This document shows positions 1 through 64,000 of a stretch of DNA of 64,000 nucleotides, piece by piece. The translations under genes were made by a program, and so were the position numbers. The DNA is from Bacteriovoracaceae bacterium (GTDB lineage: Bacteria; Bdellovibrionota; Bacteriovoracia; Bacteriovoracales; Bacteriovoracaceae). The stretch is taken from assembly GCA_017858255.1 (NCBI GenBank), contig JAFMBV010000003.1, forward strand, positions 1 through 64,000, given 5' to 3'. How positions within the stretch are numbered: the stretch's first letter is position 1; each line of letters begins with the position of its first letter. The notes under the pieces are model-generated. The model was not told the origin of the DNA. It made no database searches and worked only from the letters and a program-made list of their open reading frames with translations.

Positions 1-51
1 ATTATACATGATTAGCCATGTAAATGTGTCCGGAGTATATAAGGGTCTAGA

Positions 52-621
52 TTGATAATCCGACCTTGTCTAGCCTCTGAGGTGACTTTTGATTCTAACG
101 TCGAGAGTTTATATAAAACTCTTAAGAAAGAAAAAGTAAAAAATATAGTTTCAGCCATTAAATTATTTGATAATAGATTCTTCGAAGAGGGCCAATACGC
201 TGTTATGTTTCGCTCATTATCAATACAGCCTTCATCTTATAAAAACCCTCGTATCTTATTATTTGGTAAGGATAGAAAACTTCGGATTGGTATTAATCAT
301 CATATAGGTGAAGAAAGAAACCTCGAAATTCTTCAATACAGATCTAAGAGTAAAGTATGGGAGCTTAGAGAAATAAAGTTTAACAATGGTAAAGTATCAC
401 TGACAAAAGCGAACCCCTCTATTTGCATGTCTTGTCATGGAGATAAAGAAATTACGCCAAGCTTTAAAGGTAAGGTCGCTCAGGTAAATGAATATACAAT
501 GGATCATTTGAGTAAGGGGCGTATGCCCGATATTTCAGATTTTAGAAGTCTTATTAAGAAAGACCCTATCTATTCAAGGTTAAAGAACTTAAATGGTTAT
601 TTGAATGGCCTTGGACTATAG
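52..621 (+). CDS. Heme-c-binding protein, hypothetical
   Basis: I do not recognise a named family. A single CxxCH heme-c motif (CMSCH, first Cys at residue 125) in the C-terminal half indicates covalent heme attachment, which happens outside the cytoplasm. The frame is closed by a stop at 40-42, so the start must lie after it. TTG at 52 has an AAGGG Shine-Dalgarno sequence six bases upstream. The predicted N-terminus (MIIRPCLASEV) reads like the tail of a signal peptide that has lost its charged start and hydrophobic core, so the gene may be truncated or the true start may be disrupted. The rest is basic and soluble. It could be a periplasmic electron carrier or a small heme sensor. The coding call is firm; the start is not. 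Confidence 0.6.
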   Translation: MIIRPCLASEVTFDSNVESLYKTLKKEKVKNIVSAIKLFDNRFFEEGQYAVMFRSLSIQPSSYKNPRILLFGKDRKLRIGINHHIGEERNLEILQYRSKSKVWELREIKFNNGKVSLTKANPSICMSCHGDKEITPSFKGKVAQVNEYTMDHLSKGRMPDISDFRSLIKKDPIYSRLKNLNGYLNGLGL

Positions 622-660
622 AAAAGCTTTTTATTTTAGAGTTATAAAAACAAGAGCTAC

Positions 661-1353
661 TTAGCAGCCGCCAGAGTAAAGCTTTTCTTCAGAGTTTTTC
701 TTCCAGATATCGTATGAGCCATCTTTTTCACAGCACCCTATGTAAAGAAATTCGCACTTATTGTCTTTAAGAAGTTTAGAAATCTCTTTAGACTTCTTGT
801 TGCTATCACCACAGGCTACCTTAGTCCCTCCATTGCTAGCATAAGAGCCCTTCTCTCTTAGCAAAATAAATTTGTTATCATTACTTGAGAGCACAACAAG
901 TGTTGTGGCCCACATTTCATACTTATATTTGTGAAGCTCTTGCTTAAGGTCACTGAGCGCTACTTTTTTTAGGTTTGTACTTGTAAAGATGCTTTTATCT
1001 TCTTTTGTTAAGCCGACAATCGCATAGTCAGGTTTTCCATCACAATTATAGTCAGAGCTAGCGACTTTGCTGCCTTGGAAAGTGATCGCTTTAAATGTGG
1101 GATATTTTTTATTCACTTCTTTGATTATATTTTTTGGAATGCTCTTTCTATATTGTTCATTCTTCGCATTAAATTCATTTATCCATTTCTGTTTTTCGCT
1201 AGCAGGTTGTTTAGCCTCAGCCACGCTCATTATTTGAGCTGTTCCGGCAATGAGATCACATATTCCTTTTAGAAGTAAGGCAATATTAGCTTGGGCACTT
1301 TGAGTTGTGAGAGACAAAAAAAGAGCAATAATGATAATTTTTGACTTTTTCAT
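661..1353 (-). CDS. Exported cysteine-rich hypothetical protein
   Basis: Residues 1-22 form a clear signal peptide (Lys-Lys start, Ile/Leu core, SAQA cleavage site), so the product is exported. The mature part has a DxNxDGxxD loop near residue 103, typical of calcium-binding EF-hand-like or FG-GAP loops. The last 60 residues contain several cysteines, including a CC pair and a C-terminal GGC, which suggests disulfides in the periplasm or outside the cell. It is transcribed away from the tRNA region and converges on the heme-c gene. No catalytic motif is recognisable and function is unknown. Confidence 0.7.
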   Translation of the reverse strand: MKKSKIIIIALFLSLTTQSAQANIALLLKGICDLIAGTAQIMSVAEAKQPASEKQKWINEFNAKNEQYRKSIPKNIIKEVNKKYPTFKAITFQGSKVASSDYNCDGKPDYAIVGLTKEDKSIFTSTNLKKVALSDLKQELHKYKYEMWATTLVVLSSNDNKFILLREKGSYASNGGTKVACGDSNKKSKEISKLLKDNKCEFLYIGCCEKDGSYDIWKKNSEEKLYSGGC

Positions 1354-1408
1354 AGGCTGAGGTCCTAAGTCATAACCAACTGGTCATAAGTTCACTTAGT
1401 GACTTTAA

Positions 1409-1451
1409 TGGTGGGGCATGCTGGATTTGAACCAGCGACCACCCGGTTATG
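1409..1451 (-). repeat. Partial tRNA copy (3' half, including CCA)
   Basis: These 43 bases are identical to 1528-1570, the 3' half of the neighbouring tRNA(CAU): CCA end, 3' acceptor strand, T arm, variable loop and 3' anticodon strand. Identity stops abruptly inside the anticodon loop. The 5' half is missing, so this copy cannot fold as a tRNA. The spacer 1452-1527 holds scrambled tRNA-like words in the opposite orientation: GGGGCGTTAGC (tRNA 5' end has GGGGCATTAGC), CCCCCGGCTC and AGTTGGTTA. A duplicated tRNA 3' half is what site-specific integration or aberrant recombination at a tRNA leaves behind. The 1354-1679 gap contains no convincing protein gene. Confidence 0.8.
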
Positions 1452-1527
1452 CTGGACCCGACCGAATAGGAAGGGTTCAGGGGCGTTAGCCCCCGGCTCC
1501 AAGTTGGTTATAGAAAAAGAAATAAAG

Positions 1528-1604
1528 TGGTGGGGCATGCTGGATTTGAACCAGCGACCACCCGGTTATGAGCCGGGGGCTCTAACCAACTGAGCTAATG
1601 CCCC
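1528..1604 (-). tRNA. tRNA with CAU anticodon (Ile2 or Met)
   Basis: The minus strand folds as a complete tRNA with encoded CCA. The acceptor stem is GGGGCAT/ATGCCCC with discriminator A; the D arm has AGCTCAGTTGGTTAGAG; the anticodon stem is CCCGG/CCGGG around loop CTCATAA, giving anticodon CAU; the T arm is GCTGG/CCAGC with TTCAAAT. The stretch GGTCGCTGGTTCAA matches the minor isoleucine tRNA of E. coli from memory, so tRNA-Ile2, in which tilS modifies the C to lysidine to read AUA, is favoured over elongator Met. Identity elements other than sequence resemblance were not tested. Confidence 0.9.
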
Positions 1605-1691
1605 ACAATGTTGGTAACAGGTAAAATAACTTATAGAATATGACTTGGTAAAGTGGAGAAAAGGCCATAATACAAATTAATGGAGCGTGTC

Positions 1692-2486
1692 ATGGACAAA
1701 AAGTTTTGCCGCTACTCAGCAACTGGCAATACATTCTTGATTTTCGATAACAGAGACGACAGCTTGTCTGATTTAGGCCAGCAAGTTTATGAGACTTGGT
1801 GTCGTGACCATCAGGTAGACGGTCTCCTTTTTGTCGAGAAACCAAAAGGACCCAGAACTGATTTTCATATGCGTTACCTAAATGCCGACGGTGGGGAAGT
1901 TGAGATGTGTGGCAATGGAGCCCGATCAATCCTTCACTTTGTCGCAAGAAGACTTCAGCTCCCAGTTGAGGGGGATGTTTACTCATTTTCTACAATGAAT
2001 TCGATTTATAAAGGAAAGGACACGGAGCTTTTTCCTATTCTGATGACCGAAATTAAGGATTGGGGCCTATTAGATGTAAGTGATCTTTTGCCAACTAGTT
2101 TAAGTTATTACCTCAATACAGGGGTGCCTCATGCAATATTTGAAGTAGAGGATTTGGATAACTTCGATGTGCTAGAAAATGGCAAACGTATTAGAGAGGA
2201 TAAGCGCTTTATAAAAGGCGCTAATGCTAACTTTTTTTCAATAATTAAGGAAAATGAAATCAAAATGCGGACCTTTGAGAGAGGCGTAGAAGGAGAGACC
2301 CTTAGTTGTGGCACTGGAGCAACGGCAGTCGCCTTGGCCCTAGGCAAGCTGAGGGGTTGGGGCCCAGAAGTAAAAGTAAAAGTTCCTGGTGGGAACCTCA
2401 TCATCAGTTTTAATAAAGATTTCACAGAGGTCTATTTAAGCGGACCAGTTGATTTTTTGGGTGAGAGTTTATTGAATGCCTTATAG
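1692..2486 (+). CDS. dapF: Diaminopimelate epimerase
   Basis: Converts LL- to meso-diaminopimelate for lysine and peptidoglycan synthesis in the cytoplasm. Both catalytic cysteines are present in their family motifs: C73 in CGNGAR and C206 in SCGTGAT. The N-terminal ATGNTFLIFDN segment is the usual substrate-binding start. ATG at 1692 is chosen because GGAG lies six bases upstream; an in-frame ATG at 1680 has no such site. The length (264 residues) is normal. The 3' end overlaps the convergent VanZ-like gene by 55 bases. No lysine-pathway neighbours are present. Confidence 0.95.
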   Translation: MDKKFCRYSATGNTFLIFDNRDDSLSDLGQQVYETWCRDHQVDGLLFVEKPKGPRTDFHMRYLNADGGEVEMCGNGARSILHFVARRLQLPVEGDVYSFSTMNSIYKGKDTELFPILMTEIKDWGLLDVSDLLPTSLSYYLNTGVPHAIFEVEDLDNFDVLENGKRIREDKRFIKGANANFFSIIKENEIKMRTFERGVEGETLSCGTGATAVALALGKLRGWGPEVKVKVPGGNLIISFNKDFTEVYLSGPVDFLGESLLNAL

Positions 2487-2803
2487 ATAAAAAATCCCAT
2501 GAGAACACCAAGCATATTCGCAGCAATATCATATAACTCAAAGAATCTTCCAAAATAGGGTTGAATGAATTCAATGATGATTCCCTGTAAGCTAAAGCCA
2601 ATAATAATGACCTTTGGAGATAGGGGATAAGCTCTTATATAGAATAGGAAAGCGACTATGTAGGCAAGGCCATGATACATGAGGTCGCTTCTTGTAAAAG
2701 GTTGAGGTACTTGATCACCAATCGGAGCCAGGCAAACAACAATGAGAGCGAGGTTGTAGAGCCAGGCCAATCCTGTGATTATATTATCTTTTTTTACTAT
2801 CAT
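2432..2803 (-). CDS. VanZ-like integral membrane protein
   Basis: A 123-residue protein with about four hydrophobic segments. The VanZ-family pattern is visible: a conserved His/Asp stretch near residues 40-47 (DLMYHGLAY), then a glutamate in IIEFIQ, an arginine in GRFFELYD, and AANMLG near the end. VanZ-like proteins are small membrane proteins linked to low-level glycopeptide resistance in some bacteria, and their biochemical role is unclear. Its 3' end lies inside the dapF coding region on the opposite strand. It appears monocistronic. Confidence 0.8.
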   Translation of the reverse strand: MIVKKDNIITGLAWLYNLALIVVCLAPIGDQVPQPFTRSDLMYHGLAYIVAFLFYIRAYPLSPKVIIIGFSLQGIIIEFIQPYFGRFFELYDIAANMLGVLMGFFIYKAFNKLSPKKSTGPLK

Positions 2804-2845
2804 CGGTTTCTTTTATTATTAGTGAAAGAGCTTTAGAATGGTCTC

Positions 2846-3271
2846 ATGAGACAGCTTTTCCTGACTATTATTTTCTTCATCATTGGCCTCAATGCAACTC
2901 ATGCGAGGCTGTTTTTAGATGTTTCTATACTTAATAAAAAAGGTATTGATATCGGTCTAACTTTGGGGAGTGAGCTTCATTCAATTGAAGAGGTTCGCCA
3001 CAATGAAGATATTGTTCTTCGCATGCGCTCCGGAGTTAAGATTGTCTTACAAGCTTCTTTTATCGAGGAAGGTGAAGATTTTAAGGGAACAGATGAGTAC
3101 GGCCCTAGTTCAAAAATTATTGTTAAAGGTAAAATTTTAGATTCTCAAAATAATGTTTTAAAAGACTTTACGAATGAACCCGTCGTTATTTCCTTAGAAG
3201 AAGAGAAGAAAGTTATTCACTCTCAAGAATCTCAACTTGTTGAAGTCACCTTAAAACCCCACCTCAATTAG
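2846..3271 (+). CDS. Exported hypothetical protein
   Basis: A 141-residue protein with a typical signal peptide ending at THA (residue 20), followed by a soluble domain rich in alternating hydrophobic and charged residues that looks all-beta. No family is recognised. The ATG lies at the centre of a 12-bp perfect palindrome (2841-2852, GTCTCATGAGAC), which could fold over the start. It ends three bases before the tlyA-like gene, so the two are probably co-transcribed. Its homologues would be expected in the periplasm or outer membrane. Confidence 0.65.
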   Translation: MRQLFLTIIFFIIGLNATHARLFLDVSILNKKGIDIGLTLGSELHSIEEVRHNEDIVLRMRSGVKIVLQASFIEEGEDFKGTDEYGPSSKIIVKGKILDSQNNVLKDFTNEPVVISLEEEKKVIHSQESQLVEVTLKPHLN

Positions 3272-3274
3272 TCG

Positions 3275-4045
3275 ATGAAAGAGCGCTTAGATCAAATGCT
3301 CATTCAAAAACAATTAGCACCTACGCGGTCTCAGGCACAGCTATTAATAAAAGAGGGTGTTGTCTTTCTAAATGGGCAACAAGTGACAAAGGCCAGTTTA
3401 AAGTGCTCAGAAATGGATACGATAGAAGTTCTTAAAGATCATCTATGGGTTGGTCGGGGTGCTGAAAAGTTAGCAGGTGCCTATGAAGACTTCAATCTCT
3501 CCTTTGAGGAAAAGGTCATAGGAGATATGGGAGCCTCAACTGGAGGCTTTGTTGAATTTGCTCTCTTTCATGGAGCGAAAAAAGTTTTCGCCGTTGATGT
3601 CGGAAGAGATCAACTTGCGCCATCACTAAGAGAGAATTCAAAAGTAATTAATTTAGAAGGAATTAATATAAAAGAAGGTCTCACGTTAGATGATCAATGT
3701 GATCTGATTGTGATCGACTTAAGCTTTATTTCCTTAACCAAAGTATTAGAAAATATTATTGCTTGCTTGAGATCTCTGGGTGAAGTGGTGGTTCTGGTAA
3801 AGCCCCAGTTTGAAGTAGGTAAGGAATTTATCGGGAAAAAGGGCATTGTTAAAAGCCAAGAGGCCACCCTTGGCTGCTTAGAAAAAATTTATGACTTTTT
3901 GGAAAATCAGGATTGCAGGGTCCTAAATGTGGCACCCTGCAGAGTAAAAGGGAAAACTGGAAACCAGGAGTATTTTTACCATTGTGTTTACGAGGGTCCC
4001 AGATCGGGCTACTCTCGGTCTCAATTAACAAAATTAATTTCATAG
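3275..4045 (+). CDS. tlyA: TlyA-family rRNA 2'-O-methyltransferase
   Basis: TlyA enzymes methylate ribose 2'-hydroxyls in 16S and/or 23S rRNA using S-adenosylmethionine; the name hemolysin A is historical. An N-terminal S4 RNA-binding domain (residues 1-60) is followed by an FtsJ-like Rossmann methyltransferase domain with the SAM-binding DMGASTGGF motif at 84-92 and the acidic VDVGRDQL strand. LIVIDLSFIS and VLVKPQFE match the later motifs of the family. The length (256) is normal. The ATG starts directly after the stop of the exported gene upstream. Confidence 0.92.
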   Translation: MKERLDQMLIQKQLAPTRSQAQLLIKEGVVFLNGQQVTKASLKCSEMDTIEVLKDHLWVGRGAEKLAGAYEDFNLSFEEKVIGDMGASTGGFVEFALFHGAKKVFAVDVGRDQLAPSLRENSKVINLEGINIKEGLTLDDQCDLIVIDLSFISLTKVLENIIACLRSLGEVVVLVKPQFEVGKEFIGKKGIVKSQEATLGCLEKIYDFLENQDCRVLNVAPCRVKGKTGNQEYFYHCVYEGPRSGYSRSQLTKLIS

Positions 4046-4060
4046 AGTGGGAGTGCGTCA

Positions 4061-4600
4061 GTGAAACGAATTTGTGTCTTTTGTGGTTCTAGTGAAGGTT
4101 TTTCACCAAAATATGTTGAGGAAGCGCGCGAGCTTGGTAAGACAATGGCCGAAGCAGATATTGGTCTAGTTTATGGTGGGGCCTCAATAGGAGTTATGGG
4201 AGCTCTTGCCGATGGGTGCTTAGACAATGGTGGTAAGGTCTGGGGTGTGATTCCACAGTCTATTATTGATTTAGAAGTAGGCCATCAAAATTTAACCGAG
4301 CTAGAAGTTGTCGGTGGCATGCATGAGAGAAAAGCAAGGATGTACGCTCTTTCAGATGCTTTCTTTGCTCTTCCTGGTGGAATGGGAACTTTGGATGAGT
4401 TATGTGAAATCATCACATGGGCCCAGCTAAAATATCATCGAAAACCGTGCTATGTGGTAAATACTGATGGGTTTTATGATGGCTTGCTGCAACATTTTGC
4501 CGCTATAAATGCGACAGGCTTTTTAAGTGACGAGCACTATGGTCTCTTTAAAGCTGTTGATACTTTCCAAGAAGCGTTAGATGATTTTTCTAAGCAATAA
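4061..4600 (+). CDS. LOG-family nucleotide 5'-monophosphate phosphoribohydrolase
   Basis: LOG enzymes cleave nucleoside 5'-monophosphates (cytokinin ribotides in plants, AMP-type substrates in bacteria) to free base and ribose-5-phosphate. The hallmark PGGMGTLDE is at residues 105-113. The N-terminal CVFCGSSEG and VYGGASIGVMG segments form the nucleotide-binding Rossmann core, and HERK (88-91) is the expected active-site arginine region. The length (179) fits small type-I LOG proteins. The gene lies 15 bases after tlyA, probably in the same transcript. Confidence 0.9.
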   Translation: MKRICVFCGSSEGFSPKYVEEARELGKTMAEADIGLVYGGASIGVMGALADGCLDNGGKVWGVIPQSIIDLEVGHQNLTELEVVGGMHERKARMYALSDAFFALPGGMGTLDELCEIITWAQLKYHRKPCYVVNTDGFYDGLLQHFAAINATGFLSDEHYGLFKAVDTFQEALDDFSKQ

Positions 4601-4702
4601 TTTCTTCTGGAGAAATTGCCAGATTTTAGGGAATATTCTATACTGCGAGTCAATTACTATTCCAAACTATTGAATTTTCGAGCTTTTTAGGAGTTCTCTA
4701 CT

Positions 4703-5188
4703 ATGGCCAGGCTAATCTATTTTCTCGCTTTCGTGCTTGGACTTGTTCTCATAATGAACATTTCAAAATATCAGGCAAATGAAGTTTCAAATGAAAAATT
4801 TAATTTCGATAAAACGGCAGATAAAAATCTGAAGAAAAAAGAAGAAATCGAAAAGCTATTAGCTCATAAAGAAGAAAAGGTCGAAGAGGTTAAGGTTGTT
4901 AAAGAGGGTCCTCTTGTTGAACTTACAACTCCTCAACTTCAAAGTGGTCATGATCTTTATAAGAAATGTATTGTTTGCCATGGGAAAAGAGGTCAAGGAA
5001 AAGCCGCTCAAAATGCACCTGCAATCGGTGGTCAATACCCATGGTATGCAAATACCCAAATTACAAATATGCAAAAAGGTGTACGTGTAAATAAAATAAT
5101 GATGCCTTATATCTCTCGCTTGTCGGCACAAGATATTGCTGACCTTTCACAATACATATCAAAACTTCCTTATATGGGTCGTAAGTAA
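4703..5188 (+). CDS. Membrane-anchored c-type cytochrome
   Basis: A single transmembrane helix (residues 3-20) is followed by a charged Lys/Glu-rich linker (about 35-70) and a class I cytochrome c domain. The heme motif is CIVCH (C89), followed by GKRGQG and an AIGGQYPWY segment. The probable axial Met lies in MMPY near the C-terminus, before a final helix. It resembles the cytochrome c4/c553 type and probably carries electrons in the periplasm, perhaps to the cbb3 oxidase encoded at 12-15 kb. It is followed seven bases later by the gamma carbonic anhydrase gene. Confidence 0.88.
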   Translation: MARLIYFLAFVLGLVLIMNISKYQANEVSNEKFNFDKTADKNLKKKEEIEKLLAHKEEKVEEVKVVKEGPLVELTTPQLQSGHDLYKKCIVCHGKRGQGKAAQNAPAIGGQYPWYANTQITNMQKGVRVNKIMMPYISRLSAQDIADLSQYISKLPYMGRK

Positions 5189-5195
5189 ACAGCTT

Positions 5196-5717
5196 ATGAC
5201 TCTCTACCGTTATAAAGGTACTGAACCTAAATTAGGCTCAGGTTCCTATGTTTCTGATAGTGCTGATGTTATTGGCCGGGTAACACTTGGTCGCGAAAGT
5301 AGCATTTGGTTTAACTGTGTCTTAAGAGGCGATATAAACGATATTATTATTGGTGATGAAACTAATATTCAAGACCTAAGTGTTCTTCATGTTGTTGAGG
5401 CGCTACCTCTTCATATAGGACATCAGGTAACCATTGGTCATAAGGTAACTCTTCATGCCTGTACCATTGAAGACAATTGCTTGATTGGAATGGGTGCCAT
5501 TATTTTAGATGGTGCACGGATAAGAAAGAACTCTCTCGTCGCAGCTGGAAGTGTTGTTCCTCCAGGTAAGGATTACCCTGAAGAAAGTCTTATTATGGGG
5601 AGCCCGGCGAAGGTTGTTAGGCGTTTAAACCCAGAAGAAATAGAGAAGTATGGTCAGCATTACTTAACTTATGTTCAGGCGAAAGATAGTTTTATAAATC
5701 ATTGCGAAAAGATATAA
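5196..5717 (+). CDS. Gamma-class carbonic anhydrase family protein (YrdA-like)
   Basis: A left-handed beta-helix protein built on hexapeptide repeats (residues 20-150), as in YrdA/PaaY/gamma carbonic anhydrase. Three histidines at the expected zinc positions are visible: H65, H82 and H87. Members act as trimers with metal at subunit interfaces, and some hydrate CO2. ATG 5196 is chosen because it starts the conserved TLYRYKG segment and lies seven bases after the cytochrome stop; a longer reading would overlap that gene. A strong hairpin terminator follows at 5719. Confidence 0.88.
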   Translation: MTLYRYKGTEPKLGSGSYVSDSADVIGRVTLGRESSIWFNCVLRGDINDIIIGDETNIQDLSVLHVVEALPLHIGHQVTIGHKVTLHACTIEDNCLIGMGAIILDGARIRKNSLVAAGSVVPPGKDYPEESLIMGSPAKVVRRLNPEEIEKYGQHYLTYVQAKDSFINHCEKI

Positions 5718-5718
5718 A

Positions 5719-5746
5719 AAAAGGGCCACACAAGTGACCCTTTTTA
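5719..5746. terminator. Bidirectional intrinsic terminator
   Basis: AAAGGGCCAC and GTGACCCTTT form a ten-position stem with one mismatch around an ACAA loop, flanked by an A run on the left and a T run on the right. It can therefore stop transcription from both the carbonic anhydrase gene on the plus strand and the exported-protein gene on the minus strand. Confidence 0.85.
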
Positions 5747-5762
5747 ATCCTAAGTCTTATTC

Positions 5763-6485
5763 TTAGCGAGCATTAACATTTAGAAAGATTGAGTTTATAG
5801 ATTTTCCTTCCATACTTCTTACATGAAGAAGAACTTTATCAGATTTCAGTTTACTCGGAACGATCACATCGTATTCAAATGGAACCATTTTAAGGGCACA
5901 GAAGTCAGAGATTTGTTTCATCTTAGGAAGAATACTGTAAACATCTTTGTTATTGTCGACAATTTCAATTTGATCAAGAACAAAACAGTCACTAGGATTG
6001 TAGCCTTTTAACACTACTCTGCAGCTTCCTGCAGATTTTTCGATGTATTCAACCCCAGCGTAAACAAAATCGTCTATTGCATCAGACGAAGCTTCATCTA
6101 CCTGTAGAGATGCCCTACGTTCAAAGACTGATTGATCATTTACGACAATATCATAAACGCCTTTATCCATAACACCAAGATCTATGGCCTCAACAAAAGG
6201 AACGATCATTTCTGGGCAGTAAGGATTAGATGGATCATATTTTAACGAAACGATTTTAATGTCTACTTTTCCATCAACCATTTTTACTATGGACTTAGGA
6301 GCTTGATGACAAAGATTTGGTAGGTAACCCGAAATAATGATTTGCGAATTGTCATTGGAGTCAAAACCCTTCGGAGAATAAACATCTTCGATCGGAACCA
6401 TAACTTCAACAGGTACGGATGCTGCCGCTACTCCCATGGCCAAAAAAGCAATAAGTACTCTTATTATTAATTGTTTAAATTTCAT
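5763..6485 (-). CDS. Exported hypothetical protein
   Basis: A 240-residue protein with a signal peptide (MKFKQ then a hydrophobic core, AAA cleavage near residue 22). The mature part shows beta-strand periodicity and six scattered cysteines (for example LCHQ, YCPE, SCRV, DCFV and FCALK), suggesting disulfide-stabilised domains in the periplasm or at the surface. Segments such as GYLPN and GYNPSD look like two similar halves. No family is recognised. It is divergent from the metalloprotease gene across a 186-bp gap. Confidence 0.65.
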   Translation of the reverse strand: MKFKQLIIRVLIAFLAMGVAAASVPVEVMVPIEDVYSPKGFDSNDNSQIIISGYLPNLCHQAPKSIVKMVDGKVDIKIVSLKYDPSNPYCPEMIVPFVEAIDLGVMDKGVYDIVVNDQSVFERRASLQVDEASSDAIDDFVYAGVEYIEKSAGSCRVVLKGYNPSDCFVLDQIEIVDNNKDVYSILPKMKQISDFCALKMVPFEYDVIVPSKLKSDKVLLHVRSMEGKSINSIFLNVNAR

Positions 6486-6605
6486 GGCGACCTCCTATGG
6501 TGCGTTGAATGAATTCCATTTCGTACTTTCAAGGTCAGTTTATAAATACGGGAACAAGTTGTTCCTGATACAAAATCTCTTTGATTGTATTATTGAGCAT
6601 GTAAA

Positions 6606-6625
6606 AACCTGATATAGGTCATGTT
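6606..6625. promoter_or_regulatory. Degenerate FNR/Crp-type palindrome
   Basis: AACCTGAT-N4-GTCATGTT is an imperfect dyad with the spacing of FNR/Crp-family sites. It resembles the perfect site at 17797-17816, with six of eight arm positions symmetric. It lies about 56 bases before the metalloprotease start and in the divergent intergenic region. This is a weak call made by eye. Confidence 0.35.
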
Positions 6626-6671
6626 TAATTTCGACTAATTTCCTTATAAAGGTAAAACATGGGGAAGAGCG

Positions 6672-7565
6672 ATGACAAAAAAGCTAAACTTGATTAATAA
6701 ATTAACTTTTTCTTTACTAATCATTGGTATGACAGAGTTACCGGTTCAAGCCGTAGACTGTTTTCCTGAAAACAATTTAAGTTTCCCTATTTCACAGAAT
6801 AAAAATATCACTGGTCCTCAAAAATATCAGATTGATGAAGTAATTGAGACATTCAAATCTAAAATGCAACCCATCGTTACTAAGAGATTAAATAAAGAAT
6901 TAAAAATCGAATTAGATTGGGAAAACCCAAAGGTAAATGCTTCTGCTACAAGAGACGATGACAATAACCCCATCATTTCATTATATGGAGGAATGACTCG
7001 GCATACAGAACTAACAAAAGATGGCCTGCTTGGAATCCTTTGTCATGAAATTGGCCATCACTTGGGTGGGGCGCCAAAAAAGAAAAGAGGAAACTCAAAT
7101 AAACGGAGCTGGTCAAGTGCCGAAGGCCAAGCCGATTACTTTGCAGGAACGAAGTGCTTACCTCTTTTCTTTAATAATCCTCTTGAAACGATTAATTTGG
7201 ATGTATTAAGTAATAAAAAAGAGGTCGACTTTGCTGAAAGTCACTGTGGCAATAACCCTATATGTACACGCACTGCTTTGACTGGTCTCTCCATGGCCCG
7301 CGTTTTTGCAAGCTTAAAAAACTATCACCAAATGCCAAGTATTGAACTTAACGATCATACAGAAGTGTGGGAAACCACTTACTCTCATCCAAAACCACAA
7401 TGTCGATTAGATACTGTACTTTCGGGAGCTCTTTGTTCTGTCCCACCATCCCAGCCATTTGACCCTTTAGATCCTAATATTGGTTCTTGCTATCGTAATG
7501 GTGATGAAGCTTTAGAAGTAGCTGGTGAGAGACCGAGATGCTGGTTTAGTCCTTCCAATAATTAA
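6672..7565 (+). CDS. Exported HEXXH zinc metalloprotease
   Basis: The product has a signal peptide (cleavage after VQA, residue 27) and a gluzincin-type active site. HEIGHH at residues 125-130 supplies two zinc histidines and the catalytic Glu. AEGQADYFA (150-158) supplies the likely third ligand, Glu151, with Asp155, as in M48-like peptidases. The C-terminal part has several cysteines and ends in an extended Pro-rich tail. Without a transmembrane anchor it is probably periplasmic or secreted, which would suit a predator that degrades prey protein; this role is inference. Confidence 0.82.
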   Translation: MTKKLNLINKLTFSLLIIGMTELPVQAVDCFPENNLSFPISQNKNITGPQKYQIDEVIETFKSKMQPIVTKRLNKELKIELDWENPKVNASATRDDDNNPIISLYGGMTRHTELTKDGLLGILCHEIGHHLGGAPKKKRGNSNKRSWSSAEGQADYFAGTKCLPLFFNNPLETINLDVLSNKKEVDFAESHCGNNPICTRTALTGLSMARVFASLKNYHQMPSIELNDHTEVWETTYSHPKPQCRLDTVLSGALCSVPPSQPFDPLDPNIGSCYRNGDEALEVAGERPRCWFSPSNN

Positions 7566-7681
7566 AGACCTTCCAAAAAGTGATAATTATCAATTTTTCC
7601 AATATTCCTAATCAGTGATTGCTTCCAAATTAAGAAGATAATAGCGGTGTATTAGAGTTTGATTACCAATGGAGGTACGGA

Positions 7682-7969
7682 ATGAATCTGAAAATAACTT
7701 TTCGCCACATGGAGCATACTAAAAGTATTGATGGAAGAATAAGGGAGAAGTTAGAAAATTTAGCAAAGAAGCATTTCTCAATAGATGCCAATGTTGATTG
7801 GACTTGCTTGGTTGAGCATGATCAGCATATTGCATCAGTGAATGTTTTAGATCGAGGACATGACTTTCATGCTAAAGCGAGTTCTGACAACATGTACAAG
7901 ACCATCGATCAAGTGATTGGAAAAATCGAGAAACAAATAGAGGGACAGGAACATCATCCAGGTCACTAA
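7682..7969 (+). CDS. hpf: Ribosome hibernation promoting factor, short form
   Basis: A 95-residue HPF/RaiA-family protein that binds the 30S decoding region and inactivates or dimerises ribosomes in stationary phase. The fold is recognised by the start NLKITFRHM, the helix with RIREKLENLAK, and the later HAKASSDNMYKTIDQVIGKIEKQI segment. It lacks the C-terminal dimerisation extension of long HPF. GGAGG lies well placed upstream of the ATG. It is followed 11 bases later by a DksA-family gene, giving a growth-arrest pair. Confidence 0.88.
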   Translation: MNLKITFRHMEHTKSIDGRIREKLENLAKKHFSIDANVDWTCLVEHDQHIASVNVLDRGHDFHAKASSDNMYKTIDQVIGKIEKQIEGQEHHPGH

Positions 7970-7980
7970 AAGGGGAATAT

Positions 7981-8310
7981 ATGCAAGCACAAGAAATTAA
8001 AGAATATAGAAATATGTTATTAGCTAAGCGAGAACACTTGATAGAGAGTTTAGGTAAAATCAATATTGAAAAAATTAGGGAAAATCCTATTTCTGCAGAT
8101 ATTGATGATCAATCTCAAGAGATTGAAAATGATCAAGTGATGGATGCTCTTGATTTACTAGACGTAAAAGAGTTAGAGAAAGTTGACCAAGCGCTTAGAA
8201 GAATGGAAAAAGGCTTATATGGGATCTGTTTAGATTGTGGTGCTCAGATTTCTAGTAGCCGCCTAAAGGCATTGCCTTTTGCTCAACAGTGTATCGATTG
8301 CGCCCATTAG
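7981..8310 (+). CDS. DksA/TraR-family C4 zinc-finger regulator
   Basis: A 109-residue protein with an N-terminal coiled-coil hairpin and a C-terminal C4 zinc finger (C83, C86, C104, C107). The segment LEKVDQALRRMEKGLYGIC is characteristic of the family. DksA-type proteins enter the RNA polymerase secondary channel and work with ppGpp. The coiled-coil tip contains two aspartates (DALDLLD, 55-61), comparable to the DxxDxA region of DksA. It is co-transcribed with hpf and followed by a terminator at 8323. Confidence 0.9.
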   Translation: MQAQEIKEYRNMLLAKREHLIESLGKINIEKIRENPISADIDDQSQEIENDQVMDALDLLDVKELEKVDQALRRMEKGLYGICLDCGAQISSSRLKALPFAQQCIDCAH

Positions 8311-8322
8311 TTCAAAATAAAT

Positions 8323-8349
8323 CCCCCTTCTTATTCCAAGGAAGGGGGT
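8323..8349 (+). terminator. Hairpin terminator after dksA-like gene
   Basis: CCCCCTTC and GAAGGGGG form an eight-bp GC-rich stem around a short loop, followed by TT and an AT-rich stretch. It sits between the dksA-like stop and the next gene. The weak T tract lowers confidence. Confidence 0.65.
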
Positions 8350-8389
8350 TATCAGATACAATATAAAAAACTTTATAAGGATGTTTGTT

Positions 8390-9559
8390 ATGGCCAAAAA
8401 AGGTCTGTTTTTTGTTGTATGTTTTTTTGTAGTTTCATTAACTAATATTAATGGAGAGTATAAAACGACCAAAGAGGCCATGAATGAAATATTCTCAACT
8501 TTTGTGTCACTGCTCCCTTATGCCTCAAATGAGATGCGCTTCAATGATCCGAATGCGGAAGCCTATATTAAAACTAAGCTTCTAAAGTTAAAAACCGCTT
8601 TTAAGAATGCAAAACATTTAAAGAAGATAAGTACACCAGGCTTTCAACCAAGTTTTGAAATCGTTACGAATCACTTAGAGCAAACTTATGAAAACTTTAG
8701 TACTCAAAATAAATCTTTTGCAAGAACTAGACTAAAGCAAACAGCAGAAATGTGTATATCTTGCCATACACAACTACCTAAAGGTGTATCGAGTACGTTT
8801 AGGCAATTTCACACTATAAAGAGGGATCAGTTTTATAATGATTATGAATATGCAGATTATTTATTTTTGATAAGGAACTATAGTTCAGCGATAGTTCAAT
8901 ATGAAAAAGAAATAAAGTCTCGTCTCGCTAAAAATAAAGCATTAAGGGCCATTCAGAACTCAAAGAACACTTATTATTTAGATTTTACTATTGAAAAATC
9001 TCTTAAAAGGATTTTAACGATATATACAAAAGTATTTTATAATCCCCAAAAGGCACTGACTTATTTAGAGAGATATCAGGGCAACACTGATCTACCTAAT
9101 AATCTAAAGAATACACTAACAAATTGGGTCGTAGATTTAAAACGCTGGAAGAAAGACAGCTTTGACGGATCTTTGAAAAATGAAAAGGAATTCGATAACT
9201 TTGTTAAGAAACATTTAGATGAAAGTGAAGTGGATGGTGATTCTTCTGATGTAGACTTTCTTGTTGCGGCCGGAGCTTTATACCGATATGTAAACAGAGC
9301 TCCAAAGTCAGAAAAGGTACCTGAAGTTCTATTTTGGTTAGGTAGAATTGATAATGAACTTGAACACAGCTATTTTTATTCTCTTTCAGAATTATATTTA
9401 AAAAATTGTATTAAAAATTACCCAAAATCCAAGTTTGCTAGAAAATGTTATCAACAGTATAAAGAGATTTTGGAAATAGGCTTTACTGGTACCTCAGGAA
9501 CTCATATCCCTAAAGATGAGTTAGAGGTTTTGAATAAGCTAAAGAGTTACTTGAAGTAG
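8390..9559 (+). CDS. Exported heme-c protein with helical repeats
   Basis: A signal peptide (residues 1-22) leads a helical domain with one CxxCH motif (CISCH, C122), matching small cytochrome-c'-like helical bundles in which heme lies near the end. The remaining 250 residues are helical and contain a tetratricopeptide-like segment near the C-terminus (YLKNCIKNYPKSKFARKCY). ATG 8390 is chosen because AAGG lies nine bases upstream, while the ATG at 8381 directly abuts it. The protein is probably periplasmic; role unknown. Confidence 0.75.
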   Translation: MAKKGLFFVVCFFVVSLTNINGEYKTTKEAMNEIFSTFVSLLPYASNEMRFNDPNAEAYIKTKLLKLKTAFKNAKHLKKISTPGFQPSFEIVTNHLEQTYENFSTQNKSFARTRLKQTAEMCISCHTQLPKGVSSTFRQFHTIKRDQFYNDYEYADYLFLIRNYSSAIVQYEKEIKSRLAKNKALRAIQNSKNTYYLDFTIEKSLKRILTIYTKVFYNPQKALTYLERYQGNTDLPNNLKNTLTNWVVDLKRWKKDSFDGSLKNEKEFDNFVKKHLDESEVDGDSSDVDFLVAAGALYRYVNRAPKSEKVPEVLFWLGRIDNELEHSYFYSLSELYLKNCIKNYPKSKFARKCYQQYKEILEIGFTGTSGTHIPKDELEVLNKLKSYLK

Positions 9560-9562
9560 GCC

Positions 9563-9694
9563 TTAAGCTACCGATAGTAACCAAATAGCACTAGTTAAGG
9601 GTAATACAACAATGACCGAAAAAAGAAGGAGATAGAAGAGCCAGCCTTCTAGATCTATTTTCTTTTTTGAATCAGTGACAATTTGCTTGTTCAT
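9563..9694 (-). CDS. 43-residue single-TM protein at the end of the cco operon
   Basis: This frame starts at ATG 9694 and encodes a basic N-terminus (MNKQIVTDSKKK), one strongly hydrophobic helix (about residues 18-41) and a TAA stop. It overlaps the 3' end of the TauE/SafE-like gene by 23 bases, consistent with translational coupling in the same operon. Small single-helix proteins are typical of cbb3 oxidase operons (CcoQ, CcoS), so it may be an assembly or stability subunit. It resembles neither of those in sequence, and no family is recognised. Confidence 0.55.
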   Translation of the reverse strand: MNKQIVTDSKKKIDLEGWLFYLLLFSVIVVLPLTSAIWLLSVA

Positions 9695-10367
9695 AGGCCA
9701 ACACCAAACGATAAGTTATAGTTAAAAGGCCGAGAGACAAAAGAGAAATACTCGTAAGTCTCGGCCAAAACTTCTTTATAGGTTCTAATACTTTAATAAT
9801 TAATTTAGGAGCAAGGGTAAGAGCTGGCAAAGTGCCAAGACTAAAACTGGCCATGCCTATCGCCCCATGAAGAGGACTTTGTAGCGCTGAGAAACTAATA
9901 ATGACGCCATAAAGAAGTCCACAAGGAAGTAGTGCCGATAAAAAGCCAATAGAAAAAGATCTAAAAGCACCTGGTCTTAGGTGATATGTCTTCGTCAGAT
10001 TTTTTGAAATCAATCGATTAAAAACAGTAGGAAATTTAAAAGTAGGTTTCTTATTTAATGAACTCTTAACACCTAGCCAGATAAATAATAAACCTAAAAA
10101 GATGGCTGGGATTGCCTTAAGATAGGGATCCTTAAATAATGCGGTTAAACTAGAGCCCATTAAGCCTGCAAATAGTCCAAGGAGGGAGTAGCTTATAAGT
10201 TTTCCAAAATGATAAGAAAAAAGTTGTGACCATTGAGAGGAAGAGTTTGCTGCAAAAGCTCCGCACATACCTATGCAGTGGAGACTTCCTAGAAATCCAG
10301 CAGTAAGTCCAATAGGAATGACTCCTGCAAGACTTGCTTGTGAAATTTCAACTAAGAGGTCCGACAA
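9672..10367 (-). CDS. Sulfite exporter TauE/SafE-type membrane protein of the cco cluster
   Basis: A polytopic protein with about six helices. It has the start GLTAGFLGSLHCIGMCG, including the conserved Cys/His/Met residues that suggest copper handling, and a later LLPCGLLYG. Members of this DsbD-like transmembrane family are regularly found in cbb3 oxidase clusters and are thought to serve copper delivery or cytochrome maturation. The start is set to TTG 10367 because AAGGAGG lies six bases upstream; a start at 10403 would lack a ribosome site and extend 56 bases into ccoG rather than 20. Confidence 0.82.
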   Translation of the reverse strand: MSDLLVEISQASLAGVIPIGLTAGFLGSLHCIGMCGAFAANSSSQWSQLFSYHFGKLISYSLLGLFAGLMGSSLTALFKDPYLKAIPAIFLGLLFIWLGVKSSLNKKPTFKFPTVFNRLISKNLTKTYHLRPGAFRSFSIGFLSALLPCGLLYGVIISFSALQSPLHGAIGMASFSLGTLPALTLAPKLIIKVLEPIKKFWPRLTSISLLSLGLLTITYRLVLAYEQANCH

Positions 10368-11760
10368 GCTTAACCTCCTTCTCAAGTAAAACACGATTAC
10401 CATCGTCTAAAAATTGAAGAATGATAATCCGGTTGCCATTTGTTAAATCCGACTGATCAAACTTAAAGTGCATAATAATTGACTTTGATTTTCCACCAAT
10501 CATTAATAATGGATTTTTGGGGGTCGCAAAAGTAATCTTATTTTGGAGTCCGCCTTTCTTTATTTTAAAGTGGATATTTAATTCATGTTTGTCTTTATAG
10601 TCGAGTCTAACTCTATAGAGGTTAATGACTTGATTGGTGCCATCGGTTAGTTGGACCTGTTGGTAAGGCGTTCTTGATCCTCTTATAAAAGTGGCCTTTA
10701 ATTTTCCAGAATCTGTAATACTATAAATGAGAATACCAAAAATTATAAATAGTGCAGTTAAGTAGATAAATGATCGAGGTTTAAGTTTCTTTGTTTCTTT
10801 GCCTTCTAGTCCAGCCTCAGTATCATAACGAATAAGACCAGGTTCTTTGTGAGTCTTTGCCATGATATCATCACAAGCATCAATACAATTGGTACATGCA
10901 ATACATTCGAGTTGAGTGCCTCTTCTAATATCAATTCCAGTAGGGCAAGCCTTTACACAATGATAGCAGTTGATACAGTCGCCTTCATCAGAACTTTCGA
11001 CTTGGCCTCTTCTCGGTTCTCCTCTTTTTGTGTCATAGGCTACTACTAGGCTGTGTTCATCCATCATGACCGACTGAAGGCGGCCATAAGGGCAGGCAAT
11101 GATACAAAATTGTTCCCTGAACCAGCCAAAATCGAGTAGAAAAATCACCGTAATGGAGATCATGATGATGAAAAGAGTCATGTGTTCTGTTGGGGGGGAA
11201 AGAGAAATCCAAAATAATTTTCGTGCCCCGACAAAATACCCGAGCAATGAATGAGTAATGTGAAGAGTGACTACAGTAAAGAGGAACCATTTAAGTAATT
11301 TCTTACCAAACTTCTTAAAACTCATTGGCGATTGGTCTAGCTTCTGTCGTTGGCGGGCCTTCCCTTCGACAAGCTTTTCTATTTGACGATAGATGGTATC
11401 AATAAAAACCGTCTGTGGACAGGCCCAACCACACCAGACTCTTCCCCATATGCTTGTGATAAATCCCATGGCGAAAACAAAGCCAAGGAGTAATAGCAAA
11501 ACTAATGGAGCATCGTGGGCGTAAAAGGTCATGCCAAAGAAAGTGAATTCTCTATGGGGAATATCTAAAAGAATAATTTGTTTTCCCTTGAAATGTATCC
11601 AGGGTATGACAAGGTAGACACCGATTAAAAACCAATTGAAGATTGTTCTTCGGTTTCTCCATGGACCCGAGACGTCCTCTGGATGAATATAAACCCTTTG
11701 GCCATACTCATCAGTGGTTCCCAATCTTTCTTCATGGAGTTCAAAGCGGTTATTTGTCAT
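10348..11760 (-). CDS. ccoG: Cbb3 oxidase accessory iron-sulfur protein CcoG
   Basis: CcoG (RdxA/FixG) is a membrane ferredoxin-like protein that reduces copper for cbb3 oxidase assembly. It has several transmembrane helices, CxxxCP motifs in VWCGWACPQ and CIIACPYGR, and a two-cluster ferredoxin domain (CINCYHCVKACP, then CIACTNCIDAC). The C-terminal third is a periplasmic immunoglobulin-like domain after a last helix near residue 335. The length (470) is normal. It follows ccoP by eight bases and overlaps the TauE-like gene. Confidence 0.95.
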   Translation of the reverse strand: MTNNRFELHEERLGTTDEYGQRVYIHPEDVSGPWRNRRTIFNWFLIGVYLVIPWIHFKGKQIILLDIPHREFTFFGMTFYAHDAPLVLLLLLGFVFAMGFITSIWGRVWCGWACPQTVFIDTIYRQIEKLVEGKARQRQKLDQSPMSFKKFGKKLLKWFLFTVVTLHITHSLLGYFVGARKLFWISLSPPTEHMTLFIIMISITVIFLLDFGWFREQFCIIACPYGRLQSVMMDEHSLVVAYDTKRGEPRRGQVESSDEGDCINCYHCVKACPTGIDIRRGTQLECIACTNCIDACDDIMAKTHKEPGLIRYDTEAGLEGKETKKLKPRSFIYLTALFIIFGILIYSITDSGKLKATFIRGSRTPYQQVQLTDGTNQVINLYRVRLDYKDKHELNIHFKIKKGGLQNKITFATPKNPLLMIGGKSKSIIMHFKFDQSDLTNGNRIIILQFLDDGNRVLLEKEVKLVGPLS

Positions 11761-11768
11761 TTATTCCT

Positions 11769-12380
11769 TTATTCTGAAAGCTTTTTTCCCTGAGGCTCTT
11801 TTCCAGGTAAATTCTTATTTTGGACGCTTAAAACAAACTGAACAGCTGCGTAGAGTTCTTCTTTTGAAAGCATATCTTCCCATGCAGGCATTCCATTATC
11901 TTCATTACCTTTAAGGATGAAACCATATAAAACATCTGGACTGACCTTATTTACATTAAGCCAGAATTCATCGGTAAGATTTGGGCCAATGTCTCCTTTA
12001 CCGCCCTCTTCGTGGCAGGAAAGGCAATTTTCTTCGTAAACGACAGCTGCCATTTGCATTGAGTTTTCTCCGCCCTGCCAGCTCTTAAAGTCTGCCATAT
12101 CAAAGTTCCCCGTGAGTTTTCTTTGAGCGGTGATCACTTTTTCGATGGCCGCCATTTCGATCTTGAAATCTTCCTTGAGGCTTGGAGCTCCTGCAAAGTT
12201 GTAGAAGTAAATATAGAAAATTCCGAAAGTGACACCACCAATAAAAGTCCAAACCCACCAGGCAGGGAGGGGATAGTCGAATTCTTCAATTCCATCATAG
12301 TTGTGTTCGAGAAGAAGGTTCTCTTCACTCTTATTTAGAATGATATTATTTGCTTTTGATTTTTTAATATCCTCGTTCAT
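11769..12380 (-). CDS. ccoP: Cbb3 oxidase subunit III, single-heme CcoP
   Basis: The N-terminus has the CcoP signature PLPAWWVW before one transmembrane helix (residues 38-60), then one cytochrome c domain with CLSCH (C119) and axial Met in NGMPAW. Canonical CcoP has two heme-c domains; this protein (203 residues) has only one, so the electron entry path is shortened. Its ATG overlaps the ccoQ stop (ATGA), indicating coupled translation. Confidence 0.93.
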   Translation of the reverse strand: MNEDIKKSKANNIILNKSEENLLLEHNYDGIEEFDYPLPAWWVWTFIGGVTFGIFYIYFYNFAGAPSLKEDFKIEMAAIEKVITAQRKLTGNFDMADFKSWQGGENSMQMAAVVYEENCLSCHEEGGKGDIGPNLTDEFWLNVNKVSPDVLYGFILKGNEDNGMPAWEDMLSKEELYAAVQFVLSVQNKNLPGKEPQGKKLSE

Positions 12381-12568
12381 TTCTTATCTCCTAATTTGGG
12401 CTCACCTTCGTCTTCATTGAAGGGTATATTCCCCGCACTATCATAGTAACTCTTACTTCCTTTTCTAAATGTCCAAAAAAGAACAAATATAAAAAAGGCG
12501 AAGAAAATGACAAAAGCCAAAACAGTTAAATCTGTCCACGCAAAATTACTTAGTACTTGTGACTTCAT
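12377..12568 (-). CDS. ccoQ: Cbb3 oxidase small subunit CcoQ/FixQ-like
   Basis: A 63-residue single-helix protein (helix about residues 13-33) ending in a charged tail with FNEDEGE. Its position between ccoNO and ccoP, and its size, fit CcoQ, which stabilises the cbb3 complex. ATG 12568 is chosen because GAGGAG lies 7 bases upstream; it overlaps the ccoNO 3' end by 23 bases. Sequence conservation of CcoQ is low, so the call relies mainly on context. Confidence 0.8.
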   Translation of the reverse strand: MKSQVLSNFAWTDLTVLAFVIFFAFFIFVLFWTFRKGSKSYYDSAGNIPFNEDEGEPKLGDKK

Positions 12569-14708
12569 CTTTCTTCTCCTCTGCCATATCAACACCTAAT
12601 CTTTGAAGATAAGCTATTAATGCAATGATCTCTTTGTTGACCATTTTTTCAGGAACTCCATCAGCAATGAGTTCGTCTATAATTAGTTTGGCCTGAGCTT
12701 TTGCCATAGCAGGAGCTTGTTTTAATTCTTCTTCAGAGTAAGGGGCTCCTAAAGCAGCTAAGACACTTAGTTTTTTAGTAAGAACTTCAAACTTTACTTT
12801 ATTCTTATACAGCCACGGATAGTTTGGCATGATTGATAGGGGGGTGATTTCACGAGGATTGAGCATATGACGATAATGCCAAATATTCCCGTACTTCTTC
12901 CCAATGCGATGAAGATCAGGACCAATTCTTCTAGAACCCCATTGAAATGGTCTGTCATAAACATATTCGGCGGCTTCACTAACTCGACCGTAGCGTAACT
13001 TGTCTTCAATCAAAGGTCTTACAAGTTGGCTGTGGCATGTATAGCAACCTTCTCGCACGTAAACATCTCTTCCCGCCACTTCAAGTGCAGAATAGGGTTT
13101 TACTCTAGCATCCATTACTATGAATTGATTTGAAACAAGTGAAGGAACCAACTCAATAACTGATCCTACTAAAATTGCCAAAAAGGCCAAGACAGAAAAA
13201 AGAAGGGGGAGTCCCTCAAGTTTTCTATGTCGACCCCCATGAGTATCTAAAGGTACTGCACTTAAAGGAAGTGCCTTAAATTTTTCTTCCACCTGATCTT
13301 TTGGTGCATTTTTTATAGTTTTGTAAACGTTATAGATGAGAATAAGGAACCCAATGAGAACAAGTGTCCCACCAAATGCTCTTAACCAATACATGGGAAT
13401 AATCTTATCCACAGTTTCTACGAAGTCTTTGTATACAAGTTTACCAGTGTCATCGATTGCTCTCCACATTAGTCCTTGGGTAATACCAGCGGCCCACATA
13501 GACACGATATAAAAGAGAAGGCCTATTGTAGATGACCAAAACTGGATGTTTGCAAGGCGTTCGCTATAAAGCTTTGTATTCCAAAGTTTAGGCACCATAA
13601 AATAGATCATGCCTGACGTGAGCATGTAGTTCCAACCAATTGTTCCAGAATGAACGTGTCCCACAATCCAGTCTGTAAAGTGAGCAAGGGAATTTACAGA
13701 CTTTATTGAAAGAAGTGGGCCTTCAAAAGTGGACATCCCATAAAAGGTGACTGCTGTGGCCATAAACTTGAGGATTGGCTCTCTTCTAACGCGATCCCAA
13801 GCACCTCTTAATGTTAAAAGTCCGTTGATCATACCTCCCCAAGAAGGTGCCCAAAGAGCAATGGAAAAACCAACTCCTAAAGTTTGAACCCATTCCGGAA
13901 GAGTTGAATATAGTAAATGGTGAGGACCGGCCCAAATATAAACAAAGATCAGCGACCAAAAGTGAATAATAGAAAGTCTGTAACTATAAACAGGTCTGTT
14001 TATGGCTTTTGGGATGAAGTAATACATTAGACCTAAAAAAGGTGTTGTAAGAAAAAAGGCGACTGCATTGTGACCGTACCACCACTGAACAAGAGCATCC
14101 TGAACACCGGCAAAAACGGAATAGGATTTCATAAAACTAACTGGAATCGCTAAGTTGTTTACAACATAAAGAACGGCAACAGTAATAATCGTAGCAATAT
14201 AAAACCAAATCGCTACATATATGTGGCGCTCTCTTCTTTTCTGTATAGTCAGAAAAAAGTTAATACCAAAGGTGACCCAAATGGCAGCGACTAATATATC
14301 GAGAGGCCACTCTAGTTCTGCATATTCCTTTGCAGATGAAATCCCTAGAGGAAGAGTAATGGCAGCACCTACTATAATAAGTTGCCAGCCCCAGAAATGT
14401 ATTCTTCCCAAAAGGTCACTCGCTAATCTTGTTTTGAGAAGCCTTTGTGTTGAGTAATAAACGCCGGCAAAAATAGCATTACCTATAAAGGCGAAAATCG
14501 CCGCATTGGTATGTAGCGGCCTTAGTCGACCAAAGGTAAACCAGGGCAGGTCGAGGTTTAGTTTATAGCTTGCCAGTTCAAAAGCTATCCATACACCTAA
14601 GAAGAGTGCTACCGCCCCCCAGATTAATGTGGCGATAACAAACATCTTCGTGAGTTTGTCATCGTAGGAAAAAGTCTCAAAATCTTGAGAATTAGTCTCT
14701 GTCGTCAT
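12546..14708 (-). CDS. ccoNO: Fused cbb3 oxidase subunits I and II (CcoN-CcoO)
   Basis: One 720-residue polypeptide holds the catalytic subunit CcoN (about residues 1-480) and the monoheme cytochrome CcoO (about 500-715). CcoN ligand regions are visible: RPLHTNAAIF, WYGHNAVAFF, AGPHHLLYS and GHVHSGTIGWN. CcoO has CYTCH (C555-H559), RIGPDLHRIGKKYG and the Met-containing IMPNYPW. The two subunits are normally separate genes; the fusion is known in Bdellovibrio-type bacteria as I recall. The enzyme is the high-affinity terminal oxidase that pumps protons at low oxygen. Confidence 0.97.
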   Translation of the reverse strand: MTTETNSQDFETFSYDDKLTKMFVIATLIWGAVALFLGVWIAFELASYKLNLDLPWFTFGRLRPLHTNAAIFAFIGNAIFAGVYYSTQRLLKTRLASDLLGRIHFWGWQLIIVGAAITLPLGISSAKEYAELEWPLDILVAAIWVTFGINFFLTIQKRRERHIYVAIWFYIATIITVAVLYVVNNLAIPVSFMKSYSVFAGVQDALVQWWYGHNAVAFFLTTPFLGLMYYFIPKAINRPVYSYRLSIIHFWSLIFVYIWAGPHHLLYSTLPEWVQTLGVGFSIALWAPSWGGMINGLLTLRGAWDRVRREPILKFMATAVTFYGMSTFEGPLLSIKSVNSLAHFTDWIVGHVHSGTIGWNYMLTSGMIYFMVPKLWNTKLYSERLANIQFWSSTIGLLFYIVSMWAAGITQGLMWRAIDDTGKLVYKDFVETVDKIIPMYWLRAFGGTLVLIGFLILIYNVYKTIKNAPKDQVEEKFKALPLSAVPLDTHGGRHRKLEGLPLLFSVLAFLAILVGSVIELVPSLVSNQFIVMDARVKPYSALEVAGRDVYVREGCYTCHSQLVRPLIEDKLRYGRVSEAAEYVYDRPFQWGSRRIGPDLHRIGKKYGNIWHYRHMLNPREITPLSIMPNYPWLYKNKVKFEVLTKKLSVLAALGAPYSEEELKQAPAMAKAQAKLIIDELIADGVPEKMVNKEIIALIAYLQRLGVDMAEEKKDEVTSTK

Positions 14709-14740
14709 AAGTCATTCCTCTCATTATATGTTGTGATGTG

Positions 14741-14908
14741 TTATTCTTTTAAATCAACTTCGTCTTCTAAAAGCATTCTTTTACTGGGTGTATCGAGGTC
14801 ATCATATTGACCACTCTTCGTTGCCCAAATAAATAAGAAAACAAAAAAAGACCCTAAAAAAAGTGCCATTGGAATAAGGATATTAAGAATTTCCAAGCGT
14901 GACTCCAT
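14741..14908 (-). CDS. ccoS: Cbb3 oxidase maturation protein CcoS
   Basis: A 55-residue single-helix protein too short for most gene finders. After the membrane helix (about residues 8-28) comes the family signature WATKSGQYDDLDTP, followed by an acidic tail with MLLEDE. CcoS is needed for cofactor insertion into CcoN. The ATG overlaps the ccoI 3' end by 26 bases and the stop is 32 bases before ccoNO, so all three are in one transcript. Confidence 0.93.
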   Translation of the reverse strand: MESRLEILNILIPMALFLGSFFVFLFIWATKSGQYDDLDTPSKRMLLEDEVDLKE

Positions 14909-17285
14909 TTCTCGTGTGATAGAGGGTAATCCCTAAAATAGTTAGGCTGCTTATTGGCATAATTATTGCGGCTTCAAGTGGTCCAATAAAACCAGTTATG
15001 GCCAATGATGCTCCGATTATATTGTAAATAAGAGAAAATCCTAGGTTAATGCGAATGACTTTCATCGCTCTCTTAGAGAGAACAATGGAATAGTTTATAA
15101 GTTCCAATTTGTCTTCTCCTAAAAAGATATCAGATGTTCGAAGACACATCTCAACCGAACCATGGGTGGCTATACTTACATCCGCTTTCTTAAACGCGAG
15201 AGAATCATTGGCCCCATCACCAACAAAAAGAGAGTTTTGGTACTTTTCTATAATGAGTGATTTTTTTTCAGGAGGGACTTCACTATGAATGTTTTCTGGC
15301 TCAAATAAAAGCCCTTTGCCAACTTTTTGAACAACGGAGTCTTTATCTCCTGAAACAAGAAATGTTTTAAAATGCTGGCCCCTGAGTTTTTCAAGAGTAA
15401 TATGTGAGTCATTCCTAATATCATCACTTAATTTGAGACTAAGGGCCTTTTCGCCATTTTTATAAAGGTTGGCATTTACGTACCCTTTTCCAGTATCTGT
15501 AGTAGAGACTTCATAGTATTGATCTTCTACGAAGCCTTTAACACCTTTGCCCAGTACTTCTTCAAAGTTTATTAATTGAAGATTTTTTAAATGATTATTG
15601 TGAGTGCTGCACCATTTTACAATTGACAGTGCTACGGGATGATTTGACTTGGATTCGAGTGAGAAAAGTATATTTAACAAAATTATTTGTTGGTCACTTC
15701 TTGAAGTGAAATATTCAAACTCTGTAACCTGATAGTTTCCTGTAGTAAGAGTGCCTGTTTTATCAAAAAAGATATTCTTGATGTTGCTTAAGCGCTCGAT
15801 AGCATCTTCTGATTTAATGATAAGACCATTTCTTTGAGCTAAGGCCATGATACGACTAAAGGTGAGGGGGGTTGCGAGTCCAAGCGCGCAGGGACATGTA
15901 ACAATAACTAAGGCCAAAGTGTGTTCAAGGGAATTTACAAGGTCAGTCTTAAATAAATAGTAACAAAAAACAATGGTTGCTAAGAGAAGAACAAGCGATA
16001 CAAAGTACTTACTAACCTTATCGGTAATAAAATTATATTGAGATCTCTCGCTCTTTTCATTTTGAATTTTTAAAAGCAATTGTCCGATTCTTGTCTGTTG
16101 ATTAGTTTTATTTACCAGAATCTCTACGGTATCCCCTAGGTTTAGGGTACCCATATAAACTTGGCTTTTAAGCCCATGGAATATCGATTGACTCTCGCCC
16201 GTTAGAGTACTGAGATTAATCCTGGTTGTGCCCTTAATTATTTCACCATCACAGGGAATAATCTCATTAGCTCCAACTCTTACAATATCCTCTGGGTTTA
16301 ATTGGTCAGGCAAAACTTCTTCAAAATTCTCTGTATTAAAAATTTTTCTGTAAGTGGATTCCCTTTGAAAAATACTTAAAAGGTCATTCTTATTAAGACT
16401 TTTTTGTTGTGCCTTTTTTAAAATATAACGGCTTAGAAGTATCAAAAAGGTTAGGGTAGCTATTGAATCAAAGTAGAACTCTTCTTTTTGTAGGACAACA
16501 AAAACGCTACTAACTATGAAACCAAAGATAATGGAAAGACTTAGTGGAACATCAATATTTACTTTCTTATTTTTGATGGCGCCTATGGCCGATTTATAAA
16601 ATGGAATAGCACTGTAAAAAACAACAGGTATGGCCAAGAGAAGAGATAAATACCCAAATCCAACTTGGAAAAGCCCTTTGGCTCCTGCATACACACTGCC
16701 AGTATAGAGCATGATGTTCATCATAGAGAAAGCAGCGATTCCAATTTTTAGTAAAAGGGAGCGCTCTTCTTTTTGTTGGTTTTCTTTCAATTCGGTTTGA
16801 TTTGAAATGGGGTAGGGGTCATATCCTAGACTGTTTAAGCATTTTGCAGCAGCAGAGAATGAGTTTTCGCCTTTTCTAAGAGTTATTGTGACTAAGCTTT
16901 TCCCCATGTCTAGGCGGGAGTGCATGACATTTTCAACGAGCTCAGGAAGTTTCTCAATAAGCCACAGGCATGCCAAGCAATGAACTCCTTGTAAGTAAAA
17001 AGACATACTAAGGAAGCCTTCAATGTCATGTGTATACTTTTCAATAAACTTTAAATTGTCTAAATATTTAAATTCTTTATTCTTTAAGTTTTTAACAGAT
17101 CTTGTGTAATCGTCCGTCTTCTCTTGTATATTATAGAATTGTTGAAGATTGCTTTGTTGTAGTATTTGGTAAACGCTCATACAGCCTTGGCAACAAAAGC
17201 TGTGTCCCCCTTCGTCTTCAAAAGGCGTCACAACCTTATCCCCACAGTGCGAACATTGAACCTGCGCTTCGATTGTTATTTTCAT
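14883..17285 (-). CDS. ccoI: Cbb3-associated copper P-type ATPase CcoI
   Basis: A P1B-type ATPase that exports copper across the inner membrane for cbb3 assembly. An N-terminal zinc-ribbon-like Cys cluster (CSHCG ... CCQGC) is typical of CcoI/FixI. It is followed by a heavy-metal domain with HCLACLW, membrane helices, the actuator TGES, the ion-binding CPC (C464-C466), the phosphorylated Asp508 in DKTGTLT and the hinge GDGANDS. The length (800) is normal. The start is 10 bases after the usp stop, so copper supply is transcribed before the oxidase subunits. Confidence 0.95.
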   Translation of the reverse strand: MKITIEAQVQCSHCGDKVVTPFEDEGGHSFCCQGCMSVYQILQQSNLQQFYNIQEKTDDYTRSVKNLKNKEFKYLDNLKFIEKYTHDIEGFLSMSFYLQGVHCLACLWLIEKLPELVENVMHSRLDMGKSLVTITLRKGENSFSAAAKCLNSLGYDPYPISNQTELKENQQKEERSLLLKIGIAAFSMMNIMLYTGSVYAGAKGLFQVGFGYLSLLLAIPVVFYSAIPFYKSAIGAIKNKKVNIDVPLSLSIIFGFIVSSVFVVLQKEEFYFDSIATLTFLILLSRYILKKAQQKSLNKNDLLSIFQRESTYRKIFNTENFEEVLPDQLNPEDIVRVGANEIIPCDGEIIKGTTRINLSTLTGESQSIFHGLKSQVYMGTLNLGDTVEILVNKTNQQTRIGQLLLKIQNEKSERSQYNFITDKVSKYFVSLVLLLATIVFCYYLFKTDLVNSLEHTLALVIVTCPCALGLATPLTFSRIMALAQRNGLIIKSEDAIERLSNIKNIFFDKTGTLTTGNYQVTEFEYFTSRSDQQIILLNILFSLESKSNHPVALSIVKWCSTHNNHLKNLQLINFEEVLGKGVKGFVEDQYYEVSTTDTGKGYVNANLYKNGEKALSLKLSDDIRNDSHITLEKLRGQHFKTFLVSGDKDSVVQKVGKGLLFEPENIHSEVPPEKKSLIIEKYQNSLFVGDGANDSLAFKKADVSIATHGSVEMCLRTSDIFLGEDKLELINYSIVLSKRAMKVIRINLGFSLIYNIIGASLAITGFIGPLEAAIIMPISSLTILGITLYHTRNGVTLGNS

Positions 17286-17295
17286 TCTTACCTGG

Positions 17296-17745
17296 TTAAA
17301 TATTCTTTGGTCTTAGTATATGAACATCACACGGAGAAAATTTAACTAAAAACTCGGCAAAAGAACTAGAGAATAGCCCCGCTATACCGTGTTTTCCTCT
17401 GGTTGCAACAACTACAACATCTGCTTTTACCTCATCGAGGTACTCTTTAATTTTCTGTTTTGGTGATTGAGAAAAGAATACTTTTGTTTCAAATGAATTT
17501 ATTGAAGGATTAGCTTTTAACTCTTCTTCAACGCCTTTAAGAATGTTTTTAGAAGCTTTCTCAATCTCTGGATATTTGTCTTCGGTTGGATAAACATAGG
17601 GGGCAAAGTCAGCCGTATAAAGCTGAACTTCAAAACAATGGACTAAGTGAACGTTAGAGTCTTCAAGTAAAGATGAGTTCTTAAGATCTTTTAGCAAATC
17701 CAAGCTCTCATCATTTAGCGAAGCACACAGAACAATATTTTTCAT
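17296..17745 (-). CDS. Universal stress protein, first gene of the cco operon
   Basis: A 149-residue UspA-fold protein. The nucleotide-binding C-terminal motif is recognisable as VATRGKHGIAGLFSSSFAEFLV followed by SPCDVHILRP. Its ATP-loop is close to G-2X-G-9X-G(S/T), with Ser-rich substitution. It is the promoter-proximal gene of the usp-ccoI-ccoS-ccoNO-ccoQ-ccoP-ccoG unit. Usp genes are often under FNR/Anr-type control in oxygen-limited bacteria, which agrees with the palindrome upstream. Confidence 0.88.
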   Translation of the reverse strand: MKNIVLCASLNDESLDLLKDLKNSSLLEDSNVHLVHCFEVQLYTADFAPYVYPTEDKYPEIEKASKNILKGVEEELKANPSINSFETKVFFSQSPKQKIKEYLDEVKADVVVVATRGKHGIAGLFSSSFAEFLVKFSPCDVHILRPKNI

Positions 17746-17796
17746 ATTTTATTCCTTATGTAAGTTAACTACATAATAAATTTATTTTGATTTTCT

Positions 17797-17816
17797 AACA
17801 TGATTTAGATCATGTT
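17797..17816 (-). promoter_or_regulatory. Perfect FNR-type operator before the usp-cco operon
   Basis: AACATGAT-N4-ATCATGTT is a perfect dyad with the arm length and four-base spacer of FNR/Crp-family sites (FNR consensus TTGAT-N4-ATCAA). Its centre is about 61 bases before the usp start codon, a position suited to activation. The FNR-like regulator encoded at 18305-19018 is the obvious candidate binder. The arms differ from the E. coli FNR core at the first base (CATGAT rather than TTGAT), which may reflect a different recognition helix. Confidence 0.75.
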
Positions 17817-17861
17817 TTAATAGGATATTGCTGAGGGTCAATAGGAATTGTTTGAGAGGCT

Positions 17862-18242
17862 TTAGGCGTGAATTAGGAGATTGTTGAACAAACTTGTTAA
17901 ATCATTATCTATTTTATGGTCAATGATTTCGAGTATCGTAGAGCGATCGAGAAATAGTAAAGTTGAATGAGCTTCTATTTGAGCACCATAAGTACTCGGT
18001 TCGCTATTCATTAATTCAATAAGCCCAACCAAGTTGCCAGGACCGAGGGGGATTTCTTTTCTTCTTTTTTTGAATAGCTTCCCTCTTCCTGACTTTATAA
18101 GGTAAGCAACCAGCGGGGTATGGTCTTCATAATAAAGCTCTGATGGTGTGGTATAGAAGTGGCTTTGAGCAATCGCTTCAACTCTTCTTATGATATCTTC
18201 GCTAAGATTAATGATATTATTTTTCTCTATCTTAATTGACAT
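17862..18242 (-). CDS. Cyclic-nucleotide-binding-domain-only protein
   Basis: A 126-residue protein that looks like the effector-binding beta-barrel of the Crp/Fnr family. It reads YLIKSGRGKLFKKRRKEIPLGPGNLVGLIELM, which matches the barrel strands and phosphate-binding-cassette region, followed by a short C-helix. There is no helix-turn-helix, so it cannot bind DNA in the usual way. It may form heterodimers or sense a ligand for another protein. It lies between the Fnr-like regulator and the cco operon and has its own FNR-like site upstream. Confidence 0.75.
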   Translation of the reverse strand: MSIKIEKNNIINLSEDIIRRVEAIAQSHFYTTPSELYYEDHTPLVAYLIKSGRGKLFKKRRKEIPLGPGNLVGLIELMNSEPSTYGAQIEAHSTLLFLDRSTILEIIDHKIDNDLTSLFNNLLIHA

Positions 18243-18274
18243 GCCCTTACTATAGGGGAGTCTTAAGAATAAAA

Positions 18275-18292
18275 ATATAATCTATATCATGT
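18275..18292 (-). promoter_or_regulatory. Degenerate FNR-type site
   Basis: On the plus strand this reads ATATAAT-N4-ATCATGT. The right arm is identical to the perfect site at 17797-17816 and five of seven left-arm bases match. The centre is about 41 bases before the start of the cyclic-nucleotide-domain gene, an activating position. It shares the ATCATGT half-site word with the strong site. Confidence 0.5.
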
Positions 18293-18304
18293 AATTAAGA
18301 GAAT

Positions 18305-19018
18305 TTAGTAAGCTAGATCGGCCCATACCATAAGCTCGTCTTCTTTAAGGATGTAAATTGTTTTACCATCTTGCTCAATTAATCCTGCTTCTTTAAATTC
18401 TGAAACAAAGCGAATGAGCGTTTCATTGGCCGTACCTATCATTGTGGCCATTTCTTCTCGTGTCAGTTTTATATCAAGACGAATGCGTCCATCTTGTTCA
18501 ATGTGTCCATGAGATTCTTTTAAAAGTAGAAGAAGTTCGGCTAGCCTTTCACGAACGTTTTTTTGATGAAGTGAGGAAAGTTTATTCTCAGCAGCTCCCA
18601 TGTCGGAAGATAGTTTTTCGATGATGCTCATTGAAACAGATGGTTCATCTTTAATAACTTTCATAATGAATTTCTTATCAAGAAAGCAAACTTTTGTGTC
18701 ATCTAGCGCAGTTGCTGTCGCCATGTAGTACTGATTAGTGAAAAGACTTCTGTGGCCTAAAACGTCACCAGCAGTTGCGATTCTAACGATCGATTCTTTT
18801 CCGTCAGTTCCAATTTTGGTTACTTTAATATTCCCTGAACTTATACAATATAATCCAAACGGATGATTACCTTGTACAAAGAGAGTTTGTCCTTTCTTAT
18901 AGATGTTAGTGACTTTGTGACCACTCACTTCTTTTAGTTCATCTTGCCCTAGGGAGCAAAAAACACCTTTTGATAGTGATGGACAATCGCTGCAAGATTG
19001 TTGAGGTTTTTTGAGCAT
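18305..19018 (-). CDS. Crp/Fnr-family regulator with FNR-like cysteines
   Basis: A 237-residue regulator with an effector barrel (about 25-140), dimer helix and C-terminal winged helix (KLTREEMATMIGTANETLIRFVSEF). The N-terminus has C9-x2-C12-x8-C21, and a further Cys at 111 aligns with the fourth ligand region of FNR, so an oxygen-labile 4Fe-4S cluster is plausible. The recognition helix has ETLIR where FNR has ETISR: the Glu and Arg are kept, the Ser is not. It probably controls the cco operon and may sense oxygen or nitric oxide. C58 is an additional candidate ligand. Confidence 0.9.
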   Translation of the reverse strand: MLKKPQQSCSDCPSLSKGVFCSLGQDELKEVSGHKVTNIYKKGQTLFVQGNHPFGLYCISSGNIKVTKIGTDGKESIVRIATAGDVLGHRSLFTNQYYMATATALDDTKVCFLDKKFIMKVIKDEPSVSMSIIEKLSSDMGAAENKLSSLHQKNVRERLAELLLLLKESHGHIEQDGRIRLDIKLTREEMATMIGTANETLIRFVSEFKEAGLIEQDGKTIYILKEDELMVWADLAY

Positions 19019-19162
19019 CTATATTTCCTGAAAATTCCACCGTATTATGACTAAATATTTACTATTCATTACAAATTTAGCATAAGTTTGTAAACATTTG
19101 CTGATTTATATGAGGTAAGTTGAATTATAAGTGATTGAAACTATTGAGTTTTGAAGGTTTCT

Positions 19163-19621
19163 TTACATGTCGTTTTGGTAAAATCGAAAAGTAATTGTTT
19201 CCATTCTTTTTTTATTCGCACCTAAATCGGAATGGCCCATTCGCGAAGCGCTTCTAAAATGAATGAGGTTTTCTTCCTGAAAGTTGAATTCTACATCATC
19301 AACGAATTTAAAAATTGAAGACGTAAACTCTGCATGAATGTAATCACCTTCATTTGTAATCACTTTAGCATTATCTGTTCTATTTAAAATGGATAAGAGA
19401 AGTTTCTTGGCATTCTCTTTGGTGGTTTCATATTTGAGTGGATTAAGGTGATGGTCAACATCCGTTGGATAATGACTACCAATGCAATTCGGTGAATCAG
19501 GACATTTGGATAAAATACTTTTTCCTTCTACAATTTTTGAACCTAGGTCTTTGGGGCGCGGAGCTTGGCAACTGACAATAAGGTTAATCAAAATAACAAA
19601 GAAGCTAAAGTTACGGATCAT
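19163..19621 (-). CDS. DUF1499-family lipoprotein
   Basis: The N-terminus has a lipobox (LIVSC, lipid-modified Cys18). The mature part has the DUF1499 hallmarks: CPDSPNCIGS early, then DDVEFNF and a C-terminal RSASRMGHSDLGANKKRME. The biochemical function of the family is unknown; members are envelope proteins. It overlaps the DUF2288 gene by four bases (ATGA), so the two are translationally coupled. Confidence 0.88.
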   Translation of the reverse strand: MIRNFSFFVILINLIVSCQAPRPKDLGSKIVEGKSILSKCPDSPNCIGSHYPTDVDHHLNPLKYETTKENAKKLLLSILNRTDNAKVITNEGDYIHAEFTSSIFKFVDDVEFNFQEENLIHFRSASRMGHSDLGANKKRMETITFRFYQNDM

Positions 19622-19911
19622 CCTTGAAATCTCCTCTGAATGAGTACATAGGGTTCGATTATGAGCATTTTAAAAAGAATATCTTCATTTTTGGCAAAGA
19701 GCGTAGCTTCCTCGGGTGTTGGTGTCGACATGAGACCATCATCTAGCCAAGTTTTTATCGTACTGATGTTGTCTTCTGCCATAGACACGCCGACTTCAAT
19801 TATATCTAGATCTTCATCAAGAAGATAAACTGAGCCTTGAGCAAAGTGTTGTGCCAAGGGTTCCCAAGTGGTGTCGAGAATTTCTTTTGTTAATTTATCT
19901 TTTAAGTTCAT
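19618..19911 (-). CDS. DUF2288-family protein
   Basis: A 97-residue cytoplasmic protein with the family pattern: TTWEPLAQHFAQGSVYLLD, the acidic VSMAEDN region, and VLIQ near the end. Function is unknown. The ATG at 19911 begins only five bases after the T run of the histone gene's terminator (19916-19923), and no Shine-Dalgarno sequence is visible. Its expression must therefore depend on read-through of that terminator or a promoter inside it. It overlaps the DUF1499 gene. Confidence 0.8.
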   Translation of the reverse strand: MNLKDKLTKEILDTTWEPLAQHFAQGSVYLLDEDLDIIEVGVSMAEDNISTIKTWLDDGLMSTPTPEEATLFAKNEDILFKMLIIEPYVLIQRRFQG

Positions 19912-19915
19912 AAGC

Positions 19916-19942
19916 AAAAAAAAGCCGGCTTTAACCGGCTTT
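19916..19942 (-). terminator. Intrinsic terminator of the histone-like gene
   Basis: On the minus strand AAAGCCGG and CCGGCTTT form an eight-bp stem with a six-base loop, followed by eight T residues. It lies 19 bases after the histone-like stop codon and ends five bases before the DUF2288 start. Confidence 0.88.
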
Positions 19943-19961
19943 AAAAAAAATAAATCAATGA

Positions 19962-20147
19962 CTAGAAGTCAGTTGCTTTAACAGTTTTTCTTCCGTTATT
20001 AACACATCTTTCTTGAGCATCTTTAACTAGCTGATGAACTCTTTCATTTAGCTTATCAAGAGCCTCACTTGAAACATTAAGACCTGTAGACTTAAGTGCT
20101 TCTTTTGTTTTTGATCCGACTAGTAGCATTTCCATTTCTTTAGACAT
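19962..20147 (-). CDS. Bacterial histone-fold protein
   Basis: A 61-residue protein made of one histone fold and little else. After a short helix (about 3-19) and loop comes a long helix (about 25-50), then GRKTVKATDF (52-61). The last segment matches the archaeal histone signature GRKTIKAEDI, including the Arg53 and Asp60 pair that forms a salt bridge in histone folds and the Lys/Thr DNA-contact loop. The Bdellovibrio histone Bd0055 is, as I recall, a comparable single-fold protein that coats DNA. ATG 20147 is preferred, with GGAG seven bases upstream; an upstream in-frame start has no support. It has its own promoter and terminator, as an abundant protein would. Confidence 0.85.
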   Translation of the reverse strand: MSKEMEMLLVGSKTKEALKSTGLNVSSEALDKLNERVHQLVKDAQERCVNNGRKTVKATDF

Positions 20148-20196
20148 CGTATTCTCCTTCTTATGATGATGATTATTAAATTGATTCTTAGGGAGT

Positions 20197-20224
20197 ATTC
20201 TAGTGAGAAATAACAAGGTTTCAA
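20197..20224 (-). promoter_or_regulatory. Sigma-70-type promoter of the histone-like gene
   Basis: On the minus strand TTGAAA (20224-20219) and TAGAAT (20202-20197) are separated by 16 bases, about 50 bases before the ATG. The gene is bracketed by this promoter and a strong terminator, consistent with a monocistronic, strongly expressed gene. Confidence 0.6.
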
Positions 20225-20264
20225 TGAAAAGTATAAGGGGAAAAGTTTGAATAGCTTATTTTTT

Positions 20265-20903
20265 TTAATTTTGGCCAAGTATTGAAGTTATATGAGATTC
20301 GCTCCGTTCCAATTGCTGCTTTAGGTCCAATGACGCCGTATGGAAAGAGTCAGCTTTATCAGTTTTATTAATATTGAGGGGTGCGCCAAAATGGACATAA
20401 AAGGTTGTAAAAGGCCGAGGGATACGAAACTTGTCCCAAGATTTTTCTAAAACCCAATAATGACTTGGGATTATTGTGAATGGAATAATTGGTTTTTTTG
20501 ATAAATAGGCCAACTCAAAAATTCCCTTTTTAATCTCTTTAACAGGTCCTCTCGGCCCATCAATTGTTATCGCACCCGGAAACTTAGTTTTTAAAAAACC
20601 GATCATCTTTCTTAGCGCTTTTTGGCCATCTCTAGAGGATGAGCCCCTTGCTGTGACATGGCCCATCCATTCACAGGCCTTCGCCACAAGTTCTCCATCC
20701 TTTGAAGGAGAAACAATGACTGCATGTGGTTTGCCAGTTTGACTAAGAATCGCACCGATAAGGTTTTGATGCCATAGTGAGAATATATAATTACTGGATT
20801 CCTTTTTAACTTTTTCTAAAACCTCTGGGTTAAGATATTTATATCTATAGGTAAAAGAAAGAAGCTTTATAAAGATAAAGGCAAGAAGGGGTTTAAAGTA
20901 CAT
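20265..20903 (-). CDS. DUF374-family lysophospholipid acyltransferase-like protein
   Basis: A 212-residue member of the LPLAT superfamily. The N-terminal hydrophobic segment (residues 4-18) anchors it in the inner membrane. The catalytic HX4D equivalent is HQNLIG in the IFSLWHQN segment, followed by SKDGELVA, GSSSRDGQKAL and the DGPRGP motif characteristic of DUF374. Related proteins (LpxL-like, lysophosphatidate acyltransferase-like) transfer acyl chains to lipids. Its start codon shares the four-base palindrome CATG with the divergent neighbour. Confidence 0.88.
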   Translation of the reverse strand: MYFKPLLAFIFIKLLSFTYRYKYLNPEVLEKVKKESSNYIFSLWHQNLIGAILSQTGKPHAVIVSPSKDGELVAKACEWMGHVTARGSSSRDGQKALRKMIGFLKTKFPGAITIDGPRGPVKEIKKGIFELAYLSKKPIIPFTIIPSHYWVLEKSWDKFRIPRPFTTFYVHFGAPLNINKTDKADSFHTASLDLKQQLERSESHITSILGQN

Positions 20904-21354
20904 GAGAAGAATATTTCAACTTTTGTTAGGTTTTTCAACTCTGTTTATTCTTTTATTTTATGTTACTGACACATTTGCAAGCTTATCTGTCTTAACTGAG
21001 GGAAATCCAAGAACTTACGAATTGTCTAAAAACGGAACGTCCACCTTTAAAGAGGGCGAGAAGATGAAGCCTTTAGACTTCACTAGGGCCCTTATAATCT
21101 TTGAGGGAGCAAATTTAAAGAAGGGTGAGTTTGTTTTTAAAGACAATGCCATTTACGAAGCGTTGACTTTTAATAAGGCAAAAATAAAGGTTGAGGATGG
21201 TACTTTTACCTGCCAAGGTATTTTAAAATCAAAGAATAAACAAAAGCCTTTAGATTTTGATCTAATACTGAACCCCATAAAAGATGGTTTTGACTTGAGG
21301 GCATTTATTTTAAAGGAAGAATTGATAATCGATATGGTTCTTAAGAAAAAGTAA
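20902..21354 (+). CDS. Exported hypothetical protein
   Basis: A 150-residue protein with a long hydrophobic N-terminus (residues 5-26) that may be a signal peptide (cleavage near FAS) or a membrane anchor. The mature part is beta-rich with Lys/Asp turns, and the C-terminus ends in charged residues. No family is recognised. ATG 20902 overlaps the divergent start codon, so its promoter must lie inside the acyltransferase gene. The nearest ribosome site (GAAGGGG) is 12 bases from the ATG, which is far. Confidence 0.55.
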   Translation: MRRIFQLLLGFSTLFILLFYVTDTFASLSVLTEGNPRTYELSKNGTSTFKEGEKMKPLDFTRALIIFEGANLKKGEFVFKDNAIYEALTFNKAKIKVEDGTFTCQGILKSKNKQKPLDFDLILNPIKDGFDLRAFILKEELIIDMVLKKK

Positions 21355-21604
21355 TCCCTTCGCCTTTTAGGATATTTTTGATTTCATCTATGGAGTTGCC
21401 TTTGTACTGAGGCAAACTTCTTGCTGTCTCTATACATTCATCATAGTTCTCTTTGCTAGGCTGACCTTTAAAAACCTTGATGGCCTCTACAAAAAGAGCT
21501 TCCTTTTTCGAACGCTCCTTTTCTCTAGGAACAAAGAACTTCGCTCCTATAAAGAGAAACGCCAAAACAACTACCATTCCAAAGACAATAACTCGTATAT
21601 CCAT
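21341..21604 (-). CDS. Small single-TM protein
   Basis: An 87-residue protein with one transmembrane helix (residues 4-23) followed by a charged cytoplasmic or periplasmic domain of about 60 residues with helical character. ATG 21604 is chosen because AGAGAGG lies upstream; a longer frame has no ribosome site. Its 3' end overlaps the convergent exported gene by 14 bases. No family is recognised. Confidence 0.55.
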   Translation of the reverse strand: MDIRVIVFGMVVVLAFLFIGAKFFVPREKERSKKEALFVEAIKVFKGQPSKENYDECIETARSLPQYKGNSIDEIKNILKGEGITFS

Positions 21605-21801
21605 GGGGCTTAACCTCTCTAATATTACCTTTGTGGTCAATGGGAATCTTCGTCTAAAGTTTCGACACCTTGAAGTTGAAGTAGGTATTTTTGACATGTA
21701 GGGAATATAATTTCAGGTGGTTAGGGGCGAATTTTTGGCATCTTCTTTGCTTATTAATGGGGTGAATACTTATTTTTTTGTTTACTTTCGAGGAGTAGAA
21801 A

Positions 21802-22683
21802 ATGAAGACCCTTTTTGGATTAGCAGCATTATTGGCATTAGGTAGCCCGTCGGTACTGGCCAATAGTTATACTCACCCATGTGAGGTGATTTACTATGAG
21901 ATTAATAAAGGTACAGAAAATACGAGTAACTTCTCTATGGAAGACTTTCTAATTTGTAAGGAGGAATTTGGTACAACTCGCCTCATTACAAAAGCCGAAA
22001 GATATAAAGGCTCAGTCGCTGACAGAGTCGATGAAGTTGAAAAGAGAATTCTTGAAAGCCAGGCTGTTGCTCGTGGAGAGAGGTCTGGAAGGATTGTCCA
22101 GTCTTATGATTACGATCAATTGATGAACCACCGTAAAAATATCTTAAAAGCTCCATTAACTAGTTCTATATGGTTTGCTGATAAAGACAAAACTTACGAA
22201 ACTTCTGCAGATAGGGTTTGTGAGTTTTTAGGTTTTGAGAAAAGTGTTACTTCAAGTCAAAGTGCAAGAATAAGTAGTGGGGATAGAGAGGCACTAAGAG
22301 ATGCCCCTGACCGTATCTTTGAGATGAGACCAGCGCGTGGTTTTAGTGGACCGAAAAACAATGTTTATGACCTTAATAAGGTAAGACCGTCTCATAACGT
22401 TCGGATGATTTTCCAGTACTACACATCTGTTACTTGTGAGAGACAAATTCTGCAAGGTGAAATACCTCAAGATTTTGAGCTCGATATTGAAGCGATTCGG
22501 GCACAAGTTGAAAGAGACGTAAATGCACCTAAACTTGATGAAGAAGTAAAAGCAATTTTGAGTATTGGTCGCGAGAGCTCACGAAGAATTGATAATAGTG
22601 TAGGTGAAAACTATGATGATGAAGATATCAGTTGGTCACCTTCGATTAGAAAAGATGACTTCTTTATTGTAGTACCCAAGTAA
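21802..22683 (+). CDS. Exported hypothetical protein
   Basis: A 293-residue protein with a textbook signal peptide (cleavage after VLA, residue 20). The mature domain is charged and probably globular, with few cysteines and no recognised domain. The C-terminal segment contains WSPSIRKDDFFIVVP. It is a single gene with a strong terminator after it at 22706 and a plausible ribosome site (GAGGAG) before it. Confidence 0.7.
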   Translation: MKTLFGLAALLALGSPSVLANSYTHPCEVIYYEINKGTENTSNFSMEDFLICKEEFGTTRLITKAERYKGSVADRVDEVEKRILESQAVARGERSGRIVQSYDYDQLMNHRKNILKAPLTSSIWFADKDKTYETSADRVCEFLGFEKSVTSSQSARISSGDREALRDAPDRIFEMRPARGFSGPKNNVYDLNKVRPSHNVRMIFQYYTSVTCERQILQGEIPQDFELDIEAIRAQVERDVNAPKLDEEVKAILSIGRESSRRIDNSVGENYDDEDISWSPSIRKDDFFIVVPK

Positions 22684-22705
22684 ATTACTCGCTTATAATA
22701 TAGCT

Positions 22706-22731
22706 AAAAGGGCCTTTGAAGGCCCTTTTTT
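22706..22731 (+). terminator. Intrinsic terminator
   Basis: AAAAGGGCC and GGCCCTTTT form a nine-bp stem with a six-base loop, followed by a T run. It lies downstream of the exported gene at 21802-22683 and before the HD-GYP gene. Confidence 0.9.
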
Positions 22732-22808
22732 CGTTTCTATGGGCTTTATAAAGCTAATACTCTTCAAATCTTTTGCCGATAAGTTTACTAGTTATGGAAG
22801 ATAATAAC

Positions 22809-23789
22809 ATGAGCGAAGAAGATTTTTCATTAGTCATTTTATCTAAGGTAGATCCTGAGAGACCTTTGCCTACCGATATTTACCTGAAGGTAGATAATAA
22901 GTTTATTAAATTTAAAAGTAAGGGTGACCCAATTGGTGCGGATAAGTACGAGTTATTTATAGCCAAAGGTGTAAAGAATATTTACATCACTTCTGATGAA
23001 ATTATGACCTTTCTTGATTGGATTAATTCTTCTAGCAGTGATGAAGAGACGACCTTTGTTGATGAGTTTGGAGAAGAGAGTCGAGGTTTCTTTAAACGAT
23101 CAAAAGATTTTAAAGAAAAAGTTTATGAAATATACTTTGAAGATGAGCTTAATGAAGAGATTGTAGAAAATCTCCAAACGAATGTTTCAGATTTCGTTTC
23201 ACAAATAAAAGAAAACCCTATCACATCTCAAGCGATTGCTTTGATGCTTAATAAGAACTCTACAGTAGCCGATCACTCTGTGAATGTTGCCAATCTTTCA
23301 GTGTATTTAGGAATGGCACTAGGTCATGGTCATCAATTTGTATTGGAAAACCTATATATGGGGGCCATCTTCCATGATTACGGAAAGCTAAAAATTGACC
23401 CAAAAGTTTTAGAAAACCAGGGCAACCGGCTTTATTCTCAAGCTGTACAAGACCATCCCGTTGCAGGGGTGAAAATGCTCCGTAAGACGCAAGGTATTCC
23501 TACCCAAGTTTTAACGATTATTCAGCAGCACCATGAGCAATTCAACGGTCACGGATTTCCAAAGGGGATTGGTGGCGATGATATCTACGAATTGGCCCAG
23601 ATTGTAAGCATCGCCAATATTTTTGATAATACCTTATCTGAAAATAAGCAGTTACCTTCTCACGAGCGCTACAAGAGGGCGGTAAAGGTCATAGAGTTTG
23701 ATAATGGTAAGATGTGGAATCCCAAATATATCGATAGAGTCATCGAGGCCCTCACTTTGGCCTTTCACGTGCGCAAAAAAGCCGCTTAA
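22809..23789 (+). CDS. HD-GYP domain phosphodiesterase-like protein
   Basis: The C-terminal domain (about residues 140-320) is an HD-GYP domain of the type that degrades cyclic di-GMP. HD at 189-190 (HDYGK), the second HH at 241-242 and the GHGFP loop (247-251) are visible. Canonical loops read GxGYP, so Tyr is replaced by Phe here. The metal-ligand set otherwise looks intact. The N-terminal 130 residues form a separate domain with no recognised name. ATG 22809 is chosen over an upstream TTG because GGAAG lies eight bases before it. Confidence 0.85.
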   Translation: MSEEDFSLVILSKVDPERPLPTDIYLKVDNKFIKFKSKGDPIGADKYELFIAKGVKNIYITSDEIMTFLDWINSSSSDEETTFVDEFGEESRGFFKRSKDFKEKVYEIYFEDELNEEIVENLQTNVSDFVSQIKENPITSQAIALMLNKNSTVADHSVNVANLSVYLGMALGHGHQFVLENLYMGAIFHDYGKLKIDPKVLENQGNRLYSQAVQDHPVAGVKMLRKTQGIPTQVLTIIQQHHEQFNGHGFPKGIGGDDIYELAQIVSIANIFDNTLSENKQLPSHERYKRAVKVIEFDNGKMWNPKYIDRVIEALTLAFHVRKKAA

Positions 23790-23879
23790 ATATCTATAAT
23801 AATTACTTCATTTTGTTGCCAAAGATAGTCATCCTTTGAGATGTATCTGCCCTTATAAATCTACTTAATCGAGGGTCTT

Positions 23880-24212
23880 ATGAAGTTTCTATTTACGGCA
23901 TTCTTGTTTTCTCTTCTATACTTTTCTGTTGTTCATGCGGCCACTAATGAAGAGACATTAGTATGGGAGCAAGCGGCTCAAAAATATCTAAATATAGCTG
24001 ACCTTGAAATTTACGATCTAGATTTGGAAGTATTAAATTTGGACGATAATTCATTTATCGTTGAATTCAATTATGACCAAGAGTTTTTTGATGGTGGTTA
24101 CGAAGTAGCTACTTTTGAGTGCTTTGGAACTGGTTTTGTTGAAAATGAGCAGGCTTCTTTAATAAAACTAAATTGTTTAGAAAAAGAGCCCACTCTTTGG
24201 GATGAATTCTAA
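23880..24212 (+). CDS. Exported small hypothetical protein
   Basis: A 110-residue protein with a signal peptide (VHA cleavage, residue 20). The mature domain is acidic, with short beta-strand-like repeats and two cysteines (ECFG, NCLE) that may pair in the periplasm. It is not recognised. Its stop overlaps the last four bases of the convergent barrel-protein gene. Confidence 0.6.
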   Translation: MKFLFTAFLFSLLYFSVVHAATNEETLVWEQAAQKYLNIADLEIYDLDLEVLNLDDNSFIVEFNYDQEFFDGGYEVATFECFGTGFVENEQASLIKLNCLEKEPTLWDEF

Positions 24213-25003
24213 AAACCAAATGTAAGCTTGGCACTGGTAACACTAGTGCCAAATACATTTTCATATTGAGCAGCAATTTTCATCAGCAACAAATTCAACT
24301 GAACCCCAGCTAAAACTTGCGCAGAAGTCCCATCTGATGAAGAAGATGTATTGGCCGTAAAACTTGTATCAAAAATTGAGACTGATCCACTCGCGGCTAA
24401 ATCCGTACTTCGTGAAACCATCCCTACTCCCACAAATGGCTCAAGAACAAGAAAATTCGCAGACGCAAGTAGAGTCGCTCCATAAGTTGAGTTATCAAGG
24501 TTAATTGTCGTCAGTACGCTATCAATTGTGTCTGAATAACTAATCTTACTGCTACTAAAGTGTCCTTTAATCGCAAGGTCTATTAATGGAATTGGTAAGA
24601 GTTCAGAAAAGGTCCACTTAAGGCCAAGTGAGGTATGACTAATATTAACGTCGCCTAGGTCTCTCTCAGGTAAGAGAACAAGTTCGCCGGTTAGGCCGAA
24701 GGGAACTGAAACAGAGCCGTAAAGACCTGCATGAGCGATTTTATCAAAGGGGTCACTATTTGTTGGGTTCTCCCTCTTGGTGATGGCGGCAATATCAGGA
24801 GCATCTGTAATCCCTGCAATTAGTCCCACTTCAAATCCAAAAATACTACCAAGAGTACTTGCCGGGGAGACAGCACGATGAACAAAGTTTGCTGAAAACT
24901 CTTTAGAGATTTTGTCTAGATCACTTGAGGTGATATTGTCGAGGCCTGGACTTTCAGCAAAAGTGGTAATAGAATAAAGAAATAATAGTAATGATTTATT
25001 CAT
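24209..25003 (-). CDS. Outer-membrane beta-barrel-like protein
   Basis: A signal peptide (about residues 1-16) is followed by repeating amphipathic beta-strands and a C-terminal aromatic residue after LTFGF, the usual outer-membrane sorting signal. The protein reads like an 8-12-stranded barrel of 264 residues with Ser/Thr-rich loops (for example TANTSSSSDGTSAQ). No family name is secure. It is monocistronic and convergent with the small exported gene. Confidence 0.72.
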   Translation of the reverse strand: MNKSLLLFLYSITTFAESPGLDNITSSDLDKISKEFSANFVHRAVSPASTLGSIFGFEVGLIAGITDAPDIAAITKRENPTNSDPFDKIAHAGLYGSVSVPFGLTGELVLLPERDLGDVNISHTSLGLKWTFSELLPIPLIDLAIKGHFSSSKISYSDTIDSVLTTINLDNSTYGATLLASANFLVLEPFVGVGMVSRSTDLAASGSVSIFDTSFTANTSSSSDGTSAQVLAGVQLNLLLMKIAAQYENVFGTSVTSAKLTFGF

Positions 25004-25119
25004 AGGTGGCTCCTTTATATTTGTCTCTATTGTGAGGGGAACTCCCCTCTAATACAAGTCCTCTGACAAGTGCCACTATTGAATACTCAACCAAATGTGC
25101 ATGATTTTTTAAAAGTAAT

Positions 25120-26133
25120 TCAGTCGACTATGAAGATTGAATCGAACTTTTGTCGTAACTCTTTATCGCTACACTTTTGAAGTTCAATGAGGCTTTTGTA
25201 AGGCACTGGTAAGTTGAGAAGTTTTTCGAAAGCGGGCTCTGTTTTTATTCCATTTTCTTTGAGATTAAGAACTTTTTTCTTTAGTGAATTCCCGAAAACC
25301 TTTAATAACCTTCCTTCTATTAAAAAATGTAGATTTGCTTGTTGGCAATATACGCTTTTATTTTGGCAAAAAAGTTCTATCGGGAGGCCGTCAAATTCAA
25401 AATTAATCACGATACTCTTTAGACCTTGATGTTCGGTCATTCGCTGAGAGTAGTTTTCTAATTTCCCAAAGCAATTATACGATTTATCAATGACCTCCTC
25501 AGGCCGATCTGAACTTAAAAGGACATCAAGATCCGAATTAAGCAAATGTATGCCCAGGGGTCTAGTTCCAGAGATACAGGGGTTATATTCTTTAAATAAG
25601 GAGAAAAGCTCGCTCTTCTTTAAGAACGTCATAACTTTTGAGTCTTTCTCAATATTGATAATATGTTCTAACGATTTATGGTGAAATTTAACGGCACAGT
25701 TATCAAATTCGACTTCAAGCTCGGGATTGAGTTCTTTTGAGAGTCCTGTTTTTTCAAATTCAATCTTACTATTTTGATTAAGAAACTCTTCAAAACTACA
25801 ATCAATGACAACTTCAATGTGTTCAAAACCTTCTTTTGTTTCTTTACCGGGCTTCGGTGCAGGTACTTCAATTAAGTCAATAATCCAGTCTTTAAAAAAA
25901 ATGGGCTCATGTAATTTGTAAGTTGCGATTGGCCTTCCATTGATTTCACTTTCAATCAGGCATTGGCCAAGACGTTCAAAAAAGATTTTAGATTCTTTGT
26001 AGTTGGATTGGGAGCAGGTTCTATAGCAGAGATGATCGATTTCCCAATTGAGAATGTTTATGCCACTGGTCTTGAGTCTTCCTGTGACCTTTTCGAGAAA
26101 TTGGTGAGCCTCTACTTTCAAGTGGATATTCAT
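25120..26133 (-). CDS. YecM-like and DUF4269 fusion protein
   Basis: Two domains are visible. The N-terminal domain (residues 1-165) resembles E. coli YecM, a VOC-fold metal-binding protein: EIDHLCYRT, INGRPIATYKLHEP, EGFEHIEVV, AVKFHHKSLEHII. The C-terminal domain (about 172-337) resembles DUF4269: SGTRPLGIHLLNSDLDVL with paired aspartates at 201 and 203 (nucleotidyltransferase-like), and later LIEGRLLKVFG and GIKTEPAFEKLL. Each family is normally a separate protein, so this is an unusual fusion. Function is unknown. Confidence 0.75.
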   Translation of the reverse strand: MNIHLKVEAHQFLEKVTGRLKTSGINILNWEIDHLCYRTCSQSNYKESKIFFERLGQCLIESEINGRPIATYKLHEPIFFKDWIIDLIEVPAPKPGKETKEGFEHIEVVIDCSFEEFLNQNSKIEFEKTGLSKELNPELEVEFDNCAVKFHHKSLEHIINIEKDSKVMTFLKKSELFSLFKEYNPCISGTRPLGIHLLNSDLDVLLSSDRPEEVIDKSYNCFGKLENYSQRMTEHQGLKSIVINFEFDGLPIELFCQNKSVYCQQANLHFLIEGRLLKVFGNSLKKKVLNLKENGIKTEPAFEKLLNLPVPYKSLIELQKCSDKELRQKFDSIFIVD

Positions 26134-26190
26134 TACTGTTATTTTGCCCTTGGAAAAAAGTAGATAATTTGATGGACATTAAAAAAGGTA

Positions 26191-26282
26191 AAAAAAAAGC
26201 CCGAAGTGGGTTAAACGACGGACTTTTGATATTTTTCACTCCGAAGAGATTCAAACTTAAATAAGGCACCTTTCGGAACCGT
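26191..26282 (-). ncRNA. Candidate small structured RNA
   Basis: In the minus direction a sigma-70-like promoter (TTGAAA at 26315-26310, 16 bases, TATATA at 26293-26288) points into a stretch of about 90 bases without a protein frame. The stretch contains a GAAA-tetraloop hairpin (GGTTCC/GGTGCC), a UUCG-type hairpin (CTC/GAG) and a short terminator stem (CCC/GGG, 26199-26212) followed by eight T residues. It does not match 6S, SRP, tmRNA or RNase P. Promoter, structure and terminator together make an RNA gene plausible, but none of this is confirmed. Confidence 0.4.
26199..26212 (-). terminator. Terminator of the candidate small RNA
   Basis: A short stem (AACCC/GGGCT region around a five-base loop) is followed by eight T residues (26198-26191) on the minus strand. 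The stem is weak, but the U tract is long. The only transcription unit it could end is the candidate RNA. Confidence 0.45.
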
Positions 26283-26287
26283 GTCTT

Positions 26288-26315
26288 TATATAGCACATC
26301 CAGCTTAGATTTCAA
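26288..26315 (-). promoter_or_regulatory. Promoter of the candidate small RNA
   Basis: TTGAAA and TATATA separated by 16 bases on the minus strand. Transcription would start near 26282. The rest of the 26134-26435 gap holds no convincing protein gene. Confidence 0.45.
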
Positions 26316-26435
26316 TTATTTCAATTATTAAAAGTTAGTGAATAGAGGGGGTAAGCCCTTAATTATTCATAGAACTATCAAATGTTAGGAACTTTTTTCA
26401 ATGAAAAAGACCGATCTTCCAGAAAGAAAAGTCCC

Positions 26436-26843
26436 TTAGTCATCTGTAGGGAATTCATCATAACAAGGGGAGGTTCCACCTATATGATCCCAAGATGCTT
26501 TGGAGCCTACAAAAATATGTTCTTTTATTATTACTTCAGGATCATCATTCAAAGTGCCAAGGGTTATTCCAAAGACTTCTCTACCTTTTAAGGCGGCAAT
26601 AGAGCTTCCACATGTAGAACAAAAGCCAAGACCTATATTTTCTTGATTGGCATATACTTTTAAATCCTCTTCACCTCTTACCCATTCGAAAGAGTTATCT
26701 TGAACAAATGTCATGGCAGAGCCGGCCCCACTGAATGCCTTTCTGCACTTTGAACAGTGACAACATCTTCCAGGCTTTAGTGGGCCTAGTAGTGAGTATT
26801 TAATTTTTCCACAAAAGCATTCACCATAAATCTTATCATTCAT
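26436..26843 (-). CDS. GFA-family (glutathione-dependent formaldehyde-activating-like) protein
   Basis: A 135-residue Mss4-fold zinc protein. It carries the family cysteines: GECFCG (C9, C11), CCHCSKC (C27-C33) and FCSTCG near residue 75. Family members bind zinc through these; some are S-hydroxymethylglutathione synthases, and most have unknown activity. It is transcribed on the minus strand in a small accessory group with mepB and a DUF1330-like gene. Confidence 0.88.
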   Translation of the reverse strand: MNDKIYGECFCGKIKYSLLGPLKPGRCCHCSKCRKAFSGAGSAMTFVQDNSFEWVRGEEDLKVYANQENIGLGFCSTCGSSIAALKGREVFGITLGTLNDDPEVIIKEHIFVGSKASWDHIGGTSPCYDEFPTDD

Positions 26844-26880
26844 AATTTATTCCAAATTAGCTTCAATATCTTTTTGAAAC

Positions 26881-27377
26881 TTAGACTATGCGATAAAGTT
26901 TTTTTGCATGAGTTAAATCGGTATTTTTATCTACTATTAAAAAGAAGTCTAGCTGCCAATCCTGAGTTTTGATTGCTTGAGCATTAAGAGCTTTGTCCCA
27001 TGGAGGGTAGACTCGAAAACCTCGTTTCCCTTTGATTTTACACTTGCGACTATCTTATGTTTTTCGAGGACCTCAATTGGAAATATGAATTGACCAAATA
27101 AATCATCTTTCCGGGTATTGATGATAAAAAAATCAGTAGTGTCGGAAATATTATGTGGCTGAGTAACTCCATTAGCGTTTCTTGTCCAGAGGGTGACAAA
27201 TTGTCCGACTTTTTTTTGCGTAATCTTCGAACTACGCACTTTTATAAGTCTATCTTCTAATTTGAATATACCTGCGCCGTATTCATGACCTTCGGCTTCA
27301 GCTTTTAGGGAGGTGTATTTGAAATTACATTTCGTGTAAACGAACTTTTCAACTTGATTAAAATCTTTCTCTAACAT
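26881..27377 (-). pseudogene. mepB: mepB-like gene broken by one deleted base
   Basis: The intact 5' frame (27377-26949, 142 residues) matches MepB up to about residue 118: EGHEYGAGIFKL, KITQKKVGQFVTLWTRN and FGQFIFPIEVL. It then becomes unrelated to the family. The -1 frame from about 27030 down to the stop at 26881 encodes GKRGFRVYPPWD followed by AIKTQDWQLDFF, which is the expected MepB C-terminus. One missing base in the GGGAAA run (27025-27030) explains the switch; the repaired gene would encode about 165 residues. MepB was first seen with a Staphylococcus multidrug efflux operon; its function is unclear. The change could be real decay or a base-calling error. Confidence 0.8.
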
Positions 27378-27396
27378 TGTATCGCGATTAAAATGC

Positions 27397-27696
27397 TTAC
27401 GGACGTTTGTATGTGGATATTATGGTTGTTGACTCGACAGAGTTGTTGAAATATTTATCTTTTAGATTCAAATATTCTTGATCGGAAAAAAAAGAATTCA
27501 TTTTCTCTTCATTAGGGAAGTGAATGGTGAAGACTCTATTGATTTTATTCTCGCTTTCACTTTTCAAAACTTCAGCGACTTTAAAATCATACCCAAAACC
27601 ACCGGCCATCGATTTTAAGATAGGGGTCATACCTTCTCTGTACTTTGAGTAATCAGATTCATTTGTTATATATAAACCGACTAGCATTTCAATCAT
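27397..27696 (-). CDS. DUF1330-like dimeric alpha/beta-barrel protein
   Basis: A 99-residue protein with the ferredoxin-like dimeric-barrel pattern: strand EMLVGLYI, helix SDYSKYREGMTPI, GFGYDFKVAEVL, then INRVFTIHFPNEEKMNSFFSDQEYL, as in DUF1330/ABM-type proteins. The start at 27696 has AGAGG upstream. Activity is unknown; such proteins often bind small ligands. It lies 19 bases upstream of the mepB-like gene in the direction of transcription. Confidence 0.7.
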   Translation of the reverse strand: MIEMLVGLYITNESDYSKYREGMTPILKSMAGGFGYDFKVAEVLKSESENKINRVFTIHFPNEEKMNSFFSDQEYLNLKDKYFNNSVESTTIISTYKRP

Positions 27697-27790
27697 TGGT
27701 GTACCTCTTCTCAAGAACGTATGTCCTAAGCCGAATTTTAAGGTTAGATCAAGTGCCGCGACAATAGGTCAAACTATTGTCTGCGACATA

Positions 27791-28135
27791 CTACTTACCT
27801 GTGAAATTTGCTGCGACAAACTCACCTGATTTTTTCAAAAAGATATAAAGTTTTTTGCCTTTAACTCCATTCTTATTATTAAAAGTTACAAGCCATTCAT
27901 TCTTCTTTATCACAGACTTATCAAAATCAGAGTTTAGCCAAGAAGAATCAATTTTTTTCTCTTTTACAAGTCTTTGAATGTGAGTTCTTCCAATTTCACC
28001 TGTCTTCTCCTTGCTAATCGTGGGGGCTTCACCATGTGAGTGACCATGGCCATGGTCATGAGAGTGACCAGCGCCTGGACTAGCAAAGCTGATTGAAGTT
28101 AAAGTAATTGCCATTAAAAAGGTTAAAGTCTTCAT
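27791..28135 (-). CDS. Periplasmic His-rich DUF6488-like protein
   Basis: The product has a signal peptide (ISFA, residue 18) followed directly by a metal-binding stretch of alternating His (GHSHDHGHGHSHGEAP). The rest is a small domain of about 80 residues. The composition suggests zinc, nickel or copper binding in the periplasm. It lies nine bases after the HupE/UreJ-like gene, so the pair probably delivers metal to the transporter. Confidence 0.78.
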   Translation of the reverse strand: MKTLTFLMAITLTSISFASPGAGHSHDHGHGHSHGEAPTISKEKTGEIGRTHIQRLVKEKKIDSSWLNSDFDKSVIKKNEWLVTFNNKNGVKGKKLYIFLKKSGEFVAANFTGK

Positions 28136-28144
28136 ATAGGCTCC

Positions 28145-28921
28145 CTAGAGACTGTCGTGTTCTTGTTCTGTTTTATTTGTCCTATCTAGCTTTATGTGAT
28201 GATGAAGGTGATTGTCTTCACTAAACCCAAACTCATCTGGGCTTGATGTGTGTAAATATCCATGAAGTTGCATTAATAAAAGCATAAAGCCCGCTAGGAT
28301 TAGACCATCATTAGCGACCCTTGAAAATCGTTTAAAGAAATTCATTTTTCTTACGCCAGAAAGCACTATGGTCATGATGACCAGAGCGAAAATTTGCCCA
28401 AACTCAACACCTACATTAAAGGAGATTATTCTTAGCAACATCCCCATTCCTTTTTCGCCTAGGGGGAGTTGTTGTAATCTCGTTGAAAGTCCAAAGCCAT
28501 GTATTAGACCGAAGATGAAAATCATCATTAAAAGGCTTGGAGCCTTTTTCATACCAAAATATTTTTGAAATCCTTCATTATTATCAAATCCCTTATAACA
28601 AACGCTTATCGCGATGACAGCATCCACCAGCCAGTAGTTGGCAGTGATTCCCATAAAGGTTGCAAAAATTAATGTGATGCTGTGGCCAAGAGTAAAGACA
28701 CTAATGAATTTTAGAATATCTTTAAATGTTGTAAGGAAGAATATTACGCCAAATAAGAACAACAAGTGGTCGTAGCCTGTAACCATGTGTTCAGCACCTA
28801 GCCAAATGTATTGAAGGTATCCTCCCTCAATCATCGCCTGCTTGGCCTCTTCACTTATTCCATGAGCGAAAGAGTTTGCGGACATCAATAAGGTGAAGAA
28901 CCACAAAAAAAGTCGATACAT
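28145..28921 (-). CDS. HupE/UreJ-family membrane transporter
   Basis: A polytopic protein of about six helices with a signal-like start. The HupE/UreJ-type signature is visible: GAEHMVTGYDHLLFLFG and FTLGHSITL, with a later GLIHGFGLS. The conserved His and Asp residues suggest divalent metal transport (Ni or Co in HupE/UreJ; the group here may differ). It is followed by the His-rich periplasmic protein in the same operon. The C-terminal tail is His-rich (HLHHHIK). Confidence 0.85.
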   Translation of the reverse strand: MYRLFLWFFTLLMSANSFAHGISEEAKQAMIEGGYLQYIWLGAEHMVTGYDHLLFLFGVIFFLTTFKDILKFISVFTLGHSITLIFATFMGITANYWLVDAVIAISVCYKGFDNNEGFQKYFGMKKAPSLLMMIFIFGLIHGFGLSTRLQQLPLGEKGMGMLLRIISFNVGVEFGQIFALVIMTIVLSGVRKMNFFKRFSRVANDGLILAGFMLLLMQLHGYLHTSSPDEFGFSEDNHLHHHIKLDRTNKTEQEHDSL

Positions 28922-28999
28922 ATTTTCTCCAAATAGTAGGTAGTTCTAAGGTTGATCTAGTGGGGAAAGTCTAACAGGAAGGTTTTACTTAGAAAAAAA

Positions 29000-29076
29000 T
29001 GGGGTGGCCGACGGGACTCGAACCCGCGACAACCAGAATCACAATCTGGCGCTCTACCAACTGAACTACGGCCACC
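29000..29076 (-). tRNA. tRNA-His (anticodon GTG)
   Basis: The minus strand folds as a complete tRNA with encoded CCA, a seven-bp acceptor stem preceded by an extra 5' G (the histidine G-1 feature, at 29076), TTGTGAT in the anticodon loop, and a standard T arm with GTTCGAGTC. It matches the E. coli tRNA-His layout. The rest of the 28922-29247 gap holds no recognised feature. Confidence 0.97.
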
Positions 29077-29247
29077 GTAAGCGCGTAATTTAGCGAGTCT
29101 GAGTTGGATGTGTCAATAGAGCTTTGATATTATTCCGATTTGGCCGTGGCGCAGTGCATGGATAGGGTGAGAAAACTTTGACCGATGGGCGTTAATATCT
29201 TTAAAATAGTCCTACTTACTGACTTGGTACCCCAAAGGATTGGAACT

Positions 29248-29862
29248 ATGAATAAAATTGCCTTACTTGTTATTTTCATTGGTCTTTTTGCTCCGGTCCA
29301 AACATTGGCCTACGGAACAGGATATGTGACTTATCCGCTAATGCCTGAAAAGCGTATTGTCTCAACAGAGTTTACTGGTATTGCCTCTGATGGTGGTGGC
29401 ATTGGTGTGCAGGGACGTTTCACTCAAAAAATAAATGAAAAAATGATTGTTGATGCTGGCCTTGGTATCGCTGGTGGAGAGCGCGATAGTCGCTTCTTTG
29501 TTGGAGCTGATTATGAGCTTTTTCCAGATTACATGAATCAACCTCGTGTTTCGACTAAGGTGACTTACACAAATGCTAAAGAGTTTGACCTTAGAAGAAA
29601 TATTTTTTCTATTGCACCAACTGTTTCAAAGGGTTTTAGTTTTTGGGGTAATGAAGCCTACCCATTCTTCTCTCTTCCAATTGGAGTTAATCTTAATGGG
29701 GATAGGAAAACATATGAGAGTCAGATAAATGCTAACTTTGGGATTTCTGGAAACCTTCCAATTGAAGGCTATAGAGATTTATTGGGAACAGTAGAGACTA
29801 CTATTAGTGTAAAGGATAGTTATACGGCCTTATTTGTTGGTATTTCTTATCCATTAAATTAA
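29248..29862 (+). CDS. Exported beta-barrel-like protein
   Basis: A 204-residue protein with a signal peptide (TLA, about residue 19) and repeating beta-strand pattern: VQGRFTQKI, AGLGIAGGERDSRFFVGADYEL, ALFVGISYP. It is typical of small outer-membrane barrels, ending in hydrophobic residues. ATG 29248 is chosen because AAAGGA lies eight bases upstream; the longer frame to 29185 has none. It is followed one base after the stop by the HAD gene. Confidence 0.68.
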   Translation: MNKIALLVIFIGLFAPVQTLAYGTGYVTYPLMPEKRIVSTEFTGIASDGGGIGVQGRFTQKINEKMIVDAGLGIAGGERDSRFFVGADYELFPDYMNQPRVSTKVTYTNAKEFDLRRNIFSIAPTVSKGFSFWGNEAYPFFSLPIGVNLNGDRKTYESQINANFGISGNLPIEGYRDLLGTVETTISVKDSYTALFVGISYPLN

Positions 29863-29863
29863 T

Positions 29864-30604
29864 TTGAAAGTAAAAACAGTTTTTTCTGACTTTGACGGAA
29901 CGCTTACTTTTCGTGATGAGCTGACCAAAGAATTCTTTAATATTATTGATCTTTTAAAGGGGCACGGTGTGCCTCTTATTGTTTGTACCGGACGTTCAAA
30001 ATCATGGGCACATTTTCTCCTGACTCATTTTCATGATCTTCAATTCGTTATTTCTGAAGGAGGGGGTAACTTATCCTTTATTGAAGAGCGAGATGGTAGA
30101 AGACTTTTAAAAGATAAGCTCTTGGTAGAGAAGTCTGAAGTTGATCGCTTGGAAAACCTAACAAATATACTTCTTGAGAAATATCCTCAAATCGTTCTTT
30201 CTGCAGATAGTTTTGGGCGTGAGGCAGATCGTGCCATTGAGCTCTATGACTTAGGGGTTGACCCAAAGCTTAAGAGCAATATTGTTCAATTCTTTAAAGA
30301 GCATAAGGTCAATTACTCAACCTCCAATGTTCATATGAATTTCTGGTGCGGCGAAATTTCTAAAATGAAGGCCATCAATATGTTTCTTTCAGCCTATGAC
30401 TTAGGTGATCTTGAGGACAGTCTTTTCTTTGGAGACTCCTTAAATGATGAGTCTGTGTTTGAAGGGCATCCCCATAGTGTTGGAGTATCAAATATTTCAA
30501 AAGTTTTAAATAGACTTAACTTTAAACCAACTAAAATCTTAGAAGGTGAGGAGAATGAGGGTCCTCAGGGCGTTCTTTCTTATTTAGAAAATTTGTTAAA
30601 ATAA
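29864..30604 (+). CDS. HAD-superfamily phosphatase
   Basis: A 246-residue HAD-IIB-like phosphatase. Motif I is SDFDGTLT at the N-terminus (residues 8-15), with the nucleophile and acid/base aspartates. Motif II is CTGRS, and motifs III/IV appear as K followed by FGDSLNDESVF. The cap domain lies between motifs II and III (about residues 85-180), as in mannosyl-3-phosphoglycerate phosphatase and Cof-type enzymes. The substrate is not predictable. TTG 29864 is the start because it is the first codon after the previous stop; no Shine-Dalgarno sequence is visible, so coupling to the upstream gene is likely. It overlaps the pseudouridine synthase gene by 25 bases. Confidence 0.82.
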   Translation: MKVKTVFSDFDGTLTFRDELTKEFFNIIDLLKGHGVPLIVCTGRSKSWAHFLLTHFHDLQFVISEGGGNLSFIEERDGRRLLKDKLLVEKSEVDRLENLTNILLEKYPQIVLSADSFGREADRAIELYDLGVDPKLKSNIVQFFKEHKVNYSTSNVHMNFWCGEISKMKAINMFLSAYDLGDLEDSLFFGDSLNDESVFEGHPHSVGVSNISKVLNRLNFKPTKILEGEENEGPQGVLSYLENLLK

Positions 30605-31659
30605 TCTTCAATCGTTACCTTGGTTTCTTCTAGAAAAATATCATAATTAATTTTTAGGTTTTCACGTATCCAATCCGTCATATCTTTTGGAGGCTCACAA
30701 ATAAAACTTCTTCTGCCTCCCTCCCATGGAATATTAATGGCGGTTGCATGTAGGGCGTGACGAGGGAGCTGCATGTAGGCGTAGTCTTCAGGCTTTGCAT
30801 AACGATCTTTAAAGCTTTGAAACATTGGATATGAACCATAGTATATTTTGTCTCCGAGGAGAGGAAAGCCATGGGCCAGGGCGTGAACACGGATTTGATG
30901 CTGGCGACCTGTCTTAGGGAAGGCCAGACCAAGAATATACTTACCTTCTTCGTAAAGAATTCTAAAATGAGTTTCAGCTCTCTTTCCAGCCGGTCCATCT
31001 TCAGGATGGTAACCAATAAGGACTCTTAGAAGTCCCTCTCCACCTGTATCGAGCCTTTCTTTGGCCGTAAACTCTTCTTTATTGGCATATGATTCATTCT
31101 TTACCCCAATGAAAAAGTAACATTTATTAACCTGTTCCTTTTCAAAGTAAACAGTATATTTATTCGCAGCTTTTGGGTTTTTGGCGACCAGGAGAACTCC
31201 TGATGTCTCTCTGTCGAGTCGATGAACGGAGTGAGTGCCATGGCCACAATGAGCTTCACAGTAAACAGTAGCGCAATAGAAAAGGTGCTTACCAGTGGGG
31301 TGAGTGCTCATAAATGGAGGTTTTGAAAGCGCTATGAGCCCTTCATCTTCATAAATAATCGGAGGATCGATTTCAAGCTCTAGTTTTTCTCCATTCCACC
31401 ATTCATCTTCATGGATTGTTTTATAGATAAAAACAGTCACTTGCTCTTTATTATAAACTTTCGTATTTGGCTTCATACGCCCGGGACGATTATTAATGGT
31501 TACATCACCATCTTTAATCTTCTCCTTTACTTGCTCTCTTGAAAATGAAGGGAAATGGCGTTGAAGAAATTGATCGAGGCGCATGCCATCTTGAGGTTCA
31601 TGTACCTCATAGCGGGCTTCAAAGTGATCGGGCTGAAACTTTTTATAAAGGATGTTCAT
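30580..31659 (-). CDS. RluA-family pseudouridine synthase
   Basis: Isomerises uridine to pseudouridine in tRNA or rRNA. It has an S4 RNA-binding domain (about residues 24-75), then the catalytic domain with HRLDRETSG (146-154) and Asp149 as the nucleophile, GRQHQIRVH later, and LLGDKIYYG at the end of the core. The length (359) is normal for RluA/RluC/RluD-type enzymes; which one is not decidable from sequence alone. It lies directly downstream of the PrkA-kinase gene and converges with the HAD gene. Confidence 0.92.
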   Translation of the reverse strand: MNILYKKFQPDHFEARYEVHEPQDGMRLDQFLQRHFPSFSREQVKEKIKDGDVTINNRPGRMKPNTKVYNKEQVTVFIYKTIHEDEWWNGEKLELEIDPPIIYEDEGLIALSKPPFMSTHPTGKHLFYCATVYCEAHCGHGTHSVHRLDRETSGVLLVAKNPKAANKYTVYFEKEQVNKCYFFIGVKNESYANKEEFTAKERLDTGGEGLLRVLIGYHPEDGPAGKRAETHFRILYEEGKYILGLAFPKTGRQHQIRVHALAHGFPLLGDKIYYGSYPMFQSFKDRYAKPEDYAYMQLPRHALHATAINIPWEGGRRSFICEPPKDMTDWIRENLKINYDIFLEETKVTIEDYFNKFSK

Positions 31660-31665
31660 TTAGTA

Positions 31666-33861
31666 TCAATAACGTTCTTTTATTAAGGCCTTTATGACCG
31701 CAATGGCACCTTCTTTAGAATGCCCATACTTTGTATGAAGGGCATTGAGAATATTGTCAATAAGTTCTCTGTTATCTTTTGAGAGCGGAGTACCTTTTTT
31801 ACTGTCCTTCTCTGTAAGCTCTGCTTCATAGAAAACAATATTTCGAGAAATGATTTGAATGGTTTTCTTTTGTTCCTCTCTGAAGCTTTCCTGAAGCTTA
31901 TCAGAAAGATTTGGGAAAACTTTAACATATTCAAGCTTAAGGCCGGGATTATCCAAACTATAGGCACCAAGTCGTGAGAGTATTTGTGAGCGGAACTTAG
32001 TAGCGTCTTCTTTAAGGTTAATATTTTTTTCGAATTCTTCAATGCTGTAAATATCAACCTCTTCATATTTTGCGGTTATGTGGTTTCTGACTTTTTCACC
32101 TTTAATAAGGGCAATTACATTTTCAATATACTTTCTGATGTACTCCTCATAGGAGCGATCATCCACCATTCCAAGAGCGTCCCTTAATTCTTTGTCAAAG
32201 AGGTTGAAGCAAAACTCTTTAATAAGGGCGATAAAACGGGCTGGGTGATGATAGTCCGCTTGTGGAGTCATGTTTAAAAAATCGAAGTCATTCTTTTTAG
32301 TAATGAGTTGTTCTAATTTTTCAATGACATCAATAAATGAAACATTGCTGTGCCTAGAAGAAATCTTGTAAAGGAGCGCCTTGATATCTCTTGGAGAAAT
32401 TCCAAATTTTCCCTCATAAAGATTTTCATATTCAAACTCTGACTCGAGCTCTGCTTTTTCGGCCTCTAAAATTTGTCTTGATTCATAATCGAGTTTATCA
32501 GGGGAGCCTTCACCAGCGAGAAGTAATGTTTTCTCCATCGGATTTAAATTAGTCGCGATATTTGCGAGCTTTTTGTCAGTATAGTTTTTGACCTGCGGAC
32601 AGCGCAGTCTCGACATGATCGCAAATAAACAAATCGCCCTGAGGGCATATGGTTCAAAGTAGCTAGTTTCTTTTAGCCCTTCACACTGAGTGCGATAAAT
32701 GCTTTCTTCCTGCTTGTAGTCGAGTAGGTAGGGGACTCGTACAAAGTTAAAGCGGCCTTTAAAAGAGTTAAAATCAGGGTGCTGCTTAAAAGCTGCTAGG
32801 TGAATCTCATTGCTCGTCCCAATGAAAAAGATATCAAGCTCTGTTAGGATTCCATGCAAATTAACGTTCTTAGTTTCCATGGTCATAAGAAGGTATTTAT
32901 AAGAATCCAATGGTCTTTTCAAAAGATCTGAATATTCAAGGATTCCTCTGTTGGCCAAAACGACTTCTCCCTTCAGTGAGAAGAGGTTTAGTGATTGAAG
33001 GCTTGGGGGTAGGCTTCCGAGTCTTTTATCCATTGTGATTTGCTGCATTTGAGCATCAACATGTAATTGAGGCTCAATTGTTACTGCACCAGTTGAATAT
33101 CTTTTACTGATTTTAAATCGTTCTACTCTAATGTGTTTTAATACTTCTCTATGTTGCCCTTTATAATTCTTTAAAAGCGCATCATAAATCATGTTGTTTC
33201 GTTTAGAGAGGTCTCCGTTGTATAGATAGGTCTTTTTTAAGTCCTCGAGACGATCTGGATTGTCTTTTAAGTTTTCTTCGATAATCACGCGGCGATGCTC
33301 TCTTGGAATTAAGAGAAGAGGATGATCCTTTAGCTCGGAGGGAAGGATTGCGGAAATATCCTTATCTTCTAGGTAAGCAAAACTTGAAAGATCACTACTT
33401 CCTTTTTCACTTCCAAGTCCTAAACTTCCTTTAATAAAATTATCAATGGGAAATATCCAGCTAAAACTATAAAGAGAACCTTGGTCAGTGCTGCTATAGA
33501 TCTCTAAGCCTTTCATTATTTTTCTAACGAGGCTAGATTTTGATGAACCATTAGGGCCAACAAGAAGTATGAATTTATTATTAAAACCTTCTTCTTTAAA
33601 GTTTAAAATATTTTGAATAAGAGATTCTTGAACCTTTTTCTGTCCAAAAACAGCTGGGCTATCATTATGGTCTTGATCAAATAAAGCAAAGGAGCCATCT
33701 TTGTTACGACCGTAATGATTAAGCATATCAGTGAGGTATGTAAAAGAAGTTCTCAATTCTCTTTCAGGATGTTTTTCATACTCATCTATATAATCTTGGA
33801 AGGAAAGAACTTCTAACATCTCTTTCCCTTCTTCACTTGCTTGCTCTATCCAATTCAACAT
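31666..33861 (-). CDS. prkA: PrkA/YeaG-family serine protein kinase
   Basis: A 731-residue member of the PrkA/YeaG family. It has an AAA-type ATPase domain with Walker A (GPNGSSKSS, 102-110) and the family-typical DNFIKGSLGLG and LLIPREHRR segments, then a C-terminal kinase domain. In E. coli YeaG works with YeaH and YcgB in stress and starvation; neither partner is in this window. It is somewhat longer than YeaG (about 640). The gene has a leader with alternative hairpins (33906-33935) on its upstream side. Confidence 0.88.
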   Translation of the reverse strand: MLNWIEQASEEGKEMLEVLSFQDYIDEYEKHPERELRTSFTYLTDMLNHYGRNKDGSFALFDQDHNDSPAVFGQKKVQESLIQNILNFKEEGFNNKFILLVGPNGSSKSSLVRKIMKGLEIYSSTDQGSLYSFSWIFPIDNFIKGSLGLGSEKGSSDLSSFAYLEDKDISAILPSELKDHPLLLIPREHRRVIIEENLKDNPDRLEDLKKTYLYNGDLSKRNNMIYDALLKNYKGQHREVLKHIRVERFKISKRYSTGAVTIEPQLHVDAQMQQITMDKRLGSLPPSLQSLNLFSLKGEVVLANRGILEYSDLLKRPLDSYKYLLMTMETKNVNLHGILTELDIFFIGTSNEIHLAAFKQHPDFNSFKGRFNFVRVPYLLDYKQEESIYRTQCEGLKETSYFEPYALRAICLFAIMSRLRCPQVKNYTDKKLANIATNLNPMEKTLLLAGEGSPDKLDYESRQILEAEKAELESEFEYENLYEGKFGISPRDIKALLYKISSRHSNVSFIDVIEKLEQLITKKNDFDFLNMTPQADYHHPARFIALIKEFCFNLFDKELRDALGMVDDRSYEEYIRKYIENVIALIKGEKVRNHITAKYEEVDIYSIEEFEKNINLKEDATKFRSQILSRLGAYSLDNPGLKLEYVKVFPNLSDKLQESFREEQKKTIQIISRNIVFYEAELTEKDSKKGTPLSKDNRELIDNILNALHTKYGHSKEGAIAVIKALIKERY

Positions 33862-33905
33862 CTCTAACCCTTTTTTTACACCTACTTATATTCTAAATCT
33901 TTTGG

Positions 33906-33935
33906 CCTCAACCTGCACGACTAGGAAAGTTGAGG
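33906..33935 (-). promoter_or_regulatory. Leader inverted repeats before prkA
   Basis: CCTCAAC and GTTGAGG pair across 16 bases, and the overlapping words CAACCT (33910-33915) and AGGTTG (33933-33938) allow a second, mutually exclusive pairing. The element lies 45-74 bases before the prkA start, and A-rich sequence precedes it on the minus strand. It could be a regulatory leader hairpin or an operator. On the plus strand the same hairpin is followed by a T run, so it might also act as a terminator for transcription from the left. Confidence 0.35.
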
Positions 33936-34016
33936 TTGTGTTTTTTTAAGGTAAATTCTCTGCAAGAATACCTGATGTTAGTGGTAGGAAAGCGATTGAT
34001 GAAGTAGCCTAGGGTA

Positions 34017-35273
34017 GTGAACATTAAGCCTAACTCAAAAATTCTTCTTCTGATCATTGTCGCAACCCTGTTGCCTTTAGCATTGCTTCTATATCCAACT
34101 ATTTGGGTCGGAAAAGAAAAGGTCCAAACTCCGGTTTCCTCTGATTTATGGGTCTTGGCCATAGATGAAATTGATAAGGCCTGGAGGGGAAATATTTCTC
34201 TTAGCGATCCTTTAATTAAAGAAAATTGTCCTCATTTTTATCGTGAAAATGATGATATTCCCTCTGAACTAAAATCTTGTCGAAGTGAAATCTTTAAATG
34301 CTTTTTTGAAGGCCGAAAGACGAGTTTAAAAGATAAGAAAAAGTTTCATCATCTTTCTATTAACTTTAAACAAATCTCTTCTTCTCTTGAAGGAAAGCAA
34401 CCTTTTGTCATTGAACTAAATATTGATGAAAACCCTCTTTTGCTTGAGTTAAATGATAATTGTCGTCAGGTCGAGCTTCCTCAAGGTGCTTATTGGGGGA
34501 ATCATGCCGTCAATATCAAGGAACGATTATGGCATACAAGTGGAATAAGATATTTTATTGATCGGTTCTTAGTTAGACGAATTGATATAAGAGAGTGGTT
34601 AATCTCTATGACGGCAAAAGATAAGGCAGGAGTAAAGAAGAAGGGTTCTTTGGAGCGCCTAAAGAATATCTACCTTGCTAAGACTAATGACTCTATTGAT
34701 TATTACGCACCGGCATCAGAGTTACTTCCTAATGAGATGGAAGACTATTGCTCGTTTCGAAGAGCTGAGGTTCTCTCCTCTCAGGTAAGAACAGCAATAA
34801 CTTTTCATCATGGTAGGGAAACTACCGAAGATATCTTCACTAGGCCGCCGAGTTCAAATAGTGCTCCTCATCCCTTTGGTGTGCGTAAACAAAAGTCACC
34901 TCAATTTAAGGCAGAGCGTGCCAATAAAAAAGCAGATGCTGATACTTGTAGACTTATTTTTTCAAAAGAATGTCGTGAGATGTCTTACTATTCATTATTT
35001 CCTAATAGCATGGGCTGGTCTGGAGTGAGTGAGCTTCTTGGTGGACCAGCAGAATATGTTGTAAATAAAAAATATCCTCGTAAGAACCTCCATCCCAGTA
35101 GTTACTATCATTCATTGGACTCTACTGTTCACCAGGCAGGTAAGAGGGTCTTTTGGTCGGGAAAGGGCCATCGCCGTATTGATTTTAATTTTTTTACTTT
35201 GCCGTTTTTTGATAAAGGTGTTGATTCTTTTGATGTCGGGTTTCGCTGTATGAAGGTAAGGCTGAATGAATAG
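34017..35273 (+). CDS. Exported or membrane-anchored hypothetical protein
   Basis: A 418-residue protein with a hydrophobic N-terminus (residues 8-28), either an uncleaved signal anchor or a signal peptide. The rest is soluble, with basic/acidic helices and eight scattered cysteines, and has no recognised domain. A GTG start at 34017 is the first in-frame choice; its ribosome site is weak. It overlaps the next exported gene by eight bases (ATGAATAG), so both are translated from one transcript. Confidence 0.6.
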   Translation: MNIKPNSKILLLIIVATLLPLALLLYPTIWVGKEKVQTPVSSDLWVLAIDEIDKAWRGNISLSDPLIKENCPHFYRENDDIPSELKSCRSEIFKCFFEGRKTSLKDKKKFHHLSINFKQISSSLEGKQPFVIELNIDENPLLLELNDNCRQVELPQGAYWGNHAVNIKERLWHTSGIRYFIDRFLVRRIDIREWLISMTAKDKAGVKKKGSLERLKNIYLAKTNDSIDYYAPASELLPNEMEDYCSFRRAEVLSSQVRTAITFHHGRETTEDIFTRPPSSNSAPHPFGVRKQKSPQFKAERANKKADADTCRLIFSKECREMSYYSLFPNSMGWSGVSELLGGPAEYVVNKKYPRKNLHPSSYYHSLDSTVHQAGKRVFWSGKGHRRIDFNFFTLPFFDKGVDSFDVGFRCMKVRLNE

Positions 35274-36039
35274 AGGTGCCATTAAATTCTTCATTCTATT
35301 TCTGAGTTTGATAATGATTGAGATTAGAGGGAATATCATTCTAGCGCCTGTAACTGAGGTTCATCCTCTTATAAAAGAAGGAAAGTCTTTTTCTTTTGAT
35401 TCTCCTGTAGGTAGTTATCAGAAAATTATTGAATGGAAGAAGGCAAATCTCTATTCTTGTTTATTTTATAAGGTACCGATAAGGAACGAGCAATTAGGGG
35501 AATTGATTCAAATCGAAGGTGTTAAGGTTTGTTCCTTGCGAAATTTGAAAAAGGCCTCATTAAAAATTGAAGGAATCACATCATTAAAAATCCAAGATAT
35601 CGATTTAATAAAAAAGCCGCGATTTAAATTGCGATATAACATAGAAGAAAAAGAGTTTATAAAGGAATACACCTTTCCTTTTTTCTCTCGAGAGAACTCT
35701 TTGTGGGCAGGTATCAATATTTATGAGTCAACGGCTCTTGGGAGAGATACAAGTTTAGTTAAGGAACAAGTTTGCCGTTATGGTTGCAAGGAAGACAGGT
35801 CGAATAATTGTCAAAGTTGTCCTAGTGGTCATTGGACTCCATTCATAAGTTTAAAGTGCCCAGCAAGTGTTTCGGCAATATGTGGTCTTCGTGAATGCGG
35901 TGGAAGAGAACAGAAGGCATGTCTAAGAATGACAGCATTAAAATCCAAGCTGACATGTGAAGAAGCTAGAAATTATGTTTATTGTTCCTATGGCCTGGAT
36001 GTGAATTGTCTTAATAACGGAGACATTATTTGTCGTTGA
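35266..36039 (+). CDS. Exported cysteine-rich hypothetical protein
   Basis: A 257-residue protein with a signal peptide (about residues 1-23). The C-terminal 90 residues contain about 15 cysteines in short spacings (CRYGCKE, CQSCPSGHW, CPAS, CGLRECGG, CSYG), suggesting a disulfide-rich or metal-binding extracellular module. The N-terminal part looks beta-rich. It is paired with the upstream exported gene by overlap. No family is recognised; the cysteine pattern resembles no named module I can identify. Confidence 0.6.
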   Translation: MNRGAIKFFILFLSLIMIEIRGNIILAPVTEVHPLIKEGKSFSFDSPVGSYQKIIEWKKANLYSCLFYKVPIRNEQLGELIQIEGVKVCSLRNLKKASLKIEGITSLKIQDIDLIKKPRFKLRYNIEEKEFIKEYTFPFFSRENSLWAGINIYESTALGRDTSLVKEQVCRYGCKEDRSNNCQSCPSGHWTPFISLKCPASVSAICGLRECGGREQKACLRMTALKSKLTCEEARNYVYCSYGLDVNCLNNGDIICR

Positions 36040-37228
36040 GGACCTTTAGAATCTCAGAGTCTTCGAGAACTTCATGACCTAAAAAGCGAGCATTTACCAT
36101 CGTAAAGGTGCTCTTCTCAAGAATATCAAATCGTTCTTCATTTAAGTCTTCATCTTCATCCTTAACTTTATAAACACAATCATGAGTACCGATGAAAGCT
36201 TTATGGCATATCTTTATAGGTGGGAGAAGGTAAGATTTTTCAAGGTTTATCTTAGAGTATTCTATTTTAAGCCTTATACCGCTGATAAAGTCCTCCGGTT
36301 TATAAAGACCAAGAACTGGCACATCACCAAATTTCGCCCCGAAAAAATTTGAGTCATTTGATAAGACGAGATCAACAGCTCCAGGGGGAAGACGTTTTAA
36401 TGTGTTTAAAATCTCATTATCTTTTTTACAGACTTCGCTCATGGAAGGCAGGTTCTTTAAGGAAATAGCAGTTGTACTAGGTTCACTTTCACAGCCGATT
36501 GATCCATTGTAGTAAAGGATGAGAAGATCTCCGCCTTGTTTGGAGATTTTATTTTTATTTCTTAGAACAGTCGTCACAGGATCTTGAAAATAGTATCCAG
36601 AGATTTCATTGCGCTCTTTTGATGAGAGGGCCTGGTAACTAGTTATCCCTAGGGTCGCTACTTTGTGATCTTCATTTGAAAACCATAAGTAAGGACGACT
36701 TTTAAACGTATCGACAGGATCCCCTGACTTGATCGCCAGTATATTAGAGTTAAACCACGGTAGATCATCAAGGCCATTTTTTAAGAGCGTTGTATTTTTA
36801 GGTAAATCATCTTTGGAAAGTAGAATTCCATCGAGAGCGATTTTTGAGAGTGTCTCTTTAAGATGCTTTTGCTTAATTTTATCGCTATTTAAATAGTTGA
36901 GATCACCGAAAGATAGAATCATGGCCTTTTGACCAAATCTTTCTTTTATAATCTTAAGGTACTGAGAAAGAATGGCCGCCCCTCCAATTTTCATAGAGCT
37001 TGGCATTGCTTTAGGTAGATCAGCCTTCTTTAGTTCTTGATGAGGATAGAAATTTTCTTGGATTTTTCCATGGTGAAAAATAAAAAGGTCTTCTTCTGGT
37101 TTTTCTGAAAAGAACTGATTCTTTTGCCACTCAGGGTAAGAATAGATTTGGACAATTTTTTCTTCGTCATCACAAGAGGTCGCGAGAATAACTATGCCTA
37201 AGCAAATAAGAAAAATTTTATTAATCAT
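36026..37228 (-). CDS. Lipoprotein with degenerate 5'-nucleotidase-like domain
   Basis: The N-terminus carries a lipobox (LATSC, Cys19). Residues 45-330 recall the metallophosphatase domain of UshA-type 5'-nucleotidases (HHGKIQENFYP, GGAAILSQYLKIIKERFG, ILSFGDLNYLN, and a late NDSNFFGA), but several metal ligands are missing: the first motif reads HHGK where DxHG is usual, and no GNHE is visible. It may be a non-enzymatic envelope protein derived from such enzymes. It converges with the Cys-rich gene, overlapping by 14 bases. Confidence 0.5.
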   Translation of the reverse strand: MINKIFLICLGIVILATSCDDEEKIVQIYSYPEWQKNQFFSEKPEEDLFIFHHGKIQENFYPHQELKKADLPKAMPSSMKIGGAAILSQYLKIIKERFGQKAMILSFGDLNYLNSDKIKQKHLKETLSKIALDGILLSKDDLPKNTTLLKNGLDDLPWFNSNILAIKSGDPVDTFKSRPYLWFSNEDHKVATLGITSYQALSSKERNEISGYYFQDPVTTVLRNKNKISKQGGDLLILYYNGSIGCESEPSTTAISLKNLPSMSEVCKKDNEILNTLKRLPPGAVDLVLSNDSNFFGAKFGDVPVLGLYKPEDFISGIRLKIEYSKINLEKSYLLPPIKICHKAFIGTHDCVYKVKDEDEDLNEERFDILEKSTFTMVNARFLGHEVLEDSEILKVLNDK

Positions 37229-37254
37229 ACTTTCTGTAAACTTTAGTAACTGCT

Positions 37255-38400
37255 TTATTTTCCAAGTTTACTATAAGCTTTCTCAAGAGCATTGTATATT
37301 TTCTCGTAAGCATCATCTGGCGAACATGTTCCTAGTGAGATACGAACAGCTCCTCGACCAATTTCATCGGTAACACCCATGGCCTCTAGAACTTTTGATA
37401 TTGTGGCCAGGTTGTCACAACACGCACTTGAGGTCGTTACATAAATATCATGCTCCTCGAGCTCTTGTTGGATAGCTTGCCCACTAATGCCTGGATATGA
37501 AATGAATGTTGTTCCACCTAAGCGAGGTGCATCCGCCCCCATAATAACCACGGGGAATTTTTCTTTTAGTTTTCTTTCAAACTCTTCACGCTTTTCTTGA
37601 AGCTTAGCGATTTTTTCTTTTTTCTTAGTAAAGGTATCCATTGCCACTGCAATAGCTTCAAAACCGATATAATTCTGAGTTCCGCCTCGCAAGTTCTTCT
37701 CTTGACCACCGCCAATAATAAGTGGTCTTAAAAGGTTGTGGTCCTTTGCTAAAATAAATCCTGCACCTGTCATGGCACCAACTTTATGACCGGCGGCAAA
37801 AGCAAAGTCTATATTTGATTCTTTGAAATTGAATTCTGTTTTTCCAATAAACTGGGTGGTGTCACAAACAAAAGAAGCACCCTCAGTTTGGCAAAGAGCA
37901 CCTATCTCCTTGAAGGGCTGAACGACGCCAGTCTCATTGTTGGCGGCCATTACTGCCACCATCGCAACTCTTCCAACATTCTTTTCAAGTAGAGCGGCGA
38001 GGGCCTCTATATCGCATTGGCCATTTGGACGCGTAGGGATGACTTGAACTTGGTAGCCTTCGTCTTCCTCGTAGTGGCGTGCACATTTAATAACGGCAGA
38101 GTGTTCAATTCCTGAAATAAAAATCTGATCTCTACCACTGTCTTTATTGTTGTGTAGAAGGCTATAAAAAACCTGGCTAATCCCTTCAGTTGATCCAGAA
38201 TTAAAAATAATATTTTTAGGAAGTGCTCCAACGGCTTTGGCACAAATTGACCTCGCGTTCTCCATGCCCATCAGAGTTTTTTGACCCAGATGATGATTAG
38301 CATTTGGGTTGCTATATGGACCTGTCTCCAGTCTTTCTTTTAGAAAATCAATTACCTCTCGGCATAGTGGTGCACTACCATTGTAATCAGCGTAGATCAT
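37255..38400 (-). CDS. Cysteine desulfurase (NifS/IscS-like)
   Basis: A PLP-dependent class V aminotransferase-fold enzyme that takes sulfur from cysteine for Fe-S clusters or thio-modifications. GSTEGISQV near 69-77 is the PLP-phosphate region; Lys206 (AAGHKVGA) binds PLP; the catalytic loop has SSACCDN (C327/C328). RGGTQN is typical. The length (381) is normal. A decayed reading frame and a rhodanese gene lie just upstream in the same orientation, suggesting a sulfur-handling unit. Confidence 0.92.
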   Translation of the reverse strand: MIYADYNGSAPLCREVIDFLKERLETGPYSNPNANHHLGQKTLMGMENARSICAKAVGALPKNIIFNSGSTEGISQVFYSLLHNNKDSGRDQIFISGIEHSAVIKCARHYEEDEGYQVQVIPTRPNGQCDIEALAALLEKNVGRVAMVAVMAANNETGVVQPFKEIGALCQTEGASFVCDTTQFIGKTEFNFKESNIDFAFAAGHKVGAMTGAGFILAKDHNLLRPLIIGGGQEKNLRGGTQNYIGFEAIAVAMDTFTKKKEKIAKLQEKREEFERKLKEKFPVVIMGADAPRLGGTTFISYPGISGQAIQQELEEHDIYVTTSSACCDNLATISKVLEAMGVTDEIGRGAVRISLGTCSPDDAYEKIYNALEKAYSKLGK

Positions 38401-38558
38401 TTTAGTCCCTCTAGATAAAAGACAGATTCTCTGGAGAGTGACAGCATTTTACTTATTGCAGGCCATTCACCACTGATTGTCTTTTTATCCACTTTAATGA
38501 CGTTAACAACCCTATCTTCCCTTAAATGCTCTAAAACTGGCAAGTGATCAGAGAGGAC
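38397..38558 (-). pseudogene. Decayed C-terminal reading frame between rhodanese and desulfurase
   Basis: A 53-codon open stretch ends in TGA overlapping the desulfurase ATG. It has protein-like composition (HLPVLEHLREDRVVNVIKVD ... SLSRESVFYLEGLK) but begins straight after an in-frame TAA with no good start. The adjoining frame upstream reads SKCGASTGCNPVSPL before its own stop, and re-inserting one CT unit in the CTCTCT run at about 38551-38556 would join the two as ...PLSDHLPVL... A further in-frame TAG lies near 38610. The simplest reading is the remnant of a gene; its family is unknown. Confidence 0.35.
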
Positions 38559-38578
38559 TTACAGGGTTACACCCAGTA

Positions 38579-38646
38579 CTAGCACCACATTTAGAATGCA
38601 AAACGCTCTAGCATTCTTGAGTTGGCTCTGGTGTGACGTTTGCTAG
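38579..38646. repeat. Imperfect long palindrome after the rhodanese gene
   Basis: Outer arms CTAGCA/TGCTAG (38579-38584 and 38641-38646) and inner arms AGAATGC/GCATTCT (38593-38599 and 38611-38617) enclose an 11-base loop. The near-symmetric CACCACA/TGGTGTG lies between them. It begins five bases after the rhodanese stop on the minus strand. There is no T run, so it is not a standard terminator. It overlaps the decayed frame and may be a structured element or the scar of a small insertion. Confidence 0.4.
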
Positions 38647-38650
38647 GTTA

Positions 38651-38965
38651 TTATTTAGTTGGGTATCCCGCCTCTAGCCAAGCAAGTATGCCGCCTTCGA
38701 GGTTAAAAAGGTTTTCGAAACCTTCATCTTGAAGCTTCATGGCAGCTGTTAAGCTTCTTTTGCCGCTACGGCACTGACAAACTACGACAGCTTCTTTGTT
38801 GGTAACTTTCTTCATTTCCTCTTCAAAGTTGGAAAGAGGTAAAAACTGAGCAGCTTCAATATGTGCCTCGTCCCACTCACCTTGCTCGCGGCAGTCAATA
38901 AGAATGAGTTCTTCGTTGTTATCTAATTTTTCTTTTAGTTCTTGAACTGTCATATTTCCGATCAT
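38651..38965 (-). CDS. Single-domain rhodanese
   Basis: A 104-residue rhodanese domain with the active-site loop CRSGKRS (catalytic C65). The fold is recognisable by LILIDCREQGEWDEAHI and the C-terminal LEGGILAWLEAGYP. It transfers sulfane sulfur to acceptors such as cyanide or protein thiols. GGGAGG precedes the ATG. It points toward the cysteine desulfurase, consistent with shared sulfur metabolism. Confidence 0.93.
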   Translation of the reverse strand: MIGNMTVQELKEKLDNNEELILIDCREQGEWDEAHIEAAQFLPLSNFEEEMKKVTNKEAVVVCQCRSGKRSLTAAMKLQDEGFENLFNLEGGILAWLEAGYPTK

Positions 38966-39141
38966 GTGACCTCCCTATTTTATATGCCCACAAGCTAACA
39001 GAAGTTTCTTGCGAAAGGAATGTGAAGATTTTTAATGCGCAGTGCGACTTATCGCTTTTAAATTTTGACGAAGTGTTACGAGCTTTCTTACAATTTTCAT
39101 AGGCTTAACGCAGTCATGGTCTAAGGATGGCGCTCTGTTAC

Positions 39142-39158
39142 GATGATCAAGATGATCA
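39142..39158 (+). promoter_or_regulatory. Direct repeats in the parA leader
   Basis: Two copies of GATGATCA lie nine bases apart (39142-39149 and 39151-39158), one turn of DNA apart, 33 bases before the parA start. The word TGTTACGA also occurs twice (39074-39081 and 39136-39143). Such direct repeats are often bound by ParA or ParB repressors. No classical parS palindrome (TGTTTCACGTGAAACA) is visible here. Confidence 0.35.
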
Positions 39159-39190
39159 GAGATTATGAACAGGGCAGACGGAGGAATAAC

Positions 39191-39967
39191 ATGGAAGTAA
39201 TTACTATTGCGAATAACAAGGGCGGAGTAGGCAAAACAATGAATGCCTACCAACTCGTATGTCATTTAGCGAATAACGGAAATAAAGTTCTTGTTATCGA
39301 TTTGGATTCACAGGCAAACCTCAGTTCAACCTTTGGAGTTCAGATTCGTCGGTCACTAATACCTGAGTGGCTTATTGGAGATGTGAGCCTTGAAGACGTT
39401 GTGGTTCCCTCTGAAGGTGAAGGAGAGTTTCACCACAACATAAGCATCATTCCAAGTTCTCGTCACCTTGCAAATCTTTCGAAGCTCTTAATTTTAAGTG
39501 AGCAAGAGATAAGAAGAAACGCTGGAAGAAAAGAGCGACTTCTCAAAATGAGATTAAAGGATTGTGAAGAAAATTTTGATTATGTCGTTATTGATACCCC
39601 GCCAATGTTAGGGGATGAACTCATCATGGCCCTAGTGGGAAGTACTAAAATACTTATTCCTACTCAGGCTCAAGACTATTCAATTGATGGTCTAGAAGAA
39701 CTTATGGATACCTTTGAAATTATTCGTGAAACCGAAAATCCTAGTTTAGAGTTTGCGATTATTCCATCAATGGTGAATAAGAGGCGCAAGATCGAGCAAC
39801 AAAGACTAGAGGAGCTGGCTCAATCATTCCAGATTACGCCGCCTATTAGGAACTTGGTTCAGATGCAAGAGTCGATTTCGATGAAGAAGCCGATCTTTAT
39901 GATGAACCAAAAAACTGAAGGCTACAAAGACTATCAAGCTCTTTGGGATTCTCTCGAATTAAATTAA
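39191..39967 (+). CDS. ParA-family ATPase
   Basis: A 258-residue partition-type ATPase. The Walker A-like KGGVGKT is at residues 10-16, Walker B is the VVIDTPP strand near 138-144, and VIDLDSQANLS is the switch region. It belongs to the ParA/Soj group and uses ATP-dependent DNA binding to move DNA or protein cargo. The start is set to ATG 39191 because GGAGG lies six bases upstream. It is 12 bases from the ParB-like gene. The usual oriC neighbours (mnmG, rsmG) are absent, so this may be a second, non-origin ParAB pair. Confidence 0.88.
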   Translation: MEVITIANNKGGVGKTMNAYQLVCHLANNGNKVLVIDLDSQANLSSTFGVQIRRSLIPEWLIGDVSLEDVVVPSEGEGEFHHNISIIPSSRHLANLSKLLILSEQEIRRNAGRKERLLKMRLKDCEENFDYVVIDTPPMLGDELIMALVGSTKILIPTQAQDYSIDGLEELMDTFEIIRETENPSLEFAIIPSMVNKRRKIEQQRLEELAQSFQITPPIRNLVQMQESISMKKPIFMMNQKTEGYKDYQALWDSLELN

Positions 39968-39979
39968 GGATGGTATAAA

Positions 39980-40870
39980 ATGGCCAAAAGTTTTTCGGCA
40001 AGAGTCTCAAAGAAAAGTAGAAAGACCCTTGATATGAGTGAAAACTTATCTCGTGACCTTCTCAAGTATGCTGATCAAAAGTTACTTGAAGGGGCTCGTC
40101 TTGAGGAAGTTCGCCTAAAAGATATTTTAGTTAAAGAACAAGTAAGAACTAAGTTTAATGATGGTTCTCTAAAAGAGCTCGCAGAAAATATTAGAGTAAA
40201 TGGTCTCATTCAGCCGCTTGTCCTCCATCCCGATGGGAAGGGAAGATACACTCTAATCTGTGGTGAACGTCGTTTCCGTGCAATGAGTACATTAGAGGAA
40301 ATGGAGTTCTGTCCGTGCTTTATTCTCGACGGGAAAACACCAGAAGAGCTAATGGCGATTCAGTTCTCTGAAAACTCTTCTCGTGAGGAACTGCACTACA
40401 TCGATAAAGCAGATGGGATTTTAAATTATCAAAAAGCAACAAAGGCAAGTGAGAGGAAGATTACTTCTGCTCTCGGAATTTCAAAGTCTGAAGTTCATCG
40501 CTCTTTGCTAATCGCAAAACTCGCTAAGAGGGTAAGAGAAGCGGCGAAAACTTATGACATTGAAAAATATGTCCTTTTAGAATACGACGCCCTAAATAGG
40601 GGAGCTTTTAAGAAAGAAATTGAAAAGAAAATCCTCACTGGTGAGCTCAAAAAGCGTAGTCAGCTAAAAAGACTTATCAATAAAGGCTCAGTTGTGGCCG
40701 CTCGCCAAAAAATCTCTACAAAAAAGAAGCCTGATGTTCCTAGTGGACTTACGGCAAATGCTTTTTTGAAGGCCATGGAATCCAAAACGAAAGAGATGGA
40801 TATAGACCCTCAAACGCTCAAGATGTTGAAAACATTGGTTAAAGAAACTAAGGATATGATGGATAGCTAA
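39980..40870 (+). CDS. ParB-like DNA-binding protein
   Basis: A 296-residue ParB/Spo0J-family protein. The N-terminal nuclease-like domain has ENIRVNGLIQPLVL and the CTP-binding GERRFRA; a helix-turn-helix follows (SALGISKSEVHRSLLIAKL). The C-terminus is basic and may form the dimerisation region. In ParABS the protein spreads from parS sites using CTP. It is co-transcribed with ParA and followed by a terminator at 40909. Confidence 0.88.
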   Translation: MAKSFSARVSKKSRKTLDMSENLSRDLLKYADQKLLEGARLEEVRLKDILVKEQVRTKFNDGSLKELAENIRVNGLIQPLVLHPDGKGRYTLICGERRFRAMSTLEEMEFCPCFILDGKTPEELMAIQFSENSSREELHYIDKADGILNYQKATKASERKITSALGISKSEVHRSLLIAKLAKRVREAAKTYDIEKYVLLEYDALNRGAFKKEIEKKILTGELKKRSQLKRLINKGSVVAARQKISTKKKPDVPSGLTANAFLKAMESKTKEMDIDPQTLKMLKTLVKETKDMMDS

Positions 40871-40908
40871 GTAGCTAATTTAACATAAATTCTTACAGTT
40901 TCTGACAC

Positions 40909-40935
40909 AGAGGGCTAGCTAAGCCCTCTTTTTTT
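40909..40935 (+). terminator. Intrinsic terminator of the parAB-like operon
   Basis: AGAGGGCT and AGCCCTCT form an eight-bp stem with a five-base loop, followed by seven T residues. Confidence 0.92.
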
Positions 40936-41080
40936 CGTTAAAGCCTCCTGGCATCATAAAATCTATTTAGTGGAAATTTTTCATTTCACCTCCCTCATTG
41001 CTGATATTTGGTATGCGTATTGCACAATAAATACTGAGAGAACAATGATTTATGAGATTTCAGTAATTTAGGGAGATTTA

Positions 41081-41917
41081 GTGAGAAATATTTATTACCC
41101 CTGTTTAATACTTTTACAGTTAGTTTGCACACTAGCTGCAGCTTCTGAATTGAAGTTAGAACAGAGGTACACTCAATATATTTGGCAAAAGCCGGTTGTG
41201 ATTGAGCAATATAGAGTTGTCACAAAAGAGGCGAGAGGACGAGGTCCAGCTTCAGCTGTTCCAAGCGATGATATGGAGTCGCTTCCCCTTGAAGAAAAAA
41301 TTTGGCTAAGTAATGTATTTGTAGAGGATAGCTCTGGTGTGATGAATGGTATGCGCACTCAGCTAGAGGCATGGGATCGCAGAGAAGAATACCGTCGTAA
41401 TTGGGATATAGGATCTACGGGTCTCTATGAAACACCTGATCGTGCGGGAAAAAAGGCGTGGTTTAATAGAATGCTCCTAAGATATGCAGATAAGCGTCTA
41501 TCTGGAGAGTTGAAAAATGCTGAAGAAGGTTCAACCATGCAAAGAATGCGTACTGTAAAACAGGCACTGCGGCCAAATACAGAGGCTCAAATTTCGAATA
41601 ATATTAAGCTAAAGTTTAAGGCACGAGTTCTGCGACTAAGTGCCATCATGCGCGTCATTAACCCATGGGTAGAGTCTGAAACCACCTTTAACGTTAGAGG
41701 TGAGGTAAACTCCCGTTTGGCCAAGAACTTTAAGGACCTGGGCATCAGAACAGAGGTCAATTATCAGGTTACCGATGGCGTTTATAACGCACAAATCAGT
41801 AAACCGCTTAGTCAAAATGTCACAGCAGTTTTATCTAGCGCTCAATCTGATGGCGAAGTTGCCTTTGCCGATATGGATCGTAATACGGTGCAACTAATCT
41901 ACAGCACACCTTTCTAA
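41081..41917 (+). CDS. Exported hypothetical protein
   Basis: A 278-residue protein with a signal peptide (LAAA, about residue 21). The GTG start has AGGGAG upstream. The C-terminal 70 residues show short beta-strands (FNVRGEV, GIRTEVNYQV, NVTAVLSS, TVQLIYSTPF), suggesting a barrel-like or periplasmic domain, while the middle part is helical and basic. No family is recognised. Confidence 0.6.
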   Translation: MRNIYYPCLILLQLVCTLAAASELKLEQRYTQYIWQKPVVIEQYRVVTKEARGRGPASAVPSDDMESLPLEEKIWLSNVFVEDSSGVMNGMRTQLEAWDRREEYRRNWDIGSTGLYETPDRAGKKAWFNRMLLRYADKRLSGELKNAEEGSTMQRMRTVKQALRPNTEAQISNNIKLKFKARVLRLSAIMRVINPWVESETTFNVRGEVNSRLAKNFKDLGIRTEVNYQVTDGVYNAQISKPLSQNVTAVLSSAQSDGEVAFADMDRNTVQLIYSTPF

Positions 41918-42034
41918 AAAAGAAAATTCTTAGGAAATTCCTACTGCCAACAGCTATGGTTTTGCGGTAACTTGGGAGCCGTTTTAGACTAATAAAGTAT
42001 TAAACTTTAAATTACGGATACACCCGAGGTTATT

Positions 42035-43294
42035 ATGAGCTTATTCGACAGTCCTCTCTTTAAAGATTCGTTCGATCAACTGGAAATGGCAGGTTCAGTT
42101 GGCGGACTTGATCCCAACATTATTGAAAGATTGAAGTATCCCAAAAGAGCGCTTCAAGTTGCCGTGCCCATCCGATTGGATGATGGTCAGGTTAAAACCT
42201 TTATGGGTTACAGGGTTCAACACAATATGACCCTTGGTCCTGGTAAGGGGGGGATTCGATATCACCCGGCCGTTGATCTTTCTGAAACAGCAGCTTTAGC
42301 GATGCTTATGACTTTTAAGTGTGCCCTTGTTGGTCTACCTCTAGGTGGAGCAAAGGGTGGTGTGCAATGTGACCCTAATGATTTATCTCGTCAGGAACTT
42401 CAGTCTTTAACGAGAAGATACGCAACTGAAATTGCGATGATTGTAGGTCCTTCAATTGATATCCCTGCACCAGATATCGGAACTAACGGTCAAACAATGG
42501 CCTGGTTTATGGATACGATTTCTCAATATGCAGGATATACCGTTCCCGGTGTTGTAACTGGTAAACCGATTGGTATTGGTGGCTCTTTAGGTCGTGCTGA
42601 ATCTACAGGTAAAGGTGTTGCTTACTGTGTGAATTTTGCTGCTCAAAAAATTGGAATGAAGATCGATAGCAATACAACTGTAGCCATTCATGGTTTTGGT
42701 AAGGTTGGTGTTCCGGCAGCTGAAGATTTGTCAGCACAAGGAGCTAAAATTATTGCCATCGGTGATGTCAATGGGGCCATCTTTAATGGTGATGGAATTG
42801 ATGTAGCGAAAGCTAAGGCTTATGCAATCGATAATGGAACCGTAGAGGGCTTTCCAGGAGCAGAAGCGATTACAAATGAAGAATTATTTGGTCTAGACCT
42901 TGATGTTCTTATTCCTGCTGCGATTGATGGTGTTATCACCGAAGCGAATGCTGGAAATGTAAGAGCAAGAATTATAGCCGAAGGTGCCAACGGACCTTTG
43001 ACCAAGGAAGCAATTGATATTGTTACTCGAAATGGTTCATTTCTTATCCCAGATATTCTTTGTAATGCTGGTGGTGTGATTGTTTCTTATTTTGAGTGGG
43101 TTCAAGGTCTTCAGAACTTCTTTTGGGGTCTTGATGAAATTAACAAAAAGCTTCATGACATCCTTATTCAGTCTTTTAAGACTTGTGTTGATACTGCAGA
43201 TGAATTCAAGGTCGACATGAAGAAAGCAGCTTTTATTGCTGCTCTTAATAGACTAGACCACGCTATGAGATTGCGTGGACTTTTCCCTTCTTAA
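42035..43294 (+). CDS. gdhA: Glutamate dehydrogenase (Glu/Leu/Phe/Val dehydrogenase family)
   Basis: Oxidatively deaminates glutamate to 2-oxoglutarate with NAD(P), linking amino-acid catabolism to the TCA cycle, which would suit an organism feeding on prey protein. The N-terminal domain carries GYRVQHNMTLGPGKGGIRYHP, catalytic-region Lys95 and Lys107 (FKCALV, GGAKGG) and PAPDIGT. The dinucleotide fold has HGFGKVG. It is 419 residues long, typical of the small hexameric type. GAGG precedes the ATG. Confidence 0.92.
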   Translation: MSLFDSPLFKDSFDQLEMAGSVGGLDPNIIERLKYPKRALQVAVPIRLDDGQVKTFMGYRVQHNMTLGPGKGGIRYHPAVDLSETAALAMLMTFKCALVGLPLGGAKGGVQCDPNDLSRQELQSLTRRYATEIAMIVGPSIDIPAPDIGTNGQTMAWFMDTISQYAGYTVPGVVTGKPIGIGGSLGRAESTGKGVAYCVNFAAQKIGMKIDSNTTVAIHGFGKVGVPAAEDLSAQGAKIIAIGDVNGAIFNGDGIDVAKAKAYAIDNGTVEGFPGAEAITNEELFGLDLDVLIPAAIDGVITEANAGNVRARIIAEGANGPLTKEAIDIVTRNGSFLIPDILCNAGGVIVSYFEWVQGLQNFFWGLDEINKKLHDILIQSFKTCVDTADEFKVDMKKAAFIAALNRLDHAMRLRGLFPS

Positions 43295-43310
43295 CAACTG
43301 GTCTTTTTTT

Positions 43311-43342
43311 GGGCTTCACTCTAAAATATTAGAGTGAAGTCC
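43311..43342 (+). promoter_or_regulatory. Hairpin covering the start codon of the next gene
   Basis: GGGCTTCACTCT and AGAGTGAAGTCC pair as a 12-position stem (one G-T wobble) with an eight-base loop. The GTG start codon of the following gene (43334-43336) lies in the right arm, so folding would hide it. No long T run follows, so it is more likely translational control, or a terminator for gdhA that is reused as the start region. Confidence 0.5.
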
Positions 43343-43924
43343 TTATTTATCTTTCTATTTATCCTCTCCGTTTCCACCTCTTTTTCAGAAGTCTTAAAAT
43401 TTGATGTATCAGGTTATAAGAGAGAATTATTTTCTTACAAGGAAGTCTGTGAGGAAATGGGGATAAAGCATTTAGTGATGATTGAAGTACTGGACCCCGT
43501 TCATCTGGACTGTATGGGAAAAAAAGTAAATATAAAAAGCTTTTGCTTAAGAAAGGTGAATAACGAGAGTTTTATTCGTGGCTACATTAATTCAAAGCTT
43601 AGTGAAGTCGCCTGTGAAATGGGCCGAGAAGCTTTTGTCAGTATTGGTTGTGATAAAAGAGACAAGCATTTTTGTAAGAACCCTATAAAGGGATGTGAAA
43701 AGCTAAATCGGATTTTTGCTCACTCACATGCACTCAATCATTACTCATTTAATGAAAAAGATATTGATAATGTCCTCAATTGTTATTTCTCACTACCTGT
43801 TAAATTAAAACAGGCCAAGGTTAGAGAAGTTGCCTATCCTCCTTTTAAACAAGACCCTGTTATAGATGATGATATTTTTGAATTTGATAAGGTTCAAAAA
43901 AGATTCTCACTTCCTCAAAAGTAA
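43334..43924 (+). CDS. Exported cysteine-rich hypothetical protein
   Basis: A 196-residue protein with a signal peptide (about residues 1-18). Ten cysteines are spread through the mature domain (EVCEEM, LDCMG, SFCLRK, VACEMG, IGCDKRDKHFCKN, GCEKL, NCYF), suggesting disulfides outside the cytoplasm. GTG is the only in-frame start that includes the signal peptide, and it lies inside a hairpin. No family is recognised. Confidence 0.6.
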   Translation: MKSLFIFLFILSVSTSFSEVLKFDVSGYKRELFSYKEVCEEMGIKHLVMIEVLDPVHLDCMGKKVNIKSFCLRKVNNESFIRGYINSKLSEVACEMGREAFVSIGCDKRDKHFCKNPIKGCEKLNRIFAHSHALNHYSFNEKDIDNVLNCYFSLPVKLKQAKVREVAYPPFKQDPVIDDDIFEFDKVQKRFSLPQK

Positions 43925-43980
43925 GCGATATCTGTTAGTTAAAACCCTAAAGTCTAGTCTCCTTGTGCTTTACAATGTTC

Positions 43981-44490
43981 ATGGAAATTAAACTGAACTC
44001 TTTTTTACCCTGCCAATCAACTTATAAAAAAATTGAAGTCTTTGGTTATAACTCAAAAAGCCAGCCTGGCCTAGAAATTACAGGGATCAATGGCAGAGGA
44101 AAAACAATAAAGGAGAAGTTTATTTTCCTCTCTAAAAAGAGGAAGCTTCGTTATCCTTTGAAGCGATTTGTTCTTTGTGTCGAGGGGGAGAATCTCGATA
44201 AGTGTCAGCTCGATTATCTCGAACTACCACTACTTATCTGTTTTTGGAGCATGGCAAATCTATTGCCTTTAAAGAGACTAGATAATTGCTACGCTTCGGC
44301 CAAAGTTTCGTTAGATGGAGAGATTCATCATTGGCAGGCGCCAGATGGTCTGTGGCAAGATCTTCGTGCCCAAGACGAATTAAGAAAAGAGAGGAGTATT
44401 TATCTTGGACCGTCAAAAATTGATGGAAGTGATTTTGAAACCATTGATGTTGCAGATATGCTGGCCCAATCCGTAGGAAGCTTTAAATAG
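43981..44490 (+). CDS. Orphan ComM/YifB N-terminal domain protein
   Basis: A 169-residue protein that resembles only the N-terminal domain of ComM/YifB, the Mg-chelatase-like helicase used in natural transformation. QPGLEITGINGRGKTIKEKF matches the family's GLPxxxIVGLPdxavkE region, YPLKRFVLCVEG matches its FPPxRITVNLAP region, and AKVSLDGEIHHW matches GELSLDGELR. The AAA+ ATPase and C-terminal domains are absent and do not follow downstream. Starts at 43963 or 43975 are possible; ATG 43981 best fits the family N-terminus. Its stop overlaps the pfkA stop. Confidence 0.6.
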   Translation: MEIKLNSFLPCQSTYKKIEVFGYNSKSQPGLEITGINGRGKTIKEKFIFLSKKRKLRYPLKRFVLCVEGENLDKCQLDYLELPLLICFWSMANLLPLKRLDNCYASAKVSLDGEIHHWQAPDGLWQDLRAQDELRKERSIYLGPSKIDGSDFETIDVADMLAQSVGSFK

Positions 44491-45475
44491 ATAGTGCGCG
44501 CGCCAGATCTACAAAGTGGGGAAGGTAATCCCGTTTTTTCCCAAGACTGTCTTTCAAAGGAATGGGCATGACTTCACCCTGAACATAGGCAGTGGCGACA
44601 GGATAGTTTCCTTCAAGAATAGCCTTTACTGCCACATAGCCCATGCGTGAAGCTACAAAGCGATCTATTGCCGAAGGATTACCACCTCGTTGAATGTGAC
44701 CTAGAATGCAAACGTGAGTTTCAATCCCGGCCGATTTCTTTAGTTCTTCTTGGATTTTATAACTTAATCCTGGCTCTTCACCTTCGGCACAAATGATTAT
44801 CGAGGATGACTTGCCTCTTTTTATTCCTCTAACAATATCCTTGGATATTTGTTCATAATCTACTTCCTTAGAAGGGAAGATAATATTTTCGGCTCCTGTG
44901 CAAACTCCTACATGAAGGGCAATTGCGGGAGATTTTCTACCCATGACTTCTACAATGAAATTTCTGGCATGAGAGTGGGCGGTATCCCTAATTTTATCAA
45001 CAGCTTCAACAGCGGTCTGAACGGCAGAGTCAAAACCAATAGAGTAGTCTGTTCCTTCAATATCATTATCAATGGTTCCAGGAATTCCAATGACTGGGAA
45101 TCCATGTTCTTCATTTAATTTAAAGGCTCCATTGTAGCTACCATTTCCACCGATAACGATCAGGGCATCAATGTTCTTGCGATTCAGAATATGGAATGCT
45201 TCCTTTCTTGTTTCCGGCTCATGAAATTCAGGACAGCGAGAGGTTTGTAAAATAGTACCCCCATGTTGAATAATATTTCCTACGGAAGACGCATCCATTT
45301 TTTCAAAGCTTCCCTCTAGAAGACCTGCAAAACCTCTTTTAATACCATAAACATTTAGACCGTCACCTATGGCGGTCCTTACCACTGCTCTGATCGCACA
45401 ATTCATGCCTGGTGAGTCTCCACCGCTACAAAGAACAGCAATATTTTTGATAGTATTTGTTTTTGATGGACTCAT
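44483..45475 (-). CDS. pfkA: 6-phosphofructokinase
   Basis: Phosphorylates fructose 6-phosphate, the committed step of glycolysis. CSGGDSPGMN begins the substrate/nucleotide site. The metal/ATP motif reads GGNGS (109-113), with Asn111 where Asp is usual. The catalytic TIDND (134-138) is intact, followed by GTDYSIGFDSA and MGRKSP. The length (330) matches ATP-dependent bacterial enzymes, but the Asn raises the question of donor preference (ATP or PPi). It starts seven bases after the gpmI stop, so the two form a glycolytic operon. Confidence 0.92.
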   Translation of the reverse strand: MSPSKTNTIKNIAVLCSGGDSPGMNCAIRAVVRTAIGDGLNVYGIKRGFAGLLEGSFEKMDASSVGNIIQHGGTILQTSRCPEFHEPETRKEAFHILNRKNIDALIVIGGNGSYNGAFKLNEEHGFPVIGIPGTIDNDIEGTDYSIGFDSAVQTAVEAVDKIRDTAHSHARNFIVEVMGRKSPAIALHVGVCTGAENIIFPSKEVDYEQISKDIVRGIKRGKSSSIIICAEGEEPGLSYKIQEELKKSAGIETHVCILGHIQRGGNPSAIDRFVASRMGYVAVKAILEGNYPVATAYVQGEVMPIPLKDSLGKKRDYLPHFVDLARALSI

Positions 45476-45482
45476 AAATACC

Positions 45483-47018
45483 TCATTTAAAAATAGGTTT
45501 TCCTACAAAGGTTGGAGCTTGGTCAATGCCCAAGACTTTGAGAATCGTTGGTGAGACATCCATTAAGGCGAAATCACTACCATTTGTTTCAAGGTTCTGA
45601 TTTTTTAAACTCGGATGAAAGACGCAAAAGGGAACAGGTGCACCAGTGTGACTAGTGTGGGGTTTACCATCTGGGTAAACCATAACATCGCTATTTCCGT
45701 GATCTGCAGTTAGGAGCATGGTTACATTTTGTTCTTCACACTTCTTCATGAGTTCGCCGACACATTTGTCTAACACCTCAACGGCCTTAACGGCAGCACT
45801 ATAATTTCCAGTGTGACCAACCATATCCGAGTTGGCGAAGTTTACAAGGTAGAAAGTAAATGATTGATCCTCTAACGCCTCAAGAAGACGATCCTTTACC
45901 TTAAGGGCGGACATCTCAGGCAACTCGTCGTAGGTTTTTACTTGTTTTGGGCTAGGAATAAGAACTTGTTCTTCCTTAGGGAAGGGTTTCTTTCGCCCTC
46001 CATTAAAGAAGAAAGTTACATGAGCATACTTTTCTGTTTCGGCAATTTTAAATTGAGCTTTTCCTAAATTGCTTAAATATTCAGATAGTCCTCCAGAAAT
46101 AGGTTCCTTATCAAATAGAATCGGAAGCTCGACTTCCTCTGTCACATAGGGGGTCATACAAAGATAATAGTGAGGAATAAAGACCCTTTTAAACTCGTTG
46201 AATTTTGGGTCTGTTAACGCCAAGGTGATTTGAATCGCTCGGTCAGGGCGAAAATTAACCATAAAGACACTGTCCCCATCTTTCATGGCATAGTCTTTGT
46301 GGAATAGGTTGGGCTCAATGAATTCATCAAAGCGACCATTTGCATATTCTTCTTTCAAGTATTCTGCGGGACTAATTTCTTTAATGGGACCAAGGCCTGT
46401 AAACATATTATAAGCTTTTTCTATTTTTTCCCAACGTCGGTCTCTATCCATACCAATACTTCTTCCTTGCATAGAGGCAAAGGTAAAGCCTGGCTCACTT
46501 AAAAGATCATCGATAAATGTTTGGCCGATATCTGAGGCCGTGTCTCGTCCATCCATAAAGGCATGGAAAAATATTTCCAAAGAATCTTCTTTGTTAATTG
46601 CCTTAAAAACTTCTTTAATATGAGTTATATGGGAATGAACCCCTCCATTCGAGAGAAGGCCCATAATGTGGATTCTTTTACTTCCCTTTAAAGCGACTTG
46701 TCTAAGTTCTTCAAGCTTGGGCAGGTTTGCGAATTCCCCTTTCTCAATAGACTCATTGATTCTTACCAGGTCTTGACGCACAGGTTTCCCGGCGCCAAGG
46801 TTGATGTGACCGACTTCTGAGTTACCCGGGACGCCTTTCGGTAGGCCAACTTTTTGACCACCAGCTTCAATCGTCGTAAAAGGATAGTCCTTGAAGAGCC
46901 CATCGATATTGGGTGTAAATGCATCTTTGACGGCATTCTTATTGTCGTTATCATTGATGCCATAGCCATCAAGAATTACGAGTAATGCCCTATCTGATAA
47001 TGAATTAATACTTTTCAT
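45483..47018 (-). CDS. gpmI: 2,3-bisphosphoglycerate-independent phosphoglycerate mutase
   Basis: Interconverts 3- and 2-phosphoglycerate using two Mn ions and a phosphoserine intermediate. The catalytic Ser67 lies in PGNSEVGH. The alkaline-phosphatase-like metal ligands appear in ILDGYG at the start and in TADHGNSD near the end; HSHITHIKEV and DGRDT belong to the insert domain. The length (511) is normal. It is upstream of pfkA in one operon. Confidence 0.95.
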   Translation of the reverse strand: MKSINSLSDRALLVILDGYGINDNDNKNAVKDAFTPNIDGLFKDYPFTTIEAGGQKVGLPKGVPGNSEVGHINLGAGKPVRQDLVRINESIEKGEFANLPKLEELRQVALKGSKRIHIMGLLSNGGVHSHITHIKEVFKAINKEDSLEIFFHAFMDGRDTASDIGQTFIDDLLSEPGFTFASMQGRSIGMDRDRRWEKIEKAYNMFTGLGPIKEISPAEYLKEEYANGRFDEFIEPNLFHKDYAMKDGDSVFMVNFRPDRAIQITLALTDPKFNEFKRVFIPHYYLCMTPYVTEEVELPILFDKEPISGGLSEYLSNLGKAQFKIAETEKYAHVTFFFNGGRKKPFPKEEQVLIPSPKQVKTYDELPEMSALKVKDRLLEALEDQSFTFYLVNFANSDMVGHTGNYSAAVKAVEVLDKCVGELMKKCEEQNVTMLLTADHGNSDVMVYPDGKPHTSHTGAPVPFCVFHPSLKNQNLETNGSDFALMDVSPTILKVLGIDQAPTFVGKPIFK

Positions 47019-47075
47019 AAAAAACCTCTTCTTCTTTCAAAACACTACCATTCTTTGTTGAGGTGGCAAAGAACA

Positions 47076-48785
47076 CTAGAAGTTGTAAGAGACCCCGACC
47101 CCAAAGTCTAAACTAGATATGGTTTCAATAAGTTCTTGATTTCGTTGACGCCATTGAAAATCTAACTCTATCTGAAAATCTTTATATGATTTAAGTTGGT
47201 AAGTGAAAACAGATGCCAGTGTCATTTCGTTATAACTCAAAACAGCTTCAGAATTAATATTGGAATAAAAATCTCCTGTTAAAAGCCAGAGCCACCTCGG
47301 TCCCAGCTCATAGGTATTTATAAAACCGAATTGGTAAAAGAAACTTGATGAAAAATCATCGCCTTCGGATCTCCTACCTAGTGTCCCGAAAAGAGAAGGA
47401 GACAGCCAAGAGTCATTTAATATGGGTTGGTAATTAAGTTGAACACCTAGAGAGTTTGCTCTTCGATCATTCCTATAACTTCTAAACTCAAGGGGAAGTG
47501 TTAGTCGCCATTTTGAATTATCTGTAATCCAATAATAATGAGGAAGGAACGTATGACTTGATTTTGCCTGAATAAAAGAGAGAGAGGCCAGGTTACGTCC
47601 AGCTAAGTTATTAAAACGATAACCGAGTCCATAAAAGGATGTTTGCTGCCGATAACTTTTAAGCTCAACCTCAAGACTCGTTTGCTCAAAACCGGGACCC
47701 TTAGTCGAATCATCAATTGGTTGTTCGTTAATATAAGTAAAACTGGCACTTGTTTGAAATTTTTCAGAAATTTGCTGGTTCATGTAAAAGTTAAACCTTC
47801 TGTGGTGTACAAGGTCATCCTTTTTTCCAAGCTCATTTGAATTAGAGAGCTCATTAAAGTTAGCATAATCATCTGAGGGCAATTGATGAATGTTGTTCTT
47901 TTGCTTGATTTGATAAGTAAGAATTGTGTTAAAAAAAGATGTATTAAGTTCCTCTAGAAATGATTTAGCATAACTCTTGGTATTTGAGGACACGCCTTCT
48001 CTTGCATACAAAGATCTTATAATGAGAGTACCACTGTCAGTATGGCCTTCTCTGGCAAGTGATTCTCCCAAGAGTAGTTCAATATCCTCAATCTTTAAAC
48101 CTAGTTCCTGGTTTTTTTTAGGATTAAGATTGTAATCACTTTTTGCCTCTTGAAGTAAAGCAATCGCGCGTTTATTTTGCCCACGCTCAAAATATATTTT
48201 ACTTAAGTAGAATTTGGTTGGAGCGAGGTAGAGTTTGTTAACAAGGCAAATGGTGAAGTACTTCTCAGACAACTCAAGTAAGTTCTTAGAGAACTCTTTT
48301 GGAAAAACCTTTAATAGGTAGGCTTCAAAGTATCTCTCTGCTACTTCAAAAGATATTGTTAAGGATAGTGGGCTTGGTTCCTTTCGCTTATTTAAGAAAT
48401 TGATGAAATTATTCTTTAACTGAGTATCAAATATATAAGAGACAACTTCAGGAGAATAAGTATTTTTAAGCATATGTTGATAAAGACGAAAGCTCTTGGT
48501 AAATTCTCTTTTTTCAAAAAAGTACTGGGCAAGATACTTCTCTGTTTCATAGTGAAAAGGACCTGACAGATTTTTCCTTAAATATTTAAGGGCTTCTGTT
48601 TCTTCTTGATCGGAGATTAGTGTCATGGCCTTGGCGAAGCGAATATCTTGTGCCTGAAGCTGGTCTAATGAATAAGTTTTTTCACTATTTAAAAGAACAA
48701 AAAATAAACTAAATATAAAGAAGGCTTTTATATAGCTCCCTATATGTTGATCAATATTGTCCGTTTTGTAAGTTCTGAATATCAC
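47076..48785 (-). CDS. TPR domain and beta-barrel fusion protein
   Basis: A 569-residue protein with an N-terminal hydrophobic segment (about residues 20-36) that may be a signal anchor. A helical repeat region follows (about 45-290), with TPR-like segments (YLAQYFFEKREFTKSFRLYQHML, YLSKIYFERGQNKRAIALL). The last 250 residues show alternating beta-strands and end in VGVSYNF, the terminal Phe expected of outer-membrane barrels. Predicted to be in the outer membrane with a periplasmic TPR domain. No named family is certain. Confidence 0.62.
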   Translation of the reverse strand: MIFRTYKTDNIDQHIGSYIKAFFIFSLFFVLLNSEKTYSLDQLQAQDIRFAKAMTLISDQEETEALKYLRKNLSGPFHYETEKYLAQYFFEKREFTKSFRLYQHMLKNTYSPEVVSYIFDTQLKNNFINFLNKRKEPSPLSLTISFEVAERYFEAYLLKVFPKEFSKNLLELSEKYFTICLVNKLYLAPTKFYLSKIYFERGQNKRAIALLQEAKSDYNLNPKKNQELGLKIEDIELLLGESLAREGHTDSGTLIIRSLYAREGVSSNTKSYAKSFLEELNTSFFNTILTYQIKQKNNIHQLPSDDYANFNELSNSNELGKKDDLVHHRRFNFYMNQQISEKFQTSASFTYINEQPIDDSTKGPGFEQTSLEVELKSYRQQTSFYGLGYRFNNLAGRNLASLSFIQAKSSHTFLPHYYWITDNSKWRLTLPLEFRSYRNDRRANSLGVQLNYQPILNDSWLSPSLFGTLGRRSEGDDFSSSFFYQFGFINTYELGPRWLWLLTGDFYSNINSEAVLSYNEMTLASVFTYQLKSYKDFQIELDFQWRQRNQELIETISSLDFGVGVSYNF

Positions 48786-48898
48786 TTCTTTATTTTACTT
48801 CTCTTCTGAGTTTTTTAAATAGTCCGGAAAAGCTTGACCCTGTCTGTGAAATATCGAATTCGTTCAGCTGAAGTCACTTTTTAGCCGATAAGCTAAAT

Positions 48899-50422
48899 AT
48901 GAAGGCACTAATTTTTATATTTATCCTACTCTTTAACTCAGCTTTTGCATTAGAGATAATTTCTGATCAAGACGATTCATTTGCACAGATTGTCACAGTT
49001 GAAGGAGAAGTTAAGGTAGCAACAGATAAGGGTGAGTGGGAAGACTTAAAAGTTGGAGTAAGAATAAGTCGTTACTCTGCTCTTAAAACGCATGAATTGT
49101 CTTATGTGAAAATTCTTTTAAATGATAATAGCCTCGTTCATGTTGGCCAAAATTCCGCTCTAACAATTGAAAAGGATAAAACCTTTAAATTTAATATTGG
49201 TAGAGGTCAATTACGTATTCTCTCTTATAAAAATAAAAAAGAAGTTAAAACTCCTTGGGGTGAATCTCTATTAGAAAATGGAGAGTTTATTTGGGATGTT
49301 TATCTAGTTAATAGTAAAATGAAGGTGGCCTTGACTTCTCTGTCTGGATCGATTTCTTTAGATGGAGAAGAGCTTAGACCAAAGGTTTATGAAGAGAAAC
49401 CTGATGTTAAACCAAAGTCTGCTATGGCCTTTGATCATTCTTCTATTCTCTATTTTGGGGAAGCTATAGAGGCACATAGTTACGATATCGCTTTTGAGCC
49501 GTCGTTTCCTGAAAGAAAAATAGCCTCTATAGATGACGTTATTGTCGAAAATGAAAACTTTACTAGTGCACAAGATGATGAAGAGTCTTTTACTCCTGTT
49601 AAAGGAGATATTTGGGTTCATGATGTTGTCTATGATGAAGCGGTAAGAGTTATAGAGTCTGAAGCCTTTAAAAAGGCCCGTGAATTAGTTAAGCCTGCTG
49701 TGATTGAAGCCTCTGATGGCCTGGTGTGGGAGGTTGCCTCTCGCTCTGTTTTAAAATGGGGTGTTCAGTATGCTCAAAGGTTGAGTGACTTCCAAGTTCC
49801 CCTTGCTGTTCAAGGGAGCTACCTAGGAAAGAGAGAAGATGATTCATCTTTTTATGAAAAGGATGCTTACAAAACTTCTACCGAGGATATTACTAGGGTC
49901 AGAACTTATCGTGCCGCAAAAATGGCAGTCCTGAGGACGGGGTATAAGAAAGGCTGGATGGAAGCACAAAGGTACGCAATGTCTATGCTTCCAAAAATTG
50001 TGGTACCTGTGGTTTCGAAAAGCGTTTACGAACATATCTTGCCTCTAGGAAAAAGTGCTGTAAAAAAAGTCATTATAAAAAGCAACTTAGTTCACACGGC
50101 GGATGTCGATCGTTTAGTAGAACACCTCTGCCAAGTTGCAGCTGTGAAGTTTACCAAAAAACTGATCAATAACTATGCTCCTTATTATACAAAAATAGCG
50201 GCTCAATCAGCATCTCGTGAGGCTGCTCGCTCTGCTGCAGAAGATATTGCTTATTTTATGGCAGAAAAATCATCTAAGAGAGCGGGCAAACTTATAGGTG
50301 ATCTCCTTGCACGCGAAAGGGCCCGTAAAATAGCGAGAGGTGTTGCCCAGGAGGCCAAAAAAGAAGATGCTGAATCTTCTAAAAAGCGCTCTAGACGCCT
50401 CATAATTGAAACTCAACGCTAA
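48899..50422 (+). CDS. FecR-domain exported protein
   Basis: A 507-residue protein with a signal peptide (FA, about residue 18). Residues 30-150 form a FecR-type domain: VEGEVKVATDKGEWEDL, the acidic VHVGQNSALTIEK, then WGESLLENGEF. FecR domains act in envelope signalling or as bacterial scaffolds. The C-terminal 250 residues are helical, Ala/Arg/Lys-rich and highly charged near the end, with possible coiled coil. No sigma-factor neighbour is present. Confidence 0.7.
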   Translation: MKALIFIFILLFNSAFALEIISDQDDSFAQIVTVEGEVKVATDKGEWEDLKVGVRISRYSALKTHELSYVKILLNDNSLVHVGQNSALTIEKDKTFKFNIGRGQLRILSYKNKKEVKTPWGESLLENGEFIWDVYLVNSKMKVALTSLSGSISLDGEELRPKVYEEKPDVKPKSAMAFDHSSILYFGEAIEAHSYDIAFEPSFPERKIASIDDVIVENENFTSAQDDEESFTPVKGDIWVHDVVYDEAVRVIESEAFKKARELVKPAVIEASDGLVWEVASRSVLKWGVQYAQRLSDFQVPLAVQGSYLGKREDDSSFYEKDAYKTSTEDITRVRTYRAAKMAVLRTGYKKGWMEAQRYAMSMLPKIVVPVVSKSVYEHILPLGKSAVKKVIIKSNLVHTADVDRLVEHLCQVAAVKFTKKLINNYAPYYTKIAAQSASREAARSAAEDIAYFMAEKSSKRAGKLIGDLLARERARKIARGVAQEAKKEDAESSKKRSRRLIIETQR

Positions 50423-50600
50423 ATTGAACTTTATACATTTTGTTTAATATTTAAACACATGTCGGATTGTCTATTTCTTTGACGCCATAAACCCCTTAAA
50501 TTACTTATCTAAACTTGGCACCTTCCTTGCTTATATAACAGTACTTTAGTTTAAATAAGAATTTGGCTTGAATTTGGGGAGCCCTCTGGAGGAGGATTTT

Positions 50601-51227
50601 ATGAAAAGAAATAAACTTTTAACACTACTACTAATAGGTTTTTTAACAATCGGACTTAGCTCATGTGGCGATGACAATGAGAAGGGTCCTGCGCCTGTTA
50701 CTTCAGGTACTTCATCAAATCCTTTTAATGGGGTTGATTATGTTAATAACACTTGTCAAAGTTCGAGTAGCTTTGAGGACTTTAAGAATAGAGTGAATGC
50801 TGGAAGCTTTGTAACTGAACTCAATAATAATGAAACATATTATTTTGTAGAGCAAGAGCCAGAAACTGATCAAGGTAAGTTCTTAGGTTTTATTCCTTAT
50901 AACACCTTTAGATGGGTTACATTAGGTCAGTTTACCAGATCTAGTACTAAAGGTACCAGTAATGTGAATCATGAGGCCGGTAATGAGAAACTAAATGTCC
51001 GTGATTACCTAATGGCGATTTTAAATCAAACTCAATCAGGACAATACCGCGGAGGAGGCTCTTACTATGAAGTGCTAACTCATTCAGGTGACGTTTTTGG
51101 TATCAACCTTTGTTTACCAATTGCAGCTAATCCAGTTTACCGTGCGAATAGTGATACAGGTAGAAGATACTTCTACACTGGTACTGGATCATCACAATCA
51201 AATGGTACTTTTGGATTTACCCTTTAG
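50601..51227 (+). CDS. Lipoprotein, hypothetical
   Basis: A 208-residue protein with a lipobox (LSSC, Cys22). A low-complexity Gly/Ser/Thr/Pro spacer follows, then a domain with NNETYYFVEQEPETDQG, Tyr-rich strands and two further cysteines (TCQSS, LCLP). No family is recognised. ATG 50601 is chosen because GGAGGAGG lies immediately upstream; the longer frame has no ribosome site. Two terminator-like hairpins follow. Confidence 0.7.
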   Translation: MKRNKLLTLLLIGFLTIGLSSCGDDNEKGPAPVTSGTSSNPFNGVDYVNNTCQSSSSFEDFKNRVNAGSFVTELNNNETYYFVEQEPETDQGKFLGFIPYNTFRWVTLGQFTRSSTKGTSNVNHEAGNEKLNVRDYLMAILNQTQSGQYRGGGSYYEVLTHSGDVFGINLCLPIAANPVYRANSDTGRRYFYTGTGSSQSNGTFGFTL

Positions 51228-51244
51228 AAAATAACAATTCCCTG

Positions 51245-51262
51245 AGAGTTCCTCGGAACTCT
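51245..51262 (+). repeat. Perfect eight-bp hairpin followed by a (TG)n run
   Basis: AGAGTTCC and GGAACTCT pair perfectly around a two-base loop. A dinucleotide run of TG (about 51265-51278, seven copies) follows, then the terminator hairpin at 51285. The run could vary by slippage. It lies between the lipoprotein stop and the convergent winged-helix gene. Confidence 0.6.
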
Positions 51263-51284
51263 AATGTGTGTGTGTGTGAAAAAA

Positions 51285-51312
51285 GCCCCCTAGAAATAGG
51301 GGGCCTTTTTTT
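51285..51312. terminator. Bidirectional intrinsic terminator
   Basis: GCCCCCTA and TAGGGGGC form an eight-bp stem with a GAAA loop, flanked by A and T runs. It can serve both the lipoprotein gene on the plus strand and the winged-helix gene on the minus strand. Confidence 0.92.
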
Positions 51313-51314
51313 AT

Positions 51315-52208
51315 CTACTGAACAATAAAACCTGATGTTTCTTTAACTCTAAATAGAAAAGGTGCTTTAATCGCCTCGTTATTTCCTGTTACAAAATCCC
51401 GGCCCTCTTCTCTTTTTAATTCTGTCCAATGTTGAGTTTGTGTCTTGTCTTTGAAGTAACTGAGATAACTCAAGAGGTTCATTGCTTGTCCCTCTGGAAT
51501 TTCAAGCGTTTCAACAGCATTCTTATTATGTTCGTTCAAAAAAGTGATTGATTGGTTCTCATGAAAAATTAAAATTATGGGAGCTTCAGTATCAAAGGAG
51601 CTTATGAAGGGGTCGCTAAAGGACATCAAGAGAGCAGGGACCTTAGGGTATGATTTTTCTAATAGATCAAAATCTAACTCAAGGTTTTGGGGATAACTAC
51701 TTTTAGTTCTTGTAAGGGCAAAAATAAAATAAGGTACTAGCTGATCTCGAAATGGATTTTTTGGAAAAGATAAGTGGTAGAGCTCATTATTAAGTTCAAA
51801 ATAGATATAGTGATTTACAAGTGGATCTTTGCCAAGGCCAGAACGAATATTAATACTATCTTCGATCCCTGACGTAGTTTTTAGATAGACTTGATATTTT
51901 TTGACTTCATTTGCGCCAGAGATGAGGTTTTCAAGTGAACTTCTAAGTTGCCATTTTATTCTATAAAAACTGTCTTCAGGTTCGATATCGTGTGAAATAA
52001 GATGGCCATATTTATCGTAATAAAGGGCTATTAACTCACCCTCGTCTCTTAGGAACTTGAGATCGTTGGTAACATTTCTTTTTATCTCACTTTCTTCAAC
52101 GGAAAAAATTTGGGCCAAGTGTTGAGATACTTCACTCGCCTCTAGCGGAGCCCATCTTTTTAGAATCTGTAAAATCTTATTTAATCGCCTATGCTTATTA
52201 ATTTTCAC
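51315..52208 (-). CDS. Winged-helix regulator-like protein
   Basis: A 297-residue protein. The N-terminal 60 residues (RRLNKILQILKRWAPLEASEVSQHLAQIF, then EIKRNVTNDLKFLRDEGEL) look like a winged helix-turn-helix, as in DeoR/WYL-type regulators. The rest could be a ligand-binding domain of unknown type, with short beta-strands such as KVPALLMSF and PIILIFHE. It lies 17 bases downstream of the kinase-like gene, so both are probably co-transcribed. Confidence 0.55.
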   Translation of the reverse strand: MKINKHRRLNKILQILKRWAPLEASEVSQHLAQIFSVEESEIKRNVTNDLKFLRDEGELIALYYDKYGHLISHDIEPEDSFYRIKWQLRSSLENLISGANEVKKYQVYLKTTSGIEDSINIRSGLGKDPLVNHYIYFELNNELYHLSFPKNPFRDQLVPYFIFALTRTKSSYPQNLELDFDLLEKSYPKVPALLMSFSDPFISSFDTEAPIILIFHENQSITFLNEHNKNAVETLEIPEGQAMNLLSYLSYFKDKTQTQHWTELKREEGRDFVTGNNEAIKAPFLFRVKETSGFIVQ

Positions 52209-52225
52209 AACCGTCTCTCGAATTT

Positions 52226-53437
52226 CTAGAATTGAAAACTTTGGACTATAATGTAGGATTTATTTGATTTATGAGCTGGAAACTTTATTCCTTTATATAT
52301 TGAGCTAAGACAAATTCTCGTCTCTTGTGTTGTCTCTTTAGGTTCAAGAATACTAACTGAATTAAGCTTGTTTTGAGGTGATTGGACGCTAAACTCTAGT
52401 TTGATTTTACTTGGCAATGACTTATGAAATAGCTGAAGACACTCTTTGAGCTCTTGGTCCTTAGTGCCAACTCTTTCGATAAAGTCCTCTTCGAATCGTT
52501 TCGCCTTTTTGCGGGGAGGGCGAACTTTATTTGTCTTAACCTTGGCGGGCACCTTTATTTCTCTTTTAAGAGAGGAAGACTTTCGTTTTACCTTATCTTT
52601 AATTTTATAAACGGATCGTGGCGCACTTTTAGGGATGGCCGGAGAGCGACTAATACTTGGTTTGATGATCTTTCTCGTAGGTGAGTCTATTCCTTGAACT
52701 GAAAAAAAGAGGGCAAGAGACGCAATGACCGTCGCCGAGCCTATGCTAAGGTGTTTTAAGCTTACTTTCTTTCTTAGTAATTTGGCCCGCTCTAAAAAAG
52801 AGAGATGATCATAGAAGTCTTCAAGTGTTTTTTCGAGGCTGTAAAAATCGTGTGTGGTTTCAAGTTTAATTGATCTTTTTTCTAGAAAGTCAGGATGAAG
52901 GTACCCTTCTTTTCCTCTAATCTCTTCCCGTGTTAATTCTTTCCCAATTAAGTTTGAATTTTCGAAATCAATGACATGAAAGTTTTTATCGAGATCAATA
53001 ATTATATTATCAGGTGTCAGATCTAGGTGAAGCACTCCCTTTTTGTTGTGTAAGTAATCGAGAGCAAAGTGAAGGTCTTTATCTAGCTTTTGATAAAGTT
53101 CTGCGCTTAATTCTTTTGGCGTAGCAGTCTCTAAAAATTGCTTTACGGAGACTCCAGGAAAATACTCACTGATAATATAGAGACTATCGTCCTTGACCCT
53201 TCTTCTAATATCAAAGATTTTAGGAAAGTAGGGTGACCAAAACTCTTCTAGTGTTGCGGCCTCTTTGAGGAGTCTTTCTTCAATTTTAGTTTTATTCTCT
53301 TCAGAGGGTCCGGGGCGGATATGTTTGATTAAGACCTTTTCATCTTCTTCAGGCCAAAATGCAATATAAAGATCGTAATCTCGCCCCTCAGCAAGTTTCT
53401 TTAAAGTCCAAATATCTTCATCGAAACGGTTGCGCAA
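52226..53437 (-). CDS. Atypical Ser/Thr-kinase-like protein with AgmX/PglI-type C-terminal domain
   Basis: Kinase fold at residues 1-220: VLIKHI (Lys38), HLDLTPDN (137-144) in place of HRDLKPxN, and DFEN (157-160) in place of DFG. The catalytic Asp, Asn and metal Asp are kept, but Arg, the catalytic-loop Lys and the DFG Gly are changed, so activity may be altered. A membrane helix follows (about 228-248), then a basic linker, then about 80 residues with an AgmX/PglI-like pattern (CLQLF ... CLSSIYKGIKFPA ... SFQF) in the periplasm. The neighbouring gene carries a similar domain. A peptide- or prey-related signalling role is conjecture. Confidence 0.72.
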   Translation of the reverse strand: MRNRFDEDIWTLKKLAEGRDYDLYIAFWPEEDEKVLIKHIRPGPSEENKTKIEERLLKEAATLEEFWSPYFPKIFDIRRRVKDDSLYIISEYFPGVSVKQFLETATPKELSAELYQKLDKDLHFALDYLHNKKGVLHLDLTPDNIIIDLDKNFHVIDFENSNLIGKELTREEIRGKEGYLHPDFLEKRSIKLETTHDFYSLEKTLEDFYDHLSFLERAKLLRKKVSLKHLSIGSATVIASLALFFSVQGIDSPTRKIIKPSISRSPAIPKSAPRSVYKIKDKVKRKSSSLKREIKVPAKVKTNKVRPPRKKAKRFEEDFIERVGTKDQELKECLQLFHKSLPSKIKLEFSVQSPQNKLNSVSILEPKETTQETRICLSSIYKGIKFPAHKSNKSYIIVQSFQF

Positions 53438-53542
53438 TTTATTGACTCCGCGTGTCTATAGGGGCAAAAATTTTGTGGCTCCATGGGTTAAAGTCCTTCT
53501 AGCTTAGCAAAATTCATTTGGCCATAAACCGAGGAGATAAAG

Positions 53543-54322
53543 ATGATGCGTGACATTAGATGCCTGATTTTACTTTTGATATTCAGCCTTTCCAGCGGCT
53601 CCCTATTTGCTGGTAAACCTCAAAACAAGGTGGATTCAGCGACCTTGCATGTTGATGGGGAGTTTTCAGAAAAAGACCAAGAACTTAAGTTTTTAAAAGA
53701 TGAGTTAAAAAACGTTAAGGGTCTTAAGCGAGGATATAAGAGTAAGGGCAAGGTTTATAACAAACTGACTGAAGAGAGTGAGCAATTAAAAGATAATTTC
53801 GAAACATATATTGGCCATCGTGTTGAGTATGAAAAAGCAATTGGGGATTATAACAAAACCATAGAGTGCTTGAAGGGAGGGGATGCAATTAAATGTAGAC
53901 CTGATCTATTAAAGGAAAAGAAAAAAGTTAAAGCAAAGCCAGTTAAGAGAAGACGTCAACAACCTGTTTACGATGATTATGAGTTTGAAGATTCTCTTAA
54001 TACTTCAATGGCCGCTCCCGCGAGAGTTAATCAACCAGTTGGCTTTGTTAGAGAAGTGGACTTAAGAATATCTCAAAGAGGCCAAGAACTTTTGTCTTGT
54101 TACCGTAAGGGAAAATATTCTCAACAAGGTGTTTTGAAGGTTCAGTTAAAAATTGCGGCCAATGGTCACTTAAGTCATCTTGGTTATGAAGACACAACTG
54201 AGATAAATGATCCGCGAGTGATAACTTGTCTTTCACAAATTCTTTATTCCATCGTTTATCCTATGCCGCCAAGTCGCAAGGTTACGACTGTTCGTAAGCC
54301 ATTTGTGTTTAATTTAATGTAA
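53543..54322 (+). CDS. Exported coiled-coil protein with AgmX/PglI-type C-terminal domain
   Basis: A 259-residue protein with a signal peptide (LFAG, about residue 22). Residues 40-120 are highly charged and helical, likely coiled coil. The C-terminal 75 residues (QELLSCYRKGKY ... LKVQLKIAANG ... VITCLSQILYSIVYPMPPS ... FVFNLM) match the domain at the end of the neighbouring kinase-like protein: same paired Cys, same CLSxI block, same terminal FxF pattern. The domain is like those in AgmX/PglI and TonB-type proteins. The two genes are divergent. Confidence 0.68.
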   Translation: MMRDIRCLILLLIFSLSSGSLFAGKPQNKVDSATLHVDGEFSEKDQELKFLKDELKNVKGLKRGYKSKGKVYNKLTEESEQLKDNFETYIGHRVEYEKAIGDYNKTIECLKGGDAIKCRPDLLKEKKKVKAKPVKRRRQQPVYDDYEFEDSLNTSMAAPARVNQPVGFVREVDLRISQRGQELLSCYRKGKYSQQGVLKVQLKIAANGHLSHLGYEDTTEINDPRVITCLSQILYSIVYPMPPSRKVTTVRKPFVFNLM

Positions 54323-54443
54323 CTAAATGCTGGACAATGTCATGATATTAACGAGTTAGGGGGGGATATTTTTTCCGCACGATCGTACGCTTGGTCTATA
54401 ATAGAAAGTGGACAAAATGAACGATTTAACAGGAGCCCCCTCC

Positions 54444-56171
54444 ATGGCAAAGTACAGAACTGACCTAAAAGATATTTCTTTCAATCTCTTTAAAGATCTA
54501 AAAGTTCAAGAGCACACCCAAGACTATGGGGAAAATGATCTCAAAGATATTATTATTCAATTTGATAAGTTTGCTGAAAATGAAGTTTATTCTTGTCGCG
54601 TTGAAGGCGATGAAGTTGGGGTTAAGTTAACAGAAGATAGAGGTGTGGTTGTACCTGAATCCTTTAAGAAAGCGACTAAACAATATTATGAAAATGGTTG
54701 GTTTGCTTTAGGCTATCCGGAAGAGATTGGTGGGATGCCTGCTCCTCACTCCGTTAGCTTTGCCTGTACTTCAATATATGTGGGCGCTAATTGTGCACTC
54801 TCTATGTATTCAGGTCTCTCTCAAGGTGCCATGAATGTGATTCTTCAGGTTGGTTCTGATGAACAAAAGGCAAAGTTTATTGCGCCGATGATGGAAGGGC
54901 GCTGGGGTGGAACGATGTGCCTAACTGAGCCTGGCGCGGGATCTGACGTTGGAGCTTCAAAGACAACGGCTTCACCAAATGATGATGGAACTTATAGTGT
55001 TAAGGGAGTGAAGATTTTTATTTCTTCAGGAGAGAGTGATATTTATGAAAATAACATTCACCTCGTGCTCGCTCGCACACCAGGAAGTGAAGAGGGAACT
55101 AAGGGACTGTCCTTGTTTATCGTACCTCGCTCTCAAGTAAATGAAGATGGGAGTGTCGGAGAATACAACAATGTTAAATGTACTAAAATTGAAGAGAAGA
55201 TGGGAATCCATGGGTCAGCAACTTGCGAGCTAACTTTTGGAGGAGAGGGTGACTGTCGTGGTTGGCTTATTGGCAAAGAGCACGAAGGTATTGTGAATAT
55301 GTTTATTATGATGAATGAAGCACGTCTTCTGTGTGGAATTCAGGGGGAATCCCAAGCAAACCTCGCTTATGAATTAACAGAACAATATGCAAAAGAGCGC
55401 TCGCAATTTAATAAAGAAATTATCAATCATCCGGATGTGAAAAGAATGCTTTTAAAGATGCGGGCCATGAGTCGTGGGATGCGCTCTCTCATTCTTTATA
55501 CTTCTAATCTCTTTGATGTTGAAAAAACGGGAGATAAGCTTGCTGAAAAAGAGCTCGCCTTATTAACTCCTGTTTGTAAGGCCTACTGTACTGATGAAGC
55601 CTTTCAAGTAACTGTTGATGCCATTCAGGTTCATGGTGGTTATGGCTATTGTACGGAATATGGAATTGAGCAATTTGCTCGAGATACAAAAATAGCAACC
55701 ATCTATGAAGGAACCAACGGTATCCAAGCATTAGACTTTGTCATGAGAAAGATCCTTAAAGATAAAGGGGAGACATTCATGGCGCTTGGAGCAAAAATCC
55801 AAGAGAGTCTTGCAAATCCTATTGCCAGTAAATGGAAGAATGAATGTGCCTCACTCGCAACTTCAATGCAAAAGGCGCAAACGATACTCGAGCATTATGG
55901 TAAATATGCTAATGATAAAAACTTTGATGCCATATTGGCTTCAAGCACCGACTTCTTGGCCTTCTGTGGAAACCTTATTGTTGCGTGGCGTTTATTAAGA
56001 GGTGCCATTGTTGCAGAAGAACTGTTGGCGCAAGGTGATGAGGATAAGGTCTACTTGGAGAGCAAGGCGTTGGACTTTAAAATCTTTTGTCAGCATTACT
56101 TGAGTAGAAATGCTGGTATTGCTCAAAGCATTCTAAACTTTGATCAGGACTGGACCACGGTAGAGCTTTAA
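54444..56171 (+). CDS. Acyl-CoA dehydrogenase
   Basis: A 575-residue FAD enzyme that oxidises acyl-CoA to enoyl-CoA in fatty-acid breakdown. The family start is extended (about 60 residues before the FAD domain). MCLTEPGAGSD is the flavin-binding segment, and the C-terminal catalytic Glu lies in YEGTNGIQ. Its length fits the long acyl-CoA dehydrogenase type found in delta-like bacteria, with an extra C-terminal helical part. ATG 54444 is chosen because AGGAG lies eight bases upstream; earlier ATGs lack a good site. Confidence 0.93.
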   Translation: MAKYRTDLKDISFNLFKDLKVQEHTQDYGENDLKDIIIQFDKFAENEVYSCRVEGDEVGVKLTEDRGVVVPESFKKATKQYYENGWFALGYPEEIGGMPAPHSVSFACTSIYVGANCALSMYSGLSQGAMNVILQVGSDEQKAKFIAPMMEGRWGGTMCLTEPGAGSDVGASKTTASPNDDGTYSVKGVKIFISSGESDIYENNIHLVLARTPGSEEGTKGLSLFIVPRSQVNEDGSVGEYNNVKCTKIEEKMGIHGSATCELTFGGEGDCRGWLIGKEHEGIVNMFIMMNEARLLCGIQGESQANLAYELTEQYAKERSQFNKEIINHPDVKRMLLKMRAMSRGMRSLILYTSNLFDVEKTGDKLAEKELALLTPVCKAYCTDEAFQVTVDAIQVHGGYGYCTEYGIEQFARDTKIATIYEGTNGIQALDFVMRKILKDKGETFMALGAKIQESLANPIASKWKNECASLATSMQKAQTILEHYGKYANDKNFDAILASSTDFLAFCGNLIVAWRLLRGAIVAEELLAQGDEDKVYLESKALDFKIFCQHYLSRNAGIAQSILNFDQDWTTVEL

Positions 56172-56224
56172 CAGGGTTCGTGGTAGAATTTTTTCAGTTA
56201 AATGATTAAAAGTTTAGGATATTC

Positions 56225-57046
56225 ATGAACCAAGAAAATCTTTATCAAGAGATAGGGGTATTTTCAAAGGAAACACACGGAAGTAGCGATTATTTTAAAG
56301 AAATTGTTTTCGTAAGAGGTGGTGAAGATAATCACTACGCTCCTTTGAAGTATCTTTGTAAAAAATGTGAAGACATCTCACTTAAAGAAGACCTCCTTAA
56401 AGTTGGGTTTGTTTGCGATGCACTCGATCTTTATGACCAGCCTCAATTTATCGATTGGTACCAGCATCAGTTTGGGCGAAAGCTTAAGAGAGCCGAAGCT
56501 AAGAAGGTTACAATTGTCTATCGTCCTGATAATAAAAAAATCTTCGATGCGATTGAGCTTGTTAATAAAAGCTTTGAAGTTTTACGTGATCAACACATAA
56601 TCCTTAACAATAAAAACCTCCCTGTCCAATTAGGGGAGTGGTACGCCAAGTGTATCTTTGGATTAGATCAACTTAAGTCAACAAGCCAAAGAGGCTTTGA
56701 CTTTCTTCTGGAAGGAAAGAGAGTTGAGATTAAAGTTGAGTGGGGAGATGCTTCAAGTCCAAAGGGCGTAAAGCTTAGGAAGTCTCTCGCTGATCTTAGT
56801 GACTTTTGTATTATTATGTATATCGCAAAGAATTTTAGAATAAGAGAAATCTGTTTTCTCGATTCAGACTTTATTCTAAGAAAGTTTGGTGGCAAAGGTC
56901 ATACAATTTTTTTAAAAGATAGTGACGTGACTCAATACTTCTTTAGCAGTTCTATGAAGCATAGTGGAAAGGTTGCGAACCCTACGGCCCTTTTAAGATT
57001 TGGTACACCCACCTTTGCAATGAAGCTAACGGAAGCCTTTCCATGA
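56225..57046 (+). CDS. PD-(D/E)XK nuclease-like protein
   Basis: A 273-residue protein of no recognised family. The second half has the PD-(D/E)XK catalytic layout: Glu138 in QLGEWYAK, Asp159 in RGFDF, and E168-I-K170 in VEIKVEW, at the right spacing between hydrophobic strands. Restriction-endonuclease-like proteins of this kind act on nucleic acids, but a defence role cannot be shown here: no methylase or helicase is next to it. It lies 53 bases after the acyl-CoA dehydrogenase and overlaps the SDR gene by four bases (ATGA). Confidence 0.55.
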   Translation: MNQENLYQEIGVFSKETHGSSDYFKEIVFVRGGEDNHYAPLKYLCKKCEDISLKEDLLKVGFVCDALDLYDQPQFIDWYQHQFGRKLKRAEAKKVTIVYRPDNKKIFDAIELVNKSFEVLRDQHIILNNKNLPVQLGEWYAKCIFGLDQLKSTSQRGFDFLLEGKRVEIKVEWGDASSPKGVKLRKSLADLSDFCIIMYIAKNFRIREICFLDSDFILRKFGGKGHTIFLKDSDVTQYFFSSSMKHSGKVANPTALLRFGTPTFAMKLTEAFP

Positions 57047-57768
57047 CTTTGAGCCCTGATCGTATCCTTATAATTGGAGGTGGTCATGGGTTGGGATTTG
57101 CTTTGGTGGAAGAGTGTATAAGGCGTTTCCCACAGTCTGAAGTTTTGGCCACCTATCGTAGAGAGGACTTCGCTCTTCCTTTGCTAAATAGTAAGGCCAC
57201 TCGTTTTAAAATAGATCCATTAAATGAAACTGAAGTAGAGGCTTTTTGCCGAGATCTCGGGCAGATAGATCTTTTTATAAATGCCATCGGCGTTCTTCAT
57301 GACGATAAAGTTCAACCTGAAAAGTCACTCAAAGATATTTCTATAGAAAAGCTAACTTACGAATTTCAAGTGAATGCTTTCATAACTCCTCTTTGGGCAA
57401 AATATTTAAAGAAAAAGTTTTCACAAAGCACGATCTCTGTTTTTGCCACTTTATCAGCGATGGTAGGAAGTATTGGTGAAAATGAAATAGGCGGCTGGTA
57501 TGGTTATCGTGCTTCTAAAACTGCACTCAATATGTTTATAAAAAATATTTCGATTGAGTTTGAAAGATCAAGACTGAAAACATCTGTTGTGGCGATTCAT
57601 CCCGGTACCACTCATACGGAATTATCAGCTCCCTTTTTAAAGGGGATTAAACACAAAGTATGGGAGCCTAATCCTGCAGCTAATAATATATTAGATGTTT
57701 TGCTAGATTGTCCTGAGGAAGGGACAGGTCTATTTAAAAACTGGGACGGTCGAAATATCGCCTGGTAA
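57043..57768 (+). CDS. Short-chain dehydrogenase/reductase
   Basis: A 241-residue classical SDR. The nucleotide motif is GGGHGLG (residues 12-18), followed by NAIG (80-83), catalytic Ser138 in TLSAM and YRASK (Tyr155, Lys159). It resembles the CsgA/C-factor and SDR_c group from memory. The substrate is unknown. It overlaps the PD-(D/E)XK gene by four bases, so the two are translationally coupled. Confidence 0.9.
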   Translation: MTLSPDRILIIGGGHGLGFALVEECIRRFPQSEVLATYRREDFALPLLNSKATRFKIDPLNETEVEAFCRDLGQIDLFINAIGVLHDDKVQPEKSLKDISIEKLTYEFQVNAFITPLWAKYLKKKFSQSTISVFATLSAMVGSIGENEIGGWYGYRASKTALNMFIKNISIEFERSRLKTSVVAIHPGTTHTELSAPFLKGIKHKVWEPNPAANNILDVLLDCPEEGTGLFKNWDGRNIAW

Positions 57769-57771
57769 GTC

Positions 57772-58983
57772 TTAAAAAAGATCGTATCCAAGTAATCGAC
57801 ACTCAAGGGCACCATTAAAAAAGCTGAATCGACTACTTGTCTTTAAAGAGATCTTCTTTCTTAGACTGGAGTCTTGGCTAACAATAAAAGAACTGAAGCC
57901 TTTCCAATTGTTTTTTAGAGTTTCTCCAAACTCATAATAAAGCTCTTCGAGTTGTTCATCTTTTTCTCCAAGCCTAATTCCATAAGGAGGATTTGTTATG
58001 ACTAGACCATTTGAGAGATCTTCTTGAGGTTTCCATTTAAGAGCATCCAGTGTGGAAACTCTTAGGGACTTTCTTGGAAGACCCATCGTGGACCAGGCCT
58101 CCATCAAAAGCTCAATAGACTTTGAATGTTTATCGTTTCCGTGAAATTCGGCAATTCCAAAGCTTTCAATACCATTTTTTGCTCGTACCAATAGCTCTTT
58201 GCATAGATTCTCAAAAGGTCCGTGAATGGTCGTTTCTTTTTGAAACCATTTCTGTGTTTCAAAGGCAAAGCGCGCACCTTCTGCTCTTGCTTGAAGCTTG
58301 AGGTAAGTTGGGACGATTTGATGACGAATAAGTGCAGCTTCAATAAGAAAAGTGCCACTTCCACAGAATGGGTCGTAGAGAGGAACTTGCTTGTCCCAAC
58401 CTGTGCTCATGACTAGAGCAGCTGCGAGGTTTTCTTTTATAGGAGCTTGATGCCCAAAAGGACGATACCCTCTTTTATTTAAGGGGTATCCTGCAAGATC
58501 GAGGGAAACGATACCCTTAAACATATTGCCTTTGCTATTTGGCTCTATCCTCAAAACAAATGGATACATTGGATTATCTAAGTCAATCGATGGTCTCGTT
58601 CCAGAAGTCTTTTTAAATGTATCGACAATACTATCCTTGAGAACAAGGCTTAAGTAATGAGAGTTTCTAAACTCTTTGTTGGCGTCTCTAGAGAGAACGC
58701 AAGTGATCTTAAATGTATCCGTTGCGTTTAAGATTTTTTGCCAAGGCACTTCAGAGGCAGCTTCAAGCATCTTTTTATCATTCTTAAACTCGAAGGTTCC
58801 GACTTCTTTATAAACTCGACTGGCAATTCTTGTTTCTAGTAAGAAGTTGATGGCATTTAGAGAGTTTGTTTTAAAGTTAATACCACCGCGAGTGATCTCA
58901 ACATGATCAAAATTATAATGTTCTGATTCTTTTAGAAGTAACTCTTCAAGGCCTCTAGGGCAGCTAGCGAAAAAGTTTTTCAT
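57772..58983 (-). CDS. RlmL/RlmK-type 23S rRNA methyltransferase
   Basis: A 403-residue THUMP-domain methyltransferase. THUMP is in residues 1-155 (RGLEELLLKE, RIEPNSKG). The Rossmann domain has DPFCGSGTFLIEAAL and VITNPPYGIRL, the NPPY motif of N-methyltransferases. The family methylates guanine N2 in 23S rRNA (RlmL-like) or tRNA. Its four-base overlap with the upstream kinase-like gene implies coupling. Confidence 0.88.
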   Translation of the reverse strand: MKNFFASCPRGLEELLLKESEHYNFDHVEITRGGINFKTNSLNAINFLLETRIASRVYKEVGTFEFKNDKKMLEAASEVPWQKILNATDTFKITCVLSRDANKEFRNSHYLSLVLKDSIVDTFKKTSGTRPSIDLDNPMYPFVLRIEPNSKGNMFKGIVSLDLAGYPLNKRGYRPFGHQAPIKENLAAALVMSTGWDKQVPLYDPFCGSGTFLIEAALIRHQIVPTYLKLQARAEGARFAFETQKWFQKETTIHGPFENLCKELLVRAKNGIESFGIAEFHGNDKHSKSIELLMEAWSTMGLPRKSLRVSTLDALKWKPQEDLSNGLVITNPPYGIRLGEKDEQLEELYYEFGETLKNNWKGFSSFIVSQDSSLRKKISLKTSSRFSFFNGALECRLLGYDLF

Positions 58984-59930
58984 ATTAGAGGCTCCACCTT
59001 TAACGTTTGATTAAATAATTCAGCTCTTAGAAGTAATTCTCTATAGCTCTCGGCCATTAAAGGATTTAAGTTCTTTTCTTTAAAACGCTTTATTCTCCAC
59101 AAAGAGATAGAAAAAAGTCCCAGGGCAATAGAGTCTGCCAGATGAAGTTTTTCTTCTCTAGGAAGGGGCCTAACAGACTCATAGCCTCTTAAGAATGATG
59201 TGATGAGAGGAGGGATGAGTCTTCCTTTCTCTAGGCAGGTCCCTGATATAGAGATGCCAATATCAAGAATGTATTCTCCACGGCCAGCTTGCTCGAAGTC
59301 TAAAAGCGCCTGAAGTTTTTCATTTTTAAAGAGAGTGTTGTCCGAATAAAGGTCACCATGGATGATGCCTCTTTCCCAGTTGTGTTCTTGAAACCATGTA
59401 AGCTGGTGAGGAAACATAAGATCAAAGAGTTCTTTGAAGTCAGACGGGCATTGACTTGATCGAGTAAAGTGAAAAACTTCTTTTGCGCCAAAGCCGACAA
59501 CTTCATGATCACGAATCATATTTAATTTATCGGTGTGCTGTAATGAATGGAGAGAGGCCAGACCCCTTCCAATCTCCTCGCAGGCAATATCGCTTGGCCC
59601 TGGTGGGATACCATCAAGAAATGGAAAGAGGGCACCGAATTTTTCAACGTATTGATAGACGACATCGTTATTAATTGTTTTGTAAGGAGTAAGTGAGTAG
59701 GGGAATTCAAGCTCTGCTAAATAGAGAAGAAGACTCATTTCTTGATTGAGCTCTTGCTGTCCCTTGTCGTTGGAAACTTTGAGTAGATAAGATTTCCCCT
59801 TAGCTTCAACCCTATAATTGCTATTGGAAATACCCAAAGAAAGAGGCATTAAATCAGAAATGGGACCAATTTCATAAAGGTCAGCTATGGCCTGAGCGTC
59901 AATTTTATTAAGTTTGGTATAGTCTCCCAT
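58980..59930 (-). CDS. APH-fold kinase (homoserine kinase type II-like)
   Basis: A 316-residue aminoglycoside-phosphotransferase-fold kinase. The Brenner-type motif is HGDLYSDNT and the metal Asp is in LLDFEQAG; SLGISNSNYRV and LLKVSN form the ATP-binding N-lobe. This architecture is shared with homoserine kinase ThrB type II, choline kinase and others; the YQYVEKFGALFPFLDG segment favours the homoserine kinase group. No other threonine gene is nearby, so the substrate is unproven. Confidence 0.78.
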   Translation of the reverse strand: MGDYTKLNKIDAQAIADLYEIGPISDLMPLSLGISNSNYRVEAKGKSYLLKVSNDKGQQELNQEMSLLLYLAELEFPYSLTPYKTINNDVVYQYVEKFGALFPFLDGIPPGPSDIACEEIGRGLASLHSLQHTDKLNMIRDHEVVGFGAKEVFHFTRSSQCPSDFKELFDLMFPHQLTWFQEHNWERGIIHGDLYSDNTLFKNEKLQALLDFEQAGRGEYILDIGISISGTCLEKGRLIPPLITSFLRGYESVRPLPREEKLHLADSIALGLFSISLWRIKRFKEKNLNPLMAESYRELLLRAELFNQTLKVEPLI

Positions 59931-60113
59931 GCACTCTTCTCACTTTTAAGCTTTTGAAGCGTTAAATTCCCCCACTTCATGCCCAATGTCAAAGTATTGC
60001 CAATGCTTTCTTTTGGCTTTTCTTGTACTCCTGTGCCCAGTAATGCTATAGTTTGCGAGTTTTGTTATTCACAGAAGTCGCTGCTTAGCGGCAAAAGTAT
60101 TGGGGAGCCTACT

Positions 60114-61406
60114 ATGAGTGGTGATTATAAAGTTAAAGATATGTCTTTGGCAGACTGGGGTCGTAAAGAAATTAAACTGGCCGAAGTTGAAATGCCGGGT
60201 CTTATGGCATTAAGAGAAGAATTTGGAGAGTCAAAGCCACTTCAAGGTGCTCGTATTACTGGTTGTCTTCACATGACTATCCAAACGGCCGTTCTTATTG
60301 AAACACTCATTGCACTAGGTGCTGAAATCCGTTGGTCTTCTTGTAATATTTTCTCTACTCAAGATCACGCTGCTGCTGCGATGGCCGCTGCTGGTATTCC
60401 TGTATTTGCTTGGAAAGGTATGAGTGAAGAAGAGTATGAGTGGTGTATTGAACAAACTCTTAGATGGCCAGATGGTAAAGGTCTTAACATGATTCTTGAC
60501 GATGGTGGTGACCTAACTAACCTCGTTCTTGATAAGAACCCAGAACTTGCTGGAGATATTAGAGGAATTTCTGAAGAGACAACTACAGGTGTTCATCGTC
60601 TATATGAAAGAGTTAAAGCTGCAACTCTTCCAATACCTGCAATTAATGTTAATGACTCAGTTACAAAATCAAAATTTGATAACCTTTATGGATGTCGTGA
60701 ATCATTGATCGACGGTTTAAAAAGGGCCACAGATATTATGGTTGCCGGTAAAGTATGTGTTGTTGCTGGTTACGGTGATGTTGGTAAAGGTTCTGCCCAA
60801 TCTCTTAGAGGTCAAGGTGGACGAGTTATTATTACTGAAATCGATCCAATTTGTGCTCTTCAAGCTGCAATGGAAGGTTACCAAGTTATGCCAATGGCCG
60901 ACGCCTGTAAGCTAGGTGATATCTTTGTTACAACTACTGGAAACTTTGGTGTTATCCGTGGTGAGCATATGGAAAATATGAAAGATGCTGCGATCATTTG
61001 TAATATTGGCCACTTTGATAATGAAATCGAAATTGCCCACCTTAATGAAAATTGGACTAAAGATAATATTAAGCCTCAAGTTGATCAGTACACAGCTAAA
61101 GACGGTAGAAGAATTGTTCTTCTTGCTGAAGGTCGCTTAGTTAACCTTGGTTGTGCAACAGGTCACCCTTCATTTGTTATGAGTAACTCTTTCACAAATC
61201 AAGTTCTTGCGCAGATGGAGCTTTGGAGTAATTCTCAAAAGTACGATAATAAAGTTTATATGCTTCCAAAGCATCTGGACGAAAAAGTAGCTCGTCTTCA
61301 CCTTGAAAAAATCGGTGTAAGATTAGAGACACTTACTGCTCAACAGGCAGAGTACATTGGTGTTACACCAGAAGGTCCTTATAAGCCGGAGCACTATCGT
61401 TACTAA
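60114..61406 (+). CDS. ahcY: Adenosylhomocysteinase
   Basis: Hydrolyses S-adenosylhomocysteine to adenosine and homocysteine, relieving product inhibition of methyltransferases. The family segments are present: [34 protein letters not shown], the NAD fold [13 protein letters not shown] and the C-terminal [12 protein letters not shown]. The length (430) is normal. ATG 60114 is chosen because GGGGAG lies seven bases upstream; a frame reaching back to 59979 adds 45 residues outside the family. A possible promoter (TTGTAC, 18 bases, TATAGT) lies about 60 bases upstream. Confidence 0.96.
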
Positions 61407-61431
61407 TATTTAAAAATTTCTCTTTAATTTT

Positions 61432-61459
61432 GAGGCCTGCTACGTGCAGGCCTCTTTAT
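61432..61459 (+). terminator. Intrinsic terminator of ahcY
   Basis: GAGGCCTGC and GCAGGCCTC form a perfect nine-bp stem with a five-base loop, followed by TTTATTTTA. Confidence 0.9.
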
Positions 61460-61490
61460 TTTAGGGTAAATTAAGAATCTAGGAGTATAT

Positions 61491-61949
61491 GTGAAAATAT
61501 ATATTGGTTGTGACCATGCAGCTTTTGAAGAAAAAGAAGAGCTAAAGTCTTACCTTGTTGAAGCAGGTCATGAAGTTGAAGATTGTGGTCCTTTTGATGG
61601 GGAAAGGGTTAATTATCCAGACTATGCTGAGAAAGTTGCCAAAAAAGTGGCCTATCAGGATGTGAATGAAGTGAGAGGTGTCTTGCTGTGTGGTTCTGGC
61701 ATTGGTGTTTCAATGGTAGCGAATCGTTTCGCTGGAGCTCGAGCTGCGCTGTGTCGAACAGTGGAAGATTCAAAGCTCTCACGCGGCCACAATAATGCTA
61801 ATATATTATGTGTGGGAGCGAGGCTGACTCCCCTTGAATTAATAAAAGAAATGTCTTCGGTTTGGCTGAGTACACCTTTTGAAGAAGGTAGGCACTCGGA
61901 GAGAATTGCTCTTTTTAATGATCTTGGAGAGAAAGTACAGTGCAAGTAG
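61491..61949 (+). CDS. rpiB: Ribose-5-phosphate isomerase B
   Basis: Interconverts ribulose 5-phosphate and ribose 5-phosphate. GCDHAAFE at the start, then CGSGIGVSMVANR and HNNANILCVGAR, are family motifs. The start is GTG at 61491, after GGAG. The length (152) is normal. The stop overlaps the following membrane-protein start by ten bases. Confidence 0.93.
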   Translation: MKIYIGCDHAAFEEKEELKSYLVEAGHEVEDCGPFDGERVNYPDYAEKVAKKVAYQDVNEVRGVLLCGSGIGVSMVANRFAGARAALCRTVEDSKLSRGHNNANILCVGARLTPLELIKEMSSVWLSTPFEEGRHSERIALFNDLGEKVQCK

Positions 61950-62641
61950 ATTATCCTCGAAAACTTTTAGAGCGTTTGGCCTTTATTTTTGTTTTTACGC
62001 TATGTTTATTGGGCGTTTATTATTCCCGTACAGATCTCCCTTACTTTGAAGGATCTTATGTGCGAGAAGATGGGCCTTTAGAATGGCTTACTGTTGTCGC
62101 CCTCTTCATGGGATCAGTTCTCTGCTTTTATAGGGCGAGAATCCTCCGTCCCTTTCGTCAGCGAAAATTTATTTTTAGTTTGTATTTTTTAACAGTGTTT
62201 TTCTTTTTTGGTCTCGCAGAAGAGATTAGCTGGGGACAACGAATTTGGCAGGCTTGGTTTGATTTTAAAGTACCCCAATTTTTTGTGGAGTTTAATTCTC
62301 AACAAGAGATGAATATTCATAACCTTCGCTTTGGAGGAGTTAAAATAAATAAACTAATCTTTGGAACATTCCTTGGCATTGGTATCGTCTTTTATTTTCT
62401 AGTACTTCCTTTCGTTTACCAAAAAAAGGAAGCCGTTAAGAAATTTGTTGATTCATGGGCCCTTCCCTTGCCTAGGCTTTATCATATCTTAGCCTATATC
62501 TCTCTTGCTATTATTGCTGAGCTTATCGCTGGTGGTAAAAAAGGGGAGATTATGGAATTTGGAGGTTCTTGGATTGTTCTCCTGATGATCTTCGAGCCAT
62601 TCAATAGAGAGATCTTTAGCCGCAAATCCTTTGAGCGATAA
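61940..62641 (+). CDS. Polytopic membrane protein with EEISWGQRI motif
   Basis: A 233-residue protein with about six membrane helices. AEEISWGQRIWQAWF followed by N(x)Q(x)E(x)NIHNL is a pattern I recall from a widespread but uncharacterised membrane family. GTG 61940 overlaps rpiB. It is followed 12 bases later by a PP-loop ATPase gene, probably in one operon. No enzymatic role can be stated. Confidence 0.65.
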   Translation: MQVDYPRKLLERLAFIFVFTLCLLGVYYSRTDLPYFEGSYVREDGPLEWLTVVALFMGSVLCFYRARILRPFRQRKFIFSLYFLTVFFFFGLAEEISWGQRIWQAWFDFKVPQFFVEFNSQQEMNIHNLRFGGVKINKLIFGTFLGIGIVFYFLVLPFVYQKKEAVKKFVDSWALPLPRLYHILAYISLAIIAELIAGGKKGEIMEFGGSWIVLLMIFEPFNREIFSRKSFER

Positions 62642-62653
62642 AAAGGTTAACTG

Positions 62654-63733
62654 ATGAATAGGGTAAATAAAGGGCTTTACTGGGTTTGTGATAGTAAAGT
62701 TTTTTATAATAAATGGCAGGCACTCGATTACTCTCATTCTATAAGCAAACCAATCCAATTCTATTTTTTTGATAAAGACTTTTCCCTGTATGAGTGGAAT
62801 ATCGAGCCTCGTGAAAGTTGGGAAAGCCTCCTTACCTTAAGAGCACTGCAATTAAGAGATAAGTATGACTATATTAGATTGTTCTATAGCGGAGGGGTCG
62901 ATAGCCAAACAATGCTAGAAACCTTTCTTAAAAGTAATATTTATATTGATGAAATTATTGTTTATAGAGGATCCGCTGCTACAGATGACTGTGATGATGA
63001 ACCAGCAGATGATGAAGTACGATTAGTCGCCCTGCCTTATCTAAAAAGTATAGAACATCAAATACCAAAGACTAAGATTACAGTGCTCGAAACAGGTGCA
63101 ACTTGGTTATCTGAAAACCTCAATGAAAGTTACTTCTATGAAGAGTCTACTTTTGCCATCAGACCATGGTGTGAGAGACATCTTTACCGTAGAAGTCCCG
63201 AGCTTTTAAGGCCATTCGAAAAGGGTTTATATCATTGTGATTTAAGAGGTGGGGATAAGCCTAAGGTCTTTCTTGAAAATGGGAATTACTACATGGCCAT
63301 GTATGACAGTAGTCGTATATGGGATATTGGAGATGAATTTTTAGAGAACTTTTATTTAACACCAGATATGCCTCAGCTTCATGCTAAACAGTGCCATATG
63401 GTGAAGAATTTTTTAAAAGAAAATTTTCCTGCCCATAGTGAAATTAAAAGTTTTTTCAATGTCTTCGATACTGAAAAATTAGAAATTATCAATCGAGTAT
63501 GCCGGGTTCCAAGGTATAAAGAAGTAAACCTAGGAAAAGGCATAACCGGTGTAATGTCATCCAAACAAATGATCATACAAGTTAGAGCTAAGAAATATAA
63601 TCCCAAAATATTTAATTTATGGGAATCGTTTTTGAATAATGAAGGTAGAGTCCGGCCAGAACGTTTCAATAATGACAATATCCTAGATGACTTTAAGGGT
63701 ATTCTTTCAAAGAAATACTCATTAGGAAGTTGA
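62654..63733 (+). CDS. PP-loop (N-type) ATP-pyrophosphatase-like protein
   Basis: A 359-residue protein with the N-type ATP-pyrophosphatase loop SGGVDSQTML (residues 79-88), preceded by a hydrophobic strand (YIRLFY). Enzymes with this loop adenylate a substrate (as in asparagine synthetase, GMP synthetase, thiolation and QueC). The rest matches no named enzyme from memory. An NTN-type amidotransferase domain is absent. It lies between two membrane-protein genes, suggesting a lipid- or envelope-linked modification, but this is speculative. Confidence 0.6.
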   Translation: MNRVNKGLYWVCDSKVFYNKWQALDYSHSISKPIQFYFFDKDFSLYEWNIEPRESWESLLTLRALQLRDKYDYIRLFYSGGVDSQTMLETFLKSNIYIDEIIVYRGSAATDDCDDEPADDEVRLVALPYLKSIEHQIPKTKITVLETGATWLSENLNESYFYEESTFAIRPWCERHLYRRSPELLRPFEKGLYHCDLRGGDKPKVFLENGNYYMAMYDSSRIWDIGDEFLENFYLTPDMPQLHAKQCHMVKNFLKENFPAHSEIKSFFNVFDTEKLEIINRVCRVPRYKEVNLGKGITGVMSSKQMIIQVRAKKYNPKIFNLWESFLNNEGRVRPERFNNDNILDDFKGILSKKYSLGS

Positions 63734-63737
63734 AGAT

Positions 63738-64000
63738 ATGATTAAAAACGTTAAAGGCCTTATTCATTCATTTCCATATGCTTTAGTCGTAGGAATGAGC
63801 GCCATTAGTTTTCAAATTCTTATGGAACATTGGTTTAGTGTTGCGTTTGGCGCCACCGTTTTTAATCACTTGGCCATATTATTAGTCACTTACTTATTTT
63901 GGGGTATCGGTGCTTTTTGGAGTATTAATAAAGAGATTCGTTTAAAAACATTACTATTCATTCTTGTGGCCCTTTTTTCTTTGATCGCTATAACGTGGCC
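63738..64000 (+). CDS. Membrane protein, truncated by the window edge
   Basis: ATG 63738 follows four bases after the PP-loop gene's stop. The 87 codons visible encode a polytopic membrane protein (start MIKNVKGLIHSFPYALVVG) with hydrophobic segments near residues 13-28, 42-61 and 70-86. The 3' end lies outside the window, so neither length nor family can be judged. Its spacing implies operon membership with the upstream two genes. Confidence 0.6.
   Translation, partial: MIKNVKGLIHSFPYALVVGMSAISFQILMEHWFSVAFGATVFNHLAILLVTYLFWGIGAFWSINKEIRLKTLLFILVALFSLIAITW

Follow-up and report, generated by a model that had tools for sequence, protein, structure and literature searches.

A probable face-to-face histone of a Bacteriovoracaceae bacterium, its tail-less subfamily and a related copy on a phage contig

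A 61-residue protein encoded in a 64,000-nucleotide stretch of a Bacteriovoracaceae genome (contig JAFMBV010000003.1; this whole stretch is called the window) is a genuine histone, with a fold match well beyond chance. From its sequence, we consider it likely that the gene encodes a face-to-face (FtF) α3 histone, whose tetramer ring would wrap DNA and which would be one of several proteins that compact the chromosome.

The histone gene and its fold

The gene lies at 19962..20147 on the minus strand, with the ATG at 20147-20145 and the stop codon at 19964-19962, and its product is MSKEMEMLLVGSKTKEALKSTGLNVSSEALDKLNERVHQLVKDAQERCVNNGRKTVKATDF. The original prediction had placed a histone at these coordinates without naming a strand; the coordinates held, and the plus-strand reading of 19962-20147 was rejected, as it has no open reading frame and many stops. 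An 84-amino-acid reading frame with an upstream TTG start was also rejected, because a Shine-Dalgarno sequence, AAGGAG (20154..20159, minus strand), stands 6 nt before the ATG and the relatives begin at the ATG; a similar ribosome site containing GGAG is found in the related genes. Translation confirmed the predicted ending, GRKTVKATDF, and the presence of both R53 and D60, the pair to which the prediction had pointed.

When we searched PDB sequences with phmmer, the protein matched HLp of Leptospira perolatii (E value, 4e-10), HBb/Bd0055 of Bdellovibrio bacteriovorus (1e-5), and HTkC of Thermococcus kodakarensis (0.001). Matches to designed Pizza proteins were discarded as repeat-summed matches of a 22-residue stretch. 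An AlphaFold2 single-chain model, built with 91 aligned sequences, had a pLDDT of 90.6, and DSSP placed helix α1 at residues 11 to 19, α2 at 27 to 50, and a short α3 at 58 to 60, with the chain ending at 61. The model has the shape of the FtF α3 histones (a shortened α2 and an α3 of 3 to 4 residues), and with an α3 of 3 residues it lacks the longer α2 and roughly 10-residue α3 of HMf-type nucleosomal histones. In Foldseek comparisons, the free and DNA-bound forms of HLp were the top matches (TM-score, 0.85 to 0.93), followed by HBb (0.81 to 0.87) and HTkC, while HMfB reached 0.57 to 0.62 and the nucleosomal histones were far behind HLp. The HLp match, the model confidence, and the HLp TM-scores all support the single histone fold proposed in the original prediction.

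That prediction had also named two sequence comparisons by which it could be checked, of which the one with Bd0055 gave a match by phmmer and the one with the Pfam profile PF00808 (CBFD_NFYB_HMF) did not, the window protein scoring 19.4 bits (E value, 0.0013) under a gathering threshold of 21.4 bits. It also scored 21.2 bits against the NCBIfam archaeal histone model NF043032, under its 50-bit cut-off. The subthreshold PF00808 score reflects a profile that is a poor detector for the FtF-like group and is not counterevidence to the fold. A PF00808 search of the bacterium's own genome returned nothing above threshold; with Pfam as the sole detector, none of the three histones that are found with the protein as query would be recognized.

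Interface residues and the tail-less subfamily

In Schwab et al. 2024 (PMC11390915), FtF and bacterial dimer histones are distinguished by an interface arginine and asparagine (HMM positions 48 and 52; R48/N52). These residues belong to the tetramer interface of HLp as R49 and N53, with R55 (Hu et al. 2025; PMC12701072). The interface arginine of one archaeal FtF histone bonds the carboxyl group at the chain-end position (PMC11390915). Using the ungapped phmmer alignment, in which a window position is the HLp number minus 2, we found that R47, N51, R53, and the C-terminal F61 are all present (HLp R49, N53, R55, and F63) and that the chain end at F61 coincides exactly with that of HLp. Along with the interface arginine and asparagine, the protein has the RxTxxxxD motif of FtF histones (R53, T55, and D60); the absence of both interface residues, by which bacterial dimer histones are recognized, is not seen here. 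We read the protein as an FtF histone because R47, N51, and R53 are present and the chain ends at F61.

These positions are also conserved among relatives. In the alignment of 91 relatives, R53, K54, T55, and D60 are invariant, position 51 is N in 88 sequences, and position 47 is R in 70 and K in 18. Three HBb-type sequences from the same phylum (L026 to L028) have A, S, and N at position 47 and D, D, and Q at position 51. A cysteine, C48, stands beside R47 in 55 of the 91 sequences, mainly in groups of Bacteriovoracia, at a position where HLp has T; redox sensitivity of the R47 interface through this residue is possible. In a maximum-likelihood tree, 16 tail-less sequences, including that of the window, form one group, which we call A (support, 99/93; 100% of bootstrap trees); the tree is built on few columns and has many weak forks, and the A group is not among the weak ones.

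By sequence, the nearest characterized protein is HLp of Leptospira, which forms an FtF tetramer with about 60 bp of DNA wrapped around it (PDB 9QT0 to 9QT2; PMC12701072). HLp shares with the window protein a single α3-truncated fold, the chain end, the R/N/R tetramer residues, and the RD clamp, with 45% identity over the aligned core. The two differ in loop 1 and in part of loop 2, so that the DNA-contact positions of HLp are only partly conserved (T27 and G29 of loop 1 are V25 and S27 here, and T56 is K54). HTkC (PDB 9F2C; PMC11390915) has the FtF fold and the R and N interface positions in common with the window protein but is archaeal and about 40% identical to it. HBb/Bd0055, a dimer that binds and bends DNA (PDB 8CMP, 8FVX, and 9EZZ; PMC10627809, PMC11317129), has in common the phylum, a short single fold, the RKT loop, and the RD clamp but is without the FtF interface R and N. 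The Bdellovibrio protein, put forward originally as the related one, is thus not the best model, given the FtF residues and the closer match to HLp (4e-10 versus 1e-5).

A dimer of the HBb/Bd0055 kind, bending DNA without forming a tetramer, would fit the phylum shared with Bdellovibrio, the 41% identity and high TM-scores of HBb, and the family profile A1, where FtF and dimer members are combined and HBb and HLp score about equally. We regard it as improbable: R47 and N51, which are missing from dimer histones, are kept in 16 of 16 A-clade members, and the pairwise sequence search prefers HLp. Since the FtF residues absent from HBb are kept and HLp is closest, the window histone is expected to form an FtF tetramer and to wrap DNA rather than bend it as a dimer. 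As we picture this tetramer, two 61-residue chains would pair through antiparallel α2 helices, and two dimers would close into a ring through R47, N51, R53, and the chain end F61. The ring would wrap ~60 bp of DNA with no sequence preference, with contacts predicted from S12, K13, K15, and K19 on helix 1 and from K54/T55 in loop 2. We infer tetramer formation and DNA wrapping from HLp; abundance and cellular role are inferred as well.

Transcription, expression, and selection

The neighbors of the gene, assigned by Pfam and synteny and all on the minus strand, are a DUF374 protein upstream (20265..20903), which marks the conserved locus, a DUF2288 protein downstream, past the terminator (19618..19911), and then a DUF1499 protein (19163..19621). 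The order DUF374, histone, DUF2288, DUF1499, CRP is conserved in several relatives. Elsewhere in the window, at 12546-14708 on the minus strand, a 720-amino-acid reading frame with COX1 and FixO domains appears to be a fusion of cbb3 oxidase subunits N and O.

From the sequence and a footprint over 15 orthologous loci, we placed a promoter and a terminator around the gene, as had been predicted. The promoter, on the minus strand, consists of a -35 element, TTGAAA (20219..20224), and a -10 element, TAGAAT (20197..20202), separated by a 16-nt spacer. Alone, this match (20224..20197) is within chance, as 7.5% of shuffles equal it, and six promoter-like sites were observed over the region where 2.8 were expected. 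A TTGA-N18-TA(A/G)AAT pattern, however, precedes the orthologue in 13 of the 15 loci, compared to 0.16% (rate, 0.0016) of shuffled upstream regions; because the loci share ancestry, they do not count as 15 separate trials, although the upstream sequence around the pattern has for the most part diverged. It is because of this conservation, and not because of the match in the window, that we accept the promoter. The terminator (19921..19942, minus strand), an intrinsic hairpin, has 9 pairs and a loop of 4 nt, with a T run after it. Each of the 15 loci has a stable hairpin downstream of the stop codon (z, -3.0 to -6.7), and because the stem sequences differ, termination after the gene appears to be maintained and not merely inherited. 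The histone gene is thus monocistronic, has a ribosome site, a promoter, and a terminator to itself, and would be transcribed alone from a σ70-type promoter.

The codon adaptation index (CAI), calculated with the genome's own ribosomal-cluster genes as reference (one such gene left out), is 0.79 for the window histone, higher than for all 67 other long reading frames of the window (median, 0.64), with the limit that 61 codons are a short basis and 2.2% of equal-length segments from other genes reach 0.79. This codon bias suggests high expression, and the gene is probably well expressed, as the original prediction had expected. Two further histone genes of the same genome, described below, have CAI values of 0.82 (a lysine-tailed paralogue) and 0.62 (a zinc-finger histone). 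Within the genus, pairwise dN is 0.02 to 0.05 and dS is 0.5 to 1.1, showing that the window gene is under purifying selection.

Histone folds serve in other families outside chromatin (PMC11390915), and the net charge of the chain is merely +2, as might suit a regulator or a protein-protein adaptor. Such a role is very improbable here: HLp also has a net charge of +2 yet wraps DNA, the helix-1 lysines and the RKT loop are conserved, the transcription unit holds no partner gene, and a related copy is located among phage DNA-replication genes.

Host histone set and phage-borne copies

A histone-fold match of some kind was found in 113 of 129 family genomes. An A-type copy, defined as 70% identity or more, is present in 20 of the 129, and 14 of these 20 hold a second FtF-like copy of 55 to 66% identity, the classes being set by identity rather than by inspection of each sequence. 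In the window genome (G000), the second copy (L002:1492-1734, contig C195) has a lysine-rich N-terminal tail of ~20 residues and runs two residues past the A-type chain end; a ParA-like gene lies near it (L002:2466-3179). A third histone gene (L003:1243-1692, contig C114) has an N-terminal C4/C2H2-like zinc-finger region and a fold closest to HBb (9e-11); it follows the published ZZ-histone plan (PMC11390915) but differs in the cysteine/histidine spacing of the second finger half. Two HU/IHF genes are also present. The window histone is therefore not the only histone or nucleoid protein of its cell, and the other histones and HU/IHF weaken the idea that it is the main one. In contrast, HLp is reported as the sole histone in its cell, without HU (PMC12701072). 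We propose that the window protein is probably one of a set of proteins that compact the chromosome, together with the lysine-tailed FtF paralogue, the ZZ-type histone, and HU/IHF.

Two copies could also work mainly in mixed tetramers, the window protein and its lysine-tailed paralogue supplying one a core and the other a tail that binds DNA or a partner. This arrangement is compatible with the FtF explanation and differs from it in the working form. The frequency of second copies among A-bearing genomes, the high codon adaptation of both copies in the window genome, and the N51, R53, and D60 found in both argue for it. We nevertheless think it unlikely, as 6 A-bearing genomes have no second close copy (some of these assemblies are incomplete) and B-type chains mostly extend 2 to 3 residues beyond the A-type and HLp end, which would alter the contact of R47 with the C terminus.

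In the maximum-likelihood tree described above, FtF histones of six contigs filed under Omnitrophota (L049, L054, L066, L074, L077, and L079) stand amid B-type sequences of Bacteriovoracia, reflecting either transfer or a binning error. In some family relatives (L025, L029, and L030), a single chain of about 130 to 150 amino acids carries two histone folds.

The original prediction had also expected to extend the range of bacterial histones, which is not the case, as FtF histones of the class Bacteriovoracia were already reported by Schwab et al. 2024 (PMC11390915), the only relevant item that we found in the open-licence literature on histones of Bacteriovoracia or Bacteriovorax. The subfamily split and a phage copy go beyond the published record searched, in which we came upon no account of phage-borne FtF histones.

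This copy came from a scan of viral contigs, which identified an A-type histone (L117:2980-3171) on IMGVR_UViG_3300037755_000497, a contig of 108,875 bp in IMG/VR. It has 63 amino acids and is 80% identical to the window protein over 56 residues. In a tree of 29 rows, it falls within the A group (95/93; 94% of bootstraps) on a long branch, and its exact place is unsure. It keeps R47, N51, R53, D60, and the F end, with G52 replaced by N. The first 11 bases of its gene overlap the end of a phage-type helicase gene. After it come genes for an acid-rich protein, an endonuclease VII/HNH protein, a primase-helicase, and a DNA polymerase whose N-terminal domain is uracil-glycosylase-like. The contig is that of a tailed phage, since it has terminase, head maturation protease, virion, and tail-fiber genes elsewhere; a Pfam search of it with Terminase_6N gave no match. 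We rejected misfiled host DNA as an explanation, as no host neighbors adjoin the histone gene and the terminase, head protease, tail-fiber, polymerase, and primase genes are present. The similarity of the histones suggests a host among the Bacteriovoracia. No A-type histone was found in 50,697 INPHARED phage records.

The R, N, and RxTxxxxD positions also recur in more distant folds at L121:3932-4171, L122:281-616, and L123:3866-4165, which have N-terminal extensions that are lysine rich or of mixed charge; these viral contigs were lightly checked, and their phage nature is putative. The phage histones described by Schwab et al. 2024 have in common with the L117 protein an α3 histone fold in a tailed phage but are without RxTxxxD and have a C-terminal helical tetramerization domain (PMC11390915), whereas the L117 protein is a plain FtF-type fold.

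In the literature covered, the bacterial wrapping histone characterized by structure and in vitro is HLp of Leptospira. A single lineage with tail-less and lysine-tailed FtF histones, a zinc-finger histone, and HU/IHF would allow division of labor to be compared within one bacterium. Tentatively, and with somewhat less than even confidence, we suggest that the A subfamily is a histone of Bacteriovoracia specialized for wrapping DNA and that it was captured by at least one large phage into its replication genes, where it may organize the phage's own DNA or disturb host chromatin. With the phage copy, an FtF-type histone is tied to the replication of phage DNA, and this hypothesis of capture and use becomes testable; if it is true, FtF-type histones would represent a strategy that phages use repeatedly, separate from the phage-histone class already published.
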